Source: Bacilli bacterium (GTDB taxonomy: Bacteria > Bacillota_I > Bacilli_A > RF39 > UBA660). From it: 64,000 nucleotides of DNA. The DNA lies in assembly GCA_017484125.1 (NCBI GenBank), contig JAFUTV010000012.1:1-64000 (forward strand), read 5' to 3'. How positions within the stretch are numbered: the stretch's first letter is position 1; each line of letters opens with the position of its first letter. Below the pieces are notes generated by a model. That model saw only the letters and a program-made list of their open reading frames with translations, made no database searches and was not told where the DNA came from. Of this stretch, positions 1 to 64,000 are shown one piece after another. Both the position numbers and the translations under genes were made by a program.

Positions 1-81
1 TGGATATTATTTTATAACACAACTAGATTAAAGTCAAAAGTTAAGAAAAAGAGAAAAAATTACACAAAAAGAGAAAAATAA
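1..81 (+). CDS. C-terminal end of an upstream gene (partial)
   Basis: Frame 1 is open from the window edge to TAA at 79-81, giving 26 residues. It starts with a short hydrophobic stretch (WILFYN) and then becomes strongly basic with many Lys and Arg. This is what the cytoplasmic tail after a last membrane segment looks like, for example in an anchored surface or membrane protein. The family cannot be named from so little. The stop codon lies inside the hairpin of the terminator at 66-94, which supports a real gene end rather than a chance open frame. Confidence 0.45.
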   Translation, partial: WILFYNTTRLKSKVKKKRKNYTKREK

Positions 82-94
82 CTTTTCTCTTTTT
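66..94 (+). terminator. Intrinsic terminator of the upstream gene
   Basis: A perfect 12-bp inverted repeat (66-77 with 83-94) with a 5-nt loop; the right arm runs into T residues. It overlaps the stop codon at 79-81. It lies only about 30 bp before the first usable start of the next gene, leaving almost no room for a separate promoter. Confidence 0.7.
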
Positions 95-125
95 AATAAA
101 CTCGCGTTTTTTTGATGTCTCCTAT

Positions 126-2456
126 TTGGGGTTCACATCATTTGTAACATTATTTTTATTTATGGTTGTTGGGTATCAAAATGTTTATGCTGCACAACTT
201 GGTGATATTAAGGATGTTAAAGTAAAAAATTATGAAACGAATAAGGAAGAAACCATTTCTGTTCGTTTTAAAAATAACTTACCATATGTTAAACTTGAGG
301 ATATATATAGCATAATTTCCCCTGGAAATGTCGATGTTAACAAAAAATCAGATGGCATATTTGAAATTGTTACTTCAAAAGGTAAGGCTGTATTAAATAC
401 AATTGATGATTCTTTATATTCTGATAATTATGGAGATTTTGTTGAATTACCAGAATCAGAATCAGAAAGTCCAATATTTATTAATGATTATAAAACTGAA
501 ATTATTGGTAAATTAAGTTCAAGAACAATTAATTTTAAAAAATATAAAATTGATATTATTGAATATGAAAATATGGCATATTTTCCTGTTAATGTAGCTC
601 TAGATTTATTTTTAACACCTGGATATTTTGATGGAAAAATAATTAATGTATATGATCATACATCTACAGTTAATATGCTTGAAAATTTTGAGGATTACGA
701 TAAAATACTTAGCAAGTTCTTCTTAAATGATAAACGTACTATGGAAAATATTGATATATTCTATAATGAATTTTGCTTTTTGTTTGATTATTACTATGGA
801 TATCCAGATCGTAGTATACTTGGTACTTCGATAAAAAATAAGGGATTAGATTATACCTTGGAAAACTATGATAAAAATACTAAACAAATTAAGAAATGGC
901 TATTATCAGCAGATATTAATGATTATTATTTAGGTTTATGTGCTTTAGGTTCATATCTATTTGATGGAGGACATACAGAACTAACTATTGTTATTCAACA
1001 ACATATAGGATATTTAAATTCAATGAAATTAGATAAAAAAATTAGTTATATTGAGCAATTTAGTAAACGTAACAAAACTGAATATAATCAAATGAATAAT
1101 GATATGGAAATTTCTGATAATAGAGAAAAAATATTAAATAACGAAAATTACGTTGAAAAAGGAGATACTGCACTATATATATTTGATTCATTTAATTATG
1201 ATAGTGATGGTTGGAAAAATTACTATAAAAACAAAGGAGAATATCCAAAAGATACATTAGGTGGAATATTAAATGCTTTAGATACTGCAAGTAAAAATAA
1301 AAATATTAAATACTTTGTGTTTGATGTATCTAAAAATGGCGGCGGATTAGGTGTAATTGCTTCAATAATAATGGATTTTTTAGGATATGACAATAAGTTA
1401 CAATATAAAAACACTTTAAATGATTTGATTGAACAAAATATTATAGATACAGATATAAATTTTGATGGAGTATATGACGAAAAAGATAAGATTAGTAAAT
1501 ATAACTTCCAATATGGAGTTATTACTTCAAATTTAACTTTTTCTACTGCAAATATGTTTGCTTCGTTTGCCAAAGAAAATAATTTTATGATTTTGGGTGA
1601 ACAATCTGGTGGTGGAGCGTGTTCTTTATCACTATTATTTACAAATGAATCTTTATTATATTCAATGTCTTCAACAAAATGTATTGTAAATAATGAGGGA
1701 AAATCAATAGATAATGGTATTCCAGTTGATAAAAATATAGTTGGTAAAAAGGAATCTTTTGGTTCAGAAACAAATGATTATTCTAAATATTACGATTTAA
1801 AATATTTGAGCTCATTACTAAATGAATTTTATAAATATAATATTAATGTTAAAGAATTAAATGATAATGTATTTGAATCAAATCTTATTAGTAAAAGTGA
1901 AGATATTATCGATTTAATACCAATTTCTTCTGAGGAACAAAAAATAATTCATAATGGAAATGATATATCAGTATTTATTGAAGTAAAAGATATTAGTAAT
2001 GACATTTCAATGAAAGAAAAGAGCTTAATTGAAAATTCATTGGAAGATAATTTAAAAATCAAATCATATCTTGATATAAACTTATTTAAACAAATTGATG
2101 GGAAAAGTAAAGTAAGAATTAAAGAATTAAATGGAAAAATAAAAATATCCTTGAAACTTCCTGAAGATTTGAAAAAGTCAAATATATCATTTAACATTAT
2201 TAGTGTTCATTATGGAAATATCTCAAAAATAATTCCAAAAGTATATGAAGATAATTTAGTCTTTGAAAGTGATAAATTTTCTACTTATGCTTTAGCTTAT
2301 ACTTATAAACAAGAAACAAATATTGATGATAATAATAATCAACAAAAAAGTCCAAAAACTGGTGATAATATTTACTTTTATATCTCAATACTTTTGGTTA
2401 GTTTAGTTGGTATTGTCGCAGTTGGAATTATTATTTCAAAATTAAAAGTTAAATAA
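126..2456 (+). CDS. Sortase-anchored S41-family peptidase-like surface protein
   Basis: The 776-residue reading frame starts at TTG 126. It has a hydrophobic export segment ending near residue 22 (VYAAQ), then a region resembling the copper-amine-oxidase N-terminal-like (stalk) domain at about 35-160. An S41 (tail-specific/tricorn type) peptidase domain lies at about 340-560. Ser473 in FSTANMF fits the nucleophile and GEQSGGGA fits the following glycine-rich loop; there is no Lys at the CtpA-type dyad position, so it is closer to the S41B type. The C-terminus has SPKTG (742-746), a hydrophobic helix and a basic tail, a sortase signal in which Ser replaces Leu of LPxTG. The start is doubtful: no ATG and no clear ribosome site, and the signal peptide lacks its usual basic start. 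ATG 162 is the only early in-frame ATG. The substrate is unknown. Confidence 0.75.
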   Translation: MGFTSFVTLFLFMVVGYQNVYAAQLGDIKDVKVKNYETNKEETISVRFKNNLPYVKLEDIYSIISPGNVDVNKKSDGIFEIVTSKGKAVLNTIDDSLYSDNYGDFVELPESESESPIFINDYKTEIIGKLSSRTINFKKYKIDIIEYENMAYFPVNVALDLFLTPGYFDGKIINVYDHTSTVNMLENFEDYDKILSKFFLNDKRTMENIDIFYNEFCFLFDYYYGYPDRSILGTSIKNKGLDYTLENYDKNTKQIKKWLLSADINDYYLGLCALGSYLFDGGHTELTIVIQQHIGYLNSMKLDKKISYIEQFSKRNKTEYNQMNNDMEISDNREKILNNENYVEKGDTALYIFDSFNYDSDGWKNYYKNKGEYPKDTLGGILNALDTASKNKNIKYFVFDVSKNGGGLGVIASIIMDFLGYDNKLQYKNTLNDLIEQNIIDTDINFDGVYDEKDKISKYNFQYGVITSNLTFSTANMFASFAKENNFMILGEQSGGGACSLSLLFTNESLLYSMSSTKCIVNNEGKSIDNGIPVDKNIVGKKESFGSETNDYSKYYDLKYLSSLLNEFYKYNINVKELNDNVFESNLISKSEDIIDLIPISSEEQKIIHNGNDISVFIEVKDISNDISMKEKSLIENSLEDNLKIKSYLDINLFKQIDGKSKVRIKELNGKIKISLKLPEDLKKSNISFNIISVHYGNISKIIPKVYEDNLVFESDKFSTYALAYTYKQETNIDDNNNQQKSPKTGDNIYFYISILLVSLVGIVAVGIIISKLKVK

Positions 2457-2477
2457 ATATAGATTGAGGAATTTATG

Positions 2478-2951
2478 ATGAAAAAAGTATATATAGTATT
2501 TATGTTATTATTTAGTTTGTCATTATTTGGATGTGGTAAAGAATATTATGGTGTATTAGAATTAGAATTAAAAGATGATTCTATACCATCATCTACTTAT
2601 AATATTAAATTGGATTTTGATAAAGGAAGTTTATATACTAAATTAGTAAGAAACTGTAGTACGATTGAATGTAATAATAATGCTAGTGAAAAAAATATTA
2701 CGATTACACATGAAGAAATGCAAAAAGTATGGAATATTACAAAAAGAGATGATTATGAGGATAAAAAGAGTTATTTAATTAAAGCACTACAAAATTTATC
2801 TGAAGATAGTAAAGTAATGGCAAATAAAAAAGATTACGAAGATTATTGGAATGACATATATTTAGAAAACGATTTAAATAGCGATAGTGTAGTAACCTAT
2901 AGGGAATTTGCTAATCATTGGTTAGATGTATTACTTAAAGATAATAAATAG
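2478..2951 (+). CDS. Small lipoprotein with a C-terminal EF-hand-like loop
   Basis: A 157-residue protein with a type II signal peptide: MKK, a hydrophobic core, then lipobox LFGC, so the mature protein should be lipid-anchored outside. The remainder is acidic and matches no family I recognise. Near the C-terminus DLNSDSVVTYREF fits the EF-hand loop pattern, with Asp, Asn and Asp at positions 1, 3 and 5, a hydrophobic residue at 8 and Glu at 12, which suggests calcium binding by one unpaired loop. ATG 2478 is preferred over ATG 2475 because GAGGA at 2466-2470 is then 7 nt away. It follows the S41 protein by 21 bp and ends in a terminator, so the two are probably co-transcribed and may work on the same surface. 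Confidence 0.75.
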   Translation: MKKVYIVFMLLFSLSLFGCGKEYYGVLELELKDDSIPSSTYNIKLDFDKGSLYTKLVRNCSTIECNNNASEKNITITHEEMQKVWNITKRDDYEDKKSYLIKALQNLSEDSKVMANKKDYEDYWNDIYLENDLNSDSVVTYREFANHWLDVLLKDNK

Positions 2952-2972
2952 TCAATTATTTGACTATTTATT
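2943..2972. terminator. Bidirectional terminator between convergent genes
   Basis: A 13-bp perfect inverted repeat (2943-2955 with 2960-2972) flanked by A and T runs. It contains the stop codons of both the lipoprotein gene (TAG 2949-2951) and the convergent HTH gene (stop at 2964-2966), so it can serve both strands. Confidence 0.85.
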
Positions 2973-3329
2973 TTTTTTAAATAATTTAAATAAAAAGAAT
3001 CTATTTTTGGCTTTAATGTTATTTTCTCTTAAAACTTTGCATATAAATGGATAACTATACTTATTAAAAGTTTTATAAAAATCTTTATAATTTTTATAAT
3101 CTCTTTTTGTAAACATTGTAACAATTGCCTTTTTTATATTTTCGTCTACATAATTATGTGGCTTTTTGTTTTTATTACCATGTTCTACACTTATATTATT
3201 ATTCTTTATTTCTTTATTTAATCTAATTAATGATTTTTCGTGATATCCAGTTATCTGCGCTAGTTCTTTAAAAGTGCAATCTTTGGTCATCAGCAAATCA
3301 ATTACTTCTTTTTTACTTAACTTTTTCAT
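2964..3329 (-). CDS. HTH protein resembling the N-terminal part of an ISNCY/IS481-like transposase
   Basis: A 121-residue basic protein. The N-terminal half has a helix-turn-helix pattern (FKELAQITGYHEKSLIRL) like the DNA-binding start of ISNCY/IS481-type transposases. The second half keeps the pattern of their linker helix before the catalytic domain (about 70-115, ending FICKVLRENNI). No DDE domain follows; the frame stops in a terminator. It is therefore an amputated transposase or a domesticated DNA-binding protein. The start chosen is the ATG at 3329, because a good promoter lies so close upstream that the further in-frame ATG at 3356 would precede the -10 box. No Shine-Dalgarno is present. 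It is the only minus-strand gene in this block. Confidence 0.6.
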   Translation of the reverse strand: MKKLSKKEVIDLLMTKDCTFKELAQITGYHEKSLIRLNKEIKNNNISVEHGNKNKKPHNYVDENIKKAIVTMFTKRDYKNYKDFYKTFNKYSYPFICKVLRENNIKAKNRFFLFKLFKKNK

Positions 3330-3336
3330 GAGTGCT

Positions 3337-3364
3337 ATTATACCACAAGGTAACATAATTGCAA
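3337..3364 (-). promoter_or_regulatory. Sigma-A promoter of the HTH gene, leaderless layout
   Basis: Read on the minus strand: TTGCAA (3364-3359), a 16-bp spacer, then consensus TATAAT (3342-3337). Only 7 nt (AGCACTC) separate the -10 box from ATG 3329, so transcription should start at or within a base of the start codon. That predicts an mRNA with no leader. Confidence 0.6.
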
Positions 3365-3451
3365 ATAATTTCTAATTATTCATAATTTATATTTTTTTAT
3401 CTATTTATATGTTATAATTTTAATAGATAGTAGCATTAGGAGGTTTTGAGG

Positions 3452-3550
3452 ATGTCATATTTTAAATTTATACATGAAGTTATCTTTTATGTAAAAAAAA
3501 TAATAAATACAAAATTCGAAGAGCAGAAGGTGTTTTTATGGAACTATTAA
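3452..3550 (+). CDS. Short upstream ORF overlapping the next gene
   Basis: A 32-codon frame with the best ribosome site in this block (AGGAGG just upstream) and a TATAAT box at 3413-3418 about 40 nt before the start. The peptide is mostly hydrophobic and basic (MSYFKFIHEVIFYVKK at the start). Its last codons overlap the ATG of the following gene at 3538 by 13 nt in another frame. Ribosomes ending here would be well placed to restart at 3538, so translational coupling or a leader peptide is likely. It has no homology I can recognise. Confidence 0.5.
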   Translation: MSYFKFIHEVIFYVKKIINTKFEEQKVFLWNY

Positions 3551-3999
3551 TAAAAGAAGGAAAGATAATTGACACTAATGATGAGCCAAAATTATTTTTT
3601 AATATTACAAGAGAAGATATAGAAGAAAAATTTATTTATTCCAAAGATAGAGTATTATCCTTTATAGATGGATATGAAGTAGAAAAATATCCTAATGATA
3701 CCAATTTAGATATATATTATCTATATTATTTTATTGATAATCCATCAAAGGTTAAGGAAGAAGTAGATAGTTTACTATCAAATTCTAAAGTTGATTTTCA
3801 TAATAATTCAATATTTTGGGATGTTTTAAATAATTTTATTATTGTAATTGGAAAAGAAAATTTAAAAGCTTTACTTTATGAATTGGAAATATCTAGATGG
3901 AAAATGATTGATTTTAATAAAATGTCTGAAGAAAATAAAAAAACATATATTAATGCATCTTGTTCAAATGTTTACAAAAGAGTACTTAATATTGATTGA
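3538..3999 (+). CDS. Unrecognised 153-residue protein
   Basis: An acidic, soluble-looking protein with no signal peptide or membrane segment and no motif I can place. It has alternating charged helices and an aromatic-rich stretch (YYLYYFIDNP) near residue 65. A weak ribosome site (GAAGGTG) lies upstream, inside the 32-codon ORF that overlaps its start, so its translation is probably coupled to that ORF. It ends in TGA 34 bp before the Xre-like membrane regulator, which probably shares the transcript. The function is unknown; a small adaptor or defence-type accessory gene would fit the neighbourhood, but nothing proves it. Confidence 0.65.
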   Translation: MELLIKEGKIIDTNDEPKLFFNITREDIEEKFIYSKDRVLSFIDGYEVEKYPNDTNLDIYYLYYFIDNPSKVKEEVDSLLSNSKVDFHNNSIFWDVLNNFIIVIGKENLKALLYELEISRWKMIDFNKMSEENKKTYINASCSNVYKRVLNID

Positions 4000-4041
4000 T
4001 TTTTTTATAATTCTTTACTAGAATATTGATAGGTGATATAT

Positions 4042-4584
4042 GTGAAAGACAATTTAGGCTCTATAATAAGAAAAACAAGATTAGAAAAAAATTTAACCAA
4101 AGACGAATTAGCAAATATATTAGATGTCAGTGTATCAACTATTACAAAATGGGAAAAGAATATTAGTATTCCTAGTTTTAGCAACTTAGTATTAATAACT
4201 AAGGAACTGGACTTATCATTTGATAAAATAATATTGGGTCATGAGATAAATAAAAAAAATAAGAAACAATCAGAAGAAGAACTAAAAAAAGTGCTAAAGG
4301 AAAATATTAGGTATAAGAATATTTTTAATGTATTTACAGGTATTTTTGTTTGCATTTGCTTGTTTTTTATGGCAGCAACACTTTATAAATATAAATTATT
4401 GAGTTTAGATGCTAACTATATATTTTTATTAGTTGTATTTATGGTTAGTTTTGCAGCCTTTACTGAAATTTTGGAAAAAGCAAATTTACTAGAAGAAAGA
4501 AATAAATATAAAAAATATTTTTTGCTATTAGCAGGTGCTTTTATACTTGTAATAGCTGGATTCCTTATTGTAGTTGTTAAATAA
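4042..4584 (+). CDS. Xre-family HTH regulator with C-terminal membrane helices
   Basis: A 180-residue protein. Residues about 3-60 are a Cro/C1-type HTH (LGSIIRKTRLEKNLTKDELA, then VSTITKWEKNISIPS). A charged linker follows, then three hydrophobic segments at about 98-118, 125-145 and 158-179. Membrane-tethered Xre proteins of this layout are common in Firmicutes and are thought to sense envelope or small-molecule signals; the signal here is unknown. GTG 4042 is preferred as start because AGGTGA at 4031-4036 then sits 5 nt upstream; a GTG at 4033 would lie inside that ribosome site. A strong terminator follows. Confidence 0.8.
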   Translation: MKDNLGSIIRKTRLEKNLTKDELANILDVSVSTITKWEKNISIPSFSNLVLITKELDLSFDKIILGHEINKKNKKQSEEELKKVLKENIRYKNIFNVFTGIFVCICLFFMAATLYKYKLLSLDANYIFLLVVFMVSFAAFTEILEKANLLEERNKYKKYFLLLAGAFILVIAGFLIVVVK

Positions 4585-4588
4585 TATT

Positions 4589-4620
4589 AAAAAATATTCA
4601 ATAATTATTGAATATTTTTT
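4589..4620 (+). terminator. Intrinsic terminator after the Xre-like gene
   Basis: A 14-bp perfect inverted repeat (4589-4602 with 4607-4620), loop AATT, ending in six T. It separates the Xre-like gene from the kinase-like gene, which has its own TATAAT at about 4629-4634. Confidence 0.85.
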
Positions 4621-4659
4621 AAATTGAGTTATAATATTTCATCAAGAAAGAAGAGATGA

Positions 4660-5547
4660 ATGATGAAATACAAAGAGGGAATTTTATTAAGTCCTGTTAC
4701 AAAAGAAGATATTAAAAGAAATTATAAGTTTGTTGGATCTGGTGTAGATGGTTCTGTTTATAGAGTTAATAAAGATTTTGTATATAAATTTTATAATGAA
4801 AATAGTGATAGAATAACTGCCTTTGAAAACGGAGTGTATGATGAAGATGGTGTAAATGTTGCTGATTATAAAAACTTAAGAGATAAAGGAAAAAGAGTTG
4901 ATAATAGAGCATTAAAGTATATAGATGAAGATGGTGTTATTTTAGCTAGAGAAGAAGCCATAATTAAAGCTATGGAAAAGCAAAAATATGTAAAAAATAC
5001 TCAATTACCAATTGATATTATTTATGTTAATTATAGAGTTGCAGGATGTGTATATAAATACTATCCAAATAAGTTAGGAATATATTCTGCAGCATATTTA
5101 CCTCTAAGTATTCGTTTAAAAATATGTAAAAGGTTACTTGAAAAAGTAAAAGAATTAGTAGATAATAATATTTATCCTATAGCACTTGCTCAAGTAGACC
5201 ATTTATTCCCAATATCAAAGAAAAATGCTAATGTTTTACTTGGTGTTGATTTAGAACCTCAAATAATTGATTTAGATGGTATTAGTACTATATATTCTGA
5301 TAAACATTCTGATACTAACCTTAGAGTTGTTGAAACCAATTTAACCTTATTAATACTGGAAATAATTAGTAGATTAAAGATAAACTATAATGAAATTGAT
5401 GATTTTAATTATGAATCTTATGCACAAGAAATGATTAAAAATGGAATTCCAATGACAATAGTTGATGAATTTTTTGATTATTTTAGAGTAGATATTGATA
5501 GTTTAAATCATACAATTAGTTATATGCAAAGAAGCCTTCGTAAATAA
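4660..5547 (+). CDS. Protein-kinase-fold-like protein
   Basis: A 295-residue soluble protein. The N-terminus has a glycine-rich loop (G26-S-G-V-D-G31-S-V-Y) followed by a Lys in VYKFY at 43, as in protein-kinase-like phosphotransferases. A helix with Glu (AREEAIIKAME) could be the alpha-C helix. Further on, NVLL and then IIDLDG resemble the catalytic-loop Asn and the metal-binding Asp (DFG position). I do not see an HRD-type Asp five residues before the Asn, so it may be a divergent kinase or a pseudokinase. The substrate is unknown. It appears monocistronic, with a promoter directly upstream and a terminator overlapping the stop codon. Two adjacent ATGs (4660, 4663) are both possible starts. 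Confidence 0.65.
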   Translation: MMKYKEGILLSPVTKEDIKRNYKFVGSGVDGSVYRVNKDFVYKFYNENSDRITAFENGVYDEDGVNVADYKNLRDKGKRVDNRALKYIDEDGVILAREEAIIKAMEKQKYVKNTQLPIDIIYVNYRVAGCVYKYYPNKLGIYSAAYLPLSIRLKICKRLLEKVKELVDNNIYPIALAQVDHLFPISKKNANVLLGVDLEPQIIDLDGISTIYSDKHSDTNLRVVETNLTLLILEIISRLKINYNEIDDFNYESYAQEMIKNGIPMTIVDEFFDYFRVDIDSLNHTISYMQRSLRK

Positions 5548-5556
5548 AGACGAAGG
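5535..5556. terminator. Terminator between kinase-like gene and clpP
   Basis: CCTTCGT (5535-5541) pairs with ACGAAGG (5550-5556), followed by five T. The loop contains the stop codon of the kinase-like gene. It lies between convergent genes, but the T-run favours the + strand. Confidence 0.75.
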
Positions 5557-5559
5557 TTT

Positions 5560-6129
5560 TTATATTATTTTATCTATTAATCCATAATCTAATGCTTCTT
5601 TAGCATTTAAAAAATGGTCACATTCTGTATCTTTAATTACCTTTTTTAATGGTTGCTTAGTATTTTTAGAAAGTATTTTATTTATTTTGTCTTTAATTTT
5701 TATTATATGTTCTGCAGCAATTTTAATATCTGTTGCCTTTCCTTGTGCACCACCTAATGGTTGATGAATCATTATTTCACTATTTTGAAGTGAGTATCTT
5801 TTACCGATCGTTCCAGATGATAATAAGAATGCACCCATTGAAGCAGCCATTCCCACACATATTGTGCTCACATCGCTCTTTATATAATTAATTGTATCAT
5901 ATATTGCTAATCCCGAAGTTATTTCTCCACCGGGAGAATTAATATATATAGATATATCATTATGATTTATGCTATCTAAATAAAGTAATTCTGATACTAT
6001 AATATTAGCATTACTAGAATCAATTTCTCCAGATATAAATATTATTCTATCTTTTAATAACCTAGAATATAGATCATAAGCATATTCTTTATTACTTGTT
6101 TTTTCTATTATTGTAGGAATTATATTCAT
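5560..6129 (-). CDS. clpP: ATP-dependent Clp protease proteolytic subunit ClpP
   Basis: A 189-residue serine protease subunit that forms the double-heptamer chamber of the Clp machines and degrades unfolded or tagged cytosolic proteins handed over by ClpX/ClpC-type ATPases. The catalytic triad is visible: Ser97 in GMAASMGAF, His122 in MIHQPLGG and Asp171 in TECDHF, each within one residue of the Bacillus numbering. The oxyanion region SPGGEI is intact. The length is near that of the family, with a short N-terminal peptide. AGGTGATA lies just upstream as ribosome site. It stands alone on the minus strand, divergent from the uridine-kinase-like gene. I see no convincing CtsR operator in the 110-bp divergent region. 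Confidence 0.96.
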
Positions 6130-6241
6130 ATAAAAGTATCACCTAATAAGTATTGTATACATTAATTTTATATATATACAAAATAATTATGACATATTTT
6201 GATATTTTTGCTATAATAATAAAAGAATAAGGGGATATGTG

Positions 6242-7909
6242 ATGAATGATTATATAGAAGTAACCTTAAATAATAAAAAAACTATAAATATTTTAAGAAA
6301 TACAACGATAAGACAAATAGCGCTTAATAATTTAGATGTATGTTCTGATAAAATTATTGGTGCTAAAATAAATAATGAAATCGTTGATTTTAATCGTGAA
6401 GTAATATCTAGTACCAATATTGATTTTTTTGATATAAATGATCTTGATGGTTATAAAATGAATCAAGCTGGACTAAAATTTGTTTTAGAAGTTGCTTTAA
6501 AAGAGAATTATCCTGAAGGCATTGAAGTTAATTATAATCACTCAATTGGTAATGGTATTCATATTACAATAGATAATTATGAATTTAAAGAAAATGATGT
6601 TATTAATTTAAAAAAATATATGGATGAAATAATAGCAAATGATGAAGAAATTAAAAGGCTTCATGTTGAATCTAAAGAAGCTGTTAATTATTATAGAAAG
6701 TTTAATATAAGAGAAAAAGCAAATAATATCCATAACATATCTAATAGAATAATAGTTTTATATAAATTAAGAAAATATTTTAATTATTTTTATAATGGTA
6801 TGCCTTTTTCTACTGGCTGTTTAAATGATTTTGAATTAGTTTATATTAAAGATAATGAACTTGCCCTAGTTTTACCTACTAATCATACATTTAATTTAGT
6901 GGAATATAAAAAATATAATAAAATAATAGATTGCTTTAAACATGATATGAACTTACTTCATGAGTATAAATTACCATATATTTGTGATATTAATGACTAT
7001 GTTTCTCGTGGTTATAGTAAAGAAGTTATTAGATTATGTGAGACGCATTTTGATAATGATATTCACGATGTAGCAATTAAGGCTATCGAAAAGAAAGCAA
7101 AATATGTTCTTATAGCCGGACCATCATCTTCTGGTAAAACAACTACTGCTAAAAAAATTGCATTAAACATAAAAGCTGCAGGATACGAGGTATTACTTAT
7201 TTCAACTGATGATTATTTTGTTGATAAAGAAAATAGTCCTAAAAATCCTGATGGAACTTATGATTTTGAATCAATTAAATGTGTTGATATACCCAAATTT
7301 AATCAAGATTTAAAAGATATAGTTGCTGGAAATGAAGTAGTTCTTCCTACATATAACTTTAAAACTGGCAAAAGAGAATATATTAATAAACCTATAAAAC
7401 TTGGAGAAAAAGCAATAATATTAATTGAAGGAATACATTGTTTAAATGATGAATTAACTAAATATATAGATAATGATTTAAAATATAAAGTATATTTAAG
7501 TCCATTTATTCCGGTTAAAATAGATAGACATAATTATTTATCAACAACCGATTTAAGACTCATAAGAAGAATGATAAGGGATAATAATAATAGAGGAACA
7601 TCAATTTCACAAACAATTGAACAATGGAAAAGTGTAAGAAATGGTGAAGAAAAAAATATATTTCCATATATTGATAAAGCAGATATTATTATTAATACAT
7701 CTTTACCATATGAACTTGGAGTTTTAAAGGTGTTTGCTGAACCTTTATTATATTCTATTGACAATACATCTAAGTATTTAGAAGAAGCTATAAGATTAAT
7801 AAAATACTTTGAAAATATATATCCAATTCCATCGGAATATGTTGAAGAAGATTCTATATTAAGGGAATTTATTGGTGGTAGTGTATTTAAGAAAGAAGGA
7901 GATAAATAA
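6242..7909 (+). CDS. TGS-domain nucleoside (uridine) kinase-like protein
   Basis: A 555-residue protein of the Firmicutes type that joins a TGS domain (about 4-66), a threonyl-tRNA-synthetase editing-like middle region (about 70-260) and a C-terminal uridine/phosphoribulokinase-type P-loop kinase (about 285-480). The P-loop GPSSSGKT is at 294-301. STDDYF follows, and the substrate-binding arginines of the family are plausible at RLIRRMIRD. The expected reaction is phosphorylation of uridine or a similar nucleoside in pyrimidine salvage; the role of the TGS and editing-like part is not established. ATG 6242 is used because AAGGGG at 6229-6234 sits 7 nt upstream. The stop overlaps the gapA start by one base (TAATG), so the two are translationally coupled. 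Confidence 0.88.
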   Translation: MNDYIEVTLNNKKTINILRNTTIRQIALNNLDVCSDKIIGAKINNEIVDFNREVISSTNIDFFDINDLDGYKMNQAGLKFVLEVALKENYPEGIEVNYNHSIGNGIHITIDNYEFKENDVINLKKYMDEIIANDEEIKRLHVESKEAVNYYRKFNIREKANNIHNISNRIIVLYKLRKYFNYFYNGMPFSTGCLNDFELVYIKDNELALVLPTNHTFNLVEYKKYNKIIDCFKHDMNLLHEYKLPYICDINDYVSRGYSKEVIRLCETHFDNDIHDVAIKAIEKKAKYVLIAGPSSSGKTTTAKKIALNIKAAGYEVLLISTDDYFVDKENSPKNPDGTYDFESIKCVDIPKFNQDLKDIVAGNEVVLPTYNFKTGKREYINKPIKLGEKAIILIEGIHCLNDELTKYIDNDLKYKVYLSPFIPVKIDRHNYLSTTDLRLIRRMIRDNNNRGTSISQTIEQWKSVRNGEEKNIFPYIDKADIIINTSLPYELGVLKVFAEPLLYSIDNTSKYLEEAIRLIKYFENIYPIPSEYVEEDSILREFIGGSVFKKEGDK

Positions 7910-8916
7910 TGATAAAAGTTGCTATTAATGGTTTTGGAAGAATTGGAAGATTAGCTTTTAGAGAGATGATTACTTCAGTTGATTTTGATGTTGTTGCAAT
8001 TAATGATTTAGGTAATGCTGAAGAATTAGCTTATCTTTTAAAATATGATACTAATCATCGTAGTTTTTATGAAAATGAAATATCTTTTGATGATAATTAT
8101 TTAGTTATTGCAAATAAAAAAAGAATAAAAGTTTATACAGAAAAGGATCCAATTAATTTGCCATGGAAAGATTTGGATATTGACTTAGTTTTGGAGTGCA
8201 GTGGTGTATTTACTGATGTTGAGAGTGCATCAAAACACATTCAAGCTGGTGCAAAAAAAGTTTTAATATCTGCTCCAGCAAAAGGTGATTGTAAAACTAT
8301 AGTATATGGAGTAAATGATGATATAATTGATGGAAGTGAAACAATAGTTAGTGCTGCATCTTGTACTACTAATTGCTTAGCTCCAGTATTAAAAGTATTG
8401 GTTGATAATTTTAAAATTGAAAAAGGCTTTATGACTACAGTGCATGCTTATACTAATGATCAAGCTACCTTAGATATAGCTCATAAAAAAGGAATAATGG
8501 CTAGACGTGGTAGAGCTTGTGCTCAAAATATTGTTCCAACTTCAACAGGTGCTGCAAAGGCGATTGATAAAGTAATACCAGAATTAAAAGGTAAAATGGA
8601 TGGGATTGCTCTACGTGTTCCTGTTAGTGATGGTTCAATGATTGATTGTACTTTAGAATTGTCAAAAAATGTTACTAAAGAAGAAATTAATAATGCATTT
8701 ATAAATAATCAAAGTATTGCTTTAAAAACTACTAATGATCCTGTTGTATCAAGTGATGTAATAGGTAAAAAATGTGGTGCTTTAGTTGACTTATTATCTA
8801 CCAATGTTATTGAATCAAATCAAAAACAATTAGTAAAAGTAATAGCTTGGTATGATAATGAAATGGGTTATACTTCGCAAATGATGAGAACTGCTAAAAA
8901 ATTGTTTATAAAATAG
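7909..8916 (+). CDS. gapA: Glyceraldehyde-3-phosphate dehydrogenase
   Basis: A 335-residue glycolytic enzyme that oxidises and phosphorylates glyceraldehyde-3-phosphate to 1,3-bisphosphoglycerate with NAD. The N-terminus shows the Rossmann motif NGFGRIGR and Asp33, typical of NAD preference. The catalytic Cys152 is in SAASCTTNC, and His is in TTVHAYTNDQ. The C-terminal WYDNEMGYT is conserved. It overlaps the upstream kinase gene by one base. pgk lies 1.4 kb downstream, separated by a surface-protein gene, so the usual gap-pgk pair is interrupted. No CggR-type regulator gene is next to it. Confidence 0.97.
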   Translation: MIKVAINGFGRIGRLAFREMITSVDFDVVAINDLGNAEELAYLLKYDTNHRSFYENEISFDDNYLVIANKKRIKVYTEKDPINLPWKDLDIDLVLECSGVFTDVESASKHIQAGAKKVLISAPAKGDCKTIVYGVNDDIIDGSETIVSAASCTTNCLAPVLKVLVDNFKIEKGFMTTVHAYTNDQATLDIAHKKGIMARRGRACAQNIVPTSTGAAKAIDKVIPELKGKMDGIALRVPVSDGSMIDCTLELSKNVTKEEINNAFINNQSIALKTTNDPVVSSDVIGKKCGALVDLLSTNVIESNQKQLVKVIAWYDNEMGYTSQMMRTAKKLFIK

Positions 8917-8971
8917 TAGAAATATCAATTATTAAATGTTATAATAAAAATTAACAAGGTAGGTTTTTAAT

Positions 8972-10249
8972 ATGAGAAAAAGATATAAAGTTATGCTACT
9001 TTCAATAACAATATTATTAGTTGCTTCATTGCTTCTTGGTACATCTTATTCTTTATGGACAACTACTAATCATCAAGTTGGAGTTAATACAGTAAATGTT
9101 GGCTGTTTTAAAATTACATATACTGATACAGGTTTTGATGATTCTGGTGATATTATTTTAGATAATGATTATCCAATATCTGATACTAAGGGTATGTCTA
9201 GAACTCCATATAAGTTTAATATAAAAAATGAGTGTTCTATAGCTGCTAATTATACTGTTAATTTAGAAACTTTATCTGTAAGTAATATGAATGCTGATTA
9301 TTTAAAAGTTCAATTTAATGATAGTGAAACACCAGTTATTTATACTACTGGTTTAGAAACAGGAACTATTGCTTTAACTAGTGAATCAGTTTTAGCTAAA
9401 AAACTAACAACTGGATATCTAGCTGATGGTGAAGATGTTACTTATACTTTAAGATTATGGATTGATGATAGTGCAACAACTACAAGTGGAGTAATGAATA
9501 CTACATGGAAAGGAAAAGTGGTAGTAATAAGTGAAGCAACTAAGACTACTAATCCTGGTAGTGAGTATAGTGAATCTAGTCCATCTTCACTAAAAACCTT
9601 TATTACACCTTTATTAAATGAAGATAGTAGATATGTTGGTGCTAATCCTTCAAATTATGTTAAATTTAATAATGAATTATGGAGAATAGTTGGTATATTT
9701 AATGATAAAATAAAACTAGTTAGAGCAAGTACATTAGATGATTATACTTATGATACTAATATAGCAGGTTATACTACTTCACCATTTAATATGGTAGTAA
9801 ATGAAGTAACAACAAATTATTATGATACATTATTAGAAGATGCTAAGTCTTTAATTATTAATGGTACTTATAATGTTGGTGCTTTGTCATCTTTAGATAA
9901 AACGGCAAGTGAAGTATTAACTGATGAAAGTGCATCTACTTGGACAGGAAGTGTTGGAACAATTTCATTATCTGATTATTTATTTGCTTCATCAGATAGT
10001 GTATGTAAGACTAAAACAGCTTCTTCCTATGGAAATTGTGCTAATACAAACTATTTATATGCAAAAAGTAATATATGGACTATGACTCCTGCAACTACAT
10101 CTAATTATGTAATTGATGCTACTACTATTGCAGAAGGTGATACAATTACACAAAGAGGTATACTTCCTACAGTATATTTAAATGAAAATGTACTTATAAG
10201 TAGTGGTGCTGGTACAAGAAGTAATCCATATTTAATTACAATAGAATAA
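8972..10249 (+). CDS. SipW-type secreted surface protein
   Basis: A 425-residue exported protein. The N-terminus is basic (MRKRYK) followed by a hydrophobic core that ends in GTSYSLWTTT, the layout of SipW-cognate (TasA/camelysin class) signal peptides. The mature part is rich in Thr, Ser, Asn and Asp with few Lys, as in beta-rich surface proteins. A first beta domain covers about 35-190. The second (about 205-425) ends with SGAGTRSNPYLITIE, a C-terminal GxGTxxNPY motif that I associate with repeat families of surface proteins in gut Firmicutes. Three Cys are spread across the protein. It has its own TATAAT upstream (around 8940) and a terminator after it, so it is an independent unit inserted between gapA and pgk. 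Structural or adhesive role inferred; function unproven. Confidence 0.72.
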   Translation: MRKRYKVMLLSITILLVASLLLGTSYSLWTTTNHQVGVNTVNVGCFKITYTDTGFDDSGDIILDNDYPISDTKGMSRTPYKFNIKNECSIAANYTVNLETLSVSNMNADYLKVQFNDSETPVIYTTGLETGTIALTSESVLAKKLTTGYLADGEDVTYTLRLWIDDSATTTSGVMNTTWKGKVVVISEATKTTNPGSEYSESSPSSLKTFITPLLNEDSRYVGANPSNYVKFNNELWRIVGIFNDKIKLVRASTLDDYTYDTNIAGYTTSPFNMVVNEVTTNYYDTLLEDAKSLIINGTYNVGALSSLDKTASEVLTDESASTWTGSVGTISLSDYLFASSDSVCKTKTASSYGNCANTNYLYAKSNIWTMTPATTSNYVIDATTIAEGDTITQRGILPTVYLNENVLISSGAGTRSNPYLITIE

Positions 10250-10257
10250 TATCAAAT

Positions 10258-10275
10258 AAGTGTCTAATGACACTT
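10258..10275 (+). terminator. Terminator after the surface protein
   Basis: AAGTGTC (10258-10264) pairs with GACACTT (10269-10275), loop TAAT, followed by a T-run. It separates this gene from pgk. Confidence 0.85.
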
Positions 10276-10326
10276 TTTTTAATTATTAATTAATAAATAT
10301 AATGTATAATAATAGTGGTGATATAT

Positions 10327-11520
10327 ATGAATTTAATTCAAGATATGGATATTGATAATAAAAGGGTAATACTTAGATGTGATTTTAACGTACCAATTAA
10401 AGATAATAAAATATTAGATGATTATAAAATAAGAGAATCATTACAAACAATTAAGTATATAATGGATCATAATTCCAGTGTAATTATATTGTCTCATTTA
10501 GGAAAAATAAAAAAAGAAGAAGATAAGTTAAAAAATAGTTTGGAAATTGTAGCTATAAGACTTCAAGAATTATTATCTTCTAATGTTAAATTTTCAAAAC
10601 AAACAAGAAGTACAGCATTGGATGAATTAGTAAATACCTTAAAACCAAGAGATGTACTACTTTTAGAAAATACCAGATTTGAAGATTTACCTAATAAATT
10701 AGAAAGTGGATGTGATGCTCAACTATCATCATATTGGGCTGAACTTGGTGATGTATTTATTATGGATGCTTTTGGTTCTTCTCATAGAAGACATGCATCT
10801 ACTTATGGTATTTCAAAATATTTACCTACTGGTATTGGTTTTTTAATTCAAAAAGAATTAAAAGCCTTAAATGATTATGTATTAAATCCAGATCATCCAT
10901 TTACCATCATGATGGGTGGTGCAAAAATTGATGATAAGTTAGATCTTATGAACAAGTTATTGCCTAAATGTGATAAGATGCTGCTTAGTGGTGGCCTTGC
11001 TAATACTTGTTTAAAAGTATTAGGTTTTAATGTTGGAAATTCTATTGTATCTGATAATAGTGAAATTTTAAATAAAGTAAAAGAAATGCTAGTAACATAT
11101 AAAGACAAAATATCTTTACCATATGATGTTATTGTAACTAATACTTATGATGATACTTTTATAGATCAAAAAGGCATTGAAGAAGTAGATTCTAATGAAG
11201 AAATAAAAGATATTGGTGGCAAAACTATAGACGAATATAAAAAAATAATTAATAATTCTAAAACAATATTTGTAAATGGAACTTGTGGTATATATGAAGA
11301 TATTAAATTTGCTAATGGTACTAAAGAAATTCTAAGAATATTAGCTGAATCAAATGCTAACGTTATAGTTGGTGGTGGAGATGGGGCAAGTGCTGCAAGA
11401 AATTTTGGATATGCCAATAGTTTTGCATATGTATCAACAGGTGGAGGAGCTACGTTAGAATATATAATAAATGAAAAACTAGCTGCTCTTGAAGATATTG
11501 AAGAAACTGAAGTGTTGTAA
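10327..11520 (+). CDS. pgk: Phosphoglycerate kinase
   Basis: A 397-residue monomeric glycolytic kinase that transfers the acyl phosphate of 1,3-bisphosphoglycerate to ADP. It has the N-terminal substrate motif RCDFNVP, the SHLGK and LLENTRF motifs, and the C-terminal nucleotide-domain glycines (GGGDGASAA, STGGGATLEY). ATG 10327 is taken as start: GGTG lies 7 nt upstream and the protein then begins MNLIQD, in line with the family. A GTG at 10315 would lie inside the ribosome site. The gene has its own promoter region after the preceding terminator and ends in a hairpin overlapping its stop codon. Functionally it pairs with gapA and eno, also in this window. Confidence 0.96.
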   Translation: MNLIQDMDIDNKRVILRCDFNVPIKDNKILDDYKIRESLQTIKYIMDHNSSVIILSHLGKIKKEEDKLKNSLEIVAIRLQELLSSNVKFSKQTRSTALDELVNTLKPRDVLLLENTRFEDLPNKLESGCDAQLSSYWAELGDVFIMDAFGSSHRRHASTYGISKYLPTGIGFLIQKELKALNDYVLNPDHPFTIMMGGAKIDDKLDLMNKLLPKCDKMLLSGGLANTCLKVLGFNVGNSIVSDNSEILNKVKEMLVTYKDKISLPYDVIVTNTYDDTFIDQKGIEEVDSNEEIKDIGGKTIDEYKKIINNSKTIFVNGTCGIYEDIKFANGTKEILRILAESNANVIVGGGDGASAARNFGYANSFAYVSTGGGATLEYIINEKLAALEDIEETEVL

Positions 11521-11527
11521 AACACTT
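11510..11527 (+). terminator. Terminator of pgk
   Basis: AAGTGTT (11510-11516) pairs with AACACTT (11521-11527) around the loop GTAA, which contains the stop codon; a T-run follows. Confidence 0.8.
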
Positions 11528-11592
11528 TTTCTCATATTTATATATGCTAATAAAAGTGTTATAATAGGTAATGAGAAATAAGGAGAAGTAAA

Positions 11593-12504
11593 ATGTTGTA
11601 TATAGTTATATTATTATTATTAATAGTTATTTTATGTTTTATAATTAGTGGATGTATGTTTATAAAAGCTTTAAGTAGAGGTAGTGATAAGTCTTCTGTA
11701 TTAGAAAGTGATTTAAATGGAAGAAAAACTGATATGAAGATAAAAATATCTTTACCGGATACTAAATGGTTAAACGATAATTGTAAAAAGGTAAATATTA
11801 AAAGTAAAGATAATTTAAAATTACAAGGCTATATTGTTAATAATAATTCTGATAAATGGATTATATTTGTACATGGTTATTCAGGTGATCATAAACATAT
11901 GATTAATAGAGCTAAAAAAATGTATGAGATGGGTTATCAAGTATTACTAGTTGATTTAAGAGGACATGGTAAAAGCGAGGGAAAATATATTACCATGGGA
12001 ATAAAAGATTGTTACGATATTAAAGAGTGGATAACTTATTTGATTGAAAATGAATCTGCAAAAGAAATAGGACTGTTTGGAATTTCTATGGGTGCAGCAA
12101 CAGTTATGATGACAATTGGACTTGATTTGCCAAAGGAAGTAAAATTTGCAATTGAAGATTGTGGATATACAAGTGTATGGGAAGAATTTAAGTATCAAGT
12201 AAATAATTTATATCATTTACCAACATTTCCATTTTTACATATATGTAATTTATTTGCGATTATTTTTGCTAAATATAATTTTAAATCATATTCACCAATA
12301 GAAGCTATTTCTAATACTAAGATTCCTTTGCTACTTATTCATGGATCTAACGATACTTTTGTACCATTTAAAATGTTAAATGAAAATTATAATGCATGTA
12401 GCAGTAAAAAACAACAGTTGATAGTTAATGGTGCAAATCACGCTGAATCACAAGATTTAGATTATAACAAATATTGGGAAACTATAGAAAAATTTATTAA
12501 ATAA
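11593..12504 (+). CDS. Membrane-anchored alpha/beta hydrolase
   Basis: A 303-residue protein. One N-terminal hydrophobic helix (2-25) should anchor it, with the hydrolase domain following from about 55. The nucleophile is Ser165 in GISMGA, the acid Asp254 in HGSNDTFVP and the base His283 in GANHAES. FVHGYSGDH supplies the oxyanion region, and DLRGHGKSEG is typical of COG1073-type hydrolases. It would act on an ester or peptide-like substrate at the membrane; the substrate is unknown. AAGGAGAAG precedes the start and a TATAAT-like box lies about 30 nt upstream, so it seems to have its own promoter. Confidence 0.88.
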   Translation: MLYIVILLLLIVILCFIISGCMFIKALSRGSDKSSVLESDLNGRKTDMKIKISLPDTKWLNDNCKKVNIKSKDNLKLQGYIVNNNSDKWIIFVHGYSGDHKHMINRAKKMYEMGYQVLLVDLRGHGKSEGKYITMGIKDCYDIKEWITYLIENESAKEIGLFGISMGAATVMMTIGLDLPKEVKFAIEDCGYTSVWEEFKYQVNNLYHLPTFPFLHICNLFAIIFAKYNFKSYSPIEAISNTKIPLLLIHGSNDTFVPFKMLNENYNACSSKKQQLIVNGANHAESQDLDYNKYWETIEKFIK

Positions 12505-12560
12505 TTCTTTACATTTTATTGCATATAATATAGTATATTAAATGTTTGAAGGTGATAAAT

Positions 12561-12929
12561 ATGCAAAATATTAGTAAAAATGATTTAGTAAATATTCATT
12601 CAATGTTACTTACAGCGCTAAGATTGAACAAAATTGATTTAATAAATATTGGAAGTAGCGTTGATAATAAGATATCTTTGTATAAATGTGATGAGTTATG
12701 GAATATTACTTACCTAGATAAAAATATGAAAAAGATGAGAATAGTTGTATATGATTCAGATACTGCTTGCTTAGTAATATTTAAATTGATATGTATGAAT
12801 AATGATGAAGAATTGCTTGCCATTGACTATTATAATAAATATTTAAGTTTAAATATTCCTGCTTCAGAACTAGATGAATATGTAAATTATCATGAAAATC
12901 TATCGTTAAAAAATAAAAGAAGTCTTTAA
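12561..12929 (+). CDS. Small unrecognised soluble protein
   Basis: A 122-residue protein with no signal peptide or membrane helix. The middle has a beta-rich patch (YKCDELWNITYLDKN, then MRIVVYDSD), and the end is helical. The layout resembles small immunity-type or adaptor proteins, but I recognise no family. ATG 12561 is chosen because GAAGGTGA sits just upstream; the in-frame TTG at 12546 lies before that site. It stands between the hydrolase and prfB, and its stop codon is inside a palindromic terminator. Confidence 0.65.
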   Translation: MQNISKNDLVNIHSMLLTALRLNKIDLINIGSSVDNKISLYKCDELWNITYLDKNMKKMRIVVYDSDTACLVIFKLICMNNDEELLAIDYYNKYLSLNIPASELDEYVNYHENLSLKNKRSL

Positions 12930-12935
12930 AGACTT
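12920..12935 (+). terminator. Terminator overlapping the stop of the small gene
   Basis: Palindrome AAGTCTTT/AAAGACTT (12920-12927 with 12928-12935) followed by a T-run. Confidence 0.65.
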
Positions 12936-12989
12936 TTTATTTTTTTAATTTAACGATATAATATTTTTTAAGAAATGAGATGATTGATT

Positions 12990-14073
12990 ATGGATATTAG
13001 TATTATTAATAATAAAGTTAAAGAAATGGAAGAAAAACTTAATACTATTAGGAGGTCTCTTTGACTTAGATAGTATTGAAAAAGAAATAAGTGCATTAGA
13101 GGAAGAAATGGCAAAGGATAATTTTTGGGATAATATTGATTATGCAAATAATATAAATCAAAAATTAACTAATTTAAAAAAGAGTATTTCTTCTTATAAT
13201 AAATTAAATGATAGTTTATCTTTAATTAAAGAAGTATTAGATACTAATGATGAAGAATTAATAAATGAATCTATTTTAGAATTAGATGACTTATCTAAAG
13301 ATATTGAAGATTTAGAATTAACAACACTATTAAATGGAAAATATGATTCACTTAATTGTTTCTTAGAAATTCATCCTGGAGCTGGAGGAACTGAGAGTTG
13401 CGATTTTGCTTCAATGCTTTATCGTATGTATACAAGGTTTTTAGAAAAAAATAATTATACTTATGAAGTAATTAATTTGGAAGATGGTGAAGAAGCAGGT
13501 ATTAAATCTGTTACAATTTTAATAAAAGGTTTTTATCCATATGGTTATTTAAAGGGTGAAACTGGTGTCCATCGCTTGGTAAGAATATCACCTTTTGATT
13601 CAAATGCAAGACGTCATACATCTTTTGCTTCAGTAATGGTAACACCTGAATTTAATAATGATATAAATATAGATATAAAAGATAGTGATTTAAAAATAGA
13701 TGTTTATCACTCATCAGGTGCCGGTGGACAATCAGTTAATACGTCTAATTCAGCAGTTCGTATTACTCATTTACCATCAAAAATTGTTGTAACATGCCAA
13801 GTTGAAAGAAGTCAGGCAAGAAATAAAGATATGGCTATGCAAATGTTAAAATCTAAATTATATCAACAAGAAATATTGAAACAACAAGAACAATTATCTT
13901 CCGTTAAGGGAGAAACTATGGAAATTAACTTTGGAAGTCAAATTAGAAATTATGTTTTAGAACCATATAAATTAATTAAAGATTTAAGATCTGGATATGA
14001 AACATCAAATACTGACAAGGTTCTTGACGGAGAAATAATGCCAATTATAAAATCAGTATTAAAAAATAAGTAG
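12990..14073 (+). CDS. prfB: Peptide chain release factor 2, with programmed +1 frameshift
   Basis: RF2 reads UGA and UAA and triggers hydrolysis of the finished peptide. The gene starts at ATG 12990. Twenty-four codons later it meets the in-frame stop UGA at 13062, inside the classic autoregulatory site CTT-TGA-C, with a perfect internal Shine-Dalgarno AGGAGG at 13050-13055. A +1 shift reads GAC at 13063 and continues to 14073, giving 360 residues, close to the family length. The peptidyl-transferase motif GGQ is at about 245-247 and the stop-recognition tripeptide SPF at about 200-202. Reading only from ATG 13108 would remove the N-terminal helices. This is direct evidence that UGA is a stop codon in this organism. 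Confidence 0.95.
13050..13065 (+). promoter_or_regulatory. prfB: RF2 programmed frameshift site
   Basis: AGGAGG (13050-13055), a 3-nt spacer, then CTT (13059-13061) and TGA (13062-13064) followed by C. This matches the RF2 autoregulatory signal: low RF2 leaves the ribosome paused at UGA, and the internal Shine-Dalgarno pushes it to +1. Confidence 0.93.
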
Positions 14074-14103
14074 TTTTATGGTATATTAATAATAGGTGAA
14101 GAT

Positions 14104-14961
14104 ATGCTAAAGTATAAGAAGTATATTAATTTAATTATTGGTGTATTAATTGAATCACTTGGATTCAGTTTGTTTTTGGAACCAAATAATTTATCTGCAA
14201 CAGATGTTAGTGGTTTAGCAGTAATCTTTCATAAATTATATAATGTTAATATTGCCTTATTTGTACTTATTGGTAATTTATTATTAATTATAGTATCTTT
14301 TATTTTTTTAGGTAAAAAGAAAACTTTAAAAACAATATTAGGTTCGCTGCTTTTACCTTTTTTTATCTATGTAGAGGAAATGTTTGTATATATGATTGAT
14401 TTTTCACAAATAGATGTAATGCTATTAGCAATACTAGGTGGTGTTTTTGTTGGTATAGGAAATGGACTAATATTTAGATCTGGTTATACTTCTGGTGGTA
14501 CAGATATTATTGAAGATATTTTTACTAAATATTTTCATATGTCTTTAGGAAAATCAATAATGTTTGTAGATGGATTCGTTGTTTTAGCTGGTGGTCTTGC
14601 CTTTGGTATTGAACCAATGATATATTCAATGTTAGCACTTTTCATGATGTCTACTTTTTCTAATCGTAAGTTAATTGGAATAGATGAAGATAAAATTATG
14701 TTAATAACTACTAAAAATAAAAAGCAAATAATAGATTTTATGACTACTCACTACCAATATGGTATTACTATAATGGATGCTGAAGGTGCTTTTACCAAAA
14801 CAGAAAGTGATTTTATAATGTGCTCTGTTAGTTCTAAAAATTATTATAAAATTAAAAAATCTTTAAAGAAAGAAGATCCAACATCTTTTATTATTGTATT
14901 AAATTCATATGATACAAATTATATAAATAAAGATTATAGGCATAGTGCTAAAGTTAATTAA
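14104..14961 (+). CDS. YitT-family membrane protein (DUF161 + DUF2179)
   Basis: A 285-residue protein with five or six hydrophobic segments between about 8 and 195, containing the conserved loop FRSGYTSGGTDII. A soluble C-terminal DUF2179 domain follows (about 195-275), in which MLITTKNKKQIIDFM and GITIMDAEGAF are recognisable. The family is widespread in Firmicutes; its transported substrate or signalling role is not settled. It follows prfB by 30 bp without a terminator, so it may share that transcript. RBS AGGTGAAG. An AT-rich hairpin follows the stop codon. Confidence 0.9.
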   Translation: MLKYKKYINLIIGVLIESLGFSLFLEPNNLSATDVSGLAVIFHKLYNVNIALFVLIGNLLLIIVSFIFLGKKKTLKTILGSLLLPFFIYVEEMFVYMIDFSQIDVMLLAILGGVFVGIGNGLIFRSGYTSGGTDIIEDIFTKYFHMSLGKSIMFVDGFVVLAGGLAFGIEPMIYSMLALFMMSTFSNRKLIGIDEDKIMLITTKNKKQIIDFMTTHYQYGITIMDAEGAFTKTESDFIMCSVSSKNYYKIKKSLKKEDPTSFIIVLNSYDTNYINKDYRHSAKVN

Positions 14962-14981
14962 TACTTGATAATATTAATTAA
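14954..14981 (+). terminator. Probable terminator after the YitT-family gene
   Basis: TTAATTAATA (14954-14963) pairs with TATTAATTAA (14972-14981) and a T-run follows. The stem is entirely A/T, so it is weaker than most here. Confidence 0.55.
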
Positions 14982-15014
14982 TTTTTTTATAATACTTAAA
15001 TTGAAGGGATTATA

Positions 15015-16331
15015 ATGAATAAAACGCTAGATTATTTAAATAGTATATTAGATAGTAATTCAATTGTAGTAATAGGCTGTTCTGGTGGACCAGATTCAAT
15101 GTGCCTATTACATCTTTTGTGTTTATTAAAAAATAAAATAGGTTTTAAAATAATTGTAGCTCACATGAATCATAAAGTGAGAAAAGAAGCTGATGAAGAA
15201 GCAAATTATGTTTACAAGTATTCTAAAGGAAATAATTTAATGTATGAATATTATGAATTAAAAGAAAAGATTAATTCTAATTTTCATAGTAGAGCAAGAA
15301 TTATTAGGTATCAATTCTTTGATGAAGTAATTCAAAAATACAATGCCACTCACTTAATGACTGCACATCATGGTGATGATTTGATTGAAACTATTTTAAT
15401 GCGAATTCAAAGGGGATCAAATTTAAAAGGATATTCTGGTTTTGATTTGTTAACAGATAAAAAAACATATAAACAAGTAAAACCATTAATATTTTATACA
15501 AAAGAAGATATTAAGAATTATTTAGTTAATAATAATATTAAATATTATATTGATTCAACAAATGAAGAAGATGATTATTTAAGAAATAGATATCGTCATC
15601 ATATACTTCCACTTCTTCATCAAGAATATAATCTGATTCAAGAAAAATATTTAAAGTTTTCAAATACAATTAATGAAGCCGATTCATTTATTAATAATTA
15701 TTTAAATAGTATTATTATAAAAGTGTTTAATAATAATATTTTATATATAGATGAATATAAAAAAGAAGATAAAATAATTCAAAAAAGAATAATAGAATAT
15801 ATTTTGTCTACTTTATATATTGATGATTTATATAAAGTAAGTGATGCTAATATTAATGAAATTAATAAAATAATTGAAAGTGATAGAGCAAATTTATCTA
15901 TTAATTTACCAAATAATCATACTTTAACTAAAGAATATAATAAAATATATGTTAATAAAATGAAAGTTGTTAACAACAAATCTACAAATGGATTATATTA
16001 TGAAGATAATATGTATATAATAAAAGAAGTAGATGCTTCAAATGATACATCAAATTATACTATTAGAATTGATATTAATGAATTAAAAGAACCATTATTT
16101 TTTGACAATAGAAAACCTGGTGATAAAATGTTTATTAAAAATTCAAAAGGGTATAGAAAGATAAAGGATATATTTATTGATTTAAAACTATCAAAAGAAG
16201 TAAGAGATAATATTCCTATATTATATGATAGTAATAGAGAAGTTTTATGGATACCAGGACTTAAAAAATCTAAGTATGATAAAAAAGAAAATAATAATAA
16301 TTATATAATTTTAAATTGTATAAAAAAATAA
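15015..16331 (+). CDS. tilS: tRNA(Ile)-lysidine synthase
   Basis: A 438-residue enzyme that uses ATP and lysine to convert C34 of the CAU-anticodon isoleucine tRNA to lysidine, so that it reads AUA. The N-terminal PP-loop SGGPDS is at 23-28. HMNHKVRKEADEE and the metal/substrate motif TAHHGDD follow. The C-terminal TilS domain contains DNRKPGDKM and the lysidine-substrate region GYRKIKDIFID. In an AT-rich genome with many AUA codons this enzyme is essential. It lies directly before ftsH, as in most Firmicutes, but the hpt gene that often sits between them is missing. RBS GAAGGGA. Confidence 0.95.
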   Translation: MNKTLDYLNSILDSNSIVVIGCSGGPDSMCLLHLLCLLKNKIGFKIIVAHMNHKVRKEADEEANYVYKYSKGNNLMYEYYELKEKINSNFHSRARIIRYQFFDEVIQKYNATHLMTAHHGDDLIETILMRIQRGSNLKGYSGFDLLTDKKTYKQVKPLIFYTKEDIKNYLVNNNIKYYIDSTNEEDDYLRNRYRHHILPLLHQEYNLIQEKYLKFSNTINEADSFINNYLNSIIIKVFNNNILYIDEYKKEDKIIQKRIIEYILSTLYIDDLYKVSDANINEINKIIESDRANLSINLPNNHTLTKEYNKIYVNKMKVVNNKSTNGLYYEDNMYIIKEVDASNDTSNYTIRIDINELKEPLFFDNRKPGDKMFIKNSKGYRKIKDIFIDLKLSKEVRDNIPILYDSNREVLWIPGLKKSKYDKKENNNNYIILNCIKK

Positions 16332-16340
16332 ATACAATGT

Positions 16341-16370
16341 ATTAATAAATTATTTATAAAATTTATTAAT
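16341..16370 (+). terminator. Possible AT-only hairpin between tilS and ftsH
   Basis: ATTAATAAAT (16341-16350) pairs with ATTTATTAAT (16361-16370), followed by TTATTTT. It is all A/T, so termination is uncertain. A TATAAT box follows near 16390, giving ftsH its own promoter. Confidence 0.35.
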
Positions 16371-16423
16371 TTATTTTAAAAAATTATGTTATAATATTTT
16401 AGTACTTATGAAGGAGAGAGATT

Positions 16424-18394
16424 ATGAAGAAAAAAGAAGATTTTGTTAAAACATCATTTCCTTACGTTATTTTAGCTATAGTAATAGTAGTAGCATTGCT
16501 ATTTTATAATAATGCAAGATTTGAAGTTCATGATATTACTACAGGTGAGTTAATCAAAGCAATTAATGAAGAAAAAGTAAAAGAATTAACTATTACTCCA
16601 AAAAGTAGTGAATCTGTTTATTATATAACAGGTAAACTTGATGGATATAAAGATGGTGAAACATTTAGTACAAAGGTAGTTGATGAAGATTTAGTAGCGG
16701 TAACTGATTATGCTAATAGTCATTCACTTGATTTATATAATACTAATAAAGATCCTGGATCTTCAGCAATTTTATATATAATTGTAAATGTTGTTCCATT
16801 GGTTATACTTGCAATAGTTGCATACTTCTTATTTACTAAGTTGGCCGTATCTAATAATCGTTCAATGGATTTTGGAAGAAGTAGAGCTAAACTTTCTGAA
16901 GATGGTGGAAAAGTTAGATTTAAAGACGTAGCGGGACTTAAAGAAGAAAAAGAAGAAGTTACTGAAATAATAGATTTCTTAAAGAATCCTAAAAAATTCC
17001 AAAAGATGGGTGCAAGAATTCCAAAAGGAGTATTACTAGTTGGTCCTCCAGGAACTGGAAAAACTCTACTTGCTAAAGCAGTTGCTGGTGAAGCTAATTG
17101 TCCATTTTATTTTATTTCTGGATCTGATTTTGTTGAATTATTTGTAGGTGTTGGAGCATCTCGTGTTAGAGATATGTTCAAACAAGCAAAACAATCAGCG
17201 CCTTGTTTAATATTTATTGATGAAATTGATGCAGTAGGTAGAGAACGTGGCACTGGACTTGGTGGTGGACATGATGAAAGAGAACAAACCCTAAATCAAT
17301 TATTAACTGAAATGGATGGTTTTGGGGCTAATGAAGGAATCATTATCATGGCTGCAACAAATAGACCAGATGTACTTGATCCTGCATTACTTCGTCCAGG
17401 AAGATTTGATAGACAAATCACTGTAAGTTTACCTGATTCTAATGAAAGAAAACAAATTTTAGAAGTACATGCTAAAGATAAAATATTAGGTAAAGACGTT
17501 AATTTAGAAGCAGTATCTAAAAGAACACCAGGTTTTAGTGGTGCTGATTTAGAAAACTTACTTAATGAAGCTGCACTTCTTACTGTAAGAAGAGATAAAG
17601 AAGCAATATCAATGGAAGAAATTGATGAAGCAACTGATAGAGTTATTTTAGGTCCTGCAAAAACATCTAGAAAAATAACAGATAAAGAAAAGAGATTAGT
17701 CGCAATTCATGAATCTGGTCATGCTGTTATCGGTATAAAATTACCGGATGCTGAAGAAGTTCATAAGATAACAATTATTCCACGTGGTATGGCTGGTGGT
17801 TATACAATGATGCTTCCAAAAGAAGAACATATTGGTATATCTACTAAAGAAGAATTAGAAAGTAGAATTACTGGTTTACTTGGTGGACGTGTCGCTGAGG
17901 AATTATTCTTAGGACAAATAACAACCGGTGCATCAGATGACTTTAAAAAAGCAACATCTATTGCTAGAAGTATGGTAACTGAATATGGTATGTCTGAACT
18001 TGGAACAATTCAATTTGAACAAAAGTCTGAAGGAGTATTCTTAGGAAGAGATTACAATAAATCTAAGAATTTCTCTGATCAAATAGCCTTAGAAATAGAT
18101 AAAGCAGAAAGAAAAATAATTGATGAATGTTATGCTAGAGCTAAAAAGATATTAAAAGAAAATGAAAAGTTAGTTCATTTACTTGCTGATGCTTTAGTAG
18201 AAAATGAAACATTAACAAAAGAACAAATTGAATCTTTAGTAGAAACTGGAAAGTTTATTCCAGGTGATGAAAATCCTGAATCAGAAACTACTATGTTAAA
18301 ATTAAAAGAAATTGCAAAATCTAAAGGAATTAAAGGCTATACAAAAATGACTAGAGAAGAACTTGAAAATGAAATAGAAAAAGCGGATAAGTAA
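16424..18394 (+). CDS. ftsH: ATP-dependent zinc metalloprotease FtsH, with Rho-N-like tail
   Basis: A 656-residue membrane AAA+ protease that degrades misassembled membrane proteins and regulatory proteins. It has two membrane helices (about 12-28 and 114-138) around a small extracytoplasmic domain. Walker A GPPGTGKT is at 207-214, Walker B IFIDEID at about 263-269, and the second region of homology (RPGRFDR) is present. The zinc site HESGH is at 429-433 with a distal Asp expected in the M41 domain. The last 34 residues form a short helix-extended-helix unit ([20 protein letters not shown]) like the Rho N-terminal/SAP-type fold, which standard FtsH lacks. RBS GAAGGAGAG. A long hairpin terminates the unit. 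Confidence 0.96.
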
Positions 18395-18403
18395 TTAGTA
18401 TGT

Positions 18404-18434
18404 AAAGAATTAATATATAATATATTAATTCTTT
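18404..18434 (+). terminator. Terminator of ftsH
   Basis: A 14-bp perfect stem (18404-18417 with 18421-18434) with a 3-nt loop and a long T-run. Confidence 0.85.
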
Positions 18435-18484
18435 TTTTTTGAAAATAACTGTGATACTATTATCATAATAAGGTAGGGATTTAT

Positions 18485-19249
18485 ATGAATGAAAAAAAGA
18501 ATAATATGCCATTAATAATTATAATTATGGTTTTATGTCTATGTCTTGGCATTGCGGTAGGCTATATAATTTTTGATAAAACTAAAGAAAGCAATAATAA
18601 TGTTCAACCAAGTAAAGTTGAAGATACAAAAAATTTAAATAATACTGATAATAATAATTCAAAAAGCGCTAGTTATAATAACAAATCAAGTGAAACAAAT
18701 AATACTGATAATAAGGTAAATTTAGTATTTGATAAAAATTTAGTTATTAATACTTCTTTAGATAAAGATGCTGAATATATTGATACTAAATCACAAAAAC
18801 CTAAAGGTCTATATTACATTGAAAATTATGTAGTAAATAAAAATATTGTAACAATTAAATTTTCATGGAATATGATGTTACAAGCCTATGGAATTGAAAA
18901 TTTAAATTATAAACCAAAGCAATATGATGGTGAATTTGCTACATTTGAAATTCAATTTACTAAAAATGTAAAAGAAGTTCATTATTATTCAAATTGCACA
19001 GGCGTTGGTGAAGAAGTAGTATTATTCTTAATGGAAGATAATACAGTTGAATTTATATATCTAGAAAAAGCTATTAAAAATAATGATTTTAAATCTCAAG
19101 GTGTATTACCAAATGTTAATGATATTGCAAAATTTTATTATGTAGATATTAAGGCTAATTTAGGAAGTAGTTGTACTACATGGGCTCAAAGAAATGATGG
19201 CAAAATATATGAATTAAAACCTTTCATAATGGATATAGTGCATAAATAA
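18485..19249 (+). CDS. Membrane-anchored extracytoplasmic protein, unknown
   Basis: A 254-residue protein. One N-terminal membrane helix (about 9-30) is followed by a low-complexity linker rich in Asn, Ser and Lys (about 33-78), then a folded domain of about 170 residues with beta-type pattern. Two Cys (in YSNCTGVG and GSSCTTW) could form a disulfide outside the cell. I recognise no family. The helix-linker-domain plan is the same as in the next two genes, which suggests a shared surface role. RBS AAGGTAGGG. Its own terminator follows. Confidence 0.7.
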   Translation: MNEKKNNMPLIIIIMVLCLCLGIAVGYIIFDKTKESNNNVQPSKVEDTKNLNNTDNNNSKSASYNNKSSETNNTDNKVNLVFDKNLVINTSLDKDAEYIDTKSQKPKGLYYIENYVVNKNIVTIKFSWNMMLQAYGIENLNYKPKQYDGEFATFEIQFTKNVKEVHYYSNCTGVGEEVVLFLMEDNTVEFIYLEKAIKNNDFKSQGVLPNVNDIAKFYYVDIKANLGSSCTTWAQRNDGKIYELKPFIMDIVHK

Positions 19250-19269
19250 TACTTATATAAAAAGTTTAA

Positions 19270-19290
19270 AAAAAGCAGTCAATGCTTTTT
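19270..19290 (+). terminator. Terminator after the anchored protein
   Basis: AAAAAGCA (19270-19277) pairs with TGCTTTTT (19283-19290). An overlapping alternative hairpin, AGTCAAT with ATTGACT, starts inside it, so two folds compete. Confidence 0.65.
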
Positions 19291-19336
19291 TATTGACTGA
19301 TTATTATTAATAAGATAAACTTATGGTGTGATGTAT

Positions 19337-20404
19337 ATGAAAAGATTCTTAGTAATAATACCTATTATTTTAGTGATAGTAGTTTCTTTGTTTTTTATTT
19401 TAAAACCTAAAGAAACTATAGAAGAACAACCAAATAATAGTACTATACCTTCTAAAGAAAATATAAACAATGATAAAGAAGATAAAACAGATAACAATAA
19501 TAATAAAAATGATGATGAAATACCAACTATAGAAGTAAAAGAAGCATTAGTTCATACTGACGATATTAATTATGATAAAGAAAGTAATTTAACTGTTAGT
19601 TTTGGTAAAAGTGGAGGAAAAGTATCTTGTTCTGATAATAAACTAATAATTGGAAAAAATGACATAGTATGTGAAGCTATAGGAAATAATGGACTTAAAT
19701 CATCTATATCATATATAATTAATTATAGTTTAACTTATAATAAGACTGCAATTTTCTTTGGAGATTCAATTACTGCTGGATTTGGAAGTAAAAGTAGACA
19801 TTATTCATGGGTAAATTATCTTGCTAATAACTATGATTTTTTAAAATGTGTTAATGCTGGGATTACTGATTATCGTTTATCAACATATGATGATCCAAAC
19901 AAATGGTTAAGTACTCAAGTTCAAAATCACTATAATGATAATATTAATTATGATTATATTATTATGCAAGGTGGAGTTAATGATTTAATATATGATACTC
20001 CAATTGGCCAGTTATCTAATGGTTTTGATTTAACAAATTTTGATAAGAATACATTATATGGTGGTTTAGAAACATATCTTTATTATGTTACAAATAAATG
20101 GCCTAAGGCTAAGATAGGATATATTATAACTTATTATACCCCTAATTATACAGAACGTAATCTTAAATGGAATTATACTGATTATAAGAAATATAATGAT
20201 GCTATAAAAAATACCTTAAATAAATGGAATATTACTTATTTAGATTTATTTGATGGAACATATAATAACGAGTCTTATTCTGATATTTTAAAAGTAGAAA
20301 CTAAAACATATTTACCTGATGGATTACACTTAAATGATAATGGTTATAACTTAATTTCCCCTTATATTTATGAGTGGTTAGAGTCATTAAAACAATTTAA
20401 ATAA
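19337..20404 (+). CDS. Membrane-anchored SGNH/GDSL hydrolase with an Ig-like domain
   Basis: A 355-residue protein. An N-terminal membrane helix (about 3-23) and an Asn/Asp/Lys-rich linker lead to a small beta domain (about 70-130) with two Cys 14 residues apart. The SGNH hydrolase follows: block I FFGDSITAG with Ser144, block III Gly/Asn in GGVND, and block V LPDGLHLN with the catalytic Asp and His. The family cleaves or transfers esters, including O-acetyl groups on polysaccharides and peptidoglycan. ATG 19337 fits GGTG about 8 nt upstream; earlier GTG/ATG codons lie in or beside the ribosome site. The next genes (second SGNH, MBOAT, DHHW) point to acylation of a surface polymer. Confidence 0.85.
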   Translation: MKRFLVIIPIILVIVVSLFFILKPKETIEEQPNNSTIPSKENINNDKEDKTDNNNNKNDDEIPTIEVKEALVHTDDINYDKESNLTVSFGKSGGKVSCSDNKLIIGKNDIVCEAIGNNGLKSSISYIINYSLTYNKTAIFFGDSITAGFGSKSRHYSWVNYLANNYDFLKCVNAGITDYRLSTYDDPNKWLSTQVQNHYNDNINYDYIIMQGGVNDLIYDTPIGQLSNGFDLTNFDKNTLYGGLETYLYYVTNKWPKAKIGYIITYYTPNYTERNLKWNYTDYKKYNDAIKNTLNKWNITYLDLFDGTYNNESYSDILKVETKTYLPDGLHLNDNGYNLISPYIYEWLESLKQFK

Positions 20405-20470
20405 GCATATAATTTATTGAGTTTTTTTATAACTAATGGTATACTCTATATGAAGTGTAGGTGGTAGTAT

Positions 20471-21694
20471 ATGAAAGTGGTTAAGAGAGTAATTATTATT
20501 GGAGTATTGATAATAATAATTGCTTTATTAGCTACTTTTATTTTTAGTAGATTTTATAAAATAACTTTAATTGGAGATCAAGATATTTATCTAAATATTG
20601 GTTCAGAATATTTTGAAAATGGTTATAAAGCAACTTTGTTTAATAATAATTATACTAATGTAAAAGTAACTAACAATATTGATACTTCTAAAATAGGTGA
20701 TTATTATGTTAAATATAGTATAAAATTTCTATTTTATGATATTAATGTTAAAAGAAATGTTCATGTAGTAGATAAGGAAAGTCCTATTATTACATTAAAT
20801 GGTGATAAACATATTTATTTAAATGAACATCAAAAGTTTGAAGATCCAGGATTTAGTGCAACAGATAATATTGATGGAGATTTAACTGCTAGTGTTATTA
20901 TTGATTCTTCAGTAAATGAAAAGTCTACAGGTGTGTATGAAGTTACATATAAAGTTAGTGATAGTTCTAAAAATGAAAGTATAGTTAAAAGAGAGGTTGA
21001 GGTAATTAAAGATGGACTTCTTACAACTGATGTTGATAAATTTTGGTTAAAAGGTTCTTTTGAAGATGTAATATTAAAATATGAAGAAAATGCTTATGAT
21101 TATTTTGATAACACAATATTTTTAGGAGATAGTAATACAACTTTTTTACATCTTAAAGGAAATTTTATTAGTGCAAAACAAACTTGGGGTAAAAATAATT
21201 TAAATATTGCCCAAATTAATTCATCTGTTTTTACAACATTTGTTAATAGAAATGATAGTACATTAGAAAATGCAATTAATTTATACAAGCCAAAATATTT
21301 AATTATCTCTACAGGAATAAATGCCCCATTATATATGAGAAAAGAAAATTATATTTCTGAAACTGAAAAGTTTATAAAATATATGAGAGAAAATCATAGT
21401 GATATAACTATTTTATTTACAGCAACATTTCCTATTACTACTACAGGATCACTTAATATATCATTACAAAAGAAAATTAATGAATATAATTATTATTTAG
21501 TAGAAATATGTCATAAATATAAAGTTAATTTTATTAATTTTTCAGATGAAGTCAGAGGCGAAGATGGATATGCCAATGCAAGTTATTTTGACTGTGTTGA
21601 AGAAAATGATTGTGGTTTTCATTTAAATAAGGCTGGTAGAGAAAAATACATAGATTATATTAAACATTTAAATTTTGAAAGGAGTATACAATGA
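20471..21694 (+). CDS. Membrane-anchored protein with two Ig-like (DUF5011) domains and an SGNH-like domain
   Basis: A 407-residue protein. A membrane helix (about 5-26) precedes two Ig-like domains. The second (about 104-179) has the hallmark DPGFSATDNIDGDLT of DUF5011; the first (about 33-100) looks like a diverged copy. An SGNH-like domain follows: TIFLGDSNTT with Ser221, STGINAP in the block III position and CGFHLNKAG with the block V His. The usual block V Asp is not obvious, so activity is less certain than for the preceding gene. The stop overlaps the start of the next gene by 4 nt (ATGA), so it is coupled to the lipoprotein, MBOAT and DHHW genes. Confidence 0.83.
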   Translation: MKVVKRVIIIGVLIIIIALLATFIFSRFYKITLIGDQDIYLNIGSEYFENGYKATLFNNNYTNVKVTNNIDTSKIGDYYVKYSIKFLFYDINVKRNVHVVDKESPIITLNGDKHIYLNEHQKFEDPGFSATDNIDGDLTASVIIDSSVNEKSTGVYEVTYKVSDSSKNESIVKREVEVIKDGLLTTDVDKFWLKGSFEDVILKYEENAYDYFDNTIFLGDSNTTFLHLKGNFISAKQTWGKNNLNIAQINSSVFTTFVNRNDSTLENAINLYKPKYLIISTGINAPLYMRKENYISETEKFIKYMRENHSDITILFTATFPITTTGSLNISLQKKINEYNYYLVEICHKYKVNFINFSDEVRGEDGYANASYFDCVEENDCGFHLNKAGREKYIDYIKHLNFERSIQ

Positions 21695-22137
21695 AAAAAG
21701 TATTAATAATTATTGGAGCTATGTTATTACTTTGTGGATGCCAAAGTAATGAAAGTATTACATATTTAGACATTAATAAAGCATCTAGTGCTTTAGATAG
21801 CAAATATGGAAATATGAATGCCATGGATAAGAGTGAATTAGAAACTATTTATGGACTTGATACATCAAAATTTATTGAATATCAAATAAAGAGTAGCACA
21901 TCATCAAATGGTAATTTCTATGCTATCATTAAAGTAGATGATGCAAATAAAAAGAATGCTCAAGATCAAATGAAGAATATGTTTTCTATATTAGAAAATC
22001 AAAGTAATTTATATTCACCTGAAGCAGTAAAACTATTAAAAAATAGATTAGAAACTTCTGTAGGTAATTACTTAATTTATATTGTTAGTGATAATAATAA
22101 TGCATATTATGATGTATTGAAAGGATTTATTAATTAG
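21691..22137 (+). CDS. DUF4358-type lipoprotein
   Basis: A 148-residue lipoprotein: short basic start, hydrophobic core, lipobox LLCGC, then an acidic domain with the pattern of DUF4358 (LETIYGLDTSKF, then a C-terminal NYLIYIVSDNN). DUF4358 lipoproteins are often encoded next to MBOAT and DHHW genes, as here. An accessory role in surface acylation is inferred from that. RBS GAAAGGAG lies inside the end of the upstream gene, with a 4-nt ATGA overlap. The stop overlaps the MBOAT GTG start by one base. Confidence 0.8.
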   Translation: MKKVLIIIGAMLLLCGCQSNESITYLDINKASSALDSKYGNMNAMDKSELETIYGLDTSKFIEYQIKSSTSSNGNFYAIIKVDDANKKNAQDQMKNMFSILENQSNLYSPEAVKLLKNRLETSVGNYLIYIVSDNNNAYYDVLKGFIN

Positions 22138-23456
22138 TGAGTTTTAATAGTTTAACATTTCTTATATTTTTCTTGCCAGTTTTTATATTAGTTTTTTATC
22201 TATTTCCAAAAAAATATAGATATATAATCTTATTAATTGGAAGTTTAGTGTTCTATTTATATAGTGGTTTATATAATTTTATAATAATATTATCTATTGC
22301 TTTTATAAATTATATAGGCGTATTTATTATTAATAAATATAAGAAAAAAAATGTTTTTTCATATGTTTTAGTTGCTTTAAATATTATTACTTTATTAATA
22401 TTTAAATATGATAATAATATTATATTTCCACTTGGTATAAGTTTTTATACATTTAATAATATTAGTTATATTATTGATGTAATGAAAAGGAAAGTATCTT
22501 ATGAAAAAAATATTTTATATTATTTAACATATATATTATTATTTTGTCATGTAACAATGGGACCTATTGTAAGATATAAAGATATAAAAAATAATTTATT
22601 AAATCTAAATCCAGATTTTAATGGTTTTCATTGTGGTTTAAAAAGATTATTATGGGGATTATTTAAGAAGGTTTTAATTGCAGATAGTTTAGGTATTTTA
22701 TATAATACTTTGATTTCTAATAACACATCAATAGTTTCACATATTTTTTGTTTAATTGTTTTTGCTCTTCAATTATATATAGATTTTTCAAGTTATTGCG
22801 ATATGGCAATAGGTCTTGGTAAAATTGTTGGTATTAATTATAATGAAAACTTTGATTATCCATATTTAGTTACCAGCATAAGTGAATTTTGGCGTAAATG
22901 GCATATTACTTTAGGAAATTTCTTTAAAGAATATGTATATTTTCCATTAGGAGGAAATAGAGTATCAAAATTTAGACATGTTATTAATTTATTAATAGTA
23001 TGGATTCTTACTGGTATGTGGCATGGAAATACAATTAATTTCCTTTTATGGGGATTATATTATGGAATAATAATAATACTAGAAAAATTAGTATTAAAAA
23101 AAGTATTAGATCATTTACCTAATTTTATAAAACATATTTATGTAATAGTAATATTATTATTTGGTTATATTTTCTTTAGTATAAGTGATTTTAATGATGC
23201 AATCTTATTTATTAAGGGATTGTTTTCAGGATCATTTATTGATAATACTATAATATTTTATTTAAAAGAAAATATTGTTTTATTAATTATTAGTATAATA
23301 CTATGTTTTAAATTACCTAATAATATTAAAAAGATTTATGAAAATAATAATATAGTATATTTCATAACCAATTTAATTTGTATTTTATTATATATTATAT
23401 CTATATCATATATTATAAATGGCACTTATTCACCATTCTTATATAATGCTTTTTAG
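22137..23456 (+). CDS. MBOAT-family O-acyltransferase (DltB/AlgI type)
   Basis: A 439-residue integral membrane protein with about ten hydrophobic segments. It carries the MBOAT signature residues: the conserved motif FWRKWHITL (His256) and the catalytic His296 in GMWHG. PLGISFYTF near residue 100 is also characteristic. Such proteins pass acyl groups, usually acetyl, across the membrane to secreted polymers, together with SGNH-like or DHHW partner proteins. It starts at GTG 22137, one base overlapping the lipoprotein stop, and is followed within 7 bp by the DHHW gene. Polymer identity is not shown; lipoteichoic acid D-alanylation is less likely because no dltA, dltC or dltD is present. Confidence 0.93.
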   Translation: MSFNSLTFLIFFLPVFILVFYLFPKKYRYIILLIGSLVFYLYSGLYNFIIILSIAFINYIGVFIINKYKKKNVFSYVLVALNIITLLIFKYDNNIIFPLGISFYTFNNISYIIDVMKRKVSYEKNILYYLTYILLFCHVTMGPIVRYKDIKNNLLNLNPDFNGFHCGLKRLLWGLFKKVLIADSLGILYNTLISNNTSIVSHIFCLIVFALQLYIDFSSYCDMAIGLGKIVGINYNENFDYPYLVTSISEFWRKWHITLGNFFKEYVYFPLGGNRVSKFRHVINLLIVWILTGMWHGNTINFLLWGLYYGIIIILEKLVLKKVLDHLPNFIKHIYVIVILLFGYIFFSISDFNDAILFIKGLFSGSFIDNTIIFYLKENIVLLIISIILCFKLPNNIKKIYENNNIVYFITNLICILLYIISISYIINGTYSPFLYNAF

Positions 23457-23463
23457 GAGGAAT

Positions 23464-24534
23464 ATGAAAAATATTGTTGATAAAATATTTGTTTTTGGTA
23501 TTGCTATAATTTCTTTTGGATTATTGTTAATGTTTATAATAAGTTCAAAGAATGATTTTTCTGAAGAAGAAAATAGATATTTAGCTACTTTTGATATAAA
23601 CAATATTGAAGAGTATATTGAAGATCATTTTTATATGCGAAACAATTTTATTTCATTAAAAAATAAATTAGAGTTTTATATTGGTAAGACTTTAATAAAT
23701 GATATTTATATTGGAAGTGATAATTATTTAATACCTATTTTTAAAACTAATAATAAAAGAGATTTAATAGTTGATGCAATTAATAAGTTCAATTTAATAA
23801 ATAGTAATGTAGATGTAATGTTTGTTCCTGATTCTATTTTAATAAATGAAGATAAACTTAAATTTCATTTAAATACTTTAGAAGAAGAAGAAATAAACTA
23901 TCTATATTCTAAATTAAATACTAATAATATAAACGTTATTAATTCTTTAAAAAATAATAATTTAGAAAATAATTTATATTATAGAACTGATCATCATTGG
24001 ACTAGCTATGGTGCATATATTGCTTATAAAGAATATTTTAAAAATAAGAATAAAAATTATTATAATTTAAGTGATTATAAAATAACAAAAGTAACAGATG
24101 ACTTTTTAGGAACTTCATCTTCATTTGTAACTGGATTAGCAACAAAGGAAGATATAAATATATTTGAATTAAAAGATACTTCTTTAGAAGTAAATTATGT
24201 TTATGAAAATAAGATTACAAATAGTTTATATAATTTTGATTATCTAAATAAAAAGGATAAATATGCAATGTTTTTAGATAATAATCATGCTTTAATAACA
24301 ATAAATAATAAGAATATAAATGATGGTAGTAATATATTAATAATTAAAAATAGTTATGGTAATTCTTTTGTTCCATTTATTGTTAATCACTATCAAAATA
24401 CACATGTAATAGATTTAAGATATTATCCAACTAGTGTTACAGATTATATTAAAAATAATAATATTAGTGATATTTTAATATTATATAACTTAAATAATAT
24501 GTATAGTGATATGTCTATTATTAAACTAAAATAA
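23464..24534 (+). CDS. DHHW-family protein (AlgX/AlgJ-like partner of MBOAT)
   Basis: A 356-residue protein with one N-terminal membrane helix (about 7-27) and an extracytoplasmic SGNH-like domain. The signature DHHW is at 176-179 in YRTDHHWTS, and KNSYGNSFVPF supplies a Ser region typical of the family. DHHW proteins are encoded next to MBOAT proteins and are thought to complete transfer of the acyl group to the polymer. The start is ATG 23464, directly after AGGAGGAAT; a longer reading from 23419 would run back into the MBOAT gene. A terminator follows and closes the operon that began at 20471. Confidence 0.88.
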   Translation: MKNIVDKIFVFGIAIISFGLLLMFIISSKNDFSEEENRYLATFDINNIEEYIEDHFYMRNNFISLKNKLEFYIGKTLINDIYIGSDNYLIPIFKTNNKRDLIVDAINKFNLINSNVDVMFVPDSILINEDKLKFHLNTLEEEEINYLYSKLNTNNINVINSLKNNNLENNLYYRTDHHWTSYGAYIAYKEYFKNKNKNYYNLSDYKITKVTDDFLGTSSSFVTGLATKEDINIFELKDTSLEVNYVYENKITNSLYNFDYLNKKDKYAMFLDNNHALITINNKNINDGSNILIIKNSYGNSFVPFIVNHYQNTHVIDLRYYPTSVTDYIKNNNISDILILYNLNNMYSDMSIIKLK

Positions 24535-24558
24535 AAAGAAGTGGAAATGCTTCTTTTT
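24533..24558 (+). terminator. Terminator of the surface-acylation operon
   Basis: AAAAAGAAG (24533-24541) pairs with CTTCTTTTT (24550-24558), loop of 8 nt, ending in T. Confidence 0.85.
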
Positions 24559-24630
24559 TATAAAAAATAAAAGACAAAACAAACAATATATGTTACAATA
24601 GATTATGTAGTAAAAGGCAAGGTGGTAAAA

Positions 24631-25413
24631 ATGGCTAAGGTTATTTCTTTAGTTAATCAAAAAGGTGGAGTTGGTAAAACAACAACAAGTATAAACTTGG
24701 CAGCTGCACTAGGTAAAGAAGGTAAAAAGACATTATTAATAGATTTAGATTCTCAAGGAAATGCTACTACAGGACTTGGTTTAAATACAGCTGATATTGA
24801 AGTGGATATATATGATGTTATTACTGGTAAAAGATCCATTGAAGACTCTATTGTAAAAACTAGTTTTAAGAATCTATCAATAATTCCTTCAACAATAAAT
24901 CTAGCTGGTTTAGATTTAGAGTTTATCAAAACGATGCTTGAAGATAATAATTTTAGACAAAATGAACAATTAAGAAATGCTTTAGTAAGTATAAAAGATC
25001 AATTTGATTTTATAATAATAGATTGTAAACCATCTCTTGGAATTGATACAATGAATGCTTTGGTTGCATCTGATTCTGTTATTATTCCAGTACAATGTGA
25101 ATTTTATGCACTTGAAGGTATTACACAGCTTTTAAACACTATTATATTAGTACAATCAAGAATGAATCCATCACTTAGAATTGAAGGTGTATTACTTACA
25201 ATGCTTGATGGAAGAACTAATATTGGTTTAGAAGTAATTGAAGAAGTAAGAAAATATTTTAAAAATAAAGTATTTAATACAATAATTCCTAGACTTGTAA
25301 GATTAGTTGAAGCACCTAGCCATGGAAAACCAATAAGTGATTATGATCCAGAATGTCGCGCAACTCTTGCTTATCAAAATTTAGCAAAGGAGGTTATTCA
25401 AAGAAATGAATAA
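24631..25413 (+). CDS. parA: Chromosome-partitioning ATPase ParA/Soj
   Basis: A 260-residue ATPase with the deviant Walker A KGGVGKTT at 11-18, LLIDLDSQGNAT (Walker A') and IIIDCKPSLG (Walker B). It works with ParB on chromosome segregation and, in Bacillus, on control of DnaA. ATG 24631 is the start, with AGGTGG upstream; a GTG at 24622 would lie inside that ribosome site. It overlaps parB by 8 bp. The walker-B region reads DCKPSLG where most ParA proteins have DCPPSLG, a modest substitution. In Bacilli soj-spo0J usually lie near the replication origin; that is only suggestive here. Confidence 0.95.
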   Translation: MAKVISLVNQKGGVGKTTTSINLAAALGKEGKKTLLIDLDSQGNATTGLGLNTADIEVDIYDVITGKRSIEDSIVKTSFKNLSIIPSTINLAGLDLEFIKTMLEDNNFRQNEQLRNALVSIKDQFDFIIIDCKPSLGIDTMNALVASDSVIIPVQCEFYALEGITQLLNTIILVQSRMNPSLRIEGVLLTMLDGRTNIGLEVIEEVRKYFKNKVFNTIIPRLVRLVEAPSHGKPISDYDPECRATLAYQNLAKEVIQRNE

Positions 25414-26284
25414 GACTAGTAATAATAAAAGATTAGGTATTGGACTTGAACAATTATTTTCAAACGAAAGATTAGATTTTGATGGACTTGAGAAAAAAAT
25501 AATTGATGAAACTCCATCAAATGATATTGTGGAAATACCAATAGATGAGATTAGAAGTAATCCATACCAACCTAGAAAGACATTTGATGGAGAAACATTA
25601 AATGAACTTGCTGATTCTATTAGAGAACATGGTGTTTTTCAACCAATTATTGTTAAAAAAAGTATTAAAGGTTATGAGTTAGTAGCAGGAGAAAGAAGAA
25701 CAAGAGCATCAAAAATTGCTGGATTAAAAACAATTCCTGCAATTATTAGAGATTTTAATGATGAAGAAATGATGGAAATTGCTTTAGTGGAAAACATTCA
25801 AAGGGAAAATCTAAATCCAATCGAAGAAGCACTAGCTTATGATAATATTATTAAAAGTACTAATATGACTCAAGAAAATATAGCAATTAAATTTGGTAAA
25901 TCAAGAAGTTATATTACAAATATGTTAGGATTACTAAAATTGCCTGAAGAAACTAAAAAATTAGTAGAATCAGGAAAATTATCTGCATCTCATGCTAGAA
26001 CATTATCTAAAATGGAAGATAAAGAAGAAATTAATAAATTAGCAAATAAAATAGTTAATGAAAATATTAATGTAAGAGAAATTGAAGATTTAACTAGAAA
26101 AATTAATCTTCCTAAAACAAAAAAAGATACACCTTCAATTTATAAAATATATGAAGATATAATGCAAGATAAGATTGGAACTAAAATTAAAATAAAAAAT
26201 AAAAAAATTGAGATTCCATTTGATTCTGATAAAGATTTAGAAAGAATTCTTGAAATTTTAAATATTGAAATTGAAGGTGAATAA
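25406..26284 (+). CDS. parB: Chromosome-partitioning protein ParB/Spo0J
   Basis: A 292-residue DNA-binding CTPase that loads on parS and recruits SMC and ParA. The N-terminal ParB/Srx domain has NPYQPRKTF and the arginine-rich C-motif GERRTRAS. ALVENIQRENLNPIEEA follows, then the HTH (about 140-190) and a C-terminal dimerisation region. The start overlaps parA by 8 bp, so translation is coupled. I looked for the palindromic parS consensus nearby and did not see one. Confidence 0.95.
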   Translation: MNKTSNNKRLGIGLEQLFSNERLDFDGLEKKIIDETPSNDIVEIPIDEIRSNPYQPRKTFDGETLNELADSIREHGVFQPIIVKKSIKGYELVAGERRTRASKIAGLKTIPAIIRDFNDEEMMEIALVENIQRENLNPIEEALAYDNIIKSTNMTQENIAIKFGKSRSYITNMLGLLKLPEETKKLVESGKLSASHARTLSKMEDKEEINKLANKIVNENINVREIEDLTRKINLPKTKKDTPSIYKIYEDIMQDKIGTKIKIKNKKIEIPFDSDKDLERILEILNIEIEGE

Positions 26285-26313
26285 TAATTCAATAAATAAA
26301 ATTGAGGTATATA

Positions 26314-26499
26314 ATGGATAAAATATATAAATTAAATGATTTAGTTATGATGAAAAAAAATCATGCTTGTGGTGCCAATAAATGGAGAATTACAAGGGTT
26401 GGTGCTGATATAAAAATAAAATGTGAAAATTGTAATCATGAAATTATGATGGACAGATTAGAGTTTAATAAAAAGATTAAAAAGGTAATAGGTGATTAA
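26314..26499 (+). CDS. yyzM: DUF951 protein (YyzM family)
   Basis: A 61-residue protein with the DUF951 pattern: KLNDLVMMKKNHACG, then WRITRVGADIKIKC and CxxC (CENC) before the conserved EIMMDR. The cysteines suggest a small metal-binding fold. Function unknown; proposed nucleic-acid binding in the family is not proven. ATG 26314 is used, as GAGG lies a few nt upstream. It follows parB closely, as yyzM lies near spo0J in Bacillus, so the linkage is ancient. Confidence 0.88.
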   Translation: MDKIYKLNDLVMMKKNHACGANKWRITRVGADIKIKCENCNHEIMMDRLEFNKKIKKVIGD

Positions 26500-26501
26500 A
26501 A

Positions 26502-28034
26502 ATGGGTAAATTAATAGAAAAAATAAAGATTCATCCCATAATGACTTTTATGGTATTTATTATAGCAACAATTGTTTTAAGTGGTTTGTTATCTTTATTT
26601 GGATTAGAGGCAACATATAATACAGTAGATACAGTAACTAATTCATATAATCAAACATTAGTTACTGTAGAATCATTATTTAGTTTAAGAGGACTTAAGT
26701 ATATATTTTCATCAACAGTAGCTAATTTTGCTGCTTTTACACCATTAAATATGCTTATAATTATCTTAATAGGTATTGGTATTATGGAAAAGAGTGGTTT
26801 TTTAAAAACTGCTATTACTTCATTAACACAATCTGCCCAAAAAAGAACTGTAACATTTGTCTTAGCTATTATTTGTATTATTTCAAGTATAATAGGTGAT
26901 TTAAGTTATGTAGTAATGATTCCTATATCTGCTTTAATATTTTATTATGGTAGAAGAAATCCACTTCTTGGTATAGTTTCTTCATTTGCTTCTTTAACAT
27001 GTGGAACAGGATTAAGTATATTTTTAACTTCTATTGATTCATCACTTTTAACAACAACGATGAATTCAGCTAGTATTTTAGATCCAAATTATACAATTAA
27101 TATATTTGCATTTATACTTATTATGATAGTTGCAATAATTACACTAGCTTTTGTTATAACAGCAATTACTGAAAGAATAAGTATATATAGGGTTGAAAGA
27201 TACGAGTTTAAAGAAGAGAAAAAAGAATTTAAGTTATCTAAAAAAGAAATTAGAGGATTAGTATTTGCACTTAGTGCAGGAGTTATTTACTTATTAATAT
27301 TTATTTATAATATTATTCCTGGTCTTCCATTTAGTGGTAACTTATTAGATTATTCACAAAGTTATTACTTAGATAAATTATTTTCTTATAATTCATTCTT
27401 TTCTCAAGGATTTGTATTTATAATTACTATGTTATTTGTTATATTAGGATTATTTTATGGAATAGGTGCTAAAACTATTAAAAATAATTATGATTTATGT
27501 GATACTTTAGGACATTCATTAGATGATATTGGTAATACTATAGTTTTAATATTTATGGCATCAGTATTTATTAATGTATTTAAGAAAACTAATATGGGTG
27601 TTGTTTTCAGTGCCCTACTTACAAATTTAATTGCAGTTAGTTCATTTAAAGGAATTCCACTAATAATATTGACATTTATTTGTGTTGCAATTGCAACAGC
27701 ATTCTTACCAAATGCAACATCAAAATATTCAGTAATGGCAGGAAGTTTAGTACCAATATTAATGAATGCTGGTATTTCGCCAGAAATGAGTCAAGTTATA
27801 TTTAGATTTGCTGAATGCGTTACATATGGATTAACTCCGGTTATGGCATATTTTGTAATATACTTAGCATTTATTGAAAAATATAATCAAGGTGATAGAC
27901 CTATATCTATATTTAAAACAATTAAATATCAAATGCCATATGCTTTAGCAACAGGTGCGGTATTATTATTAATAATTATTGTATGGTATGTTGTAGGTTT
28001 ACCATTAGGTATTAATGCTTTACCTACAATTTAA
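26502..28034 (+). CDS. AbgT-family transporter
   Basis: A 510-residue membrane protein with about 11-13 hydrophobic segments. The pattern FAAFTPLNMLIIILIGIGI and the pore-like hairpin CGTGLSIFLTSIDSSL fit AbgT (p-aminobenzoyl-glutamate/sulfonamide) transporters. A matching second hairpin follows near residue 400 (ATAFLPNATSKYSVMAG). Substrate uncertain: AbgT members import p-aminobenzoyl-glutamate or export sulfonamides. It starts 2 bp after the DUF951 stop, so it belongs to the parA-parB-yyzM transcript. A strong palindromic terminator closes the unit. Confidence 0.88.
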   Translation: MGKLIEKIKIHPIMTFMVFIIATIVLSGLLSLFGLEATYNTVDTVTNSYNQTLVTVESLFSLRGLKYIFSSTVANFAAFTPLNMLIIILIGIGIMEKSGFLKTAITSLTQSAQKRTVTFVLAIICIISSIIGDLSYVVMIPISALIFYYGRRNPLLGIVSSFASLTCGTGLSIFLTSIDSSLLTTTMNSASILDPNYTINIFAFILIMIVAIITLAFVITAITERISIYRVERYEFKEEKKEFKLSKKEIRGLVFALSAGVIYLLIFIYNIIPGLPFSGNLLDYSQSYYLDKLFSYNSFFSQGFVFIITMLFVILGLFYGIGAKTIKNNYDLCDTLGHSLDDIGNTIVLIFMASVFINVFKKTNMGVVFSALLTNLIAVSSFKGIPLIILTFICVAIATAFLPNATSKYSVMAGSLVPILMNAGISPEMSQVIFRFAECVTYGLTPVMAYFVIYLAFIEKYNQGDRPISIFKTIKYQMPYALATGAVLLLIIIVWYVVGLPLGINALPTI

Positions 28035-28056
28035 AAGATAGATTAATCTATCTTTT
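28033..28056 (+). terminator. Terminator of the parAB-transporter operon
   Basis: An 11-bp perfect palindromic stem (28033-28043 with 28046-28056) followed by T residues; it overlaps the stop codon. Confidence 0.85.
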
Positions 28057-28094
28057 TTTATTATTTTAATGTATAATTGTATTGGTGGTTATTT

Positions 28095-28526
28095 ATGAAA
28101 ATCGATAACAAAGGATGGGGTTTAAATACAATGCTTATAATGGTTGGTATTATTTTAATAGCTCTTTTAGCAGTAACATTTTTTTCAATTAGATTAAATA
28201 ATTTATTAGGTAATGAAAATAATGAAAGTGAAAATAAAATACAAAATGCTATAAATGACAGTTATTATACAAATAAAGTTAGTGAAATATCTTCAGCTAT
28301 GGGAAGATATATTAATGATATGGATATAAGTCTTTCAAGTACTCCAATTAGTATAGATATTAATACTTTAATATCACATGATTATTTAACTCCAATAACT
28401 GATTATATTTCTAATAATAGATGTAGTGGTTATAGTGTTGCTTATTTAAATAATGGGAATATAAGAATAATTAATTCATATATAAAATGTGATAATTATA
28501 CTTCAAAAGGATATGGTGAAAAATAA
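28095..28526 (+). CDS. Pilin-like small membrane protein A
   Basis: A 143-residue protein. MKIDNKGWGLNTMLIMVG starts like a prepilin: a short basic leader ending in KG, then a hydrophobic helix, although the conserved Glu at +5 is absent. The remainder is extracytoplasmic with a C-terminal pattern C-x(n)-YIKC-D-N-YTSK-x-Y. The same tail appears in the next gene. GGTGG precedes the start; an earlier in-frame ATG at 28077 lies before it. The stop TAA shares its last A with the ATG of the next gene. A pseudopilin or anchored partner of a small surface complex is possible. No type IV pilus machinery is visible in the window. Confidence 0.65.
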   Translation: MKIDNKGWGLNTMLIMVGIILIALLAVTFFSIRLNNLLGNENNESENKIQNAINDSYYTNKVSEISSAMGRYINDMDISLSSTPISIDINTLISHDYLTPITDYISNNRCSGYSVAYLNNGNIRIINSYIKCDNYTSKGYGEK

Positions 28527-28897
28527 TGAAAGAATTAAAAAGAATATCTATTATTTGGGGGTTATTATTATTACTTATTTTTACTACTTTAACTTTTTTT
28601 GCACTTAAGTGGAAAATGAAGACAAAACCATATTTTGATTTAGAGGATTTAATTGTTATTAAAGTTAAATCATATTATGAACAAGATCATATGTATCCCA
28701 ATAAAGATGATTATGTAATAATTAATTATTCTGAAATAAAAGATAAAACTGATATTGAAGAATTAAAAGTGGGTGATGATACTTGTGATGGATATATTAA
28801 AGTAGAAAATGATGGCGTTATAAAATATAAAGGTTATATTAAATGTGAGCATTATACTTCAAAAGATTATGATAAATATAAAAGTTCTACAAATTAA
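28526..28897 (+). CDS. Pilin-like small membrane protein B
   Basis: A 123-residue protein with an N-terminal membrane helix (about 9-28) and an outside domain. Its C-terminus (CDGY, then GYIKCEHYTSKDY) matches the tail of the preceding gene, with two Cys spaced to form a disulfide. The N-termini differ, so this is a diverged tandem pair rather than a recent duplicate. One-base overlap (TAATG) couples their translation. A very strong terminator overlaps the end. Function unknown. Confidence 0.65.
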   Translation: MKELKRISIIWGLLLLLIFTTLTFFALKWKMKTKPYFDLEDLIVIKVKSYYEQDHMYPNKDDYVIINYSEIKDKTDIEELKVGDDTCDGYIKVENDGVIKYKGYIKCEHYTSKDYDKYKSSTN

Positions 28898-28910
28898 TTG
28901 TAGAACTTTT
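28880..28910 (+). terminator. Strong terminator before the str operon
   Basis: A 13-bp perfect stem (28880-28892 with 28898-28910) containing TTCTACAA; loop ATTAA includes the stop codon region. It insulates the str operon. Confidence 0.85.
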
Positions 28911-28920
28911 AAATATTTAC

Positions 28921-28950
28921 TTGACATATATTGTAATAAAATGTTATATT
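28921..28950 (+). promoter_or_regulatory. Sigma-A promoter of the str operon
   Basis: TTGACA at 28921-28926, then 17-18 bp to TTATAT/TATATT at 28944-28950. This consensus -35 box suits the heavily expressed ribosomal operon downstream. Confidence 0.8.
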
Positions 28951-28977
28951 ATTCTTGCATTTAATTATGCTGTTTTG

Positions 28978-28999
28978 TTCTATTTCTTCGGGAATAGAA
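28978..28999 (+). promoter_or_regulatory. UUCG-capped hairpin in the rpsL leader
   Basis: TTCTATT (28978-28984) pairs with AATAGAA (28993-28999); the stem continues to C28986-G28991 closed by the stable tetraloop TTCG. It lies in the roughly 100-nt leader between the promoter and rpsL. Without a T-run it is not a terminator; a role in mRNA stability or ribosomal-protein feedback is possible. Confidence 0.5.
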
Positions 29000-29057
29000 T
29001 AATATTTATTAAAGAAAATGATACACTTGGATGTGTGGACATGAAAGGAGGGTTCTT

Positions 29058-29471
29058 ATGCCAACAATAAACCAACTTGTTAGACATGGTAGAAAAGATA
29101 AAACTAGAAAAAGTAAAAGTCCAGTTTTAAATGTTGGATATAACACTATTGATAAAAAAGAAATAGCACAACCTAGTCCTCAAAAAAGAGGAGTATGTAT
29201 TAAGGTTGGAACTAGAACACCTAAGAAACCAAACTCAGCCTTAAGAAAATTTGCTCGTGTTAGATTATCTAATGGTAGAGAAGTTGATACATATATTCCT
29301 GGTGAAGGACATAACTTACAAGAACACAGTGTTGTACTTGTTCGTGGTGGACGTGTTAAAGACTTAATCGGTGTTAGATATCATATCATAAGAGGTACAC
29401 TTGATACTCAAGGTGTACAAGATAGAAAACAAGGTCGTTCAAAATATGGTGCTAAAAAACCAAAAGAATAA
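29058..29471 (+). CDS. rpsL: 30S ribosomal protein S12
   Basis: A 137-residue decoding-centre protein. [11 protein letters not shown] and the loop RGGRVKDL are conserved. At the position of the near-invariant Pro of KDLPGVRYH the protein has Ile104 (codon ATC), equal to Pro90/91 of E. coli. Lys57 (E. coli Lys42/43) and Lys101 (Lys87/88) are retained. ATG 29058 follows AAAGGAGGG; an upstream in-frame ATG at 29031 precedes that site. First gene of the str operon, 21 bp before rpsG. Confidence 0.97.
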
Positions 29472-29492
29472 TATTAAAGGAAGGAGATAATT

Positions 29493-29960
29493 ATGCGTAA
29501 ATATCGTGCAAAGAAAAGAGACGTATTACCTGATCCTGTCTATAATTCAAAAATGATTACAAAATTAGTTAATCAAATTATGATTGGTGGAAAAAAGGGT
29601 ACTGCTCAAAAAATTCTTTATGAAGCTTTCGATATAATTAAAGAAAAGACTGGCAAAGAAGCTATTGAAGTTTATAACGAAGCTATGGAAAATATTAAAC
29701 CTGCACTAGAAGTTAAAGCTAGACGTGTAGGTGGCTCTAATGTTCAAGTTCCTATTGAGGTTCAAGAAGATAGAGCTCAAACTCTTGCACTTAGATGGTT
29801 AGTTAATTATTCTAAACTAAGAAATGGTAAGGGTATGGCTATTAATTTAGCAAATGAAATTATGGATGCTGCAAATGGCGTTGGTGGAGCTGTTAAGAAA
29901 AGAGAAGATACTCATAAAATGGCTGAAGCAAATAAAGCGTTTGCTCATTATAGATGGTAG
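29493..29960 (+). CDS. rpsG: 30S ribosomal protein S7
   Basis: A 155-residue protein that starts assembly of the 30S head by binding the 3' domain of 16S rRNA and touches the E-site tRNA. It begins [19 protein letters not shown] and ends in FAHYRW, both typical. Length matches the family. AAGGAAGGAG precedes the start. It lies between rpsL (21 bp) and fusA (9 bp) in the classic str order. In many bacteria S7 represses this operon; no specific binding site is evident in the short gaps here. Confidence 0.97.
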
Positions 29961-29969
29961 GAGAAAAAT

Positions 29970-32045
29970 ATGGCAAGAGACGTAACAATTGATAAAATTA
30001 GAAATATAGGTATCATGGCACATATCGATGCCGGAAAAACTACTACAACTGAAAGAATATTATTCCTAACAGGAATAACTCATAAAATTGGTGAAACTCA
30101 CGATGGTGAATCACAAATGGACTGGATGGATCAAGAAAAAGAAAGAGGTATTACAATTACTAGTGCTGCAACTACATGTCACTGGAATGGATACAGACTT
30201 AATATTATTGATACTCCAGGACACGTAGACTTTACTGTTGAAGTTCAAAGATCTTTAAGAGTATTAGATGGAGCTATTGCTTTACTTGATGCTAATGCGG
30301 GTGTTGAACCTCAAACAGAAACTGTTTGGAGACAAGCAAATGAATATAAAGTTCCTAGAATGATTTGTGCAAATAAGATGTGCAAAATTGGTGCAGACTT
30401 TTATATGAGCTTAGATACTATTAAAGAAAGACTAGGCGCTAATGCTGCTCCTATTGAACTTCCTATTGGTGCAGAAGATCAATTTAGAGGAATTGTTGAT
30501 TTAGTTAATATGAAAGCTTACTCTTTTGATAACAGCGAACAAGAAAATCTTATTGAAGAAGAAATTCCAGCTGATATGAAAGATAAAGTAGATGAATATA
30601 GAACTAAATTAATTGAAGCTGTTGCTGATTTTGATGAAGAACTAATGATGAAATACTTAGATGGTGGAGAAATTAGTGTTGATGAATTAAAAGCTGCTAT
30701 TAGAAAAGCAACATTATCATCAGAATTCTTCCCAGTATTATGTAGTGATGCCTTAGGAAATAAAGGTATTAGATCATTACTTGATGCAGTTATAGATTAT
30801 TTACCTGCACCAACTGATGTAGAAGCTATTGAATGTACTGATAAAAATGGTAATATTGTAAAAAGACATCCAAGTGATAGCGAACCATTTACTGCAATGG
30901 CATTTAAGATTATGACTGACCCATTTGTTGGACGTTTAGCATTCTTTAGAGTTTACTCTGGTCATTTAACAAGTGGCTCATATATTATTAATGCTACTAA
31001 AGGTGTTAAAGAACGTGTAGGACGTATTCTACAAATGCATGCTAATACAAGAAAAGAAATTTCTGAAGTTTATACTGGTGAAATTGCCGCTCTTGTTGGT
31101 TTAAAAGATACAACTACAGCTGATACACTTTGTGAAGAAAAATCTCCAGTTGTTATGAATGGTATGGAATTCCCTGCTCCAGTTATTGATATTGCAGTAG
31201 AGCCAAAAACTAAAGGCGATTTAGAAAAAATGGCAAATGCTCTTCAAAAACTATCAGAAGAAGATCCTACATTTAGATATAAAACAGATCCTGAAACTGG
31301 ACAAACTGTTATTTCAGGAATGGGAGAACTTCATTTAGATGTATACGTTGAAAGAATGAGAAGAGAGTTTAGTGTTGATGTTAACGTTGGACGTCCACAA
31401 GTTGCTTATAGAGAAACTATTCAATCTGCTGGTGATTGTGAAGGTAAATATATTAAACAATCTGGTGGTAGAGGACAATATGGACATGTTTGGGTTAACT
31501 TTGAACCAAATCCTGGTAAAGGATATGAATTTGTTGATGCTGTTGTTGGTGGTGTAGTTCCAAGAGAATACATTCCAGTAACAGATAAAGGATTACAAGA
31601 AGCATTAGCTGGTGGTGTTTTAGCAGGATATCCAATGGTAGATGTTAAAGCTACACTTCATGATGGATCATACCATGATGTAGACTCATCAGAAATGGCA
31701 TTTAAAGTTGCTGCTTCACTTGCAGTTAAAGAAATGAAAAATAAATGTAATCCAGTAATACTTGAACCAATCATGAAGGTATCTGTAACAGTACCTGATG
31801 AATATATGGGAAATGTTATGGGAGATTTAACATCTCGTAGAGGTAAACCACTTGGACAAGAATCACGTGGAAACGCACTTCAAATCCAAGCAATGGTTCC
31901 ACTAGCTGAAATGTTTGGTTATGCTACTAGTCTTAGAAGTAATACACAAGGTAGAGGAAACTTCGTTATGGAATTAGATCATTATGAACCAGTTCCAAAA
32001 TCTATCTCAGATGAAATTATTAAGAAAAATAGCATAAATGAGTAA
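29970..32045 (+). CDS. fusA: Elongation factor G
   Basis: A 691-residue GTPase that drives translocation and, with RRF, ribosome recycling. The GTPase motifs are all visible: AHIDAGKTT (G1), RGITITSAA (switch I), DTPGHVDF (G3) and NKM at the G4 position, where most EF-G have NKMD and here NKMC follows. Domains II to V follow in standard order, with the domain IV region GQYGHVWV and C-terminal [16 protein letters not shown]. It follows rpsG by 9 bp. tuf follows after 68 bp containing a hairpin. Confidence 0.97.
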
Positions 32046-32050
32046 ATAAT

Positions 32051-32069
32051 ACTTGCAAAATTAGCAAGT
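32051..32069 (+). promoter_or_regulatory. Hairpin between fusA and tuf
   Basis: ACTTGC (32051-32056) pairs with GCAAGT (32064-32069). No T-run follows, so it is more likely a processing or partial attenuation element than a terminator. Confidence 0.4.
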
Positions 32070-32113
32070 GTTAGATAAAATAAATATGTAGAAATTTTAA
32101 GGAGGAAATATTT

Positions 32114-33289
32114 ATGGCAAAAGAAAAATTTGATAGAAGCAAACCACATTTAAATATTGGTACTATCGGTCACGTAGACCATGGTAAAACAACATTAACT
32201 GCTGCTATCACAAGTTTATTTTCTAAGGATCCTATGAAATACGATGAAATCGATAAGGCTCCAGAAGAAAGAGAAAGAGGTATTACAATTAATACTGCTC
32301 ATGTAGAGTATGAAACTGAAACACGTCACTATGCTCATGTTGACTGTCCAGGACATGCTGATTATGTTAAAAACATGATTACTGGTGCAGCTCAAATGGA
32401 TGGTGCAATTCTAGTTGTTTCTGCATCTGATGGTGTTATGCCTCAAACTAGTGAACATATTTTACTTGCTCGTCAAGTTGGTGTTCCTAAAATTATCGTT
32501 TACATGAATAAAGTTGATCAAGTAGACGATCCAGAATTACTAGATTTAGTAGAAATGGAAATTAGAGAAAAATTAGGAGAATATGAATATGATTCAGAAT
32601 GTCCTATTATTAGAGGTTCAGCTCTTAAAGCTCTTGAAGGTGATACTTCAGAAATCGGAACAGAATCTATTAAGAAATTAATGGCTGCTTGTGACGAATA
32701 CTTTGATTTACCTGAAAGAGATTTAGACAAACCATTCTTAATGTCAATTGAAGATGTATTTACAATTTCTGGACGTGGTACAGTTGTTACTGGACGTGTT
32801 GAAAGAGGTAGCCTACATCTTAACGATGAAGTTGAAATCGTTGGACTTAAGGATACAAGAAAAACAGTTGTAACTGGAATCGAAATGTTTAGAAAAACAT
32901 TAGATGAAGCTATGGCTGGAGATAACGCTGGAGTTTTACTTCGTGGTGTTGATAGAAATGATGTTGAAAGAGGACAAGTTCTTGCTAAACCAGGATCAGT
33001 TACTCCACATCATAAATTTGAAGCAAAGGTTTATGTTTTAACTGCTGATGAAGGTGGTAGACATACTCCATTCTTCTCAAATTATCGTCCACAATTCTAT
33101 TTTAGAACTACTGACGTTACAGGAGTTATTGAACTTCCTGCTGGTGTAGAAATGGTTATGCCAGGTGATAATGTTGATATGTCAGTTGAATTAATTGCAC
33201 CTATCGCATTAGAACAAGGTACTAAATTCTCTATCCGTGAGGGTGGTAGAACTGTTGGTGCTGGTACAGTAACTAAAATTACTGACTAA
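32114..33289 (+). CDS. tuf: Elongation factor Tu
   Basis: A 391-residue GTPase that delivers aminoacyl-tRNA to the ribosome. It has GHVDHGKTT (G1), [14 protein letters not shown] (switch I), DCPGHADY (G3) and NKVD (G4), followed by domains II and III ending in [13 protein letters not shown]. It is slightly shorter than most bacterial EF-Tu because the segment before switch I ([13 protein letters not shown]) is compact. A good AGGAGG precedes the start. It is the last gene of the str operon; the S10/spc genes that often follow are absent. Confidence 0.97.
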
Positions 33290-33298
33290 TAAGTTTAT

Positions 33299-33327
33299 AA
33301 AAAGAGTGAATTTACTTCACTCTTTTT
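33299..33327 (+). terminator. Terminator of the str operon
   Basis: A 12-bp perfect stem (33299-33310 with 33316-33327), loop TTTAC, ending in T. Confidence 0.9.
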
Positions 33328-33347
33328 TATGCTATAATGCAGTAAAT

Positions 33348-33556
33348 AGTAATTATAAAGGTTATATTCAGTTATTTGTTCCAGATAGTGGAGATGCAAT
33401 TACATTTATAAATTTAACAAATGGCAATTTTATTTGCAGGGATCTTTAATAAATATTAAAAGTAATCTTGAACCTTCTCAACAGGCTATACAAGGAAATA
33501 ATAATGAATGTCCAATTATTAATGCAGCATATTTTGATTTAAATTGGGCAAATTAA
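33348..33556 (+). pseudogene. Relic of a decayed gene (C-terminal part)
   Basis: Between tuf and femX two adjacent open stretches read like one protein broken by a single frameshift near 33438. The first (33348-33446) reads SNYKGYIQLFVPDSGDAITF and onward to TAA. The second (from about 33440 to TAA 33554) contains NNNECPIINAAYFDLNWAN. No start codon or ribosome site remains. The style (Asn-rich, aromatic, one Cys per part) resembles the secreted pilin-like proteins of this genome, but no family can be named. This accounts for most of the 319-bp gap. Confidence 0.5.
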
Positions 33557-33582
33557 ACAATTTTTCATAAATAAAAAGTAGT

Positions 33583-33610
33583 AAAAAAGGAAGAATATTC
33601 TTCCTTTTTT
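33583..33610. terminator. Bidirectional terminator at the femX end
   Basis: A perfect palindromic stem (33583-33595 with 33598-33610) with A-run on one side and T-run on the other; it overlaps the femX stop codon. Confidence 0.85.
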
Positions 33611-34847
33611 ATTGCTTTAAATTATTAAATAATTTTGATAGTGTTCCATTACTTGCAATTTTATTATATATACTATTTTTAAAAATAATATCAAATTCAC
33701 CAATATCTTCATATACTTCCGGATTAAATCCCATTTTAAAATTATTTAATCCAATAAATGGATTAGTTTCAGAAACATCACCACTAAAACCATCTAAATC
33801 AAGAAATTCATAATTATATTTATAATACTCAATTAATTTATAATATAAGAAATCTATGGAATTTAAATCTCTATATTTTTTATCATATCCTGATACAAAA
33901 ATAGTTACTTTATTTTTATATTTAATTGTTATTGCACCTGCTATTACTTTTGTTTTATTTTCAGATAATCCTTGTGTTGCTATTACAATGTCGTTTTCTA
34001 ATGTTTCTAATTCTCTATCTGATTGTAGTTTTTGCTTTAGTAATTTTGAACTTTTATCATAAATTATTTTATTTACTAAAGTATTATTTAGAGCTTGTGT
34101 TTTTAAATACTTGTCTTTTGTATTAATTAAAAATTCTTCAAAATCTACTTTTATTAAAAATAAATCTATTTGTTTATTTTTTTCAAATGCATGATATAAA
34201 TTTTTATAATAAGTTAAAGATTTTTTAGTTTTATTTTTAATTAAAGGATATAATTCTTCGATGGAATCTAATGATACTTTATCAATAGATAATCCTTTTC
34301 TATAACATTTGCTAATTTTATTTCTAACATTTTTATCTAATTCTTTATATGTAAATCTTTTTAAATCTACTAGTGGACTAAAAGTAGGTAATATAGATTC
34401 AAAATACTTATTCTTTTTTAAATTTTGAAATTTATTTTTCTTTAAATAATCTATGTATTTTACATTGTCATTATATATGTATTCATTTTTATTCTTATTA
34501 TATTTTGATATATATATATTAGGATTAATTTTAATAAATATAATATGTTTGTGTTTATAATATTTTGATAATGATTTAGCAAAATCATTAACTAATGATC
34601 TATCATCATAATCTATTAAGAAACCACGAGGAGCATATCCAAATTTATATTTATTATCAATGTTTTTAAATAATATTAAAGATGCTGCTCTTATGTTTTC
34701 AAAAGAGTCTTTAATACCCATAATATCATACTCAAATCCATTATCTTCCATAAATCTTGCATATTCTTGACTTTGATAAAAAGAATTATATTTATGAGTG
34801 TTAGCAAATTCATGGAATTCTTGTATTCCTAGTTGTACTAATTTCAT
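33609..34847 (-). CDS. FemX/FemAB-type peptidoglycan aminoacyltransferase
   Basis: A 412-residue GNAT-fold protein of the FemABX family, which adds amino acids from aminoacyl-tRNA to the Lys side chain of lipid II and so builds interpeptide bridges. It begins with the typical NSFYQSQEYARFM and has the family pattern FGYAPRGFLIDY at about 70-81. A long helical insert (about 235-285, Lys/Leu rich) fits the coiled-coil arm seen in FemA. The end FMGFNPEV-like segment (NFKMGFNPEV) is conserved. AGGAGG precedes the start. It is monocistronic, divergent from the DUF308 gene. Which residue it adds cannot be told. Confidence 0.88.
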   Translation of the reverse strand: MKLVQLGIQEFHEFANTHKYNSFYQSQEYARFMEDNGFEYDIMGIKDSFENIRAASLILFKNIDNKYKFGYAPRGFLIDYDDRSLVNDFAKSLSKYYKHKHIIFIKINPNIYISKYNKNKNEYIYNDNVKYIDYLKKNKFQNLKKNKYFESILPTFSPLVDLKRFTYKELDKNVRNKISKCYRKGLSIDKVSLDSIEELYPLIKNKTKKSLTYYKNLYHAFEKNKQIDLFLIKVDFEEFLINTKDKYLKTQALNNTLVNKIIYDKSSKLLKQKLQSDRELETLENDIVIATQGLSENKTKVIAGAITIKYKNKVTIFVSGYDKKYRDLNSIDFLYYKLIEYYKYNYEFLDLDGFSGDVSETNPFIGLNNFKMGFNPEVYEDIGEFDIIFKNSIYNKIASNGTLSKLFNNLKQ

Positions 34848-34915
34848 AGGTATAATCCTCCTTTCATTAAAATAAGAAAGTATTATAGCATAAAAATATC
34901 CATTTGTCTAATATA

Positions 34916-34944
34916 TTGACTTTTTTTTATTAAAATAGTATTAT
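34916..34944 (+). promoter_or_regulatory. Sigma-A promoter of the DUF308 gene
   Basis: TTGACT (34916-34921), 17-bp spacer made mostly of T and A, TATTAT (34939-34944), about 22 nt before ATG 34967. Confidence 0.7.
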
Positions 34945-34966
34945 TTATCATAGGAAGGGATGTATA

Positions 34967-35533
34967 ATGAACGATATTAAAAAGGCTTTTAATTTAATTA
35001 CTATTGGTACAATTATTTTAGATATTATTTTTATAATTTTTGGAATTTTTCTTATTTCTAATCCAACTGTTGGTTTAGAATCTGCACTATTATTAATTGG
35101 GTTATTTTTAACAATAAGTGGTATTTATTCAATAGTTAAATATATTATTAATAATAAAGTTTTTTTAAGATTTGAATTACCATATGGAATATTAAGTATA
35201 ATTGTTGGATTATTTGCTATTTTTAAGCCATTTGATGTTGCAACATTGATTACTGTTTTAACTGGAATATGGCTAATTATTACTTCAATTATTAAATTTA
35301 CTATCGCAGTAGAATTTAGAAAAATAAAAGAAGATACTTGGGTATTTGATTTGACTGTTTCAGTACTAACTATATTACTTGGTATAATGTTAATTATTAA
35401 TCCGTTTAATGGATATATGATTATTTCTTCATATGCTGGGGTATTAATAATGATTTATTCTGCAATGGATATTATAGAACAATTCTTTATTAGACAAAGA
35501 GCTAATCATATTATTAAATTCTTAAAAAAATAA
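34967..35533 (+). CDS. DUF308/HdeD-family membrane protein
   Basis: A 188-residue protein with six hydrophobic segments arranged in pairs, each pair containing the GxxLIxNP-type turn (FLISNPTVGL, then IFKPFDVAT, then IMLIINPFNGY), the internal repeat of the HdeD/DUF308 family. HdeD is linked to acid resistance in enterobacteria; the role in Firmicutes is unknown. GGAAGGGA precedes the start. It has its own promoter and terminator, so it is a single-gene unit between femX and eno. Confidence 0.85.
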   Translation: MNDIKKAFNLITIGTIILDIIFIIFGIFLISNPTVGLESALLLIGLFLTISGIYSIVKYIINNKVFLRFELPYGILSIIVGLFAIFKPFDVATLITVLTGIWLIITSIIKFTIAVEFRKIKEDTWVFDLTVSVLTILLGIMLIINPFNGYMIISSYAGVLIMIYSAMDIIEQFFIRQRANHIIKFLKK

Positions 35534-35552
35534 TATAAATTTTTAGTATATG

Positions 35553-35571
35553 AAAAGTGTTTAACACTTTT
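35553..35571 (+). terminator. Terminator of the DUF308 gene
   Basis: AAAAGTG (35553-35559) pairs with CACTTTT (35565-35571) and a T-run follows. Confidence 0.75.
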
Positions 35572-35611
35572 TTTCTTTATGCTATAATATTACTATGAAA
35601 AGGTGGTAAAA

Positions 35612-36841
35612 ATGAATATAAAAGATATACATGCTCATGAAATATTAGATTCTAGAGGAAATCCTACAATTGAGTGTAGTGTAACTTTAGAAGATGGATC
35701 TATTGGTATTGCATCTGTTCCATCTGGTGCCTCAACAGGAGTTAATGAAGCTTTAGAACTTCGTGATAAAGATGAAAATAGATATCATGGTAATGGAGTA
35801 TTAAAAGCAGTAGATAATGTCAATAATATTATTAAACCAGCATTAATTGGTATGTCATGTGAACAAAATAAGATTGATGCTACTTTAATAAAATTAGATA
35901 ATAGCGAATTTAAAACTAATTTAGGAGCTAATGCAATTTTATCTGTATCATTAGCTTGTTTAAAAGCTGCAGCAAAATCTAATCATAAAGAATTGTATGA
36001 GTATGTTTCAACGGGTAGAGTGTCTATGCCTATTCCTATGATGAATATTATCAATGGTGGAAAACACGCTAGTTCTGGGCTTGATATTCAAGAATTTATG
36101 ATAGTTCCTGTTGTTAAATCATTTAAAGAAAGATTAAGAGCAGGATCTGAAATATTCCATTCTCTTAAGAAAATGTTAACAAGCAAAAATTTGTCCACAG
36201 GAGTTGGTGATGAAGGTGGTTTTGCTCCAATACTTGATTCTAATGAAGAAGCAATAAAACTAATAGTTGAAGCCATAAATGAATCTGGATATATTCCTGG
36301 AAAAGATGTTTATATTGCACTTGATGTTGCTGCAACATCAATGTATGATAAAACAAGTAATTTATATAATCTAGATAATAGACAAGTAACAAAAGAAGAA
36401 TTAAAAAACTATTATATTTATCTAATGGAAAAATATCCAATAATTAGTATAGAAGATCCATTTCAAGAAGAAGATTTTGATAGTTTAGCAGAATTTACTA
36501 AATTAGTTAATAATAAAATAATGATTGTTGGTGATGATTATTTTGTTACTAATCCAAAATTTTTGAAAAAGGGTATAGAAATGGGAGCTGCCAATGCAAT
36601 ACTTCTAAAAGCTAACCAAATCGGTACAATTACTGAAATGATTGATACAATTTTAATTGCTAAAAGAAATAATTATAAAATGGTAATATCACATCGTAGT
36701 GGTGAAACTATGGATACATTTATTTCTGATTTAGCTGTTGGTCTTTCAATACCTTATATTAAAGCAGGTTCTTTATCAAGAGGAGAAAGAATTGCTAAAT
36801 ATAATAGATTATTAACTATTGAAGAAAATCTTCAAAAATAA
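35612..36841 (+). CDS. eno: Enolase
   Basis: A 409-residue enzyme that converts 2-phosphoglycerate to phosphoenolpyruvate. It begins with the family start MNIKDIHAHEILDSRGNPT and has the mobile loop SVPSGASTG, catalytic Glu in GDEGGFAP and the active-site Lys in LLKANQIGT. SHRSGET and the C-terminal IKAGSLSRGERIAKYN are also present. It is about 20 residues shorter than typical bacterial enolase, and the usual INGGEHA reads INGGKHA. Start is ATG 35612 after AGGTGG. It is the third glycolytic gene in the window but lies apart from gapA and pgk. Confidence 0.95.
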   Translation: MNIKDIHAHEILDSRGNPTIECSVTLEDGSIGIASVPSGASTGVNEALELRDKDENRYHGNGVLKAVDNVNNIIKPALIGMSCEQNKIDATLIKLDNSEFKTNLGANAILSVSLACLKAAAKSNHKELYEYVSTGRVSMPIPMMNIINGGKHASSGLDIQEFMIVPVVKSFKERLRAGSEIFHSLKKMLTSKNLSTGVGDEGGFAPILDSNEEAIKLIVEAINESGYIPGKDVYIALDVAATSMYDKTSNLYNLDNRQVTKEELKNYYIYLMEKYPIISIEDPFQEEDFDSLAEFTKLVNNKIMIVGDDYFVTNPKFLKKGIEMGAANAILLKANQIGTITEMIDTILIAKRNNYKMVISHRSGETMDTFISDLAVGLSIPYIKAGSLSRGERIAKYNRLLTIEENLQK

Positions 36842-36842
36842 T

Positions 36843-36870
36843 AAAAAAGAATAATATATTATTCTTTTTT
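36843..36870 (+). terminator. Terminator of eno
   Basis: A 13-bp palindromic stem (36843-36855 with 36858-36870) with A- and T-runs, directly after the stop codon. Confidence 0.85.
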
Positions 36871-36926
36871 AATTTAAAAAATTAGTTTATAATAATATAA
36901 GTGCAACAATAAGAGGAAGTGTAGTA

Positions 36927-39011
36927 ATGAATATATTAGATAACTTAAATGATAATCAAATAAAGGCAGTAAAACATATTAATGGTCCATGCTTAGTTAT
37001 TGCTGGTGCCGGATCAGGTAAGACTAAAGTACTAACTATAAGGATTGCTTATCTAATAGAACAAGGTATTAAACCATGGAATATACTAGCAATAACATTT
37101 ACTAATAAAGCAGCAAAAGAAATGAAAGATAGATTGGAGTTATTAATAAATGAAGAAGCAGGATTTGTTGGAACATTTCACTCATTGGGATTAAGAATTA
37201 TAAGAGATAATCATGAATTACTTGGATTAACAAATAATTTTACTATTTTAGATAGTGATGATGTGTTATCATTAATAAAAAAAATATTAAAAGAATTAAA
37301 TTATGATCCTAAAGAATATGCACCATCTTATATTAGAAATAGAATAAGTTTTATTAAAAATGAAAATTTATCTCATGGTGAAATTGATAAGTTTTTTAAT
37401 ACTCCAGTAGAGAAAGTTGCAGCTCAAGTATATGATAAATATCAGGAAATGTTAAGTAAGAATAATTCTGTTGATTTTGATGATTTATTAAAACTCCCTG
37501 TTAAATTATTTGATGAACATAAAGAAATATTAGAAAGATACCAAGAAAAATTTAAATATATTTTGGTAGATGAATATCAAGATACTAACGAAGTTCAATA
37601 TCAATTTAATAAAAAATTAGCAAGTAAATATCAAAATTTATTCGTTGTAGGTGATCCAAATCAGTCTATTTACGCCTTTAGAAATGCTAATTTTAAAAAT
37701 ATTTTAAATTTTGAAAATGATTATCCTAATTGTGAAGTGATTTCTTTAGATCAAAATTATCGTAGCACTAATTATATTTTAAATACTGCTAATTCTATAA
37801 TTAAAAATAATAAAGAAAGAAAAGATTTAGAATTAAAAGGAAACATTGGTGAAGGTATAAAAACAAAATATATTAGAAGTTATGATGATAAAAATGAAAT
37901 TAATTTGGTTATTGAAGAAATAAAAAAATTAATAACTGAAGGATATAGTTATAATAGTATTGGCGTATTATATAGAACTAATGCTCAAAGTCGTTTAGTT
38001 GAAGAAATGTTTTTAAAAGCTAATATTCCATATAAAATTGTTGGTGCTTATTACTTTTATCAAAGAAAAGAAATTAAAGACTTATTATGCTATTTAAAAT
38101 TAATATCCAATTTAAATGATGATGTTGCTCTAAGAAGAATTATTAATGTTCCTAAACGTGGTATTGGAGAAGCTTCCATTAATAAATTGGAGGAATTATC
38201 TATTGCTAAAGGTGTATCAATGTTTGATGCAATAGAAGATAATAAACAAATGCAATTTAAAAACTTAATTTTAAAATTAAAGGAAAAATCTGAAGATTTA
38301 TCTTTAACTGAATTAATTGATTTAATACTTGATGAAAGTAAAATGAAATTAGAATTAGAGCAAGATAAATCATTAGAAAGTGAATTAAGACTAGATAACT
38401 TAATGGAATTTAAATCAATAACTGCTTCATTTGAGGAGTCAACTGGATCTGTTAATTTAGAAGATTTTCTATCTGAAATATCTCTTGTTGCAGATATGTC
38501 TGAACATAAGAGTGATGGTAATGATGTAACTCTTATGACTATTCATAGTGCAAAAGGATTAGAATTTGATGTTGTATTTTTAGTTGGCATGGAAGAAGGA
38601 ATTTTTCCTCATCAACAATCATTACTTGAAGATAATGGAATAGAGGAAGAAAGAAGATTATGCTATGTTGGAATAACTAGAGCTAGAAAAAAACTATATT
38701 TAACAAATGCTAAAAGAAGAATGCTTTATGGTAGGGAATGTTTTAATCCTCCATCAAGATTTATAGATGAAATAAATAAAGACTATTTAGACATTGCAAA
38801 TCCTTCTTTAGAAGAGCCTAAGAAAATTAATAAACAAGAATTTTATAATGATCAACCAACAGAATATAGAAATGGTGATATAGTAATGCATCAAATACTT
38901 GGAAGAGGTGTAATTACTGAAGTGGGAGACTCACTAGTTACTGTTGCCTTTATTAAGGGTGGTTTAAGAAAAGTGCAAAAATCCTATAAGGGAATGAAAA
39001 AGATTAATTAA
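36927..39011 (+). CDS. pcrA: ATP-dependent DNA helicase PcrA/UvrD
   Basis: A 694-residue superfamily 1A 3'-5' helicase for repair and clearing of replication blocks. Motifs in order: Q-motif LNDNQIKAV, Walker A AGAGSGKT at 26-33, TFTNKAAKEM, GTFHSLGLRI, Walker B VDEYQDTN, GDPNQSIYAFRNA, DQNYRST, TIHSAKGLEFD and YVGITRAR. The C-terminal tail is a Tudor-like RNA-polymerase-binding segment (GDIVMHQILGRGVI onward), as in PcrA. Slightly short of the Bacillus protein. The ligA gene that often follows pcrA is absent; the next gene is an orphan. Confidence 0.96.
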   Translation: MNILDNLNDNQIKAVKHINGPCLVIAGAGSGKTKVLTIRIAYLIEQGIKPWNILAITFTNKAAKEMKDRLELLINEEAGFVGTFHSLGLRIIRDNHELLGLTNNFTILDSDDVLSLIKKILKELNYDPKEYAPSYIRNRISFIKNENLSHGEIDKFFNTPVEKVAAQVYDKYQEMLSKNNSVDFDDLLKLPVKLFDEHKEILERYQEKFKYILVDEYQDTNEVQYQFNKKLASKYQNLFVVGDPNQSIYAFRNANFKNILNFENDYPNCEVISLDQNYRSTNYILNTANSIIKNNKERKDLELKGNIGEGIKTKYIRSYDDKNEINLVIEEIKKLITEGYSYNSIGVLYRTNAQSRLVEEMFLKANIPYKIVGAYYFYQRKEIKDLLCYLKLISNLNDDVALRRIINVPKRGIGEASINKLEELSIAKGVSMFDAIEDNKQMQFKNLILKLKEKSEDLSLTELIDLILDESKMKLELEQDKSLESELRLDNLMEFKSITASFEESTGSVNLEDFLSEISLVADMSEHKSDGNDVTLMTIHSAKGLEFDVVFLVGMEEGIFPHQQSLLEDNGIEEERRLCYVGITRARKKLYLTNAKRRMLYGRECFNPPSRFIDEINKDYLDIANPSLEEPKKINKQEFYNDQPTEYRNGDIVMHQILGRGVITEVGDSLVTVAFIKGGLRKVQKSYKGMKKIN

Positions 39012-39030
39012 AGAAGTAGTTTACTTCTTT
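39010..39030 (+). terminator. Terminator of pcrA
   Basis: AAAGAAGTA (39010-39018) pairs with TACTTCTTT (39022-39030), loop GTT, overlapping the stop codon and followed by T-rich sequence. Confidence 0.75.
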
Positions 39031-39073
39031 TTCTTTTCTTAACATGGTAAAATATATTAGAAAGGAATTGTTA

Positions 39074-40027
39074 ATGAAAAGAATAGTAATAACTCTTATT
39101 TTATTTGTATTTATATTGTTATTAATTAATGTATCTTTCTTTACTATTTTTATAAAAAGTATATTTAATAAAGATACTAAAAATATTATTTATAGTCTAG
39201 TATATGATCAATATAATATCAATGAAAGATTATATAGTATTTCAAATAATAATAATTATACATTAGATGAAGCATATATTGAAATAAATCCATATAAACT
39301 AAATGATTTATCTGCAATTATAATATTTCAAACTAATATCAATGAAGAAATAGAAGTTTATATTAATGATGAATATAAAACAACTATGGAAAAATCTAAT
39401 AAACATATTATTCCTATCTATGGTTTAAAACCTGATTATGATAATATTATTAAATTAAAAAGTAGTACTATATCTAAAGAATATATAATTACTACAAAAG
39501 ACATACATTATAATAATTATTTTAATATTGATGAAATAATTAGTAATAGTATATTAGATAATAATAATTTTATTATAAAATTAAATAAAGGATATATAGA
39601 AATTGATCATATTGGTAAAATATATAATTATTACATAGGTAATTATTATTTTAATAATAAAAGCATTGATAATTATAATATATATTTAGATAATACTAAA
39701 AATATAGATATAGCTTATTTAGAAATAAATTCTAATATAGAAAACACAAAATTAAATAGGAGTTTTTATAAATTTTTAGGTATTAGCAAATCTAAAGATT
39801 ATAAATATTGCGTAGAACTTACAAATAACTATTTTTATACTGATTATGATTTGAAAGAAGAAGAAAATATTAAACTATATTTTATGAATAAATTTGGCAT
39901 TGTATATATTTTAGATTATCATAAAAATATGATATTTAATATTAATTTACCAAAAGATAAATATGCCTTATTCATTAAAATAGAAAATACTGTATATAAT
40001 ACTAATAATATATATGAATTTAAGTGA
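39074..40027 (+). CDS. Anchored protein resembling only the N-domain of arylsulfate sulfotransferase
   Basis: A 317-residue protein. An N-terminal membrane helix (about 4-26) leads to a beta domain (about 70-140) with the pattern NPYKLNDLSAIIIFQT, then HIIPIYGLKPDYDN. That is how the N-terminal Ig-like domain of AssT-type arylsulfotransferases reads (start NPY-L-PLTA, end PI-GL-PD-N). The catalytic beta-propeller with its His residues should follow but does not; instead there are about 170 residues rich in Asn, Tyr and Ile. So this is a domain stripped of the enzyme or a new family using that module. ATG 39074 follows AAAGGAATT; an earlier in-frame start at 39044 lies before that site. Function unknown. 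Confidence 0.65.
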   Translation: MKRIVITLILFVFILLLINVSFFTIFIKSIFNKDTKNIIYSLVYDQYNINERLYSISNNNNYTLDEAYIEINPYKLNDLSAIIIFQTNINEEIEVYINDEYKTTMEKSNKHIIPIYGLKPDYDNIIKLKSSTISKEYIITTKDIHYNNYFNIDEIISNSILDNNNFIIKLNKGYIEIDHIGKIYNYYIGNYYFNNKSIDNYNIYLDNTKNIDIAYLEINSNIENTKLNRSFYKFLGISKSKDYKYCVELTNNYFYTDYDLKEEENIKLYFMNKFGIVYILDYHKNMIFNINLPKDKYALFIKIENTVYNTNNIYEFK

Positions 40028-40044
40028 TTTTTGCTTGTAATTAC

Positions 40045-40160
40045 TTGATTTTTATGTTAATATCATATATGTGAATTTATTAGTTCACACTCTAAGTGGA
40101 AGGGAGATATAGCGGAACGCCCATACCACTTACACGGAAAATTAATATTACACAAGGGAG
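40045..40160 (+). promoter_or_regulatory. Structured 5' leader of rplK-rplA
   Basis: The stretch before rplK holds a small hairpin (GTGAA with TTCAC, about 40072-40088). A larger conserved-looking structure follows: TAAGTGG (40093-40099) pairs with CCACTTA (40126-40132), enclosing an asymmetric loop with GGGAGATATA and an inner GCG-GAA-CGC hairpin (40112-40120). L1 represses the L11-L1 operon in many bacteria by binding an mRNA structure with an asymmetric loop that mimics 23S rRNA; this element is a good candidate for such a site. Confidence 0.5.
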
Positions 40161-40169
40161 GTGTATTTC

Positions 40170-40766
40170 GTGGCTAAAGAAGTCGTAAAGAAAATCAAAT
40201 TACAAATTCCTGCTGGTAAAGCAACTCCAGCACCACCAGTTGGTACTGTTCTTGGTCCTGCCGGAATTAATTTAGGTGAATTCTGTACAAAATTTAATGA
40301 TGCATCTAAAGATAAGATGGGTGATGTTTTACCTGTTGAAATAACAGTTTATGCTGATAGAACATTTGATTTTGTTCTTAAAACTCCACCAGCTCCATTC
40401 TTAATTAAAAAATTTGCTAAAATTCAAAAAGGAAGTCCAAAAGGAGCTAATGAAGTTGTTGCTACTTTAACATTAGATGACATTAGAAAAATTGCTGAAA
40501 TAAAAATGCCAGATTCAAATGCATATGACATCGAAGCTGTTATGAAGTCTATTGAAGGTACTGCCAGAAATATGGGTGTTGCAGTTAAAGGTGTTAATGA
40601 TGCAGAATTAGCTGAACAACAAAAAGAAGCTGCAGTTGCTGAAGCAGAAGCAGCAAAACGTGAAGCTGAATTAGAAGAAATGGAAGCAGAAGCTAAAGAA
40701 GAACATTCTGCTGAAGTTGAAGTAATTGGTGAAAAAGAAGAAACTGAAGAAAATACTGAAGAATAA
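40170..40766 (+). CDS. rplK: 50S ribosomal protein L11 with long acidic C-terminal extension
   Basis: L11 forms the GTPase-associated centre with 23S rRNA and L10/L12. Residues 1-140 are standard, including the proline-rich GKATPAPPVG and LGPAGINLGEF segments and the C-terminal rRNA-binding domain (GTARNMGV). About 55 extra residues follow, almost all Ala, Glu and Lys in a probable single helix or coil, making 198 residues against the usual 140-145. The start is GTG 40170 with AAGGGAGGTG upstream. nusG and secE, which usually precede it, are absent. L1 follows after 49 bp. Confidence 0.95.
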   Translation: MAKEVVKKIKLQIPAGKATPAPPVGTVLGPAGINLGEFCTKFNDASKDKMGDVLPVEITVYADRTFDFVLKTPPAPFLIKKFAKIQKGSPKGANEVVATLTLDDIRKIAEIKMPDSNAYDIEAVMKSIEGTARNMGVAVKGVNDAELAEQQKEAAVAEAEAAKREAELEEMEAEAKEEHSAEVEVIGEKEETEENTEE

Positions 40767-40815
40767 CTTATAAAATTTCCGCTAATTAAACCACAAGTTA
40801 GAAAGGAAGAATATT

Positions 40816-41511
40816 ATGAAAAGAGGCAAAAAGTTCGTGGAAGCTTCTAAAAAAGTAGATAAGAAAGTATCTTATTCTAAAGAAGAAGCAATTAAATTAG
40901 TTAAAGAAACTTCTATTACTAAATTTGATGGTACTATAGAAGTTGCTTTCAAACTAAATTTAGATCCTAAAAAAGCTGATCAACAATTAAGAGGTTCACT
41001 TGTACTTCCTAATGGTACAGGTAAATCAAAAAAGATTTTAGTTATTGCTAAAGGTGAACAAGCTGAAGCTGCTAAAAAGAGCGGTGCTGATTTCGTTGGA
41101 GATACAGATATGATTGAAAAAATTGAAAAAGAAAATTGGTTCGATTATGATGTAATCGTTGCAACTCCAGATATGATGCCAGTACTTGCTAGAGTTGGTA
41201 AAGTTTTAGGACCTAAAGGATTAATGCCAAACCCTAAAACTGGCACTGTAACTATGAACGTTGCAGCTGCTATTGAAGATATTAAAAAAGGTATGGTTGA
41301 ATATAAAAATGATTCATACGGAAATATTCATGCTATAATTGGTAAAGTTTCATTTGATGAATCTAAATTAGTTGAAAACTTAGTATTTGTATTTAATGCT
41401 ATTTCTAAGACTAAACCACAAAGTGTTAAAGGAAATTATATTCAAAATATTTCAATATCTTCAACTATGGGACCTGGTATCAAGGTTGATAAAAATTCAT
41501 TTGACAATTAG
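40816..41511 (+). CDS. rplA: 50S ribosomal protein L1
   Basis: A 231-residue protein of the L1 stalk that binds 23S rRNA helices 76-78 and helps release E-site tRNA. It has the family segments FDGTIEVAFKLNLDPKKAD, VLGPKGLMPNPK and the C-terminal SSTMGPGIKVD. In many bacteria L1 also represses its own operon through the leader described before rplK. GAAAGGAAG precedes the start. Normal length. An L10 leader follows. Confidence 0.97.
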   Translation: MKRGKKFVEASKKVDKKVSYSKEEAIKLVKETSITKFDGTIEVAFKLNLDPKKADQQLRGSLVLPNGTGKSKKILVIAKGEQAEAAKKSGADFVGDTDMIEKIEKENWFDYDVIVATPDMMPVLARVGKVLGPKGLMPNPKTGTVTMNVAAAIEDIKKGMVEYKNDSYGNIHAIIGKVSFDESKLVENLVFVFNAISKTKPQSVKGNYIQNISISSTMGPGIKVDKNSFDN

Positions 41512-41515
41512 TTAA

Positions 41516-41660
41516 ATGTCTTATATAATAGTTATGTTTAAAAAAGCGATTGACCAAAGACAGCAAGTGCAAAAGTAAATCTTGCCGAGGGAAGCTAATA
41601 TACAACTTTAATGATGTAATTTTATGCTTTCCACTCTGTGCGAAAGCTTTTTTATATAAA
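41516..41660 (+). ncRNA. L10 ribosomal-protein leader with attenuator
   Basis: The gap between rplA and rplJ contains the L10-leader landmarks: GACCAAAGACAGCAAGTGC, then CTTGCCGAGG. The L10-L12 complex binds such a structure (a kink-turn mimic of its 23S rRNA site) and represses rplJ-rplL. Further on GCTTTC (41626-41631) pairs with GAAAGC (41642-41647) followed by TTTTTT, an intrinsic terminator. An upstream GGGAAGC (about 41590) can pair instead with GCTTTCC, so a terminator/antiterminator switch is plausible. Confidence 0.85.
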
Positions 41661-41687
41661 AAATATAATAGAAAGGAATAAACTAGT

Positions 41688-42182
41688 ATGGCAAGTCAAA
41701 AGATTCTTGAATCAAAAGAAAACATTGTTAATGAAATTGCTGATAAGATAAAAAATAGTGAATCTGTGATTTTATTTAGCTACCAAGGTTTAACTGTAGC
41801 TGATATGGCTGAATTAAGAAATAATCTTAGAAATGTTGATGGCGAAGCAAAGATTTATAAAAATACTCTTGTTAAAAGAGCATTAGAATCACTTAACATC
41901 AAAATGGAAGATTCTTTCTTAGAAGGTCCAAATGCTATAGTTTTTGGTAAATCTTTACTAGAACCTATTAAGGAAATTAGTAAATTTGCAAAAAATCATG
42001 AACAAGCTGTTATAAGAATTGGAATTATCAGTGGTGAAGTTGCAGGTCTTGAAGAAATAAATAAATATGCTACTATACCATCAAGGGAAACATTACTTAC
42101 TCAACTTGCTTCTGGCATGATGGCTTACGTAAAAGATTTATCTATTGCTTTGAATTTATATGCCGATAAAAAAGAAAATTAA
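41688..42182 (+). CDS. rplJ: 50S ribosomal protein L10
   Basis: A 164-residue protein that anchors the L7/L12 dimers to the ribosome and with them binds its own leader. The pattern [18 protein letters not shown] and [11 protein letters not shown] (here [11 protein letters not shown]) is typical, and the C-terminal helix (about 130-164) that holds L12 is present. GAAAGGAAT precedes the start. It sits between the L10 leader and rplL (23 bp). Confidence 0.96.
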
Positions 42183-42205
42183 GTTTATTAGAAAGGAATG
42201 ATATT

Positions 42206-42580
42206 ATGGCAAAGTTTACAAAGGAAACATTTATTGAAGGATTAAAAGAAATGACTATTCTTGAAGTTAAAGAATTAGTTGATGCAATGAAAGAAGAATT
42301 TGGAGTAGATCCAAGTGCAGTTGCAGTTGCTGCTGCTCCTGCTGCTGGTGATAATGCTGGTGCTGCTGCAGATGCTCCTAAAACTGTTGTATTAAAAGAT
42401 GCTGGGGCTACTAAAATTGCTGTTATTAAGTTAATTAAAGAAGCTACAGGTTTAGGATTAGTTGAAGCTAAAGCTTTAGCTGATAATGGTGGAAATATTA
42501 AAGAAAATGTTTCTGCTGAAGAAGCTGAAAAACTTAAAGCTGATTTTGAAGCAGCTGGTGCTACTATTGAATTAGCTTAA
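42206..42580 (+). CDS. rplL: 50S ribosomal protein L7/L12
   Basis: A 124-residue stalk protein that recruits translational GTPases. An N-terminal dimerisation helix pair (1-35) is followed by an Ala-rich hinge (about 36-56: [19 protein letters not shown]). The C-terminal domain contains [20 protein letters not shown], where EF-G and EF-Tu bind. Standard length. A terminator follows at once. In most Firmicutes rpoB and rpoC come next, but here they do not. Confidence 0.97.
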
Positions 42581-42586
42581 TTTGTG

Positions 42587-42609
42587 AAAAATGGATTAAA
42601 TCCATTTTT
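42587..42609 (+). terminator. Terminator of rplJ-rplL
   Basis: AAAAATGGAT (42587-42596) pairs with ATCCATTTTT (42600-42609), loop TAA. Being the end of the operon, it separates it from any rpoBC. Confidence 0.9.
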
Positions 42610-42673
42610 TTCTTGCTTTTTTTAAAAAAATAAAGTATTATATTACTTGTTTTAAATGAAAAGGGGAAAATTT

Positions 42674-43594
42674 ATGGAAAAGAAGAATATGAAAAGGTTG
42701 ATGGCTTATGCTTTAGTTGCTGCATTAGCAACACAAAGTCCAATTACAGTTAAGGCTAGTGAGAAAACTAGTGATGTAAAAATATCAGAAGTAAATTATG
42801 TTATGGCATTATCTAATGTAAATATCAGAAAATATCCATCTACTGAATCTGAAAAGTTAGGACTATTAAAAACTGGCGAAGCTTTAAAATTGAATTTTGA
42901 AACTTCTGATGGATGGTATAGAGTTAAATATAATGATGTATATGGATATATTTCAAAAGATTATGCTGAAATTGTTGAAAGAAAAGAAGTAGTCGGTGAT
43001 AAGACTCAAGCAATAGTTTTGGAAGATACTAAATTATATACTGATATTGGTCCATTAGATATTAAAAAATATACTATTGGGGAAGTAACTGAAGTAAATG
43101 ATATATATTACTATATAAAAACTGATAAAGAAGAAGGATACGTTGCAAAAGATAAATCCGATATTTTAACAGATACCTATGTTATAGTTGATATTTCTGA
43201 TCAAGAATTAAATCTATTTAATAAAGGTGAATTAATATTAACAACTCCTGTAGTAACAGGTACACCTACAAAATCTAGAGAAACACATATGGGCTATTTT
43301 GAAATATATGATAAATCTCATGATAGATATCTTGTTGGACCTAACTATAGAAGTTATGTTGATAAAATGATGAAGTTTAATAATAATGAGGGATTACACG
43401 ATGCAGAATATCATAAAGATTATGATGAAAATGGTAAATTAATTAAATCACATGGATGGAGAGAAATATCGGAATTTGGTGGACAAACATATCAACATAA
43501 TGGTTCACATGGTTGTGTTAATATGCCACATGATGCAGCAGTAGAAGTATATAATAATACTGATGTTGGTTCTAGGGTATTAGTAAAAGAATAG
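42674..43594 (+). CDS. L,D-transpeptidase (YkuD) with SH3 domain
   Basis: A 306-residue exported protein. Signal peptide MEKKNMKRLMAYAL to about residue 30, an SH3b domain (about 45-102, NVNIRKYPSTESEKLG), a second smaller SH3-like part (about 113-165), then the YkuD domain (about 172-306). The catalytic motif HNGSHGCVNM holds the Cys nucleophile (Cys281) and His. It should form 3-3 cross-links in peptidoglycan or attach proteins to it. ATG 42674 follows AAGGGGAAA; the in-frame ATG at 42656 lies before that site. The 43605 orphan follows by 10 bp. Confidence 0.92.
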   Translation: MEKKNMKRLMAYALVAALATQSPITVKASEKTSDVKISEVNYVMALSNVNIRKYPSTESEKLGLLKTGEALKLNFETSDGWYRVKYNDVYGYISKDYAEIVERKEVVGDKTQAIVLEDTKLYTDIGPLDIKKYTIGEVTEVNDIYYYIKTDKEEGYVAKDKSDILTDTYVIVDISDQELNLFNKGELILTTPVVTGTPTKSRETHMGYFEIYDKSHDRYLVGPNYRSYVDKMMKFNNNEGLHDAEYHKDYDENGKLIKSHGWREISEFGGQTYQHNGSHGCVNMPHDAAVEVYNNTDVGSRVLVKE

Positions 43595-43604
43595 GAGTAT
43601 TTTA

Positions 43605-43934
43605 ATGGTAACAATAAGTGATATAACAAGATTAGCATATTATTCTAAATATTTATTAATCGATGAAGATATTATTAATGCTCTGGGATACGAATCTGCA
43701 TTATTATTTTATCTTGATAATATTAATAGTGATGAAAAAGATAGTTTTGATGCTATTGTTTCAGATAAGAATGCTAAAGAATTATTATTTCTTACAATTC
43801 AATTACTTGATATAAATGAAGAAATAATAAATAACGGAATAAATGACAACTTAAAGAAAAAGTACGAAGACTTAAGATTTATTTATATGCGTACTAAATA
43901 TAGATTTGAAGATACTAAAACATTAAAAAAATAA
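43605..43934 (+). CDS. Small helical orphan protein
   Basis: A 109-residue protein, no signal peptide and no membrane segment, with a helical, acidic make-up. I recognise no family. It follows the L,D-transpeptidase by 10 bp with its own ribosome site (AGGAG) and ends in a terminator, so it forms a two-gene unit with that enzyme. Cytoplasmic location sets it apart from its partner. Confidence 0.65.
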   Translation: MVTISDITRLAYYSKYLLIDEDIINALGYESALLFYLDNINSDEKDSFDAIVSDKNAKELLFLTIQLLDINEEIINNGINDNLKKKYEDLRFIYMRTKYRFEDTKTLKK

Positions 43935-43957
43935 AAGGAGAATTATTTTCTCCTTTT
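43933..43957. terminator. Bidirectional terminator between convergent genes
   Basis: AAAAGGAGAA (43933-43942) pairs with TTCTCCTTTT (43948-43957). It serves the orphan gene on + and the S11 carboxypeptidase on -. Confidence 0.85.
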
Positions 43958-45148
43958 TAATTTTATTATAAAAACTAATATAAATATAATTAATAATGCA
44001 ATAGAAATTATATATATCAAATATTTCTTAATATATTTTAAAATATTAAATTTTATTTCGCTATTAAGAATAACATCTTCAGATAATAATAATTCATTAT
44101 CATAGTAATAGTTAATTTTACCAATATTATCATTCTTTTTATTATTATAATCCAATTCTTCAATACCAATGTATACTACTTTAAATAAACTATTATCATA
44201 ATCATTTGGTAACATTTTATATATATTATTGCTATTATATATACTATAGCTATCTATATTACTTAAATTAACATTTAATTGTTTTATTAAAGTATTCTTT
44301 TTAATTAATAGTTGATTATCATAATTATCATTAATAAATTTTATTAACTTTAAAGTATCTACAAGATTATAGTAACTATTATTAATTTTATCTGCTTTTA
44401 AAGTAATTACTAATATTTCATGGTCATCTTTATTAATTAATGAAGACATACAATATCCGGCATCTAAAGTAAATCCTGTTTTACTACCTAATATTTTTGA
44501 TGTATCTGAATTTGAATATTTATTATATTTATTTATAGTTGAATATACGTTTAATCCATTAGATAATTTATATTCACTAGTAGTATATATTTTTTTAAAT
44601 GTATCATTTTTTAATGAATATGCTAATAGTTTTCTAATATCATCAGCAGAAGAATAGTGATTATTAATATCTAATCCCGTTACATTTACAAAATGTGTGT
44701 TGGTAAGTCCTAGTTTATTCACAAGCAAATTCATTTTTTCAACAAAAGACTCAATTGAACCACTTGATAAGATTGCAATTGAATTAGTGGCATCTGCTCC
44801 AGATGGAAGCATTGAAGCATATAATAAATCCATATATGTTAGTTGATCATTAGCTCTTAATCCCGCAATACTTGCATCCCATCTAACAGTATTTAATATA
44901 TCTTGTGTTATTGTTACTTTTTCATCTAAATTTTTAATATTTTCAATTGCAGTAATTGTTGTTGCAATTTTAGTTAATGATGCAATAGATATTTTGTCAT
45001 TACTGTTCAATTCATATAGTATTTTATCATCAGTTAAATCATATACTTCAACATATTTTGAATTTACATCAGGATAATTTAATGCATATATAGTATTTGG
45101 AATAAATAGTAATAATAATAAAAATAAATACTTCTTCACTATAATCAT
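43943..45148 (-). CDS. D-alanyl-D-alanine carboxypeptidase (S11 family)
   Basis: A 401-residue exported, membrane-anchored penicillin-binding protein that trims the terminal D-Ala from peptidoglycan stems. Signal peptide to about residue 22. Active-site SxxK is S57-L-T-K60 in IASLTKIATT; the KTG box is K223-T-G in GSKTGFTL. The second motif, normally SxN, reads S116-G-A-D, so the Asn is replaced by Ala. A C-terminal helix (about 375-397) anchors it. No strong ribosome site is visible before ATG 45148; GTG 45139 is an alternative. It stands alone on the minus strand, back to back with the asnB T-box promoter. Confidence 0.88.
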   Translation of the reverse strand: MIIVKKYLFLLLLLFIPNTIYALNYPDVNSKYVEVYDLTDDKILYELNSNDKISIASLTKIATTITAIENIKNLDEKVTITQDILNTVRWDASIAGLRANDQLTYMDLLYASMLPSGADATNSIAILSSGSIESFVEKMNLLVNKLGLTNTHFVNVTGLDINNHYSSADDIRKLLAYSLKNDTFKKIYTTSEYKLSNGLNVYSTINKYNKYSNSDTSKILGSKTGFTLDAGYCMSSLINKDDHEILVITLKADKINNSYYNLVDTLKLIKFINDNYDNQLLIKKNTLIKQLNVNLSNIDSYSIYNSNNIYKMLPNDYDNSLFKVVYIGIEELDYNNKKNDNIGKINYYYDNELLLSEDVILNSEIKFNILKYIKKYLIYIISIALLIIFILVFIIKLKRRK

Positions 45149-45215
45149 CTCTATAATATAATATCATAATAATTATCTTTATGAAATAATTTTACATTTT
45201 CATAATAAAAAAATA

Positions 45216-45244
45216 TTGACATATAATTATTATAGAATTAAAAT
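45216..45244 (+). promoter_or_regulatory. Sigma-A promoter of the asnB T-box transcript
   Basis: TTGACA (45216-45221), exactly 17 bp, TAAAAT (45239-45244). Start of transcription is expected near 45251, at the base of the T-box leader. Confidence 0.8.
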
Positions 45245-45250
45245 TAATTT

Positions 45251-45520
45251 AATAACTAAGAAAGAGACAAGTAGTAATAGAAATATTTCTAGTGAGTTGG
45301 GTATAGTGGAAACCAATAAATTATCTATTATGAATAACACTCTGGAGTTGCTTACCAAAAGGTAAAACCAAGTAGACTAAGTCGGGTGCAGACCGTTATA
45401 TTTGCTAGATTTGTTTGAATCGAAAAAGTGATCATAAAATTAATAAATTATGATAAATTGGGTGGTACCGCGGAATAACCAGTTTTCGTCCCAAATAGTG
45501 GATGAATACTGGTTTTTTAA
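45251..45520 (+). ncRNA. T-box leader upstream of asnB (Asn specifier)
   Basis: A tRNA-sensing attenuator. Stem I carries GTGAGTTGGGTATAGTGG with its loop, and the specifier region AATAACACTCTGGAG; AAC at 45336-45338 is an asparagine codon. The T-box TGGTACCGCGG is at 45463-45473. The terminator hairpin AACCAGT (45477-45483) with ACTGGTT (45508-45514) and T-run follows. Uncharged tRNA-Asn should favour the antiterminator and switch on asnB. The base after TGG is T, which pairs best with an A73 discriminator; bacterial tRNA-Asn usually has G73, so a wobble pair is needed. Confidence 0.92.
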
Positions 45521-45549
45521 ATCTTAAAACGCGGAAAGGAGAATTTATT

Positions 45550-47121
45550 ATGTGCAGTTTTATGGTTTATACTGATGTAGATATCAGTGATGAAAGTTTT
45601 AAAAAGGGGTTTGATAGGATAAAATATAGAGGTCCTGATATGTCAAAAATAATAAAGAAAAATGGCATATGGGGATTTCATAGACTTGCAATTATGGGAC
45701 TTGATGAAAGTGGCATGCAACCATTTGAAAAAGATGAAAAAAGAGTTGTATGTAATGGAGAATTGTATGGTTTTAGAAAAGTAAAGGAAGAGTTAATTAA
45801 AGAGGGGTATAAGTTTTCATCTGATAGTGACTGTGAAATAATTTTACCAATGTTTGAAAAATATGGTGTAGAAATGTTTAAAAAACTAGATGCTGAATTT
45901 GCTTGCGTATTATTTGATGGAACAGATTTTATTGCCGCAAGAGACCCAATTGGAATACGACCAATGTTTTATGGATACAGTAAATCAAATCATATTGCTT
46001 TTGCTTCTGAAGCTAAAGCATTAGTTAATATATGTGATAAGATAATGCCATTTCCTCCAGGCCATTATTATAAGGATGGAAAGTTTATTTGCTATTATGA
46101 TGCGACTAAATATAGTAAATATATCGATGATGATATCAATAATATTTGTTTTAAAATCAAAGAAAAATTAATTGATGGTGTATTAAAAAGATTAGATAGT
46201 GATGCACCATTAGGATTTTTACTAAGTGGTGGTCTTGATTCAAGTTTGGTGTGTGCAATTGCTCAAAAGCATTTAGATAAGCCTATTAAAACTTTTGCTA
46301 TTGGTATGAGTAAAGATGCTATAGATTTAAAGTATGCTAAAGAAGTTGCTGATTATATTGGCAGTGATCATACTGAAGTATATATGGAACCAGAAGATGT
46401 AATAAATATATTAGAGGAAGTTATATATCATTTAGAAACATGGGATATAACAACTATAAGAGCATCAATTGGAATGTATATGCTAACTAAATGGATTTCT
46501 AAAAATACTGATATTAAAGTGTTAATGACAGGTGAGGTATCTGATGAACTATTTGGTTATAAATATACCGATTTTGCGCCAAATGCAAAAGAATTTCAAA
46601 AAGAATCAGAAAAACGTATCAGAGAACTTTATATGTATGATGTATTAAGAGCAGATAGATGCATATCTGGGGCATCGTTAGAGGGGAGAGTCCCTTTTGC
46701 TGATTTAGAATTTGTAAATTATGTAATGGGAATTAATCCCGAAATAAAATTAAATAAGTATAATAAAGGTAAATATTTATTACGTCATGCATTCGAAGGT
46801 GATTATTTACCACATGATATATTATATAGAGAAAAAGCAGCTTTTTCTGATGCTGTTGGACATTCAATGGTAGATTATTTAAAAGAATATGCAGAAAAAA
46901 AATATAGTGATGATGATTTTCAAAAATTATGTAAAAAGTTTGATAAACATACACCATTTACTAAAGAATCTTTATTATATAGAGAAATATTTGAAAAGTA
47001 TTATCCTAATCAAAGTGATATGATTATAGATTACTGGATGCCTAATAAGAATTGGGATGGATGTGATGTTAAAGATCCATCTGCTAGAGTCTTATCAAAC
47101 TATGGAGAAAGTGGAAAATAA
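45550..47121 (+). CDS. asnB: Asparagine synthetase (glutamine-hydrolysing), T-box controlled
   Basis: A 523-residue enzyme that amidates aspartate with glutamine and ATP. The start must be ATG 45550, since maturation exposes Cys2 as the glutaminase nucleophile (MCSFMVY); reading from 45502 would hide it and would lie in the terminator. RGPD and NGELYG fit the class II glutaminase domain (1-190). The synthetase domain has the PPi-loop SGGLDSS at 226-232. GEVSDELFGY and the C-terminal region resemble E. coli/eukaryote-type AsnB of about 520-560 residues. GGAAAGGAG precedes the start. A second, longer asnB lies at 58.6 kb. Confidence 0.95.
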   Translation: MCSFMVYTDVDISDESFKKGFDRIKYRGPDMSKIIKKNGIWGFHRLAIMGLDESGMQPFEKDEKRVVCNGELYGFRKVKEELIKEGYKFSSDSDCEIILPMFEKYGVEMFKKLDAEFACVLFDGTDFIAARDPIGIRPMFYGYSKSNHIAFASEAKALVNICDKIMPFPPGHYYKDGKFICYYDATKYSKYIDDDINNICFKIKEKLIDGVLKRLDSDAPLGFLLSGGLDSSLVCAIAQKHLDKPIKTFAIGMSKDAIDLKYAKEVADYIGSDHTEVYMEPEDVINILEEVIYHLETWDITTIRASIGMYMLTKWISKNTDIKVLMTGEVSDELFGYKYTDFAPNAKEFQKESEKRIRELYMYDVLRADRCISGASLEGRVPFADLEFVNYVMGINPEIKLNKYNKGKYLLRHAFEGDYLPHDILYREKAAFSDAVGHSMVDYLKEYAEKKYSDDDFQKLCKKFDKHTPFTKESLLYREIFEKYYPNQSDMIIDYWMPNKNWDGCDVKDPSARVLSNYGESGK

Positions 47122-47135
47122 AAGTTGTAAAAAAT

Positions 47136-47166
47136 AATACATGATATTATAATATTATCATGTATT
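47136..47166 (+). terminator. Terminator of the first asnB
   Basis: AATACATGATA (47136-47146) pairs with TATCATGTATT (47156-47166), followed by T. Confidence 0.75.
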
Positions 47167-47199
47167 TTTGTTAATAATAGTTAATTAAAGGAGAAATAT

Positions 47200-49152
47200 A
47201 TGTTTAAATTACAATCGACATACAAACCAAGTGGTGATCAACCAAAAGCAATAGATGAATTAGTAAAAGGGATAAATGAAGGAAAAAAAGAACAAGTATT
47301 ACTTGGTGCAACCGGAACAGGTAAAACATTTACGATAGCCAATGTTATTGAAAAAACAAATAAGCCAACATTAATATTAGAGCCAAATAAAACATTAGCT
47401 GGTCAGTTTTATGCTGAAATGAAGGAATTGTTTCCAAACAATCATGTCGAATATTTTATTTCATTTTATGATTATTATCAACCTGAAGCTTATGTGCCAC
47501 AATCAGATACTTATATTGAGAAAGATGCTTCAATAAATGATGAAATAGATGAATTAAGAAATGCCGCAACTGCATCATTAATTAGATATCCTGATACAAT
47601 TGTTGTTGCTTCTGTTTCATGTATTTATGGAATAGGTGATAAACAAGATTATGAAAATTCAATGTTAGTATTATCTGTTGGTGACAATATAAAAAGAAAT
47701 GATATTATCAATAGATTAATTGATATGACTTTTGAAAGAAATGATATGGATTTTACTAGAGGTACATTTAGAGTTCATGGTGATATAATTGATGTTATTT
47801 TAGCAAGTGAAAGGAGCAAAGGAATTAGAATAGAATTATTTGGAGACGAAGTAGAAAAATTATCATTTTTTGATCCATTAACAGGGGTTGTAGAAAAGCA
47901 AGTAAAAACATTAACAATTACACCAGCTACCCAGTTTATAACTAGTAAAGAAAAATTAGATGAAGCAATTAAAAGAATCGAAGAAGAATTAAAGTATCGT
48001 TTAGAAGAATTACATGAAAATGGAAAACTATTAGAGGAACAACGTCTTAAAGAAAGAACAAATTATGATTTAGAAATGCTAAGAGAAACAGGCTATTGTA
48101 ATGGAATAGAAAATTATTCTCGTCATTTAACTCTAAGAAATGAAGGAGATCCAGGAAACTGCTTAATAGATTTCTTTCCTGATGACTTTTTAATAGTAGT
48201 TGATGAATCTCATGTTACATTACCACAAGTAAGAGGAATGTATAATGGTGATAGAATGAGAAAACAAACACTTGTTGATTATGGTTTTAGATTACCATCA
48301 GCACTTGATAATAGGCCACTTAAATTTGATGAATTTGAAAATAAAATAAATCAAGCAATATATGTAAGTGCTACACCAGGTGATTATGAACTATCAAAAA
48401 CCAATCAAAAGTTTGTTGAACAAATAATTAGACCAACTGGACTACTTGATCCACTTATTGAAGTAAGATCTACTCTTGGTCAAATAGATAATTTAATTGA
48501 AGAGATTACAAAAAGACAAGAAAAAAATGAAAGAGTTCTTATTACTACTTTAACTATTAGAATGGCAGAGGAATTAACTAACTACTTAAAAGAAGTTGGT
48601 ATAAAGGTCGCATACCTACATAATGAAGTAAAGACTTTAGATAGGCTTAAAATAATTCATGATTTAAGAAGTGGTAAGTATGATGTTATTGTTGGTATTA
48701 ATCTATTAAGAGAGGGTTTAGATATTCCTGAAGTATCATTAATTGCAATAATGGATGCTAATAAAGAAGGATTTTTAAGAAGTTCAAGAAGTTTAATTCA
48801 AATAGTTGGACGTGCAGCAAGAAATAGTAATGGACATGTAATTATGTATGCAGATAGTATTAGTGATGCTATGAAATATACTATTGAAGAAACTAAACGA
48901 AGAAGAAGTATTCAAGAAAAATATAACAAAGAACATAATATAATACCTAAAACTATTATTAAAGAAATTAGAGAAGTAGTTTCTAATGATGTTAAAGAAG
49001 ATAAGAAAAAAGAAACTAAGATGTCTAAGAAAGAAAAGATGCAAGTAATGCTTTCAATTGAAGAACAAATGAAAGAAGCTGCTAAGAATTTAGATTTTGA
49101 ACGTGCAACAGAGTTGAGAGATATACTATTTGAAATGCGCTCAGAAGGCTGA
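47200..49152 (+). CDS. uvrB: Excinuclease ABC subunit B
   Basis: A 650-residue helicase-like subunit of nucleotide-excision repair that verifies DNA damage handed over by UvrA and positions UvrC. Motifs: GATGTGKTF (Walker A), the beta-hairpin region [18 protein letters not shown] (DEAD-like), and [17 protein letters not shown]. The C-terminal UVR domain ([20 protein letters not shown]) is intact. uvrA, usually next door, is absent. RBS AAAGGAGAA. A fic gene follows after 60 bp with its own TATAAT. Confidence 0.97.
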
Positions 49153-49212
49153 TAATTTGATTTTTATAGTTATTTATGCTATAATATGCAACTATAAAAA
49201 AGGGGGATATAT

Positions 49213-50139
49213 ATGCAAGAATTATATGGTAAAATGAATGCTGCAAAGGTAGATTATTTTGATATTAATGAATTATTAAAAGATTTTAAATTATCTGTAG
49301 ATAATCTATCTCACTTACAAGATACAAGTATTAAATTTAGTGAATACATGGATTTTTTAAGTGATTTTGATAATAAATCAATATTATATTTTCTTATTAA
49401 ATCTTTTAATGATGAAATAGAAATTAGTAATTTAATTGAAGATCATATAATACATCCAAGAGATATAAATGAATCAAATATTTTTTTAGATAGTTTATCT
49501 ATTAGTAATAAAAGAATTAAAGATTTACATGCTTTTAGTGCAGATAATCAAGGTGAATATGAATATCGTAATCAAGAAGCTTGGGTTCATTCAGTAAGAA
49601 ATGGTATTGAAACAATTTATTGGTATGCAGTTAAACCTGAAGATATACAAAAATTTATGAGTGACTTTCTAAAGTATTATAGAACAAAATCTGGAAGTTT
49701 AATAGATAGTAGTATATATATAAAAAGTGCTTTAGTACATTTACTTTTTATGCGTATTCATCCTTTTAAAGATGGTAATGGTAGAACATCAAGATTATTA
49801 CATGATATGAAATTTGTTGAATTAGTTAATAAAACATATAATTATAATTTAAAAATATCACCTCTTCATATTTCTCAAAGTATATGGAGAAACCGTAGTG
49901 AATATTATAAAAGAATTAATGCTCTATATTTTGATTTAAAACACCCAGAGGAAAATTATAAAGCATTAAATGATTGGATTAATTTTATATTAAATATGTA
50001 TGATGAAGAATTAAACTTCATGAATCTAATGTTAAGTAATAGTTCTATGTCCTTAGAATATATTCAAAATAAGGCAAGTGATGATGAACTAATAAATAAA
50101 GAAGCAAATAAAATAAAATTAAGTAAAGTAAAGAGGTAA
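49213..50139 (+). CDS. Fic-domain protein (class II-type)
   Basis: A 308-residue Fic protein, probably an AMP-transferase acting on a protein hydroxyl. The core motif HPFKDGNGRTSR is complete at 183-194. Before it, S72-N-L-I-E76-D77 matches the inhibitory helix motif (S/T)xxxE(G/N) of class II, with Asp for Gly/Asn at the last position; Glu76 would hold back activity by pairing with the second motif Arg. The rest is helical. It begins with RBS AGGGGG after a TATAAT-like box. The DUF2974 gene starts 5 bp after its stop, so the two form an operon. Target unknown; Fic proteins often act on host or phage factors, or on own gyrase-type enzymes. Confidence 0.9.
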   Translation: MQELYGKMNAAKVDYFDINELLKDFKLSVDNLSHLQDTSIKFSEYMDFLSDFDNKSILYFLIKSFNDEIEISNLIEDHIIHPRDINESNIFLDSLSISNKRIKDLHAFSADNQGEYEYRNQEAWVHSVRNGIETIYWYAVKPEDIQKFMSDFLKYYRTKSGSLIDSSIYIKSALVHLLFMRIHPFKDGNGRTSRLLHDMKFVELVNKTYNYNLKISPLHISQSIWRNRSEYYKRINALYFDLKHPEENYKALNDWINFILNMYDEELNFMNLMLSNSSMSLEYIQNKASDDELINKEANKIKLSKVKR

Positions 50140-50144
50140 GTAGT

Positions 50145-51221
50145 ATGAAATCAATAGTCAATTATGCCAAAGATGAAACAAGAAGTTTTAAAGAATTTCC
50201 TTTTAATGATTGCGATTCTTTAGTTCTTTCAACTATTGTATATTTTGATTTTGAAGATAGTATTCCCTCTCTTTTTTCAAGAAAAAAAATAAAATTAAAA
50301 GATATTGTAATAAAAAATAGTTATGTGAAGTTTTTAGGAGATAAAAAGAAATATTTAAAATTACTTGAAGGTGCAATTAGTAATCCTAGATTTAACGAAC
50401 TATATTTAGATAATTATTATGAAAAAGAAAGTGAAAAAGAAGAAGTACAGTTTAAAGCAATGACATTTGAAAATGATGATTTTGTTTACGTATCTTATAT
50501 GGGGACTAAATCATGCCTTGTTTCTTGGAAAGAAGATTTTATGCTTTCTTATCTAAAACAAGTTCCAGCACAAAAATTAGCACTTAAGTTTTTAAATAGA
50601 ATAATGATTGAAACTTTAAAGCCAATAATTGTAGGTGGACATTCTAAGGGTGGAAATTTAGCTATATATGCATCAATGAAAACAATGTGGCTTAATAGAA
50701 TTAGAATTAAAAAAGTGTATTCTCATGATGGCCCAGGTTTTAGTAAAATTATTTGTCATAGTAGTAAATATAATTCAATAAAAAGAAAAATATCTAAAAC
50801 TGTTCCTGCTACATCAATTGTTGGTATGCTTTTTAATAGTATTGAAGAATATAAAATTATTAAAGCTAGTGGAAGAGGGTTTAATCAACATTCACCACTT
50901 AATTGGTTAGTTAAAGATAGTGAATTTATTTATTTAAAAACCAGATCTAGAACATCTAAAATAATTGATAAAAGAGTATCTAATTGGATTGATAATCTTT
51001 CTAAAGAAGATAAAATAAAATTTACAGAATGTTTATTTGAAGCACTTGATAAAGGCGGCTTTGATGCAATGTTTATTTCTAATAGAAATTACTTATCTAT
51101 GATTAGAGCAGTAAGAAAAGGATTAAAAAATGTTGATGAGGAAACAAAGGATATAATAATAGAAATAGTAAAAAGATTGTTTGTTTATAAAAAAGAAATT
51201 AGTAAAAATAGTGATATATAA
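50145..51221 (+). CDS. DUF2974-type alpha/beta hydrolase
   Basis: A 358-residue protein of the DUF2974 (Mbeg1-like) lipase/esterase group. The nucleophile elbow is VGGHSKGGN with Ser167. SHDGPGFS near residue 200 is characteristic of the family. There is no signal peptide, so it is probably cytosolic. RBS AGAGGT overlaps the fic stop and the genes are 5 bp apart, so the pair is co-expressed. The natural substrate of the family is unknown. A likely acid/His completion could not be pinned down by eye. Confidence 0.85.
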   Translation: MKSIVNYAKDETRSFKEFPFNDCDSLVLSTIVYFDFEDSIPSLFSRKKIKLKDIVIKNSYVKFLGDKKKYLKLLEGAISNPRFNELYLDNYYEKESEKEEVQFKAMTFENDDFVYVSYMGTKSCLVSWKEDFMLSYLKQVPAQKLALKFLNRIMIETLKPIIVGGHSKGGNLAIYASMKTMWLNRIRIKKVYSHDGPGFSKIICHSSKYNSIKRKISKTVPATSIVGMLFNSIEEYKIIKASGRGFNQHSPLNWLVKDSEFIYLKTRSRTSKIIDKRVSNWIDNLSKEDKIKFTECLFEALDKGGFDAMFISNRNYLSMIRAVRKGLKNVDEETKDIIIEIVKRLFVYKKEISKNSDI

Positions 51222-51276
51222 TTACTATTTTTTTTTATTATTTTATGATAAAATTATAATAGGAGAAGGGGTATGT

Positions 51277-52890
51277 ATGAAAACATTTATATTTGGCCAT
51301 AAAAGACCAGATACCGATTCTGTTTGTTCTGCTATTGCTTATGCTCATTTAAAAAATGTTTTAAATGTAAATGCGGAGGCAAGAATACTTGGAAGTTTAA
51401 ACTTAGAATCTAAGTTTGTTTTAAAATACTTTAATATTCCTGAACCTAGATATTTAAATGATGTTAAAATTCAAATAAGAAATATGAAATATTTGGAAAA
51501 TGCTTACATACACATAGATACAACTATTAAAGAAGCTTTTGAAACTATGCAAAACAAAAATGTTACCGGTTTGCCTATAGTTGATGAAAATAATTCTTTA
51601 CAGGGTTATATTAATTTAAGAGATTTATGTAGATATATGAGTGATAGTAACATCGAATGGCTTAATACATCTTATGATAATATTATTAAAACGTTAGATG
51701 GTAAAAAAATATTATCATTTAACAATGAAATAAAAGGAACTATAGTTTCATCAATGTATAATAGTAACAATTTCGCAAATAGCAAAAAATTATCTGAAAA
51801 TAATATACTAATAACAGATAGTAATATTGATATCATAAAGTATGCCATAGATTCAAAAGTTAAATTAATAATTATATTTGGAGACTTTAAATTTCCTGCT
51901 GAATTACTTGTTAAAGCAAGTTTGAAAAAAGTAAATATAATTACTACTCCAAATAGTAATTATGCTGATTTAGCAAGAATTTATTTATCTAATTATGTCT
52001 CAAATATTGACTATGAAGATAATCCAATATATTTTAATACCACCGATTATCGTGATGATTTTTTATCAATAGCTGAAAAAAGTGGACATACTAATTATCC
52101 TGTTATTGATAAAAAAAATAAGTGTGTTGGTATGATACGATTAGTAGATCAAAATACCTACGAAAAATGTCAGTGTATTTTAGTTGATCATAACCAAGAT
52201 AGTCAAAGTGTTGATAATATTAATGAAGCAAATATTTTGGAGGTTATAGATCATCATAATATTGGCGTTTTTCAGTCGTCTTCACCAATTTCATTTCGTA
52301 TTATGCCTGTTGGCTGTACTTCAACAATTATATATCAAATATATAAAGAAAATAATATAGAAATTCCTAAAAATATAGCTGGAATAATGCTAAGTGCAAT
52401 ACTTTCTGATACTCTTTTACTAAAAAGTCCTACTACAACTAAGTTGGATATTGATACTGCTAATACTTTAGCTAAAATTGCTAATTTAAATATTGAAGAA
52501 TATGGTTTAAAAATGTTTAAAGCCGGTACTTCAATAGATAATATGGATATTCAAGAAATATTTGAACAGGATTTTAAAACTTATGAGGTTGATAATTATA
52601 ATATTGGTATATCTCAAGTAATGACATTAGATATTGATACAATTTTAAAAAATAAAGATAGTTATATTAATTTGTTAAATGAAATGAATAATTTTAATTA
52701 TAAGATTACTTTAATGTTTGTTACTGATGTTATAAAAAATGGATCTTATATATTTTATAATGACAGTGCTAAAGATATTATTATGAATGCTTATCAATTA
52801 GATAATTTAAAACAAGGCTTATTTTTGTCAAATGTTGTGTCAAGAAAAAAACAAATGTTACCTAAACTATTGGACTATCTTCAAAAATAG
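51277..52890 (+). CDS. ppaC: Manganese-dependent inorganic pyrophosphatase with CBS and DRTGG domains
   Basis: A 537-residue family II pyrophosphatase that hydrolyses PPi. DHH-type metal motifs are present: GHKRPDTDSVCSA at the start, VDHNQDSQSV in the middle and VIDHHNIGVF. Two CBS halves (about 60-125 and 245-305) and a DRTGG domain between them insert after the first motif, as in regulatory PPases that respond to adenine nucleotides. The DHHA2 domain closes the C-terminus, with the typical SRKKQ near the end. ATG 51277 follows AGGAGAAGGGG; the frame is open upstream to 51181 but that lies in the previous gene. Next gene follows by 25 bp. Confidence 0.93.
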   Translation: MKTFIFGHKRPDTDSVCSAIAYAHLKNVLNVNAEARILGSLNLESKFVLKYFNIPEPRYLNDVKIQIRNMKYLENAYIHIDTTIKEAFETMQNKNVTGLPIVDENNSLQGYINLRDLCRYMSDSNIEWLNTSYDNIIKTLDGKKILSFNNEIKGTIVSSMYNSNNFANSKKLSENNILITDSNIDIIKYAIDSKVKLIIIFGDFKFPAELLVKASLKKVNIITTPNSNYADLARIYLSNYVSNIDYEDNPIYFNTTDYRDDFLSIAEKSGHTNYPVIDKKNKCVGMIRLVDQNTYEKCQCILVDHNQDSQSVDNINEANILEVIDHHNIGVFQSSSPISFRIMPVGCTSTIIYQIYKENNIEIPKNIAGIMLSAILSDTLLLKSPTTTKLDIDTANTLAKIANLNIEEYGLKMFKAGTSIDNMDIQEIFEQDFKTYEVDNYNIGISQVMTLDIDTILKNKDSYINLLNEMNNFNYKITLMFVTDVIKNGSYIFYNDSAKDIIMNAYQLDNLKQGLFLSNVVSRKKQMLPKLLDYLQK

Positions 52891-52915
52891 AATAAAATGA
52901 TTTTAGGTGATACTA

Positions 52916-53668
52916 ATGAAAGCATTGATTACTGGTGCGTCTTCTGGTATTGGTAGAGATATTGCATATTATCTTGCAAGTAAAGGATATGATTTAATAC
53001 TTGTGGCAAGAAGAGAAGATAGATTAAAAGAAGTGCAGAAAAAAGTTAGTGTTAATACAAAAATAATACCAATGGATTTAAGCATTGAAAAAAATGTTTA
53101 TAAATTATATGATATGACTAAGGATGAAAATATCGATATGTTAGTAAATAATGCGGGTTTTGCTGTATTTGGTTTTACTTCAAAAAATGATATTGATAAA
53201 GAAATTCAAATGATGAATGTTAATATTAATGCATTATATATATTAACAAGATTATTTTTAAATGATTTTATAAAAAGAAATAGTGGCTATATTTTAAATG
53301 TTGGTTCATCTGCTGGTTTCTTAGCTGGTCCTAAATTAAATACTTATTATGCAACTAAAAATTTTGTTGTTAAATTTACTTTGGGATTATATGAAGAATT
53401 AAAACATCAAAAAAGTAATGTCCATGTATCAGTATTATGTCCAGGACCAGTAGAAACAGAATTTAATAAAGTTGGTGGAGGACACTTTAATGTTAAAGCA
53501 TTATCAAGTGAATATGTTGCTAAATATGCAATTGATAAAACTCTTAAAAATAAATATTTAATTATACCTGGAATTACTATAAAAATGGCATTGTTTTTTA
53601 ATAGATTTTTACCTTATAAATTAAGTTTAAAGGTAGCATATACTATTCAAGATAAAAAAACTAGATAA
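52916..53668 (+). CDS. Short-chain dehydrogenase/reductase
   Basis: A 250-residue SDR oxidoreductase. Cofactor motif TGASSGIG is at 7-14 and VARREDRL (Arg after strand 2) suggests NADP(H). NNAG is present, and the catalytic set is Ser in NVGSSAG with YxxxK (YYATK). LCPGPVETEF follows the active site. A YohF/DltE-like fold; substrate unknown. ATG 52916 follows AGGTGA. It follows ppaC closely and ends in a strong terminator, so the two share a transcript. Confidence 0.93.
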   Translation: MKALITGASSGIGRDIAYYLASKGYDLILVARREDRLKEVQKKVSVNTKIIPMDLSIEKNVYKLYDMTKDENIDMLVNNAGFAVFGFTSKNDIDKEIQMMNVNINALYILTRLFLNDFIKRNSGYILNVGSSAGFLAGPKLNTYYATKNFVVKFTLGLYEELKHQKSNVHVSVLCPGPVETEFNKVGGGHFNVKALSSEYVAKYAIDKTLKNKYLIIPGITIKMALFFNRFLPYKLSLKVAYTIQDKKTR

Positions 53669-53682
53669 TATCTAGTTTTTTT
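53654..53682 (+). terminator. Terminator of ppaC-SDR
   Basis: A 13-bp perfect stem (53654-53666 with 53670-53682) rich in A/T around CTAGAT; it overlaps the stop codon. Confidence 0.85.
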
Positions 53683-53774
53683 ATCTATAAAATATATATA
53701 ATTTTACTATAAAAACACTTGACTTTAATATAAAAAATGATAAAATAATACTTCGAAAAGGGAGGTATTTGGAT

Positions 53775-54053
53775 ATGGCTAGCCAAACAAGTCAAATAAA
53801 TGTATTAATTGATACTAAGACAAAAAAAGAGGCAACTAGTGTATTAAATGAACTTGGTATGAGTATGTCTACTGCTATTAATATTTTTTTAAAACAAGTA
53901 ATTAAGAAGGATGGACTTCCATTTGAAATAATTAATGTAAAAAAAGAAGTTGAAAAGAGTAATGTTGAACCACTTAGAAGTAGTAGATATCAAAGATACA
54001 ATAATATAGATGAAATGATGATGTCTTTAGAAATAGATAAAGAATATAAATAA
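53775..54053 (+). CDS. RelB/DinJ-family antitoxin without a partner toxin
   Basis: A 92-residue protein with the ribbon-helix-helix pattern of RelB/DinJ: NVLIDTKTKKEATSVLNELG then MSMSTAINIFLKQVI and GLPFEI. Such antitoxins normally repress their operon and neutralise a RelE/YafQ toxin encoded directly downstream. Here a terminator follows at once and the next gene is a divergently oriented Xre regulator, so it is an orphan. ATG 53775 follows GGGAGG; TTG 53769 is in frame but unlikely. Confidence 0.88.
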   Translation: MASQTSQINVLIDTKTKKEATSVLNELGMSMSTAINIFLKQVIKKDGLPFEIINVKKEVEKSNVEPLRSSRYQRYNNIDEMMMSLEIDKEYK

Positions 54054-54086
54054 AAAACAAGGTTAATGAAGTGAACCCTGTTTTTT
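54052..54086. terminator. Bidirectional terminator between antitoxin and Xre regulator
   Basis: AAAAAACAAGGTT (54052-54064) pairs with AACCCTGTTTTTT (54074-54086) with one mismatch; runs of A and T at both ends let it work on both strands. Confidence 0.7.
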
Positions 54087-54426
54087 AATATTGTGTATTA
54101 TCTTTTTTTCTTATTGCTTCACTATACCATAAAACATCATCTTTTTCTTTGTCCTTAAGCATAATAAAATTATTTAGCATTTTATAAGTTTTAGGATTCA
54201 TCTCTTTTATATTAAATCCTGATAATGGAGAATCGTCTTCAATTCTTCCTAGTAAATAATCACATGATGTATTTAAATAATTAGCTATCTTAATTAAAGC
54301 ATCAGCACTTGGTAAAGCTTTGCCACTTTCATATGCGCTAATAGTTTCTTGTTTAACATTAATTTTATTTGCTAAATCCACTTGAGTAATATTTCTTTTG
54401 ATTCTAAGTTTTTTAATGTTATTCAT
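54085..54426 (-). CDS. Xre-family HTH regulator
   Basis: A 113-residue protein. Residues 1-62 form a Cro/C1-type HTH (KLRIKRNITQVDLANKINV, then ETISAYESGKALPS) with the common end NTSCDYLLGR. The short C-terminal part is helical and may dimerise. AAGGATGG lies before ATG 54426; in-frame ATG at 54438 lies within/before that site. It stands alone, convergent with the antitoxin gene and divergent from tex. Targets unknown. Confidence 0.88.
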   Translation of the reverse strand: MNNIKKLRIKRNITQVDLANKINVKQETISAYESGKALPSADALIKIANYLNTSCDYLLGRIEDDSPLSGFNIKEMNPKTYKMLNNFIMLKDKEKDDVLWYSEAIRKKDNTQY

Positions 54427-54570
54427 TATTAACACCATCCTTTACTATTCGTATTTATATTATAATATAAATTATACTAATTGTAAATAATAAATTATAT
54501 TTATAAATATATTTATTATCTTTTTTTAATTGGAAAATTTTGGTATAATATTATTATTAGGTGAGTAGTA

Positions 54571-56688
54571 ATGAATGATGTAATTATAAATAAATTAAGT
54601 GAAGAATTAAGTTTAAAAGATAGTCAAATAAAGTCTGTTTTGGAATTACTTGCAAATGATGCAACTATACCATTTATCGCAAGATATAGAAAAGAAGCAA
54701 CTGGTAATTTAAATGAAGATCAAATAAGAAGTATTTCTGATGAATATAATTATCAATTAAATTTATTAAAAAGAAAAGAAGATGTTATTAGATTAATTGA
54801 TGAGAAGGGTTTACTAACTGATGATTTAAAAACACAAGTTATGGCATGTAACAAATTAACTGAAATCGAAGATATTTATCGTCCATTTAAGGAAAAGAAA
54901 AAAACTAAAGCAACAGAAGCAATTAAACTTGGTCTTGAACCACTTGCTAAAAAAATAATGTCTTTTCCAACAAGTGGAACTATAGAACAATTAGCATCAG
55001 GATATAATATGGAAGTTGATAAAGCCTTAGAAAATGCTGGATATATTATTGCTGAATGGATATCTGATAGTGCTTTTTATAGAAAATATATTAGAAATAA
55101 TATTTATAATAATGGTAATATCGTTTCTAAAGAAAAAGATAAATCATTAGATGAAAATAAAACATTTACTATGTATTATGAATTTAGTGAACCAATAAAA
55201 TATGCTAAGCATTTTCATATTTTAGCAATTAATAGAGGAGAAGATAAAAAAATATTAAAGGTTGAATTAGATTATGATACTAATAATATAGAAGAATATC
55301 TTGAAAGTAAAATAATTAAAAATAAAGATTCTTTTGTATACTCATATGTTATTACTTATATAAAAGATGCTTTAAAAAGATTAATACTTCCATCTATTGA
55401 AAGAGAAATAAGAAGTGAATTAACGGAAAAATCAGATAAAAAAGCGATAGAAACATTTGGCCATAATTTAGAAGGACTTCTTTTAACAAGACCTATAAAA
55501 AATTCAGTTGTTTTAGGTTTTGATCCTGCTTTTAGAACTGGTTGTAAATTAGCAGTTTTAGATGAAACGGGAAATGTATTAGATATTAAAGTAATATATC
55601 CAACAGCACCACATAATGACTTAGTGGGATCTGCTAAAGTAGTGAGAGAGTTAATTGATAAATATCATATTAATTTAATATCAATAGGTAATGGAACGGC
55701 ATCACGTGAATCTGAAAAGTTTATAGCTGAAACCATTAAAGGAATGGATTGTAAGTACACTATAACATCTGAAGCTGGTGCATCAGTTTATTCAGCATCT
55801 GAACTTGCCAAAAGTGAATTTCCAGATTTAACTGTCGAAAAAAGAAGTGCAATTTCTATTGGAAGACGTGTTCAAGATCCCCTTTCAGAACTTGTTAAGA
55901 TAGATCCTAAATCAATTGGAGTTGGGGAATATCAACATGATGTTAATCAAAAACTACTATCCGAAAACTTAGATTTTACTGTTTCAAAAATTGTTAATGA
56001 AGTTGGAGTTAATGTTAATACTGCTTCTCCTTCCATATTAAGGTATGTTTCTGGTTTAACTAAGCCATCGATAAATGCACTTTTATCTAATAAACCATTT
56101 AAAACTAGGGAAGATATTAAGAAAACTAAAGGAATTTCAGATAAAGTTTATGAACAAGCTGTTGGATTTTTAAGAATACCTAAAGGAGATAATTTATTAG
56201 ATAATACAGGAATACATCCTGAAAGTTATGAATTAACAAATAAAATATTGAATTATTTAAATTTAGATGTGCAAAATATAAATAGTAAAGAATTTAAAGA
56301 TACATTATCTAATGCTAATGTAAATGATATAGTTAACAAATTTAATACAGATATATATACTGTTGAAGATATAATAAAAGAATTAAAAACTCCAGGACTG
56401 GATCCAAGAGATGAATTAGATGCACCAATACTTAGAAGTGATGTATTAACAATTGATGATTTATCAATAGGTATGGAATTAGAAGGCGTAGTAAGAAATG
56501 TAACTACATTTGGAGCTTTTGTAGATATTGGTCTTCATGATGATGGCTTAGTGCATATTTCCAAGGTATCTAAATCATTTGTGAAAGATATAAATGATTA
56601 TTTGCATGTTGGAGATATAATTAAATGCTATGTAGATAGTGTAGATAAGGAAAGAGAAAAAGTTCAATTAACTTTAATAAAAGAATAG
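54571..56688 (+). CDS. tex: Tex-family transcription accessory protein
   Basis: A 705-residue RNA-binding protein of the Tex/YhgF family linked to transcription. It has the Tex N-terminal HTH region (1-190), the YqgF/RNaseH-like domain (about 310-440, GFDPAFRTGCK, IGNGTASRESEKF), two HhH segments (about 480-545) and a C-terminal S1 domain (about 630-703, GMELEGVVRNVTTFGAFVDI). Complete length. AGGTGAG precedes the start. It is followed by the LtaS-like gene after 12 bp and then by the second asnB, an apparent operon. Confidence 0.96.
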   Translation: MNDVIINKLSEELSLKDSQIKSVLELLANDATIPFIARYRKEATGNLNEDQIRSISDEYNYQLNLLKRKEDVIRLIDEKGLLTDDLKTQVMACNKLTEIEDIYRPFKEKKKTKATEAIKLGLEPLAKKIMSFPTSGTIEQLASGYNMEVDKALENAGYIIAEWISDSAFYRKYIRNNIYNNGNIVSKEKDKSLDENKTFTMYYEFSEPIKYAKHFHILAINRGEDKKILKVELDYDTNNIEEYLESKIIKNKDSFVYSYVITYIKDALKRLILPSIEREIRSELTEKSDKKAIETFGHNLEGLLLTRPIKNSVVLGFDPAFRTGCKLAVLDETGNVLDIKVIYPTAPHNDLVGSAKVVRELIDKYHINLISIGNGTASRESEKFIAETIKGMDCKYTITSEAGASVYSASELAKSEFPDLTVEKRSAISIGRRVQDPLSELVKIDPKSIGVGEYQHDVNQKLLSENLDFTVSKIVNEVGVNVNTASPSILRYVSGLTKPSINALLSNKPFKTREDIKKTKGISDKVYEQAVGFLRIPKGDNLLDNTGIHPESYELTNKILNYLNLDVQNINSKEFKDTLSNANVNDIVNKFNTDIYTVEDIIKELKTPGLDPRDELDAPILRSDVLTIDDLSIGMELEGVVRNVTTFGAFVDIGLHDDGLVHISKVSKSFVKDINDYLHVGDIIKCYVDSVDKEREKVQLTLIKE

Positions 56689-56700
56689 GAAGTATGATTT

Positions 56701-58629
56701 ATGAAAAAGAAGAATAAAGCAAGATTAGCTATGGTATTTTTTCTAACAATTTTGTATATGGAATTAGTATTTCAAATATTTACAGTAGGATTAGTTAATT
56801 TATTTAGTGCTAAAACTATTTATGTTTCGTTATTTGCAATCATTACAAGTGTTACTTTATCTTTTATATGTAAAATTTTTAAAAATGATAAGGTAAGTAG
56901 AAGAATTGCCTTAGGAATAATATTATTTTTAGGAATATATTATTTTGGAGTATTATTATTTAAAGAATTATTTAATACATACTTTAGTATCCATTTAATT
57001 GGCGTATCAGATCAAGCAATAGCATTTGTTGGTGATTTAGTACGTGAAGTATTAAAAAGAATACCTTTATTATTATTGTTTATGCTACCCTATCTATTTG
57101 TGCTTAGATATAGAAAAAAAATATCTTATATCTTAACAAAAGAAAATGTATTATCAGATGTAATATATTTGGTATTAAGTTTAGTATTATTTATATTTTT
57201 AGTTAATGTTAATTCAGTTTCCAAAAATTTATTTTATGAAGTAGATAATAATGCTGCAAATGTTGAAAAATTAGGTATTAATGTTGCAACATATTTGGAT
57301 GTAAAAAGAATATTTAGTCCAATTGAAGAGGCTATTATTTTAGATATTCCAAAAGAACAACCAGCACAAGAATCTACAGAATATGGATATAATAACATGA
57401 ATATTGATTTTAATAGTTTAGCAAATTCTACATCGAATAAGACATTAAAAAGTATGCATGAATATTTTGGCAATCAAAGTGGTACACTAAAAAATGAGTA
57501 TACAGGTTTATATAAAGATAAGAACTTAATTGTTGTAATGGCAGAAAGTCTAAATACAATTGCAATTAGTGAAAAATACACACCAACTTTATATAAGTTA
57601 TCACATGAAGGTATGGAATTTACTAACTTTTATACTCCAATAAATCTAAGTACTTTAGGTGGAGAGTTTCAAAATTTAACAGGATTATTTGCAAATCTTT
57701 CTGTTTTATCAAATCAATATCGTAAAGGAAACAATTATTATCCATTTGGACTAGGAAATGTTTATAAAAAACTAGATTATTCTATTCAAGCATATCATCC
57801 AAATAGTGGATATTTTCAAGATAGAAATAGGTATTTGAAAAATATGGGATTTGATAAATTTGTCTTTAATGGTAATGGTTTAGAAAAACTAATGAATTGT
57901 AATTTATGGCCTCAATCCGATTATGATATGGTTAATGTTACAATAGATGATTTTATTAATGATGATAAATTTATGACTTATTATGTATCTGTTTCTGGAC
58001 ATATGCCTTGGTCTTATTCTGGCAATAGTATGTCTGTTAGAAATAAAGAAAAAGTAGCAGATAGTAATTATTCAACTGAAGCTGCTGCATATATTGCTGC
58101 TAATATTGAACTTGATAAAGCAATAGAACTTATTATGCAAAAATTAAGTGATGCTAATAAACTAGACGATACAGTAATTGCAATAGTTCCTGATCACTAT
58201 CCGTATTCTATGAATATTAATACTATCAATGAATTGTCAGATTATGAAAGAGATAGTAAATTTGAAGTAAATCATTCTACTTTAATTCTTTATAATAGTA
58301 CTCAAGAACATAAAGTAATAGATAAATATATTTCTCAACTAGATGTTTTACCTACAATCTATAATCTATTTGATATTGAATATGATTCTAGATTAATTAT
58401 GGGAAAAGATATTTTTTCTACTAGTGAGGGAATAGTTTACTTTAATGATAGAAGTTGGATTACAGCTAAGGGAAGATATGATGCTACTAGAAATAAATTT
58501 ACTTCTAGTTCTAATGAAGAAGTAAGTAATGAATATATTGAAAATATTAAAAAGATAGTTGCATCTAGAATTAATATGAGTAAGTTGATTATGGAACAAG
58601 ATTATTATAAAATAGTGTTAGGTGATTAA
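56701..58629 (+). CDS. LtaS-like sulfatase-fold membrane protein
   Basis: A 642-residue protein with five N-terminal membrane helices (about 10-172) and a large extracytoplasmic alkaline-phosphatase-like domain. Metal/catalytic residues match lipoteichoic-acid synthases: Glu282 (MAESLN), the nucleophile Thr318 (INLSTLGGEF), and Asp498-His499 (VPDHYPYS), with His434 in SGHMPW. It should transfer phosphoglycerol, or a related group, from phosphatidylglycerol to a surface polymer. It is the only such gene in the window. It starts 12 bp after tex and ends 3 bp before the second asnB. Confidence 0.9.
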   Translation: MKKKNKARLAMVFFLTILYMELVFQIFTVGLVNLFSAKTIYVSLFAIITSVTLSFICKIFKNDKVSRRIALGIILFLGIYYFGVLLFKELFNTYFSIHLIGVSDQAIAFVGDLVREVLKRIPLLLLFMLPYLFVLRYRKKISYILTKENVLSDVIYLVLSLVLFIFLVNVNSVSKNLFYEVDNNAANVEKLGINVATYLDVKRIFSPIEEAIILDIPKEQPAQESTEYGYNNMNIDFNSLANSTSNKTLKSMHEYFGNQSGTLKNEYTGLYKDKNLIVVMAESLNTIAISEKYTPTLYKLSHEGMEFTNFYTPINLSTLGGEFQNLTGLFANLSVLSNQYRKGNNYYPFGLGNVYKKLDYSIQAYHPNSGYFQDRNRYLKNMGFDKFVFNGNGLEKLMNCNLWPQSDYDMVNVTIDDFINDDKFMTYYVSVSGHMPWSYSGNSMSVRNKEKVADSNYSTEAAAYIAANIELDKAIELIMQKLSDANKLDDTVIAIVPDHYPYSMNINTINELSDYERDSKFEVNHSTLILYNSTQEHKVIDKYISQLDVLPTIYNLFDIEYDSRLIMGKDIFSTSEGIVYFNDRSWITAKGRYDATRNKFTSSSNEEVSNEYIENIKKIVASRINMSKLIMEQDYYKIVLGD

Positions 58630-58632
58630 AAA

Positions 58633-60453
58633 ATGTGTGGAATAGCAGGATTTGTTAATAAAAAAGATAATAAAGATGAAATAATAAAAAGTATGGCTGA
58701 TAAAATAGCTCATCGTGGACCTGATGGACAGGGATATTATATAGATGAAAATATTGCTTTAGCACATCGAAGACTTGCTATAATTGATTTAAATACAGGT
58801 GCACAACCAATGTATAGCAAAGACAAAAATATAGTTATAGTATTTAATGGTGAAATTTATAATTATTTAGATTTAAGAAAAGAATTAAAAGATAAGGGTT
58901 ATAAATTTCAAAATAAATCAGATACTGAGGTTATTATTTATGGATATATTGAATGGAAAGAAAAGGTTGTTGAACATTTAAGGGGTATGTTTGCTTTTGC
59001 TATTTATGATATTAAAAATAAAGAATTATTTTTAGCAAGAGATAAATGGGGAATAAAACCACTTTATTATGCAATGTTTAATGATACATTTATGTTTGCT
59101 TCAGAAATAAAATCTTTGCTTGTTCACCCAGATTTTGATAAAAAATTAAATGAAAATATCTTATCAGCATATCTTTGCTTTAATTCTACACCAACTACTG
59201 AAACATTTTTCAAAGGTGTATATAGATTAGAACCTGGAACTACTTTAAAATTTAAGAATGGTAAATATAAAATTAATAAATATTTTCAAGTAGATTTTGA
59301 ACCAAAAAATCAAAAGATGGATGATATTGTTGAAAACATAAAAAAAGCAATGGAAAATTCTGTTACATACCATCAAATAAGTGATGTTGAAGTAGGCTCA
59401 TTTTTATCATCTGGTATTGATTCATCTTATTTAGTATCACTATCTAGACCAGATAAAACATATACAGTTGGATATGATAATCCTAAATATGATGAAATAA
59501 AATATGCTAAGGATTTAACTGATAAACTGAATATATCTAATACTTCTAAGAAGATAACAAAAAAAGAGTATATGGATAATTTTGAAAAAATAATGTACTA
59601 TATGGATGAACCACTTGCTGATCCATCCGCAATTGCATTATATTTTGTTGCAGAAATTGCATCAAAGGATGTTAAAGTTGTATTTTCTGGTGAAGGTGCT
59701 GATGAATTTTTTGGAGGATATGGTACATACTTAGAAGATATTACTCAAAGTTGGTATATGAAAATACCTTATCCAATTAGACATGTTGGTGCAATGATAG
59801 CTAAATTACTACCGGATGTAAGGGGATTAAATTTTATTTATCGACGTGGACAACATTTAAAAGATTATAATATTGGGCTTGGCAGAGTATTTAGAGATGA
59901 AGAGGCTAATAAGATTGTCAGATTAAAAAATCAAATACATACAAAAGAAATAGTTGCTTCATTATATGATGATTATAAAGATAAAGATGATACTTCTAAA
60001 AGACAAGTAATAGATTATTACTATTGGTTAGTAAAAGATTTCTTACATGCAGTAGATAGAAATACTATGATGTTTTCCCTAGAGGCACGTACTCCATTTT
60101 TAGATGATGAAGTTTATAAAATTGCCAGAACTTTACCAGTAAGTGCCAAAATAAACAACGAAACTACTAAACCAGCTTTAAGACAGGCTGCAAAAAGTGT
60201 TATTCCAAATGAATCTTATAAAAAGAAAAAGTTAGGATTTCCAGTTCCTTTAAGAGAATGGATTAAGGAAGATGATTTATATAATCAAATTAAAGTTAAA
60301 TTTGAAAGTAAAGAAGCCAATTATTTCTTTAAACAAAAGAAAATACTAAAGTTATTAGAACAACACAAGGCAGGAAAAAAAGATTGTTATAAAAAAGTTT
60401 GGACTATATATACTTTCTTGGTATGGTATGATATATATTTTAAAGAAGCCTAG
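58633..60453 (+). CDS. asnB: Asparagine synthetase (glutamine-hydrolysing), long form
   Basis: A 606-residue enzyme of the Bacillus AsnB/AsnO type. The protein begins MCGIAGFVNK with the Cys2 glutaminase nucleophile and RGPDGQG. The synthetase loop reads SSGIDSS (about 257-263), as is common in this branch. AEFFGG-like EGADEFFGGY is present. It is longer than the T-box-controlled copy and differs in sequence, so it is not a recent duplicate. It has no leader of its own; it is the third gene of the tex-LtaS-like-asnB unit, with AGGTGA upstream. Some members of this branch amidate cell-wall or peptide substrates, but free Asn synthesis is equally possible. Confidence 0.92.
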   Translation: MCGIAGFVNKKDNKDEIIKSMADKIAHRGPDGQGYYIDENIALAHRRLAIIDLNTGAQPMYSKDKNIVIVFNGEIYNYLDLRKELKDKGYKFQNKSDTEVIIYGYIEWKEKVVEHLRGMFAFAIYDIKNKELFLARDKWGIKPLYYAMFNDTFMFASEIKSLLVHPDFDKKLNENILSAYLCFNSTPTTETFFKGVYRLEPGTTLKFKNGKYKINKYFQVDFEPKNQKMDDIVENIKKAMENSVTYHQISDVEVGSFLSSGIDSSYLVSLSRPDKTYTVGYDNPKYDEIKYAKDLTDKLNISNTSKKITKKEYMDNFEKIMYYMDEPLADPSAIALYFVAEIASKDVKVVFSGEGADEFFGGYGTYLEDITQSWYMKIPYPIRHVGAMIAKLLPDVRGLNFIYRRGQHLKDYNIGLGRVFRDEEANKIVRLKNQIHTKEIVASLYDDYKDKDDTSKRQVIDYYYWLVKDFLHAVDRNTMMFSLEARTPFLDDEVYKIARTLPVSAKINNETTKPALRQAAKSVIPNESYKKKKLGFPVPLREWIKEDDLYNQIKVKFESKEANYFFKQKKILKLLEQHKAGKKDCYKKVWTIYTFLVWYDIYFKEA

Positions 60454-60467
60454 TAAAAAATACTAGG
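60449..60467 (+). terminator. Terminator of the second asnB
   Basis: CCTAGTA (60449-60455) pairs with TACTAGG (60461-60467), followed by a short T-run. Confidence 0.7.
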
Positions 60468-60520
60468 TTTTAAAATGAATTGTTTTATGTTAAAATAATT
60501 TAGAAAAAGGAGCAATTCTT

Positions 60521-62257
60521 ATGAAAGATTTTATTATAATTCAAGAAAATAATATTAAAGAAGCAATCAAATCTTTAGGTTACGACGTTGATATTGTTAA
60601 ACTAAATGTTTCCTCCGTGCCTTCACTTGGAGATTATCAATACAATGGATCAATGGCTTTAGCTAAAGAATTACATCAAAATCCAAGGGATATAGCTAAT
60701 AATATTGTTGAAAAACTAGATAAGCGAGATATAGAAAAAATAACTATAGATGGACCAGGATTTATAAATATAACTTTTAAAAATGAAGCATTAATAAATT
60801 ATTTTAATGATTATGAACTAAAAGAATATGAAAACAATAATATTAATGTAGTCATGGACTATGGTAGTCCAAATGTAGCCAAGGCTTTACATGTTGGACA
60901 TTTAAGAAGTGCAAATATTGGTGAAGCACTAAAAAGATTAGCTAAGTTTTTGGGATATAATGTTATTGCTGATAATTATATAGGCGACTGGGGAAGACCT
61001 ATGGGATTAATCATATTGGAATTAAAGAAAAAACATCCAGACTGGAAATATTTTGATGAAAACTATGATGGAGATTATCCTGTTGAAGAAACAGTTACTA
61101 ATGAAGAATTAGAATATTTATATCCTATTGCTTCAAATAAGGCCAAAGAAGATGAATTATATTTGGAGGAAGCAAGAATAATAACCAATAAACTTCAACA
61201 TAAAGAAAAAGGATATTATGACTTATGGCAACGTATTGTTGAGGTATCAATCAATAATATTAAAAGATTATATTCTAAATTAAATGTTGAATACGATACT
61301 TGGAATGGAGAAGCATATTCGGATAAATTTGTTAACGATGTTATTGAGTACTTTAAAAACAGTGGACTAACCAAAATAAGTGATGGAGCTACTATTGTTG
61401 ATGTTGCAAAAAGTGATGATAAATTAGAAATACCACCAGTTTTATTAATTAAATCTAGTGGTGCTGTATCATATGAAACAACAGATTTAGCTACAATTTG
61501 GGATAGAACTAGAAATATGAAAACTGATGAAATATGGTATGTAGTTGATAATAGACAAGCACTTCATTTTGAACAAGTTTTTCGTGCTTCATATAAATCT
61601 AAAATGGTAAGTGATAATTTAAAATTAGATTTTTTAGGTTTTGGTACAATGAATGGTAAAGATGGTAAACCATTTAAAACAAGAGATGGTGGTGTTATGC
61701 CACTTGAAACACTAATGAATTTAGTGAAAGAAGAGACTATTAAAAAAATTAATACAAACTTTAGTGATCAAGAAAGAGAAAATATCGCAGACATTTTATC
61801 AGTTGCTGCTTTAAAATATGCTGATTTACTTCCAGTAAGACAGACTGATTATATATTTGATATTGAAAAGTTTTGTGATTTAAATGGTAAGACTGGTATT
61901 TATTTATTATATTCTATAGTAAGAGCAAATTCTTTAATAAAAAAAGTTAAAGAAAATAATATAGATTTTAATAATTTATCTAAAATTAAAGGAAGTCAAG
62001 ATAGGGATGTATTAATTAAATTATTACAAGTAGATAGTGTATTAAAAAAATCGATGGAAGAAAAATCATTAAGTTTTATAACTGATTATTTATATCAATT
62101 ATCTAAAACTTATAATAGCTTTTATGATGCAAATAAAATATTAATAGAAAATGATGAGATTTTAAGAGAATCATGGATTGTTTTAACTACAAAGTATATT
62201 GATGTTGCAACTAAATTAACTAATATTCTTGCCATTGAAATACCGGATAAAATGTAA
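60521..62257 (+). CDS. argS: Arginyl-tRNA synthetase
   Basis: A 578-residue class I synthetase that charges tRNA-Arg. The N-terminal additional domain (Arg_S N, 1-110) recognises the tRNA D-loop; VNITFKN is in its right place. HIGH-type motif is HVGH in NVAKALHVGHLRS, and the KMSKS position carries GKPFKTRDGG, common in ArgS. The anticodon-binding (DALR) domain covers about 460-578. It has AAAAGGAG upstream. No T-box precedes it. The next orphan gene starts 29 bp after its stop. Confidence 0.96.
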   Translation: MKDFIIIQENNIKEAIKSLGYDVDIVKLNVSSVPSLGDYQYNGSMALAKELHQNPRDIANNIVEKLDKRDIEKITIDGPGFINITFKNEALINYFNDYELKEYENNNINVVMDYGSPNVAKALHVGHLRSANIGEALKRLAKFLGYNVIADNYIGDWGRPMGLIILELKKKHPDWKYFDENYDGDYPVEETVTNEELEYLYPIASNKAKEDELYLEEARIITNKLQHKEKGYYDLWQRIVEVSINNIKRLYSKLNVEYDTWNGEAYSDKFVNDVIEYFKNSGLTKISDGATIVDVAKSDDKLEIPPVLLIKSSGAVSYETTDLATIWDRTRNMKTDEIWYVVDNRQALHFEQVFRASYKSKMVSDNLKLDFLGFGTMNGKDGKPFKTRDGGVMPLETLMNLVKEETIKKINTNFSDQERENIADILSVAALKYADLLPVRQTDYIFDIEKFCDLNGKTGIYLLYSIVRANSLIKKVKENNIDFNNLSKIKGSQDRDVLIKLLQVDSVLKKSMEEKSLSFITDYLYQLSKTYNSFYDANKILIENDEILRESWIVLTTKYIDVATKLTNILAIEIPDKM

Positions 62258-62286
62258 TATAATATCCTTATTTGGAGGTTTTGATA

Positions 62287-62787
62287 ATGAATAATTATAT
62301 TTCTAAACATGATGATGTTAAATATTTATGTCAAAGAATAAAAGGATTATTAAAAGATAAAGTTGTTTTGGGTACATATGGACAATCTAAAGAAATCTTA
62401 GCGGGAGTATATAGAAAAGATCCAGATGTGACAGCATTATATGATGGAATAGCCTTTTATATTGAATATAATAGTAATTATTATTTAAGGTTGCATACTG
62501 AAGGTAATAATGAAATGGAAATGCTTAAAGCACTTCAAGATATTGGCTTTGTTTTATCAATTATTGTTGATGATTCGAAATTAATAGGTGAGCCATCTGC
62601 ATATTATAAAACAAATGTTGATCAAGAAAAAAGATTATATTTAGAATGGTGTTTTCAAAATAAAGAAGAATGGTTAAATAATTTAGTAAATTCAAACGAA
62701 ATAACTAAAGAAAATCTTGTAATATTTGATAATAATGAAAATAATATAACAAGAAGATTAATTAAAGATAATAGGATAAATATGTAA
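62287..62787 (+). CDS. Unrecognised 166-residue protein downstream of argS
   Basis: A soluble mixed alpha/beta protein without signal peptide. The middle reads DGIAFYIEYNSNYYLRLHTEG, a beta sheet pattern, and the rest is charged and helical. I recognise no family. ATG 62287 follows GGAGG. It lies 29 bp after argS with no terminator between, so it is probably co-transcribed with argS. The promoter of the second T-box begins right after it. Confidence 0.65.
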   Translation: MNNYISKHDDVKYLCQRIKGLLKDKVVLGTYGQSKEILAGVYRKDPDVTALYDGIAFYIEYNSNYYLRLHTEGNNEMEMLKALQDIGFVLSIIVDDSKLIGEPSAYYKTNVDQEKRLYLEWCFQNKEEWLNNLVNSNEITKENLVIFDNNENNITRRLIKDNRINM

Positions 62788-62804
62788 AGTAGATTTACGT
62801 AAAT

Positions 62805-62833
62805 TTGACAAATATTTTAAAATATGTTATACT
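62805..62833 (+). promoter_or_regulatory. Sigma-A promoter of the second T-box transcript
   Basis: TTGACA (62805-62810), exactly 17 bp, TATACT (62828-62833): nearly consensus, stronger than the first T-box promoter. Confidence 0.85.
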
Positions 62834-62839
62834 TGTATT

Positions 62840-63137
62840 GCGTTGATGGAGAAAAGTACCCAAGAAGATTTATTTCAGTGAGTTAGGTATAGTGTGAACT
62901 AACAATAAATGCTTGGCGAAAGAACACTCTGGAGCAAACTACCGAAAAGTTATCTTAGTAGGCTAGTTCGGAAGGCAATCCGTTATCAATTTGCTAGGTT
63001 TGATAGAACCGATTAAAGAGATTACTGAAAATATTAAATTATTCATATAACATGTGAATAATTTGTAAGTAATAAATTAAGGTGGCACCACGGATACCCG
63101 TATTCGTCCTTATTGTGGGATGATACGGGTATTTTTA
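62840..63137 (+). ncRNA. T-box leader (Asn specifier) before an unassigned gene
   Basis: A complete T-box. GTGAGTTAGGTATAGTGTG and its hairpin, then GAAAGAACACTCTGGAG; AAC, aligned with the first T-box, reads asparagine. The region CAATCCGTTATC is the standard stem III stretch. The T-box TGGCACCACGG is at 63083-63093, and the terminator ATACCCGTAT (63094-63103) pairs with ATACGGGTAT (63123-63132) before a T-run. TGGC pairs with discriminator G73, exactly that of bacterial tRNA-Asn. It fills most of the 378-bp gap, and it controls the gene at 63166. Confidence 0.93.
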
Positions 63138-63165
63138 TATTAAAACATAAAAAGGAGGAATTAAA

Positions 63166-63960
63166 ATGTTTGAATATGTTGTAGAAAAACCAGAAATGGT
63201 AAAATTAAAAGATGAAGTGCTTAAGTATAGTGACATAGCAAAAAAAAGAATGGAAAGGTTATATTCTATATTAGGAGATGTTGAAGTATCTATTGAATAT
63301 ATTAAAGCTTATTTAGATTACTTTAGTTATACAAATTCTAAAAGAGAAGATTTATTATTTACTAAGGATGCTTTATTAGAAACTTATAGTATTAGTGCTT
63401 CATATCCAAATTTATCAAGTAAAGCAATTAAATTAATAATGGGAGAATATGTTAAAGATTTATTTGATGAAGTTAAACCATTAAGTTATTTTGATGGCAT
63501 GAATTTAAGACAAATGGATGATTCATTTGATAGATTTATGCACTTACTAAGATTAGAGGCAGATAAAAGTGATTTACCTTATATAGAAGAAGAAAAGAAA
63601 ATTGAAGCATTATCTAATGAATATGGAAAGGAATTTATAGATTACATTAAGAAATTTGCTGTTAAATATCATAAAACATTTGATGAAATCTTTTATTCAA
63701 TTCCAGTATCTTCATTAATTAAACCTGATGTTGATATGTTCTATGAAGAAGCTAAGAAAGAATTATTTGGGTATATTGGCTATCCATACTCTTTCTTACT
63801 ATCTAAATCAATGATTTTATTTGATGGAGTTGATGCTTATACAAGTGATGATAAATTAATGTATAATTCATCAAGAAAAGGTAGTTTTGAAGCCCCATTT
63901 ACAGCATCTGAATTTCTTGAAAGTGTAGAATCTAAAAGAAAAGAAATTAGAAAGATGTGA
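63166..63960 (+). CDS. T-box-controlled protein of unknown family
   Basis: A 264-residue soluble protein, mostly helical and acidic, with no signal peptide or membrane helices. I recognise no domain: there are no Walker, Rossmann, metal-binding or synthetase motifs. The N-terminal half has regular amphipathic helices (SDIAKKRMERLYSILGDVEV); the C-terminal half is aromatic-rich (KELFGYIGYPYSFLL). A strong ribosome site (AAAAGGAGGA) precedes ATG 63166. The T-box upstream means expression rises when tRNA-Asn is uncharged, so a link to asparagine supply, charging or Asn-rich protein handling is expected. Only 40 bases follow, so downstream partners such as asnS cannot be excluded. Confidence 0.75.
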   Translation: MFEYVVEKPEMVKLKDEVLKYSDIAKKRMERLYSILGDVEVSIEYIKAYLDYFSYTNSKREDLLFTKDALLETYSISASYPNLSSKAIKLIMGEYVKDLFDEVKPLSYFDGMNLRQMDDSFDRFMHLLRLEADKSDLPYIEEEKKIEALSNEYGKEFIDYIKKFAVKYHKTFDEIFYSIPVSSLIKPDVDMFYEEAKKELFGYIGYPYSFLLSKSMILFDGVDAYTSDDKLMYNSSRKGSFEAPFTASEFLESVESKRKEIRKM

Positions 63961-64000
63961 TTTAATGTCAGATGACAATCATAATTTAAAAAACACATAA

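Follow-up and report, generated by a model that had tools for sequence, protein, structure and literature searches.

The asparagine T-box at the end of the DNA analysed here (the window; 64,000 nucleotides, positions 1 to 64,000 of contig JAFUTV010000012.1) appears to head an asparagine-starvation operon in which two successive sensors of tRNA-Asn charging, the T-box and then a leader-peptide attenuator, drive the expression of asnA and of the gene in front of it, designated orfX; we assign this reading a probability of about 0.7. What is new here is the orfX protein family and an asparagine variant of a known tandem regulation, and the leader peptide with its hairpins is a more novel regulatory part than the T-box and orfX, which had already been noticed in the initial annotation.

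T-box leader and asnA operon

On the forward strand, a sigma-70-type promoter (TTGACA-17-TATACT, with TG before the -10 hexamer; 11/12 consensus matches) occupies positions 62805..62833 and is followed by an asparagine T-box leader at 62834..63114, which matches RF00230 over the full model length with 107.6 bits (E 8.2e-23), above the curated cut-off of that family (gathering score 93). The specifier codon AAC (Asn; 62923..62925) keeps one and the same column in every aligned orfX leader, and the TGGC of the T-box sequence (63083..63086; UGGC in RNA) is complementary to GCCA, the G73-CCA that this genome encodes in its tRNA-Asn(GUU). Both the specifier codon and the NCCA complement, by which T-box membership was judged, fit one tRNA, tRNA-Asn, and these matches lend good support to a genuine, asparagine-specific T-box. 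The leader ends in an intrinsic terminator (63094..63136; stem ATACCCGTAT/ATACGGGTAT, then a T run), past which, in the standard T-box mechanism, the binding of uncharged tRNA lets transcription proceed. The AGGAGG ribosome site of orfX (63153..63158) lies before the ATG at 63166. All of these elements, namely the promoter, the full T-box with its AAC specifier and TGGC/G73 match, the terminator and the strong ribosome site, had been described in the initial annotation and are borne out here.

That description was correct but too short, as a short ORF at 63965..64000 and asnA belong with the T-box and orfX. Reading past position 64000 had been proposed in search of asnS or a transporter; what comes next on this strand is instead asnA (contig 64126-65094), which encodes an ammonia-dependent asparagine synthetase (PF03590, 318 bits, above the curated Pfam cut-off) similar over nearly its whole length to solved AsnA, with strong matches to PDB entries 11AS, 12AS, 4LNS and 9V83. 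The terminator scan found no terminator-like site between orfX and asnA, and a terminator-like hairpin follows asnA. It is well supported that the T-box, orfX, the leader ORF and asnA would be expressed as one operon.

Other genes of asparagine metabolism are present in the same genome, which also encodes AsnRS. Two asnB genes lie within the window (45502-47121 and 58633-60453); the first is under its own T-box (T-box and gene, 45249-47121), which has an AAC specifier and UGGU (not UGGC) and precedes an asnB-type asparagine synthetase, and the RF00230 scan of the window gave no T-box match before the second. An ordinary regulatory RNA, the ribosomal protein L10 leader (RF00557), is located at 41536-41662, and argS is separated from the T-box by a 166-residue ORF (62287-62787) for which no match in Pfam, NCBIfam or PHROGs passed the cut-off.

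Several arrangements in related genomes were also observed. In one genome (G101; locus L093, 4002-5366) a second asnS ends the T-box-orfX-asnA operon, another asnS copy being located elsewhere in the genome. In another (G052; locus L103, 4464-10365) an Asn T-box is followed 28 nt later by a tRNA-Asn gene and then by gatC, gatA, gatB, asnA and asnS, so that this T-box apparently controls the gene of the tRNA it senses. Two tandem T-boxes stand directly before asnA in G066 (L048, 956-1409). The asnA genes of G083 and G094 (L064 and L065) contain four in-frame TGA codons each, which suggests organisms of the same class that may read TGA as a residue.

The orfX family and its avoidance of asparagine

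The product of orfX (63166..63960, forward strand; 264 amino acids) was described in the initial annotation as a helical protein of no recognisable family and with no membrane helices, and this description agrees with our results. It matches nothing in Pfam, NCBIfam or PHROGs, its hydropathy profile reveals no membrane helix (the highest mean over 19 residues is 1.0), and family matches and the search for membrane helices did not place it among the aminoacyl-tRNA synthetases, amino-acid biosynthesis enzymes or transporters. PDB sequence searches and PADLOC yielded nothing usable; the PADLOC matches, one member at 0.003 and one at 0.012, did not identify orfX as a known phage-defence protein. 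No relative was present in the phage, plasmid and viral collections. A wider family search, together with searches by profile, yielded 13 relatives that are 22-45% identical to the window copy, and the structure prediction that had been proposed for this protein gave an AlphaFold model which, with 14 orfX sequences, reaches pLDDT 88.9 and pTM 0.78 and consists mostly of helices with a C-terminal strand pair; the single-sequence model was poor (pLDDT 46.5). Foldseek of the model against the PDB and viral models gave no significant match, and neither the sequence nor the fold searches disclosed the clear match to a known asparagine-related enzyme that had been considered beforehand. To judge from these searches orfX is a new protein family, and its product, as modelled, is a soluble helical protein.

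A single-sequence search of 98 relatives, including four of the same genus, found no orfX and suggested a species-specific insertion, which was overturned by the family search of 386 genomes and the profile searches. Among these 386 genomes, which are draft assemblies sampled from a larger group, asnA was found in 22, orfX (convincing matches) in nine and both in eight (hypergeometric P 2e-10). The order T-box–orfX–asnA, with the T-box directly upstream and asnA directly downstream of orfX, is kept in 12 of the 13 relatives. The exception is G288, where an intact orfX (L097, 215-1072) has no T-box in roughly 200 nt upstream and no asnA was found in the genome. Four of the relatives are 'Bacilli bacterium' metagenome-assembled genomes from goat and water deer gut. 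Close pairs of orfX show purifying selection (dN/dS 0.14-0.34), and nine residues (L83, D98, F100, Y153, H169, P180, D188, P207 and Y233) are invariant across 14 divergent members.

Asparagine is almost missing from the proteins of this operon. Against a background of 139 proteins from neighbouring ORFs of at least 200 amino acids, with a mean of 7.2% Asn, the orfX copies next to asnA have 0-2 Asn over a length of 243-283 residues, and that of the window has 5 in 264; no residue is more depleted in orfX than Asn (z -2.6), with V coming next (z -1.2). The partner AsnA of the window is free of Asn, and those of the other orfX loci have 0-2; in G183 the one Asn in the count falls in an extension ahead of the likely start. 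Throughout the orfX-bearing clade AsnA has 0-4 Asn per protein, as against 8-22 in the other AsnA clade, and the AsnRS encoded within the operon of G101 has none in 454 amino acids, the only background protein without Asn. The orphan orfX of G288, outside any such operon, has 19 Asn in 285 residues (6.7%), which is the background value. Enzymes that make an amino acid tend to avoid it, a bias that is significant for asparagine across 1,790 organisms (PMC4209129); the present case is similar in that a biosynthetic enzyme avoids its own product, whereas here the avoidance is near-total and extends to orfX and to the AsnRS of G101. As orfX and AsnA are almost devoid of Asn codons, both can be made during starvation, and no other evidence speaks as strongly as this avoidance for a need to make orfX when asparagine is lacking. 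The earlier suggestion that the protein may belong to asparagine supply or to the starvation response therefore gains a tie to starvation, through the conserved asnA neighbour and the near-absence of Asn, although it had been made with asnA, the leader peptide and the hairpins overlooked.

What orfX does in such a response can be approached through its association with AsnA. In the AsnA tree a single clade (21 rows, 100/100 support), separate from the other AsnA (13 rows), holds every orfX-associated AsnA, and an RF00230 T-box stands upstream of all 13 orfX-asnA loci and of all eight orfX-less asnA loci of that clade. It is possible, if doubtful, that orfX serves AsnA as a dedicated partner or an allosteric subunit, perhaps as a helical binder that controls its activity or stability in a two-protein enzyme system: its place directly before asnA in the window and nearly all relatives, its occurrence beside asnA with this one clade only, and the scarcity of Asn in both proteins speak for such a partnership, but eight of the 21 AsnA do without orfX and G288 retains orfX in a genome where no asnA was found. 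AsnA would thus not strictly need orfX, as the orfX-less loci belong to the same clade, and the scattered distribution of orfX over 13 of the 21 clade members fits several losses.

We consider it unlikely that orfX encodes a novel enzyme for supplying or salvaging asparagine, for instance a hydrolase or peptidase that carries no known motif. The invariant polar residues D98, Y153, H169, D188 and Y233 could be read in this way, as could the Asn-responsive control and the Asn avoidance, but neither an enzyme family, nor a fold match, nor a recognisable catalytic motif was found. The ranking favours a protein with an accessory or regulatory part in the response to asparagine starvation over a classical enzyme, and to this inferred activity we give about even odds. 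AsnA can exist without orfX and, in one genome, orfX without AsnA.

Leader peptide and hairpins before asnA

The short ORF at 63965..64000, between orfX and asnA on the forward strand, encodes the Asn-rich peptide MSDDNHNLKNT and is preceded by an extended Shine-Dalgarno sequence, AAAGATGTGAT (63951..63961), which overlaps the end of orfX and agrees at 9/11 positions with AAGGAGGTGAT. Comparable peptides, given here up to the stop codon, are MSEDNNNNNAS, MSDDNNNNNNLKIICIK and MSDDNNNIKRSRIK in other orfX loci, and MLDNNNKNNNTKQILI and MEEDDNN in orfX-less loci. A leader ORF with two or more Asn and a Shine-Dalgarno match of 9/11 or better is present in 15 of 20 loci, as compared with 2/4000 shuffles and 0/174 other upstream regions; under this strict test five of the 20 loci lack a clear Asn leader ORF. 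The peptides are 7-17 residues long with 34% of residues being Asn, and 55-168 nt lie between their stop codon and the start of asnA. The other AsnA clade yielded no ORF of this kind with a strong Shine-Dalgarno sequence. It is well supported that a short translatable ORF rich in cognate codons precedes the biosynthetic gene. In the openly readable literature that was searched, no report of an asparagine leader peptide was found.

Long leaders contain, after the ORF, element 1 (CAUAAAAUAGAU), element 2 (AUCUAUUUUAUG), element 3 (AUAAAAUAGAU) and element 4. In the window only the start of element 1 is included (CATAAAATAGATA, 63996..64000, forward strand, continuing to contig 64008), elements 2-4, the asnA Shine-Dalgarno sequence and asnA lying beyond it. 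Helices 1:2 and 2:3 both use element 2 and are mutually exclusive. Helix 1:2 has two compensatory pairs, and pairing in helix 2:3 is complete (100%) and includes one compensatory pair in common with 1:2, the independent lineages for both helices being few; an A-U to G-C exchange in elements 1, 2 and 3 of three loci (L074, L109 and L180) keeps both helices. Helix 3:4, with a CCUACA-type loop, is present in 16 leaders with 96.8% paired cells, and its covariation is 0.290 versus 0.093, with none of 500 shuffles as high. The placement of the leader stop codon is constant: in long leaders it falls within element 1 or precedes it by 3 nt, and in short leaders it precedes the 3:4 stem by 1-7 nt. Element 4 with its CCU loop can pair with the asnA Shine-Dalgarno region in many loci (mean z -1.1), and such a sequestering pairing 4:5 is only suggestive. 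Two further roles for these structures were considered. The first hairpin alone was rejected as a terminator, having no T run and no G+C stem, and the CCUACA hairpin as a binding site of orfX was weakened by its presence in the orfX-less loci L061 (one changed base), L179, L185 and L189.

By analogy, the leader ORF and hairpins look like an asparagine leader-peptide attenuator below the T-box. In equilibrium folding, the loss of access to the asnA Shine-Dalgarno sequence that is expected at the leader stop codon is clear in L109 and L061 alone; between the stalled and the stop position most leaders are unchanged, and L071 and L185 change in the opposite direction. Stalling and termination differ little in several leaders, where no more than 6-12 nt separate the Asn codons from the stop. 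The lack of a uniform switch in folding would fit an intergenic region that is no attenuator at all, in which the ORF and hairpins only aid re-initiation or mRNA stability while the T-box alone sets the response, and L190 and L059 indeed run asnA from a T-box without a leader. We regard this as improbable, given that the Asn enrichment, the extended Shine-Dalgarno sequence, the compensatory changes in elements 1, 2 and 3 and the constant stop placement are hard to explain without regulation.

Proposed mechanism and related systems

It is scarcely credible that orfX is a passenger inserted by chance between T-box and asnA, which the initial annotation would have concluded from a downstream asnS and the absence of orfX from relatives: the four same-genus genomes searched do lack orfX, and also asnA, but in relatives orfX is conserved beside asnA, with its position kept in several genera, purifying selection and Asn avoidance.

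In the proposed tandem mechanism, uncharged tRNA-Asn would bind the T-box and allow transcription to pass the terminator, giving a transcript that would carry, in this order, orfX, the Asn-rich leader peptide and asnA. When Asn-tRNA is scarce, ribosomes would stall on the Asn codons of the leader and leave the first hairpin arm free; when it is plentiful, the ribosome would reach the leader stop codon and mask the 5' arm of the first hairpin, and this masking may shift the choice among the competing helices 1:2, 2:3 and 3:4 and with it the access to the asnA ribosome site. The direction of the switch, in which stalling would mean on, was chosen on physiological grounds. AsnA, by homology, would make asparagine from aspartate and ammonia, and orfX would act as an accessory or regulatory protein of the starvation response. 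In the source organism, a gut bacterium, an asparagine-making gene is apparently switched on by two successive starvation sensors.

Chen and Yanofsky (2003, 2004) reportedly described a Trp leader peptide in the anti-TRAP operon of B. subtilis. The likeness to that operon is twofold: a T-box (transcriptional) and a cognate-codon leader peptide (translational) sense one uncharged tRNA in tandem, and the T-box controls a protein of formerly unknown function. The operon described here differs in that the amino acid is Asn, not Trp, and that the leader, which lies between the first gene and the biosynthetic gene, would act, if it does so, by way of hairpins. Anti-TRAP is a small zinc-binding protein with cysteine motifs, whereas the orfX of the window is a helical protein of 264 amino acids with no cysteine and no Pfam match; its size and the lack of cysteines in the window copy rule out orfX as anti-TRAP. 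To our knowledge, tandem T-box and leader-peptide sensing of one uncharged tRNA is documented only for tryptophan in B. subtilis.

That a Trp T-box controls the B. subtilis anti-TRAP gene (rtpA/yczA) is stated in PMC11255114. A T-box survey (PMC2494555) includes hypothetical proteins under T-boxes, and its available portion shows neither asnA nor orfX. The Asn T-box leaders of Firmicutes, as far as that portion and several genomes in our sample present them, belong to the same RNA family, with an AAC specifier and asnA, asnB or asnS downstream; compared with them, orfX and an Asn leader peptide are additionally found here between the T-box and asnA. The AsnA associated with orfX is set apart from other AsnA by its separate clade and its low Asn content.

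More tentatively, and below even odds, orfX may be the founding example both of a new fold and of a new class of proteins for amino-acid starvation, which would be made only when tRNA-Asn is uncharged, is nearly free of Asn and would act in trans on AsnA, tRNA-Asn or stalled ribosomes, its operon being under tandem T-box and Asn leader-peptide control. The near-total loss of Asn in orfX and AsnA, and not in the orfX outside the operon, is a natural experiment that points to a strong selection to keep translation starvation-proof. Where homology and fold searches fail, unknown T-box genes could be assigned to a starvation response by their avoidance of the amino acid that is sensed. The asparagine version of tandem sensing, if true, would make tandem sensing a general design.
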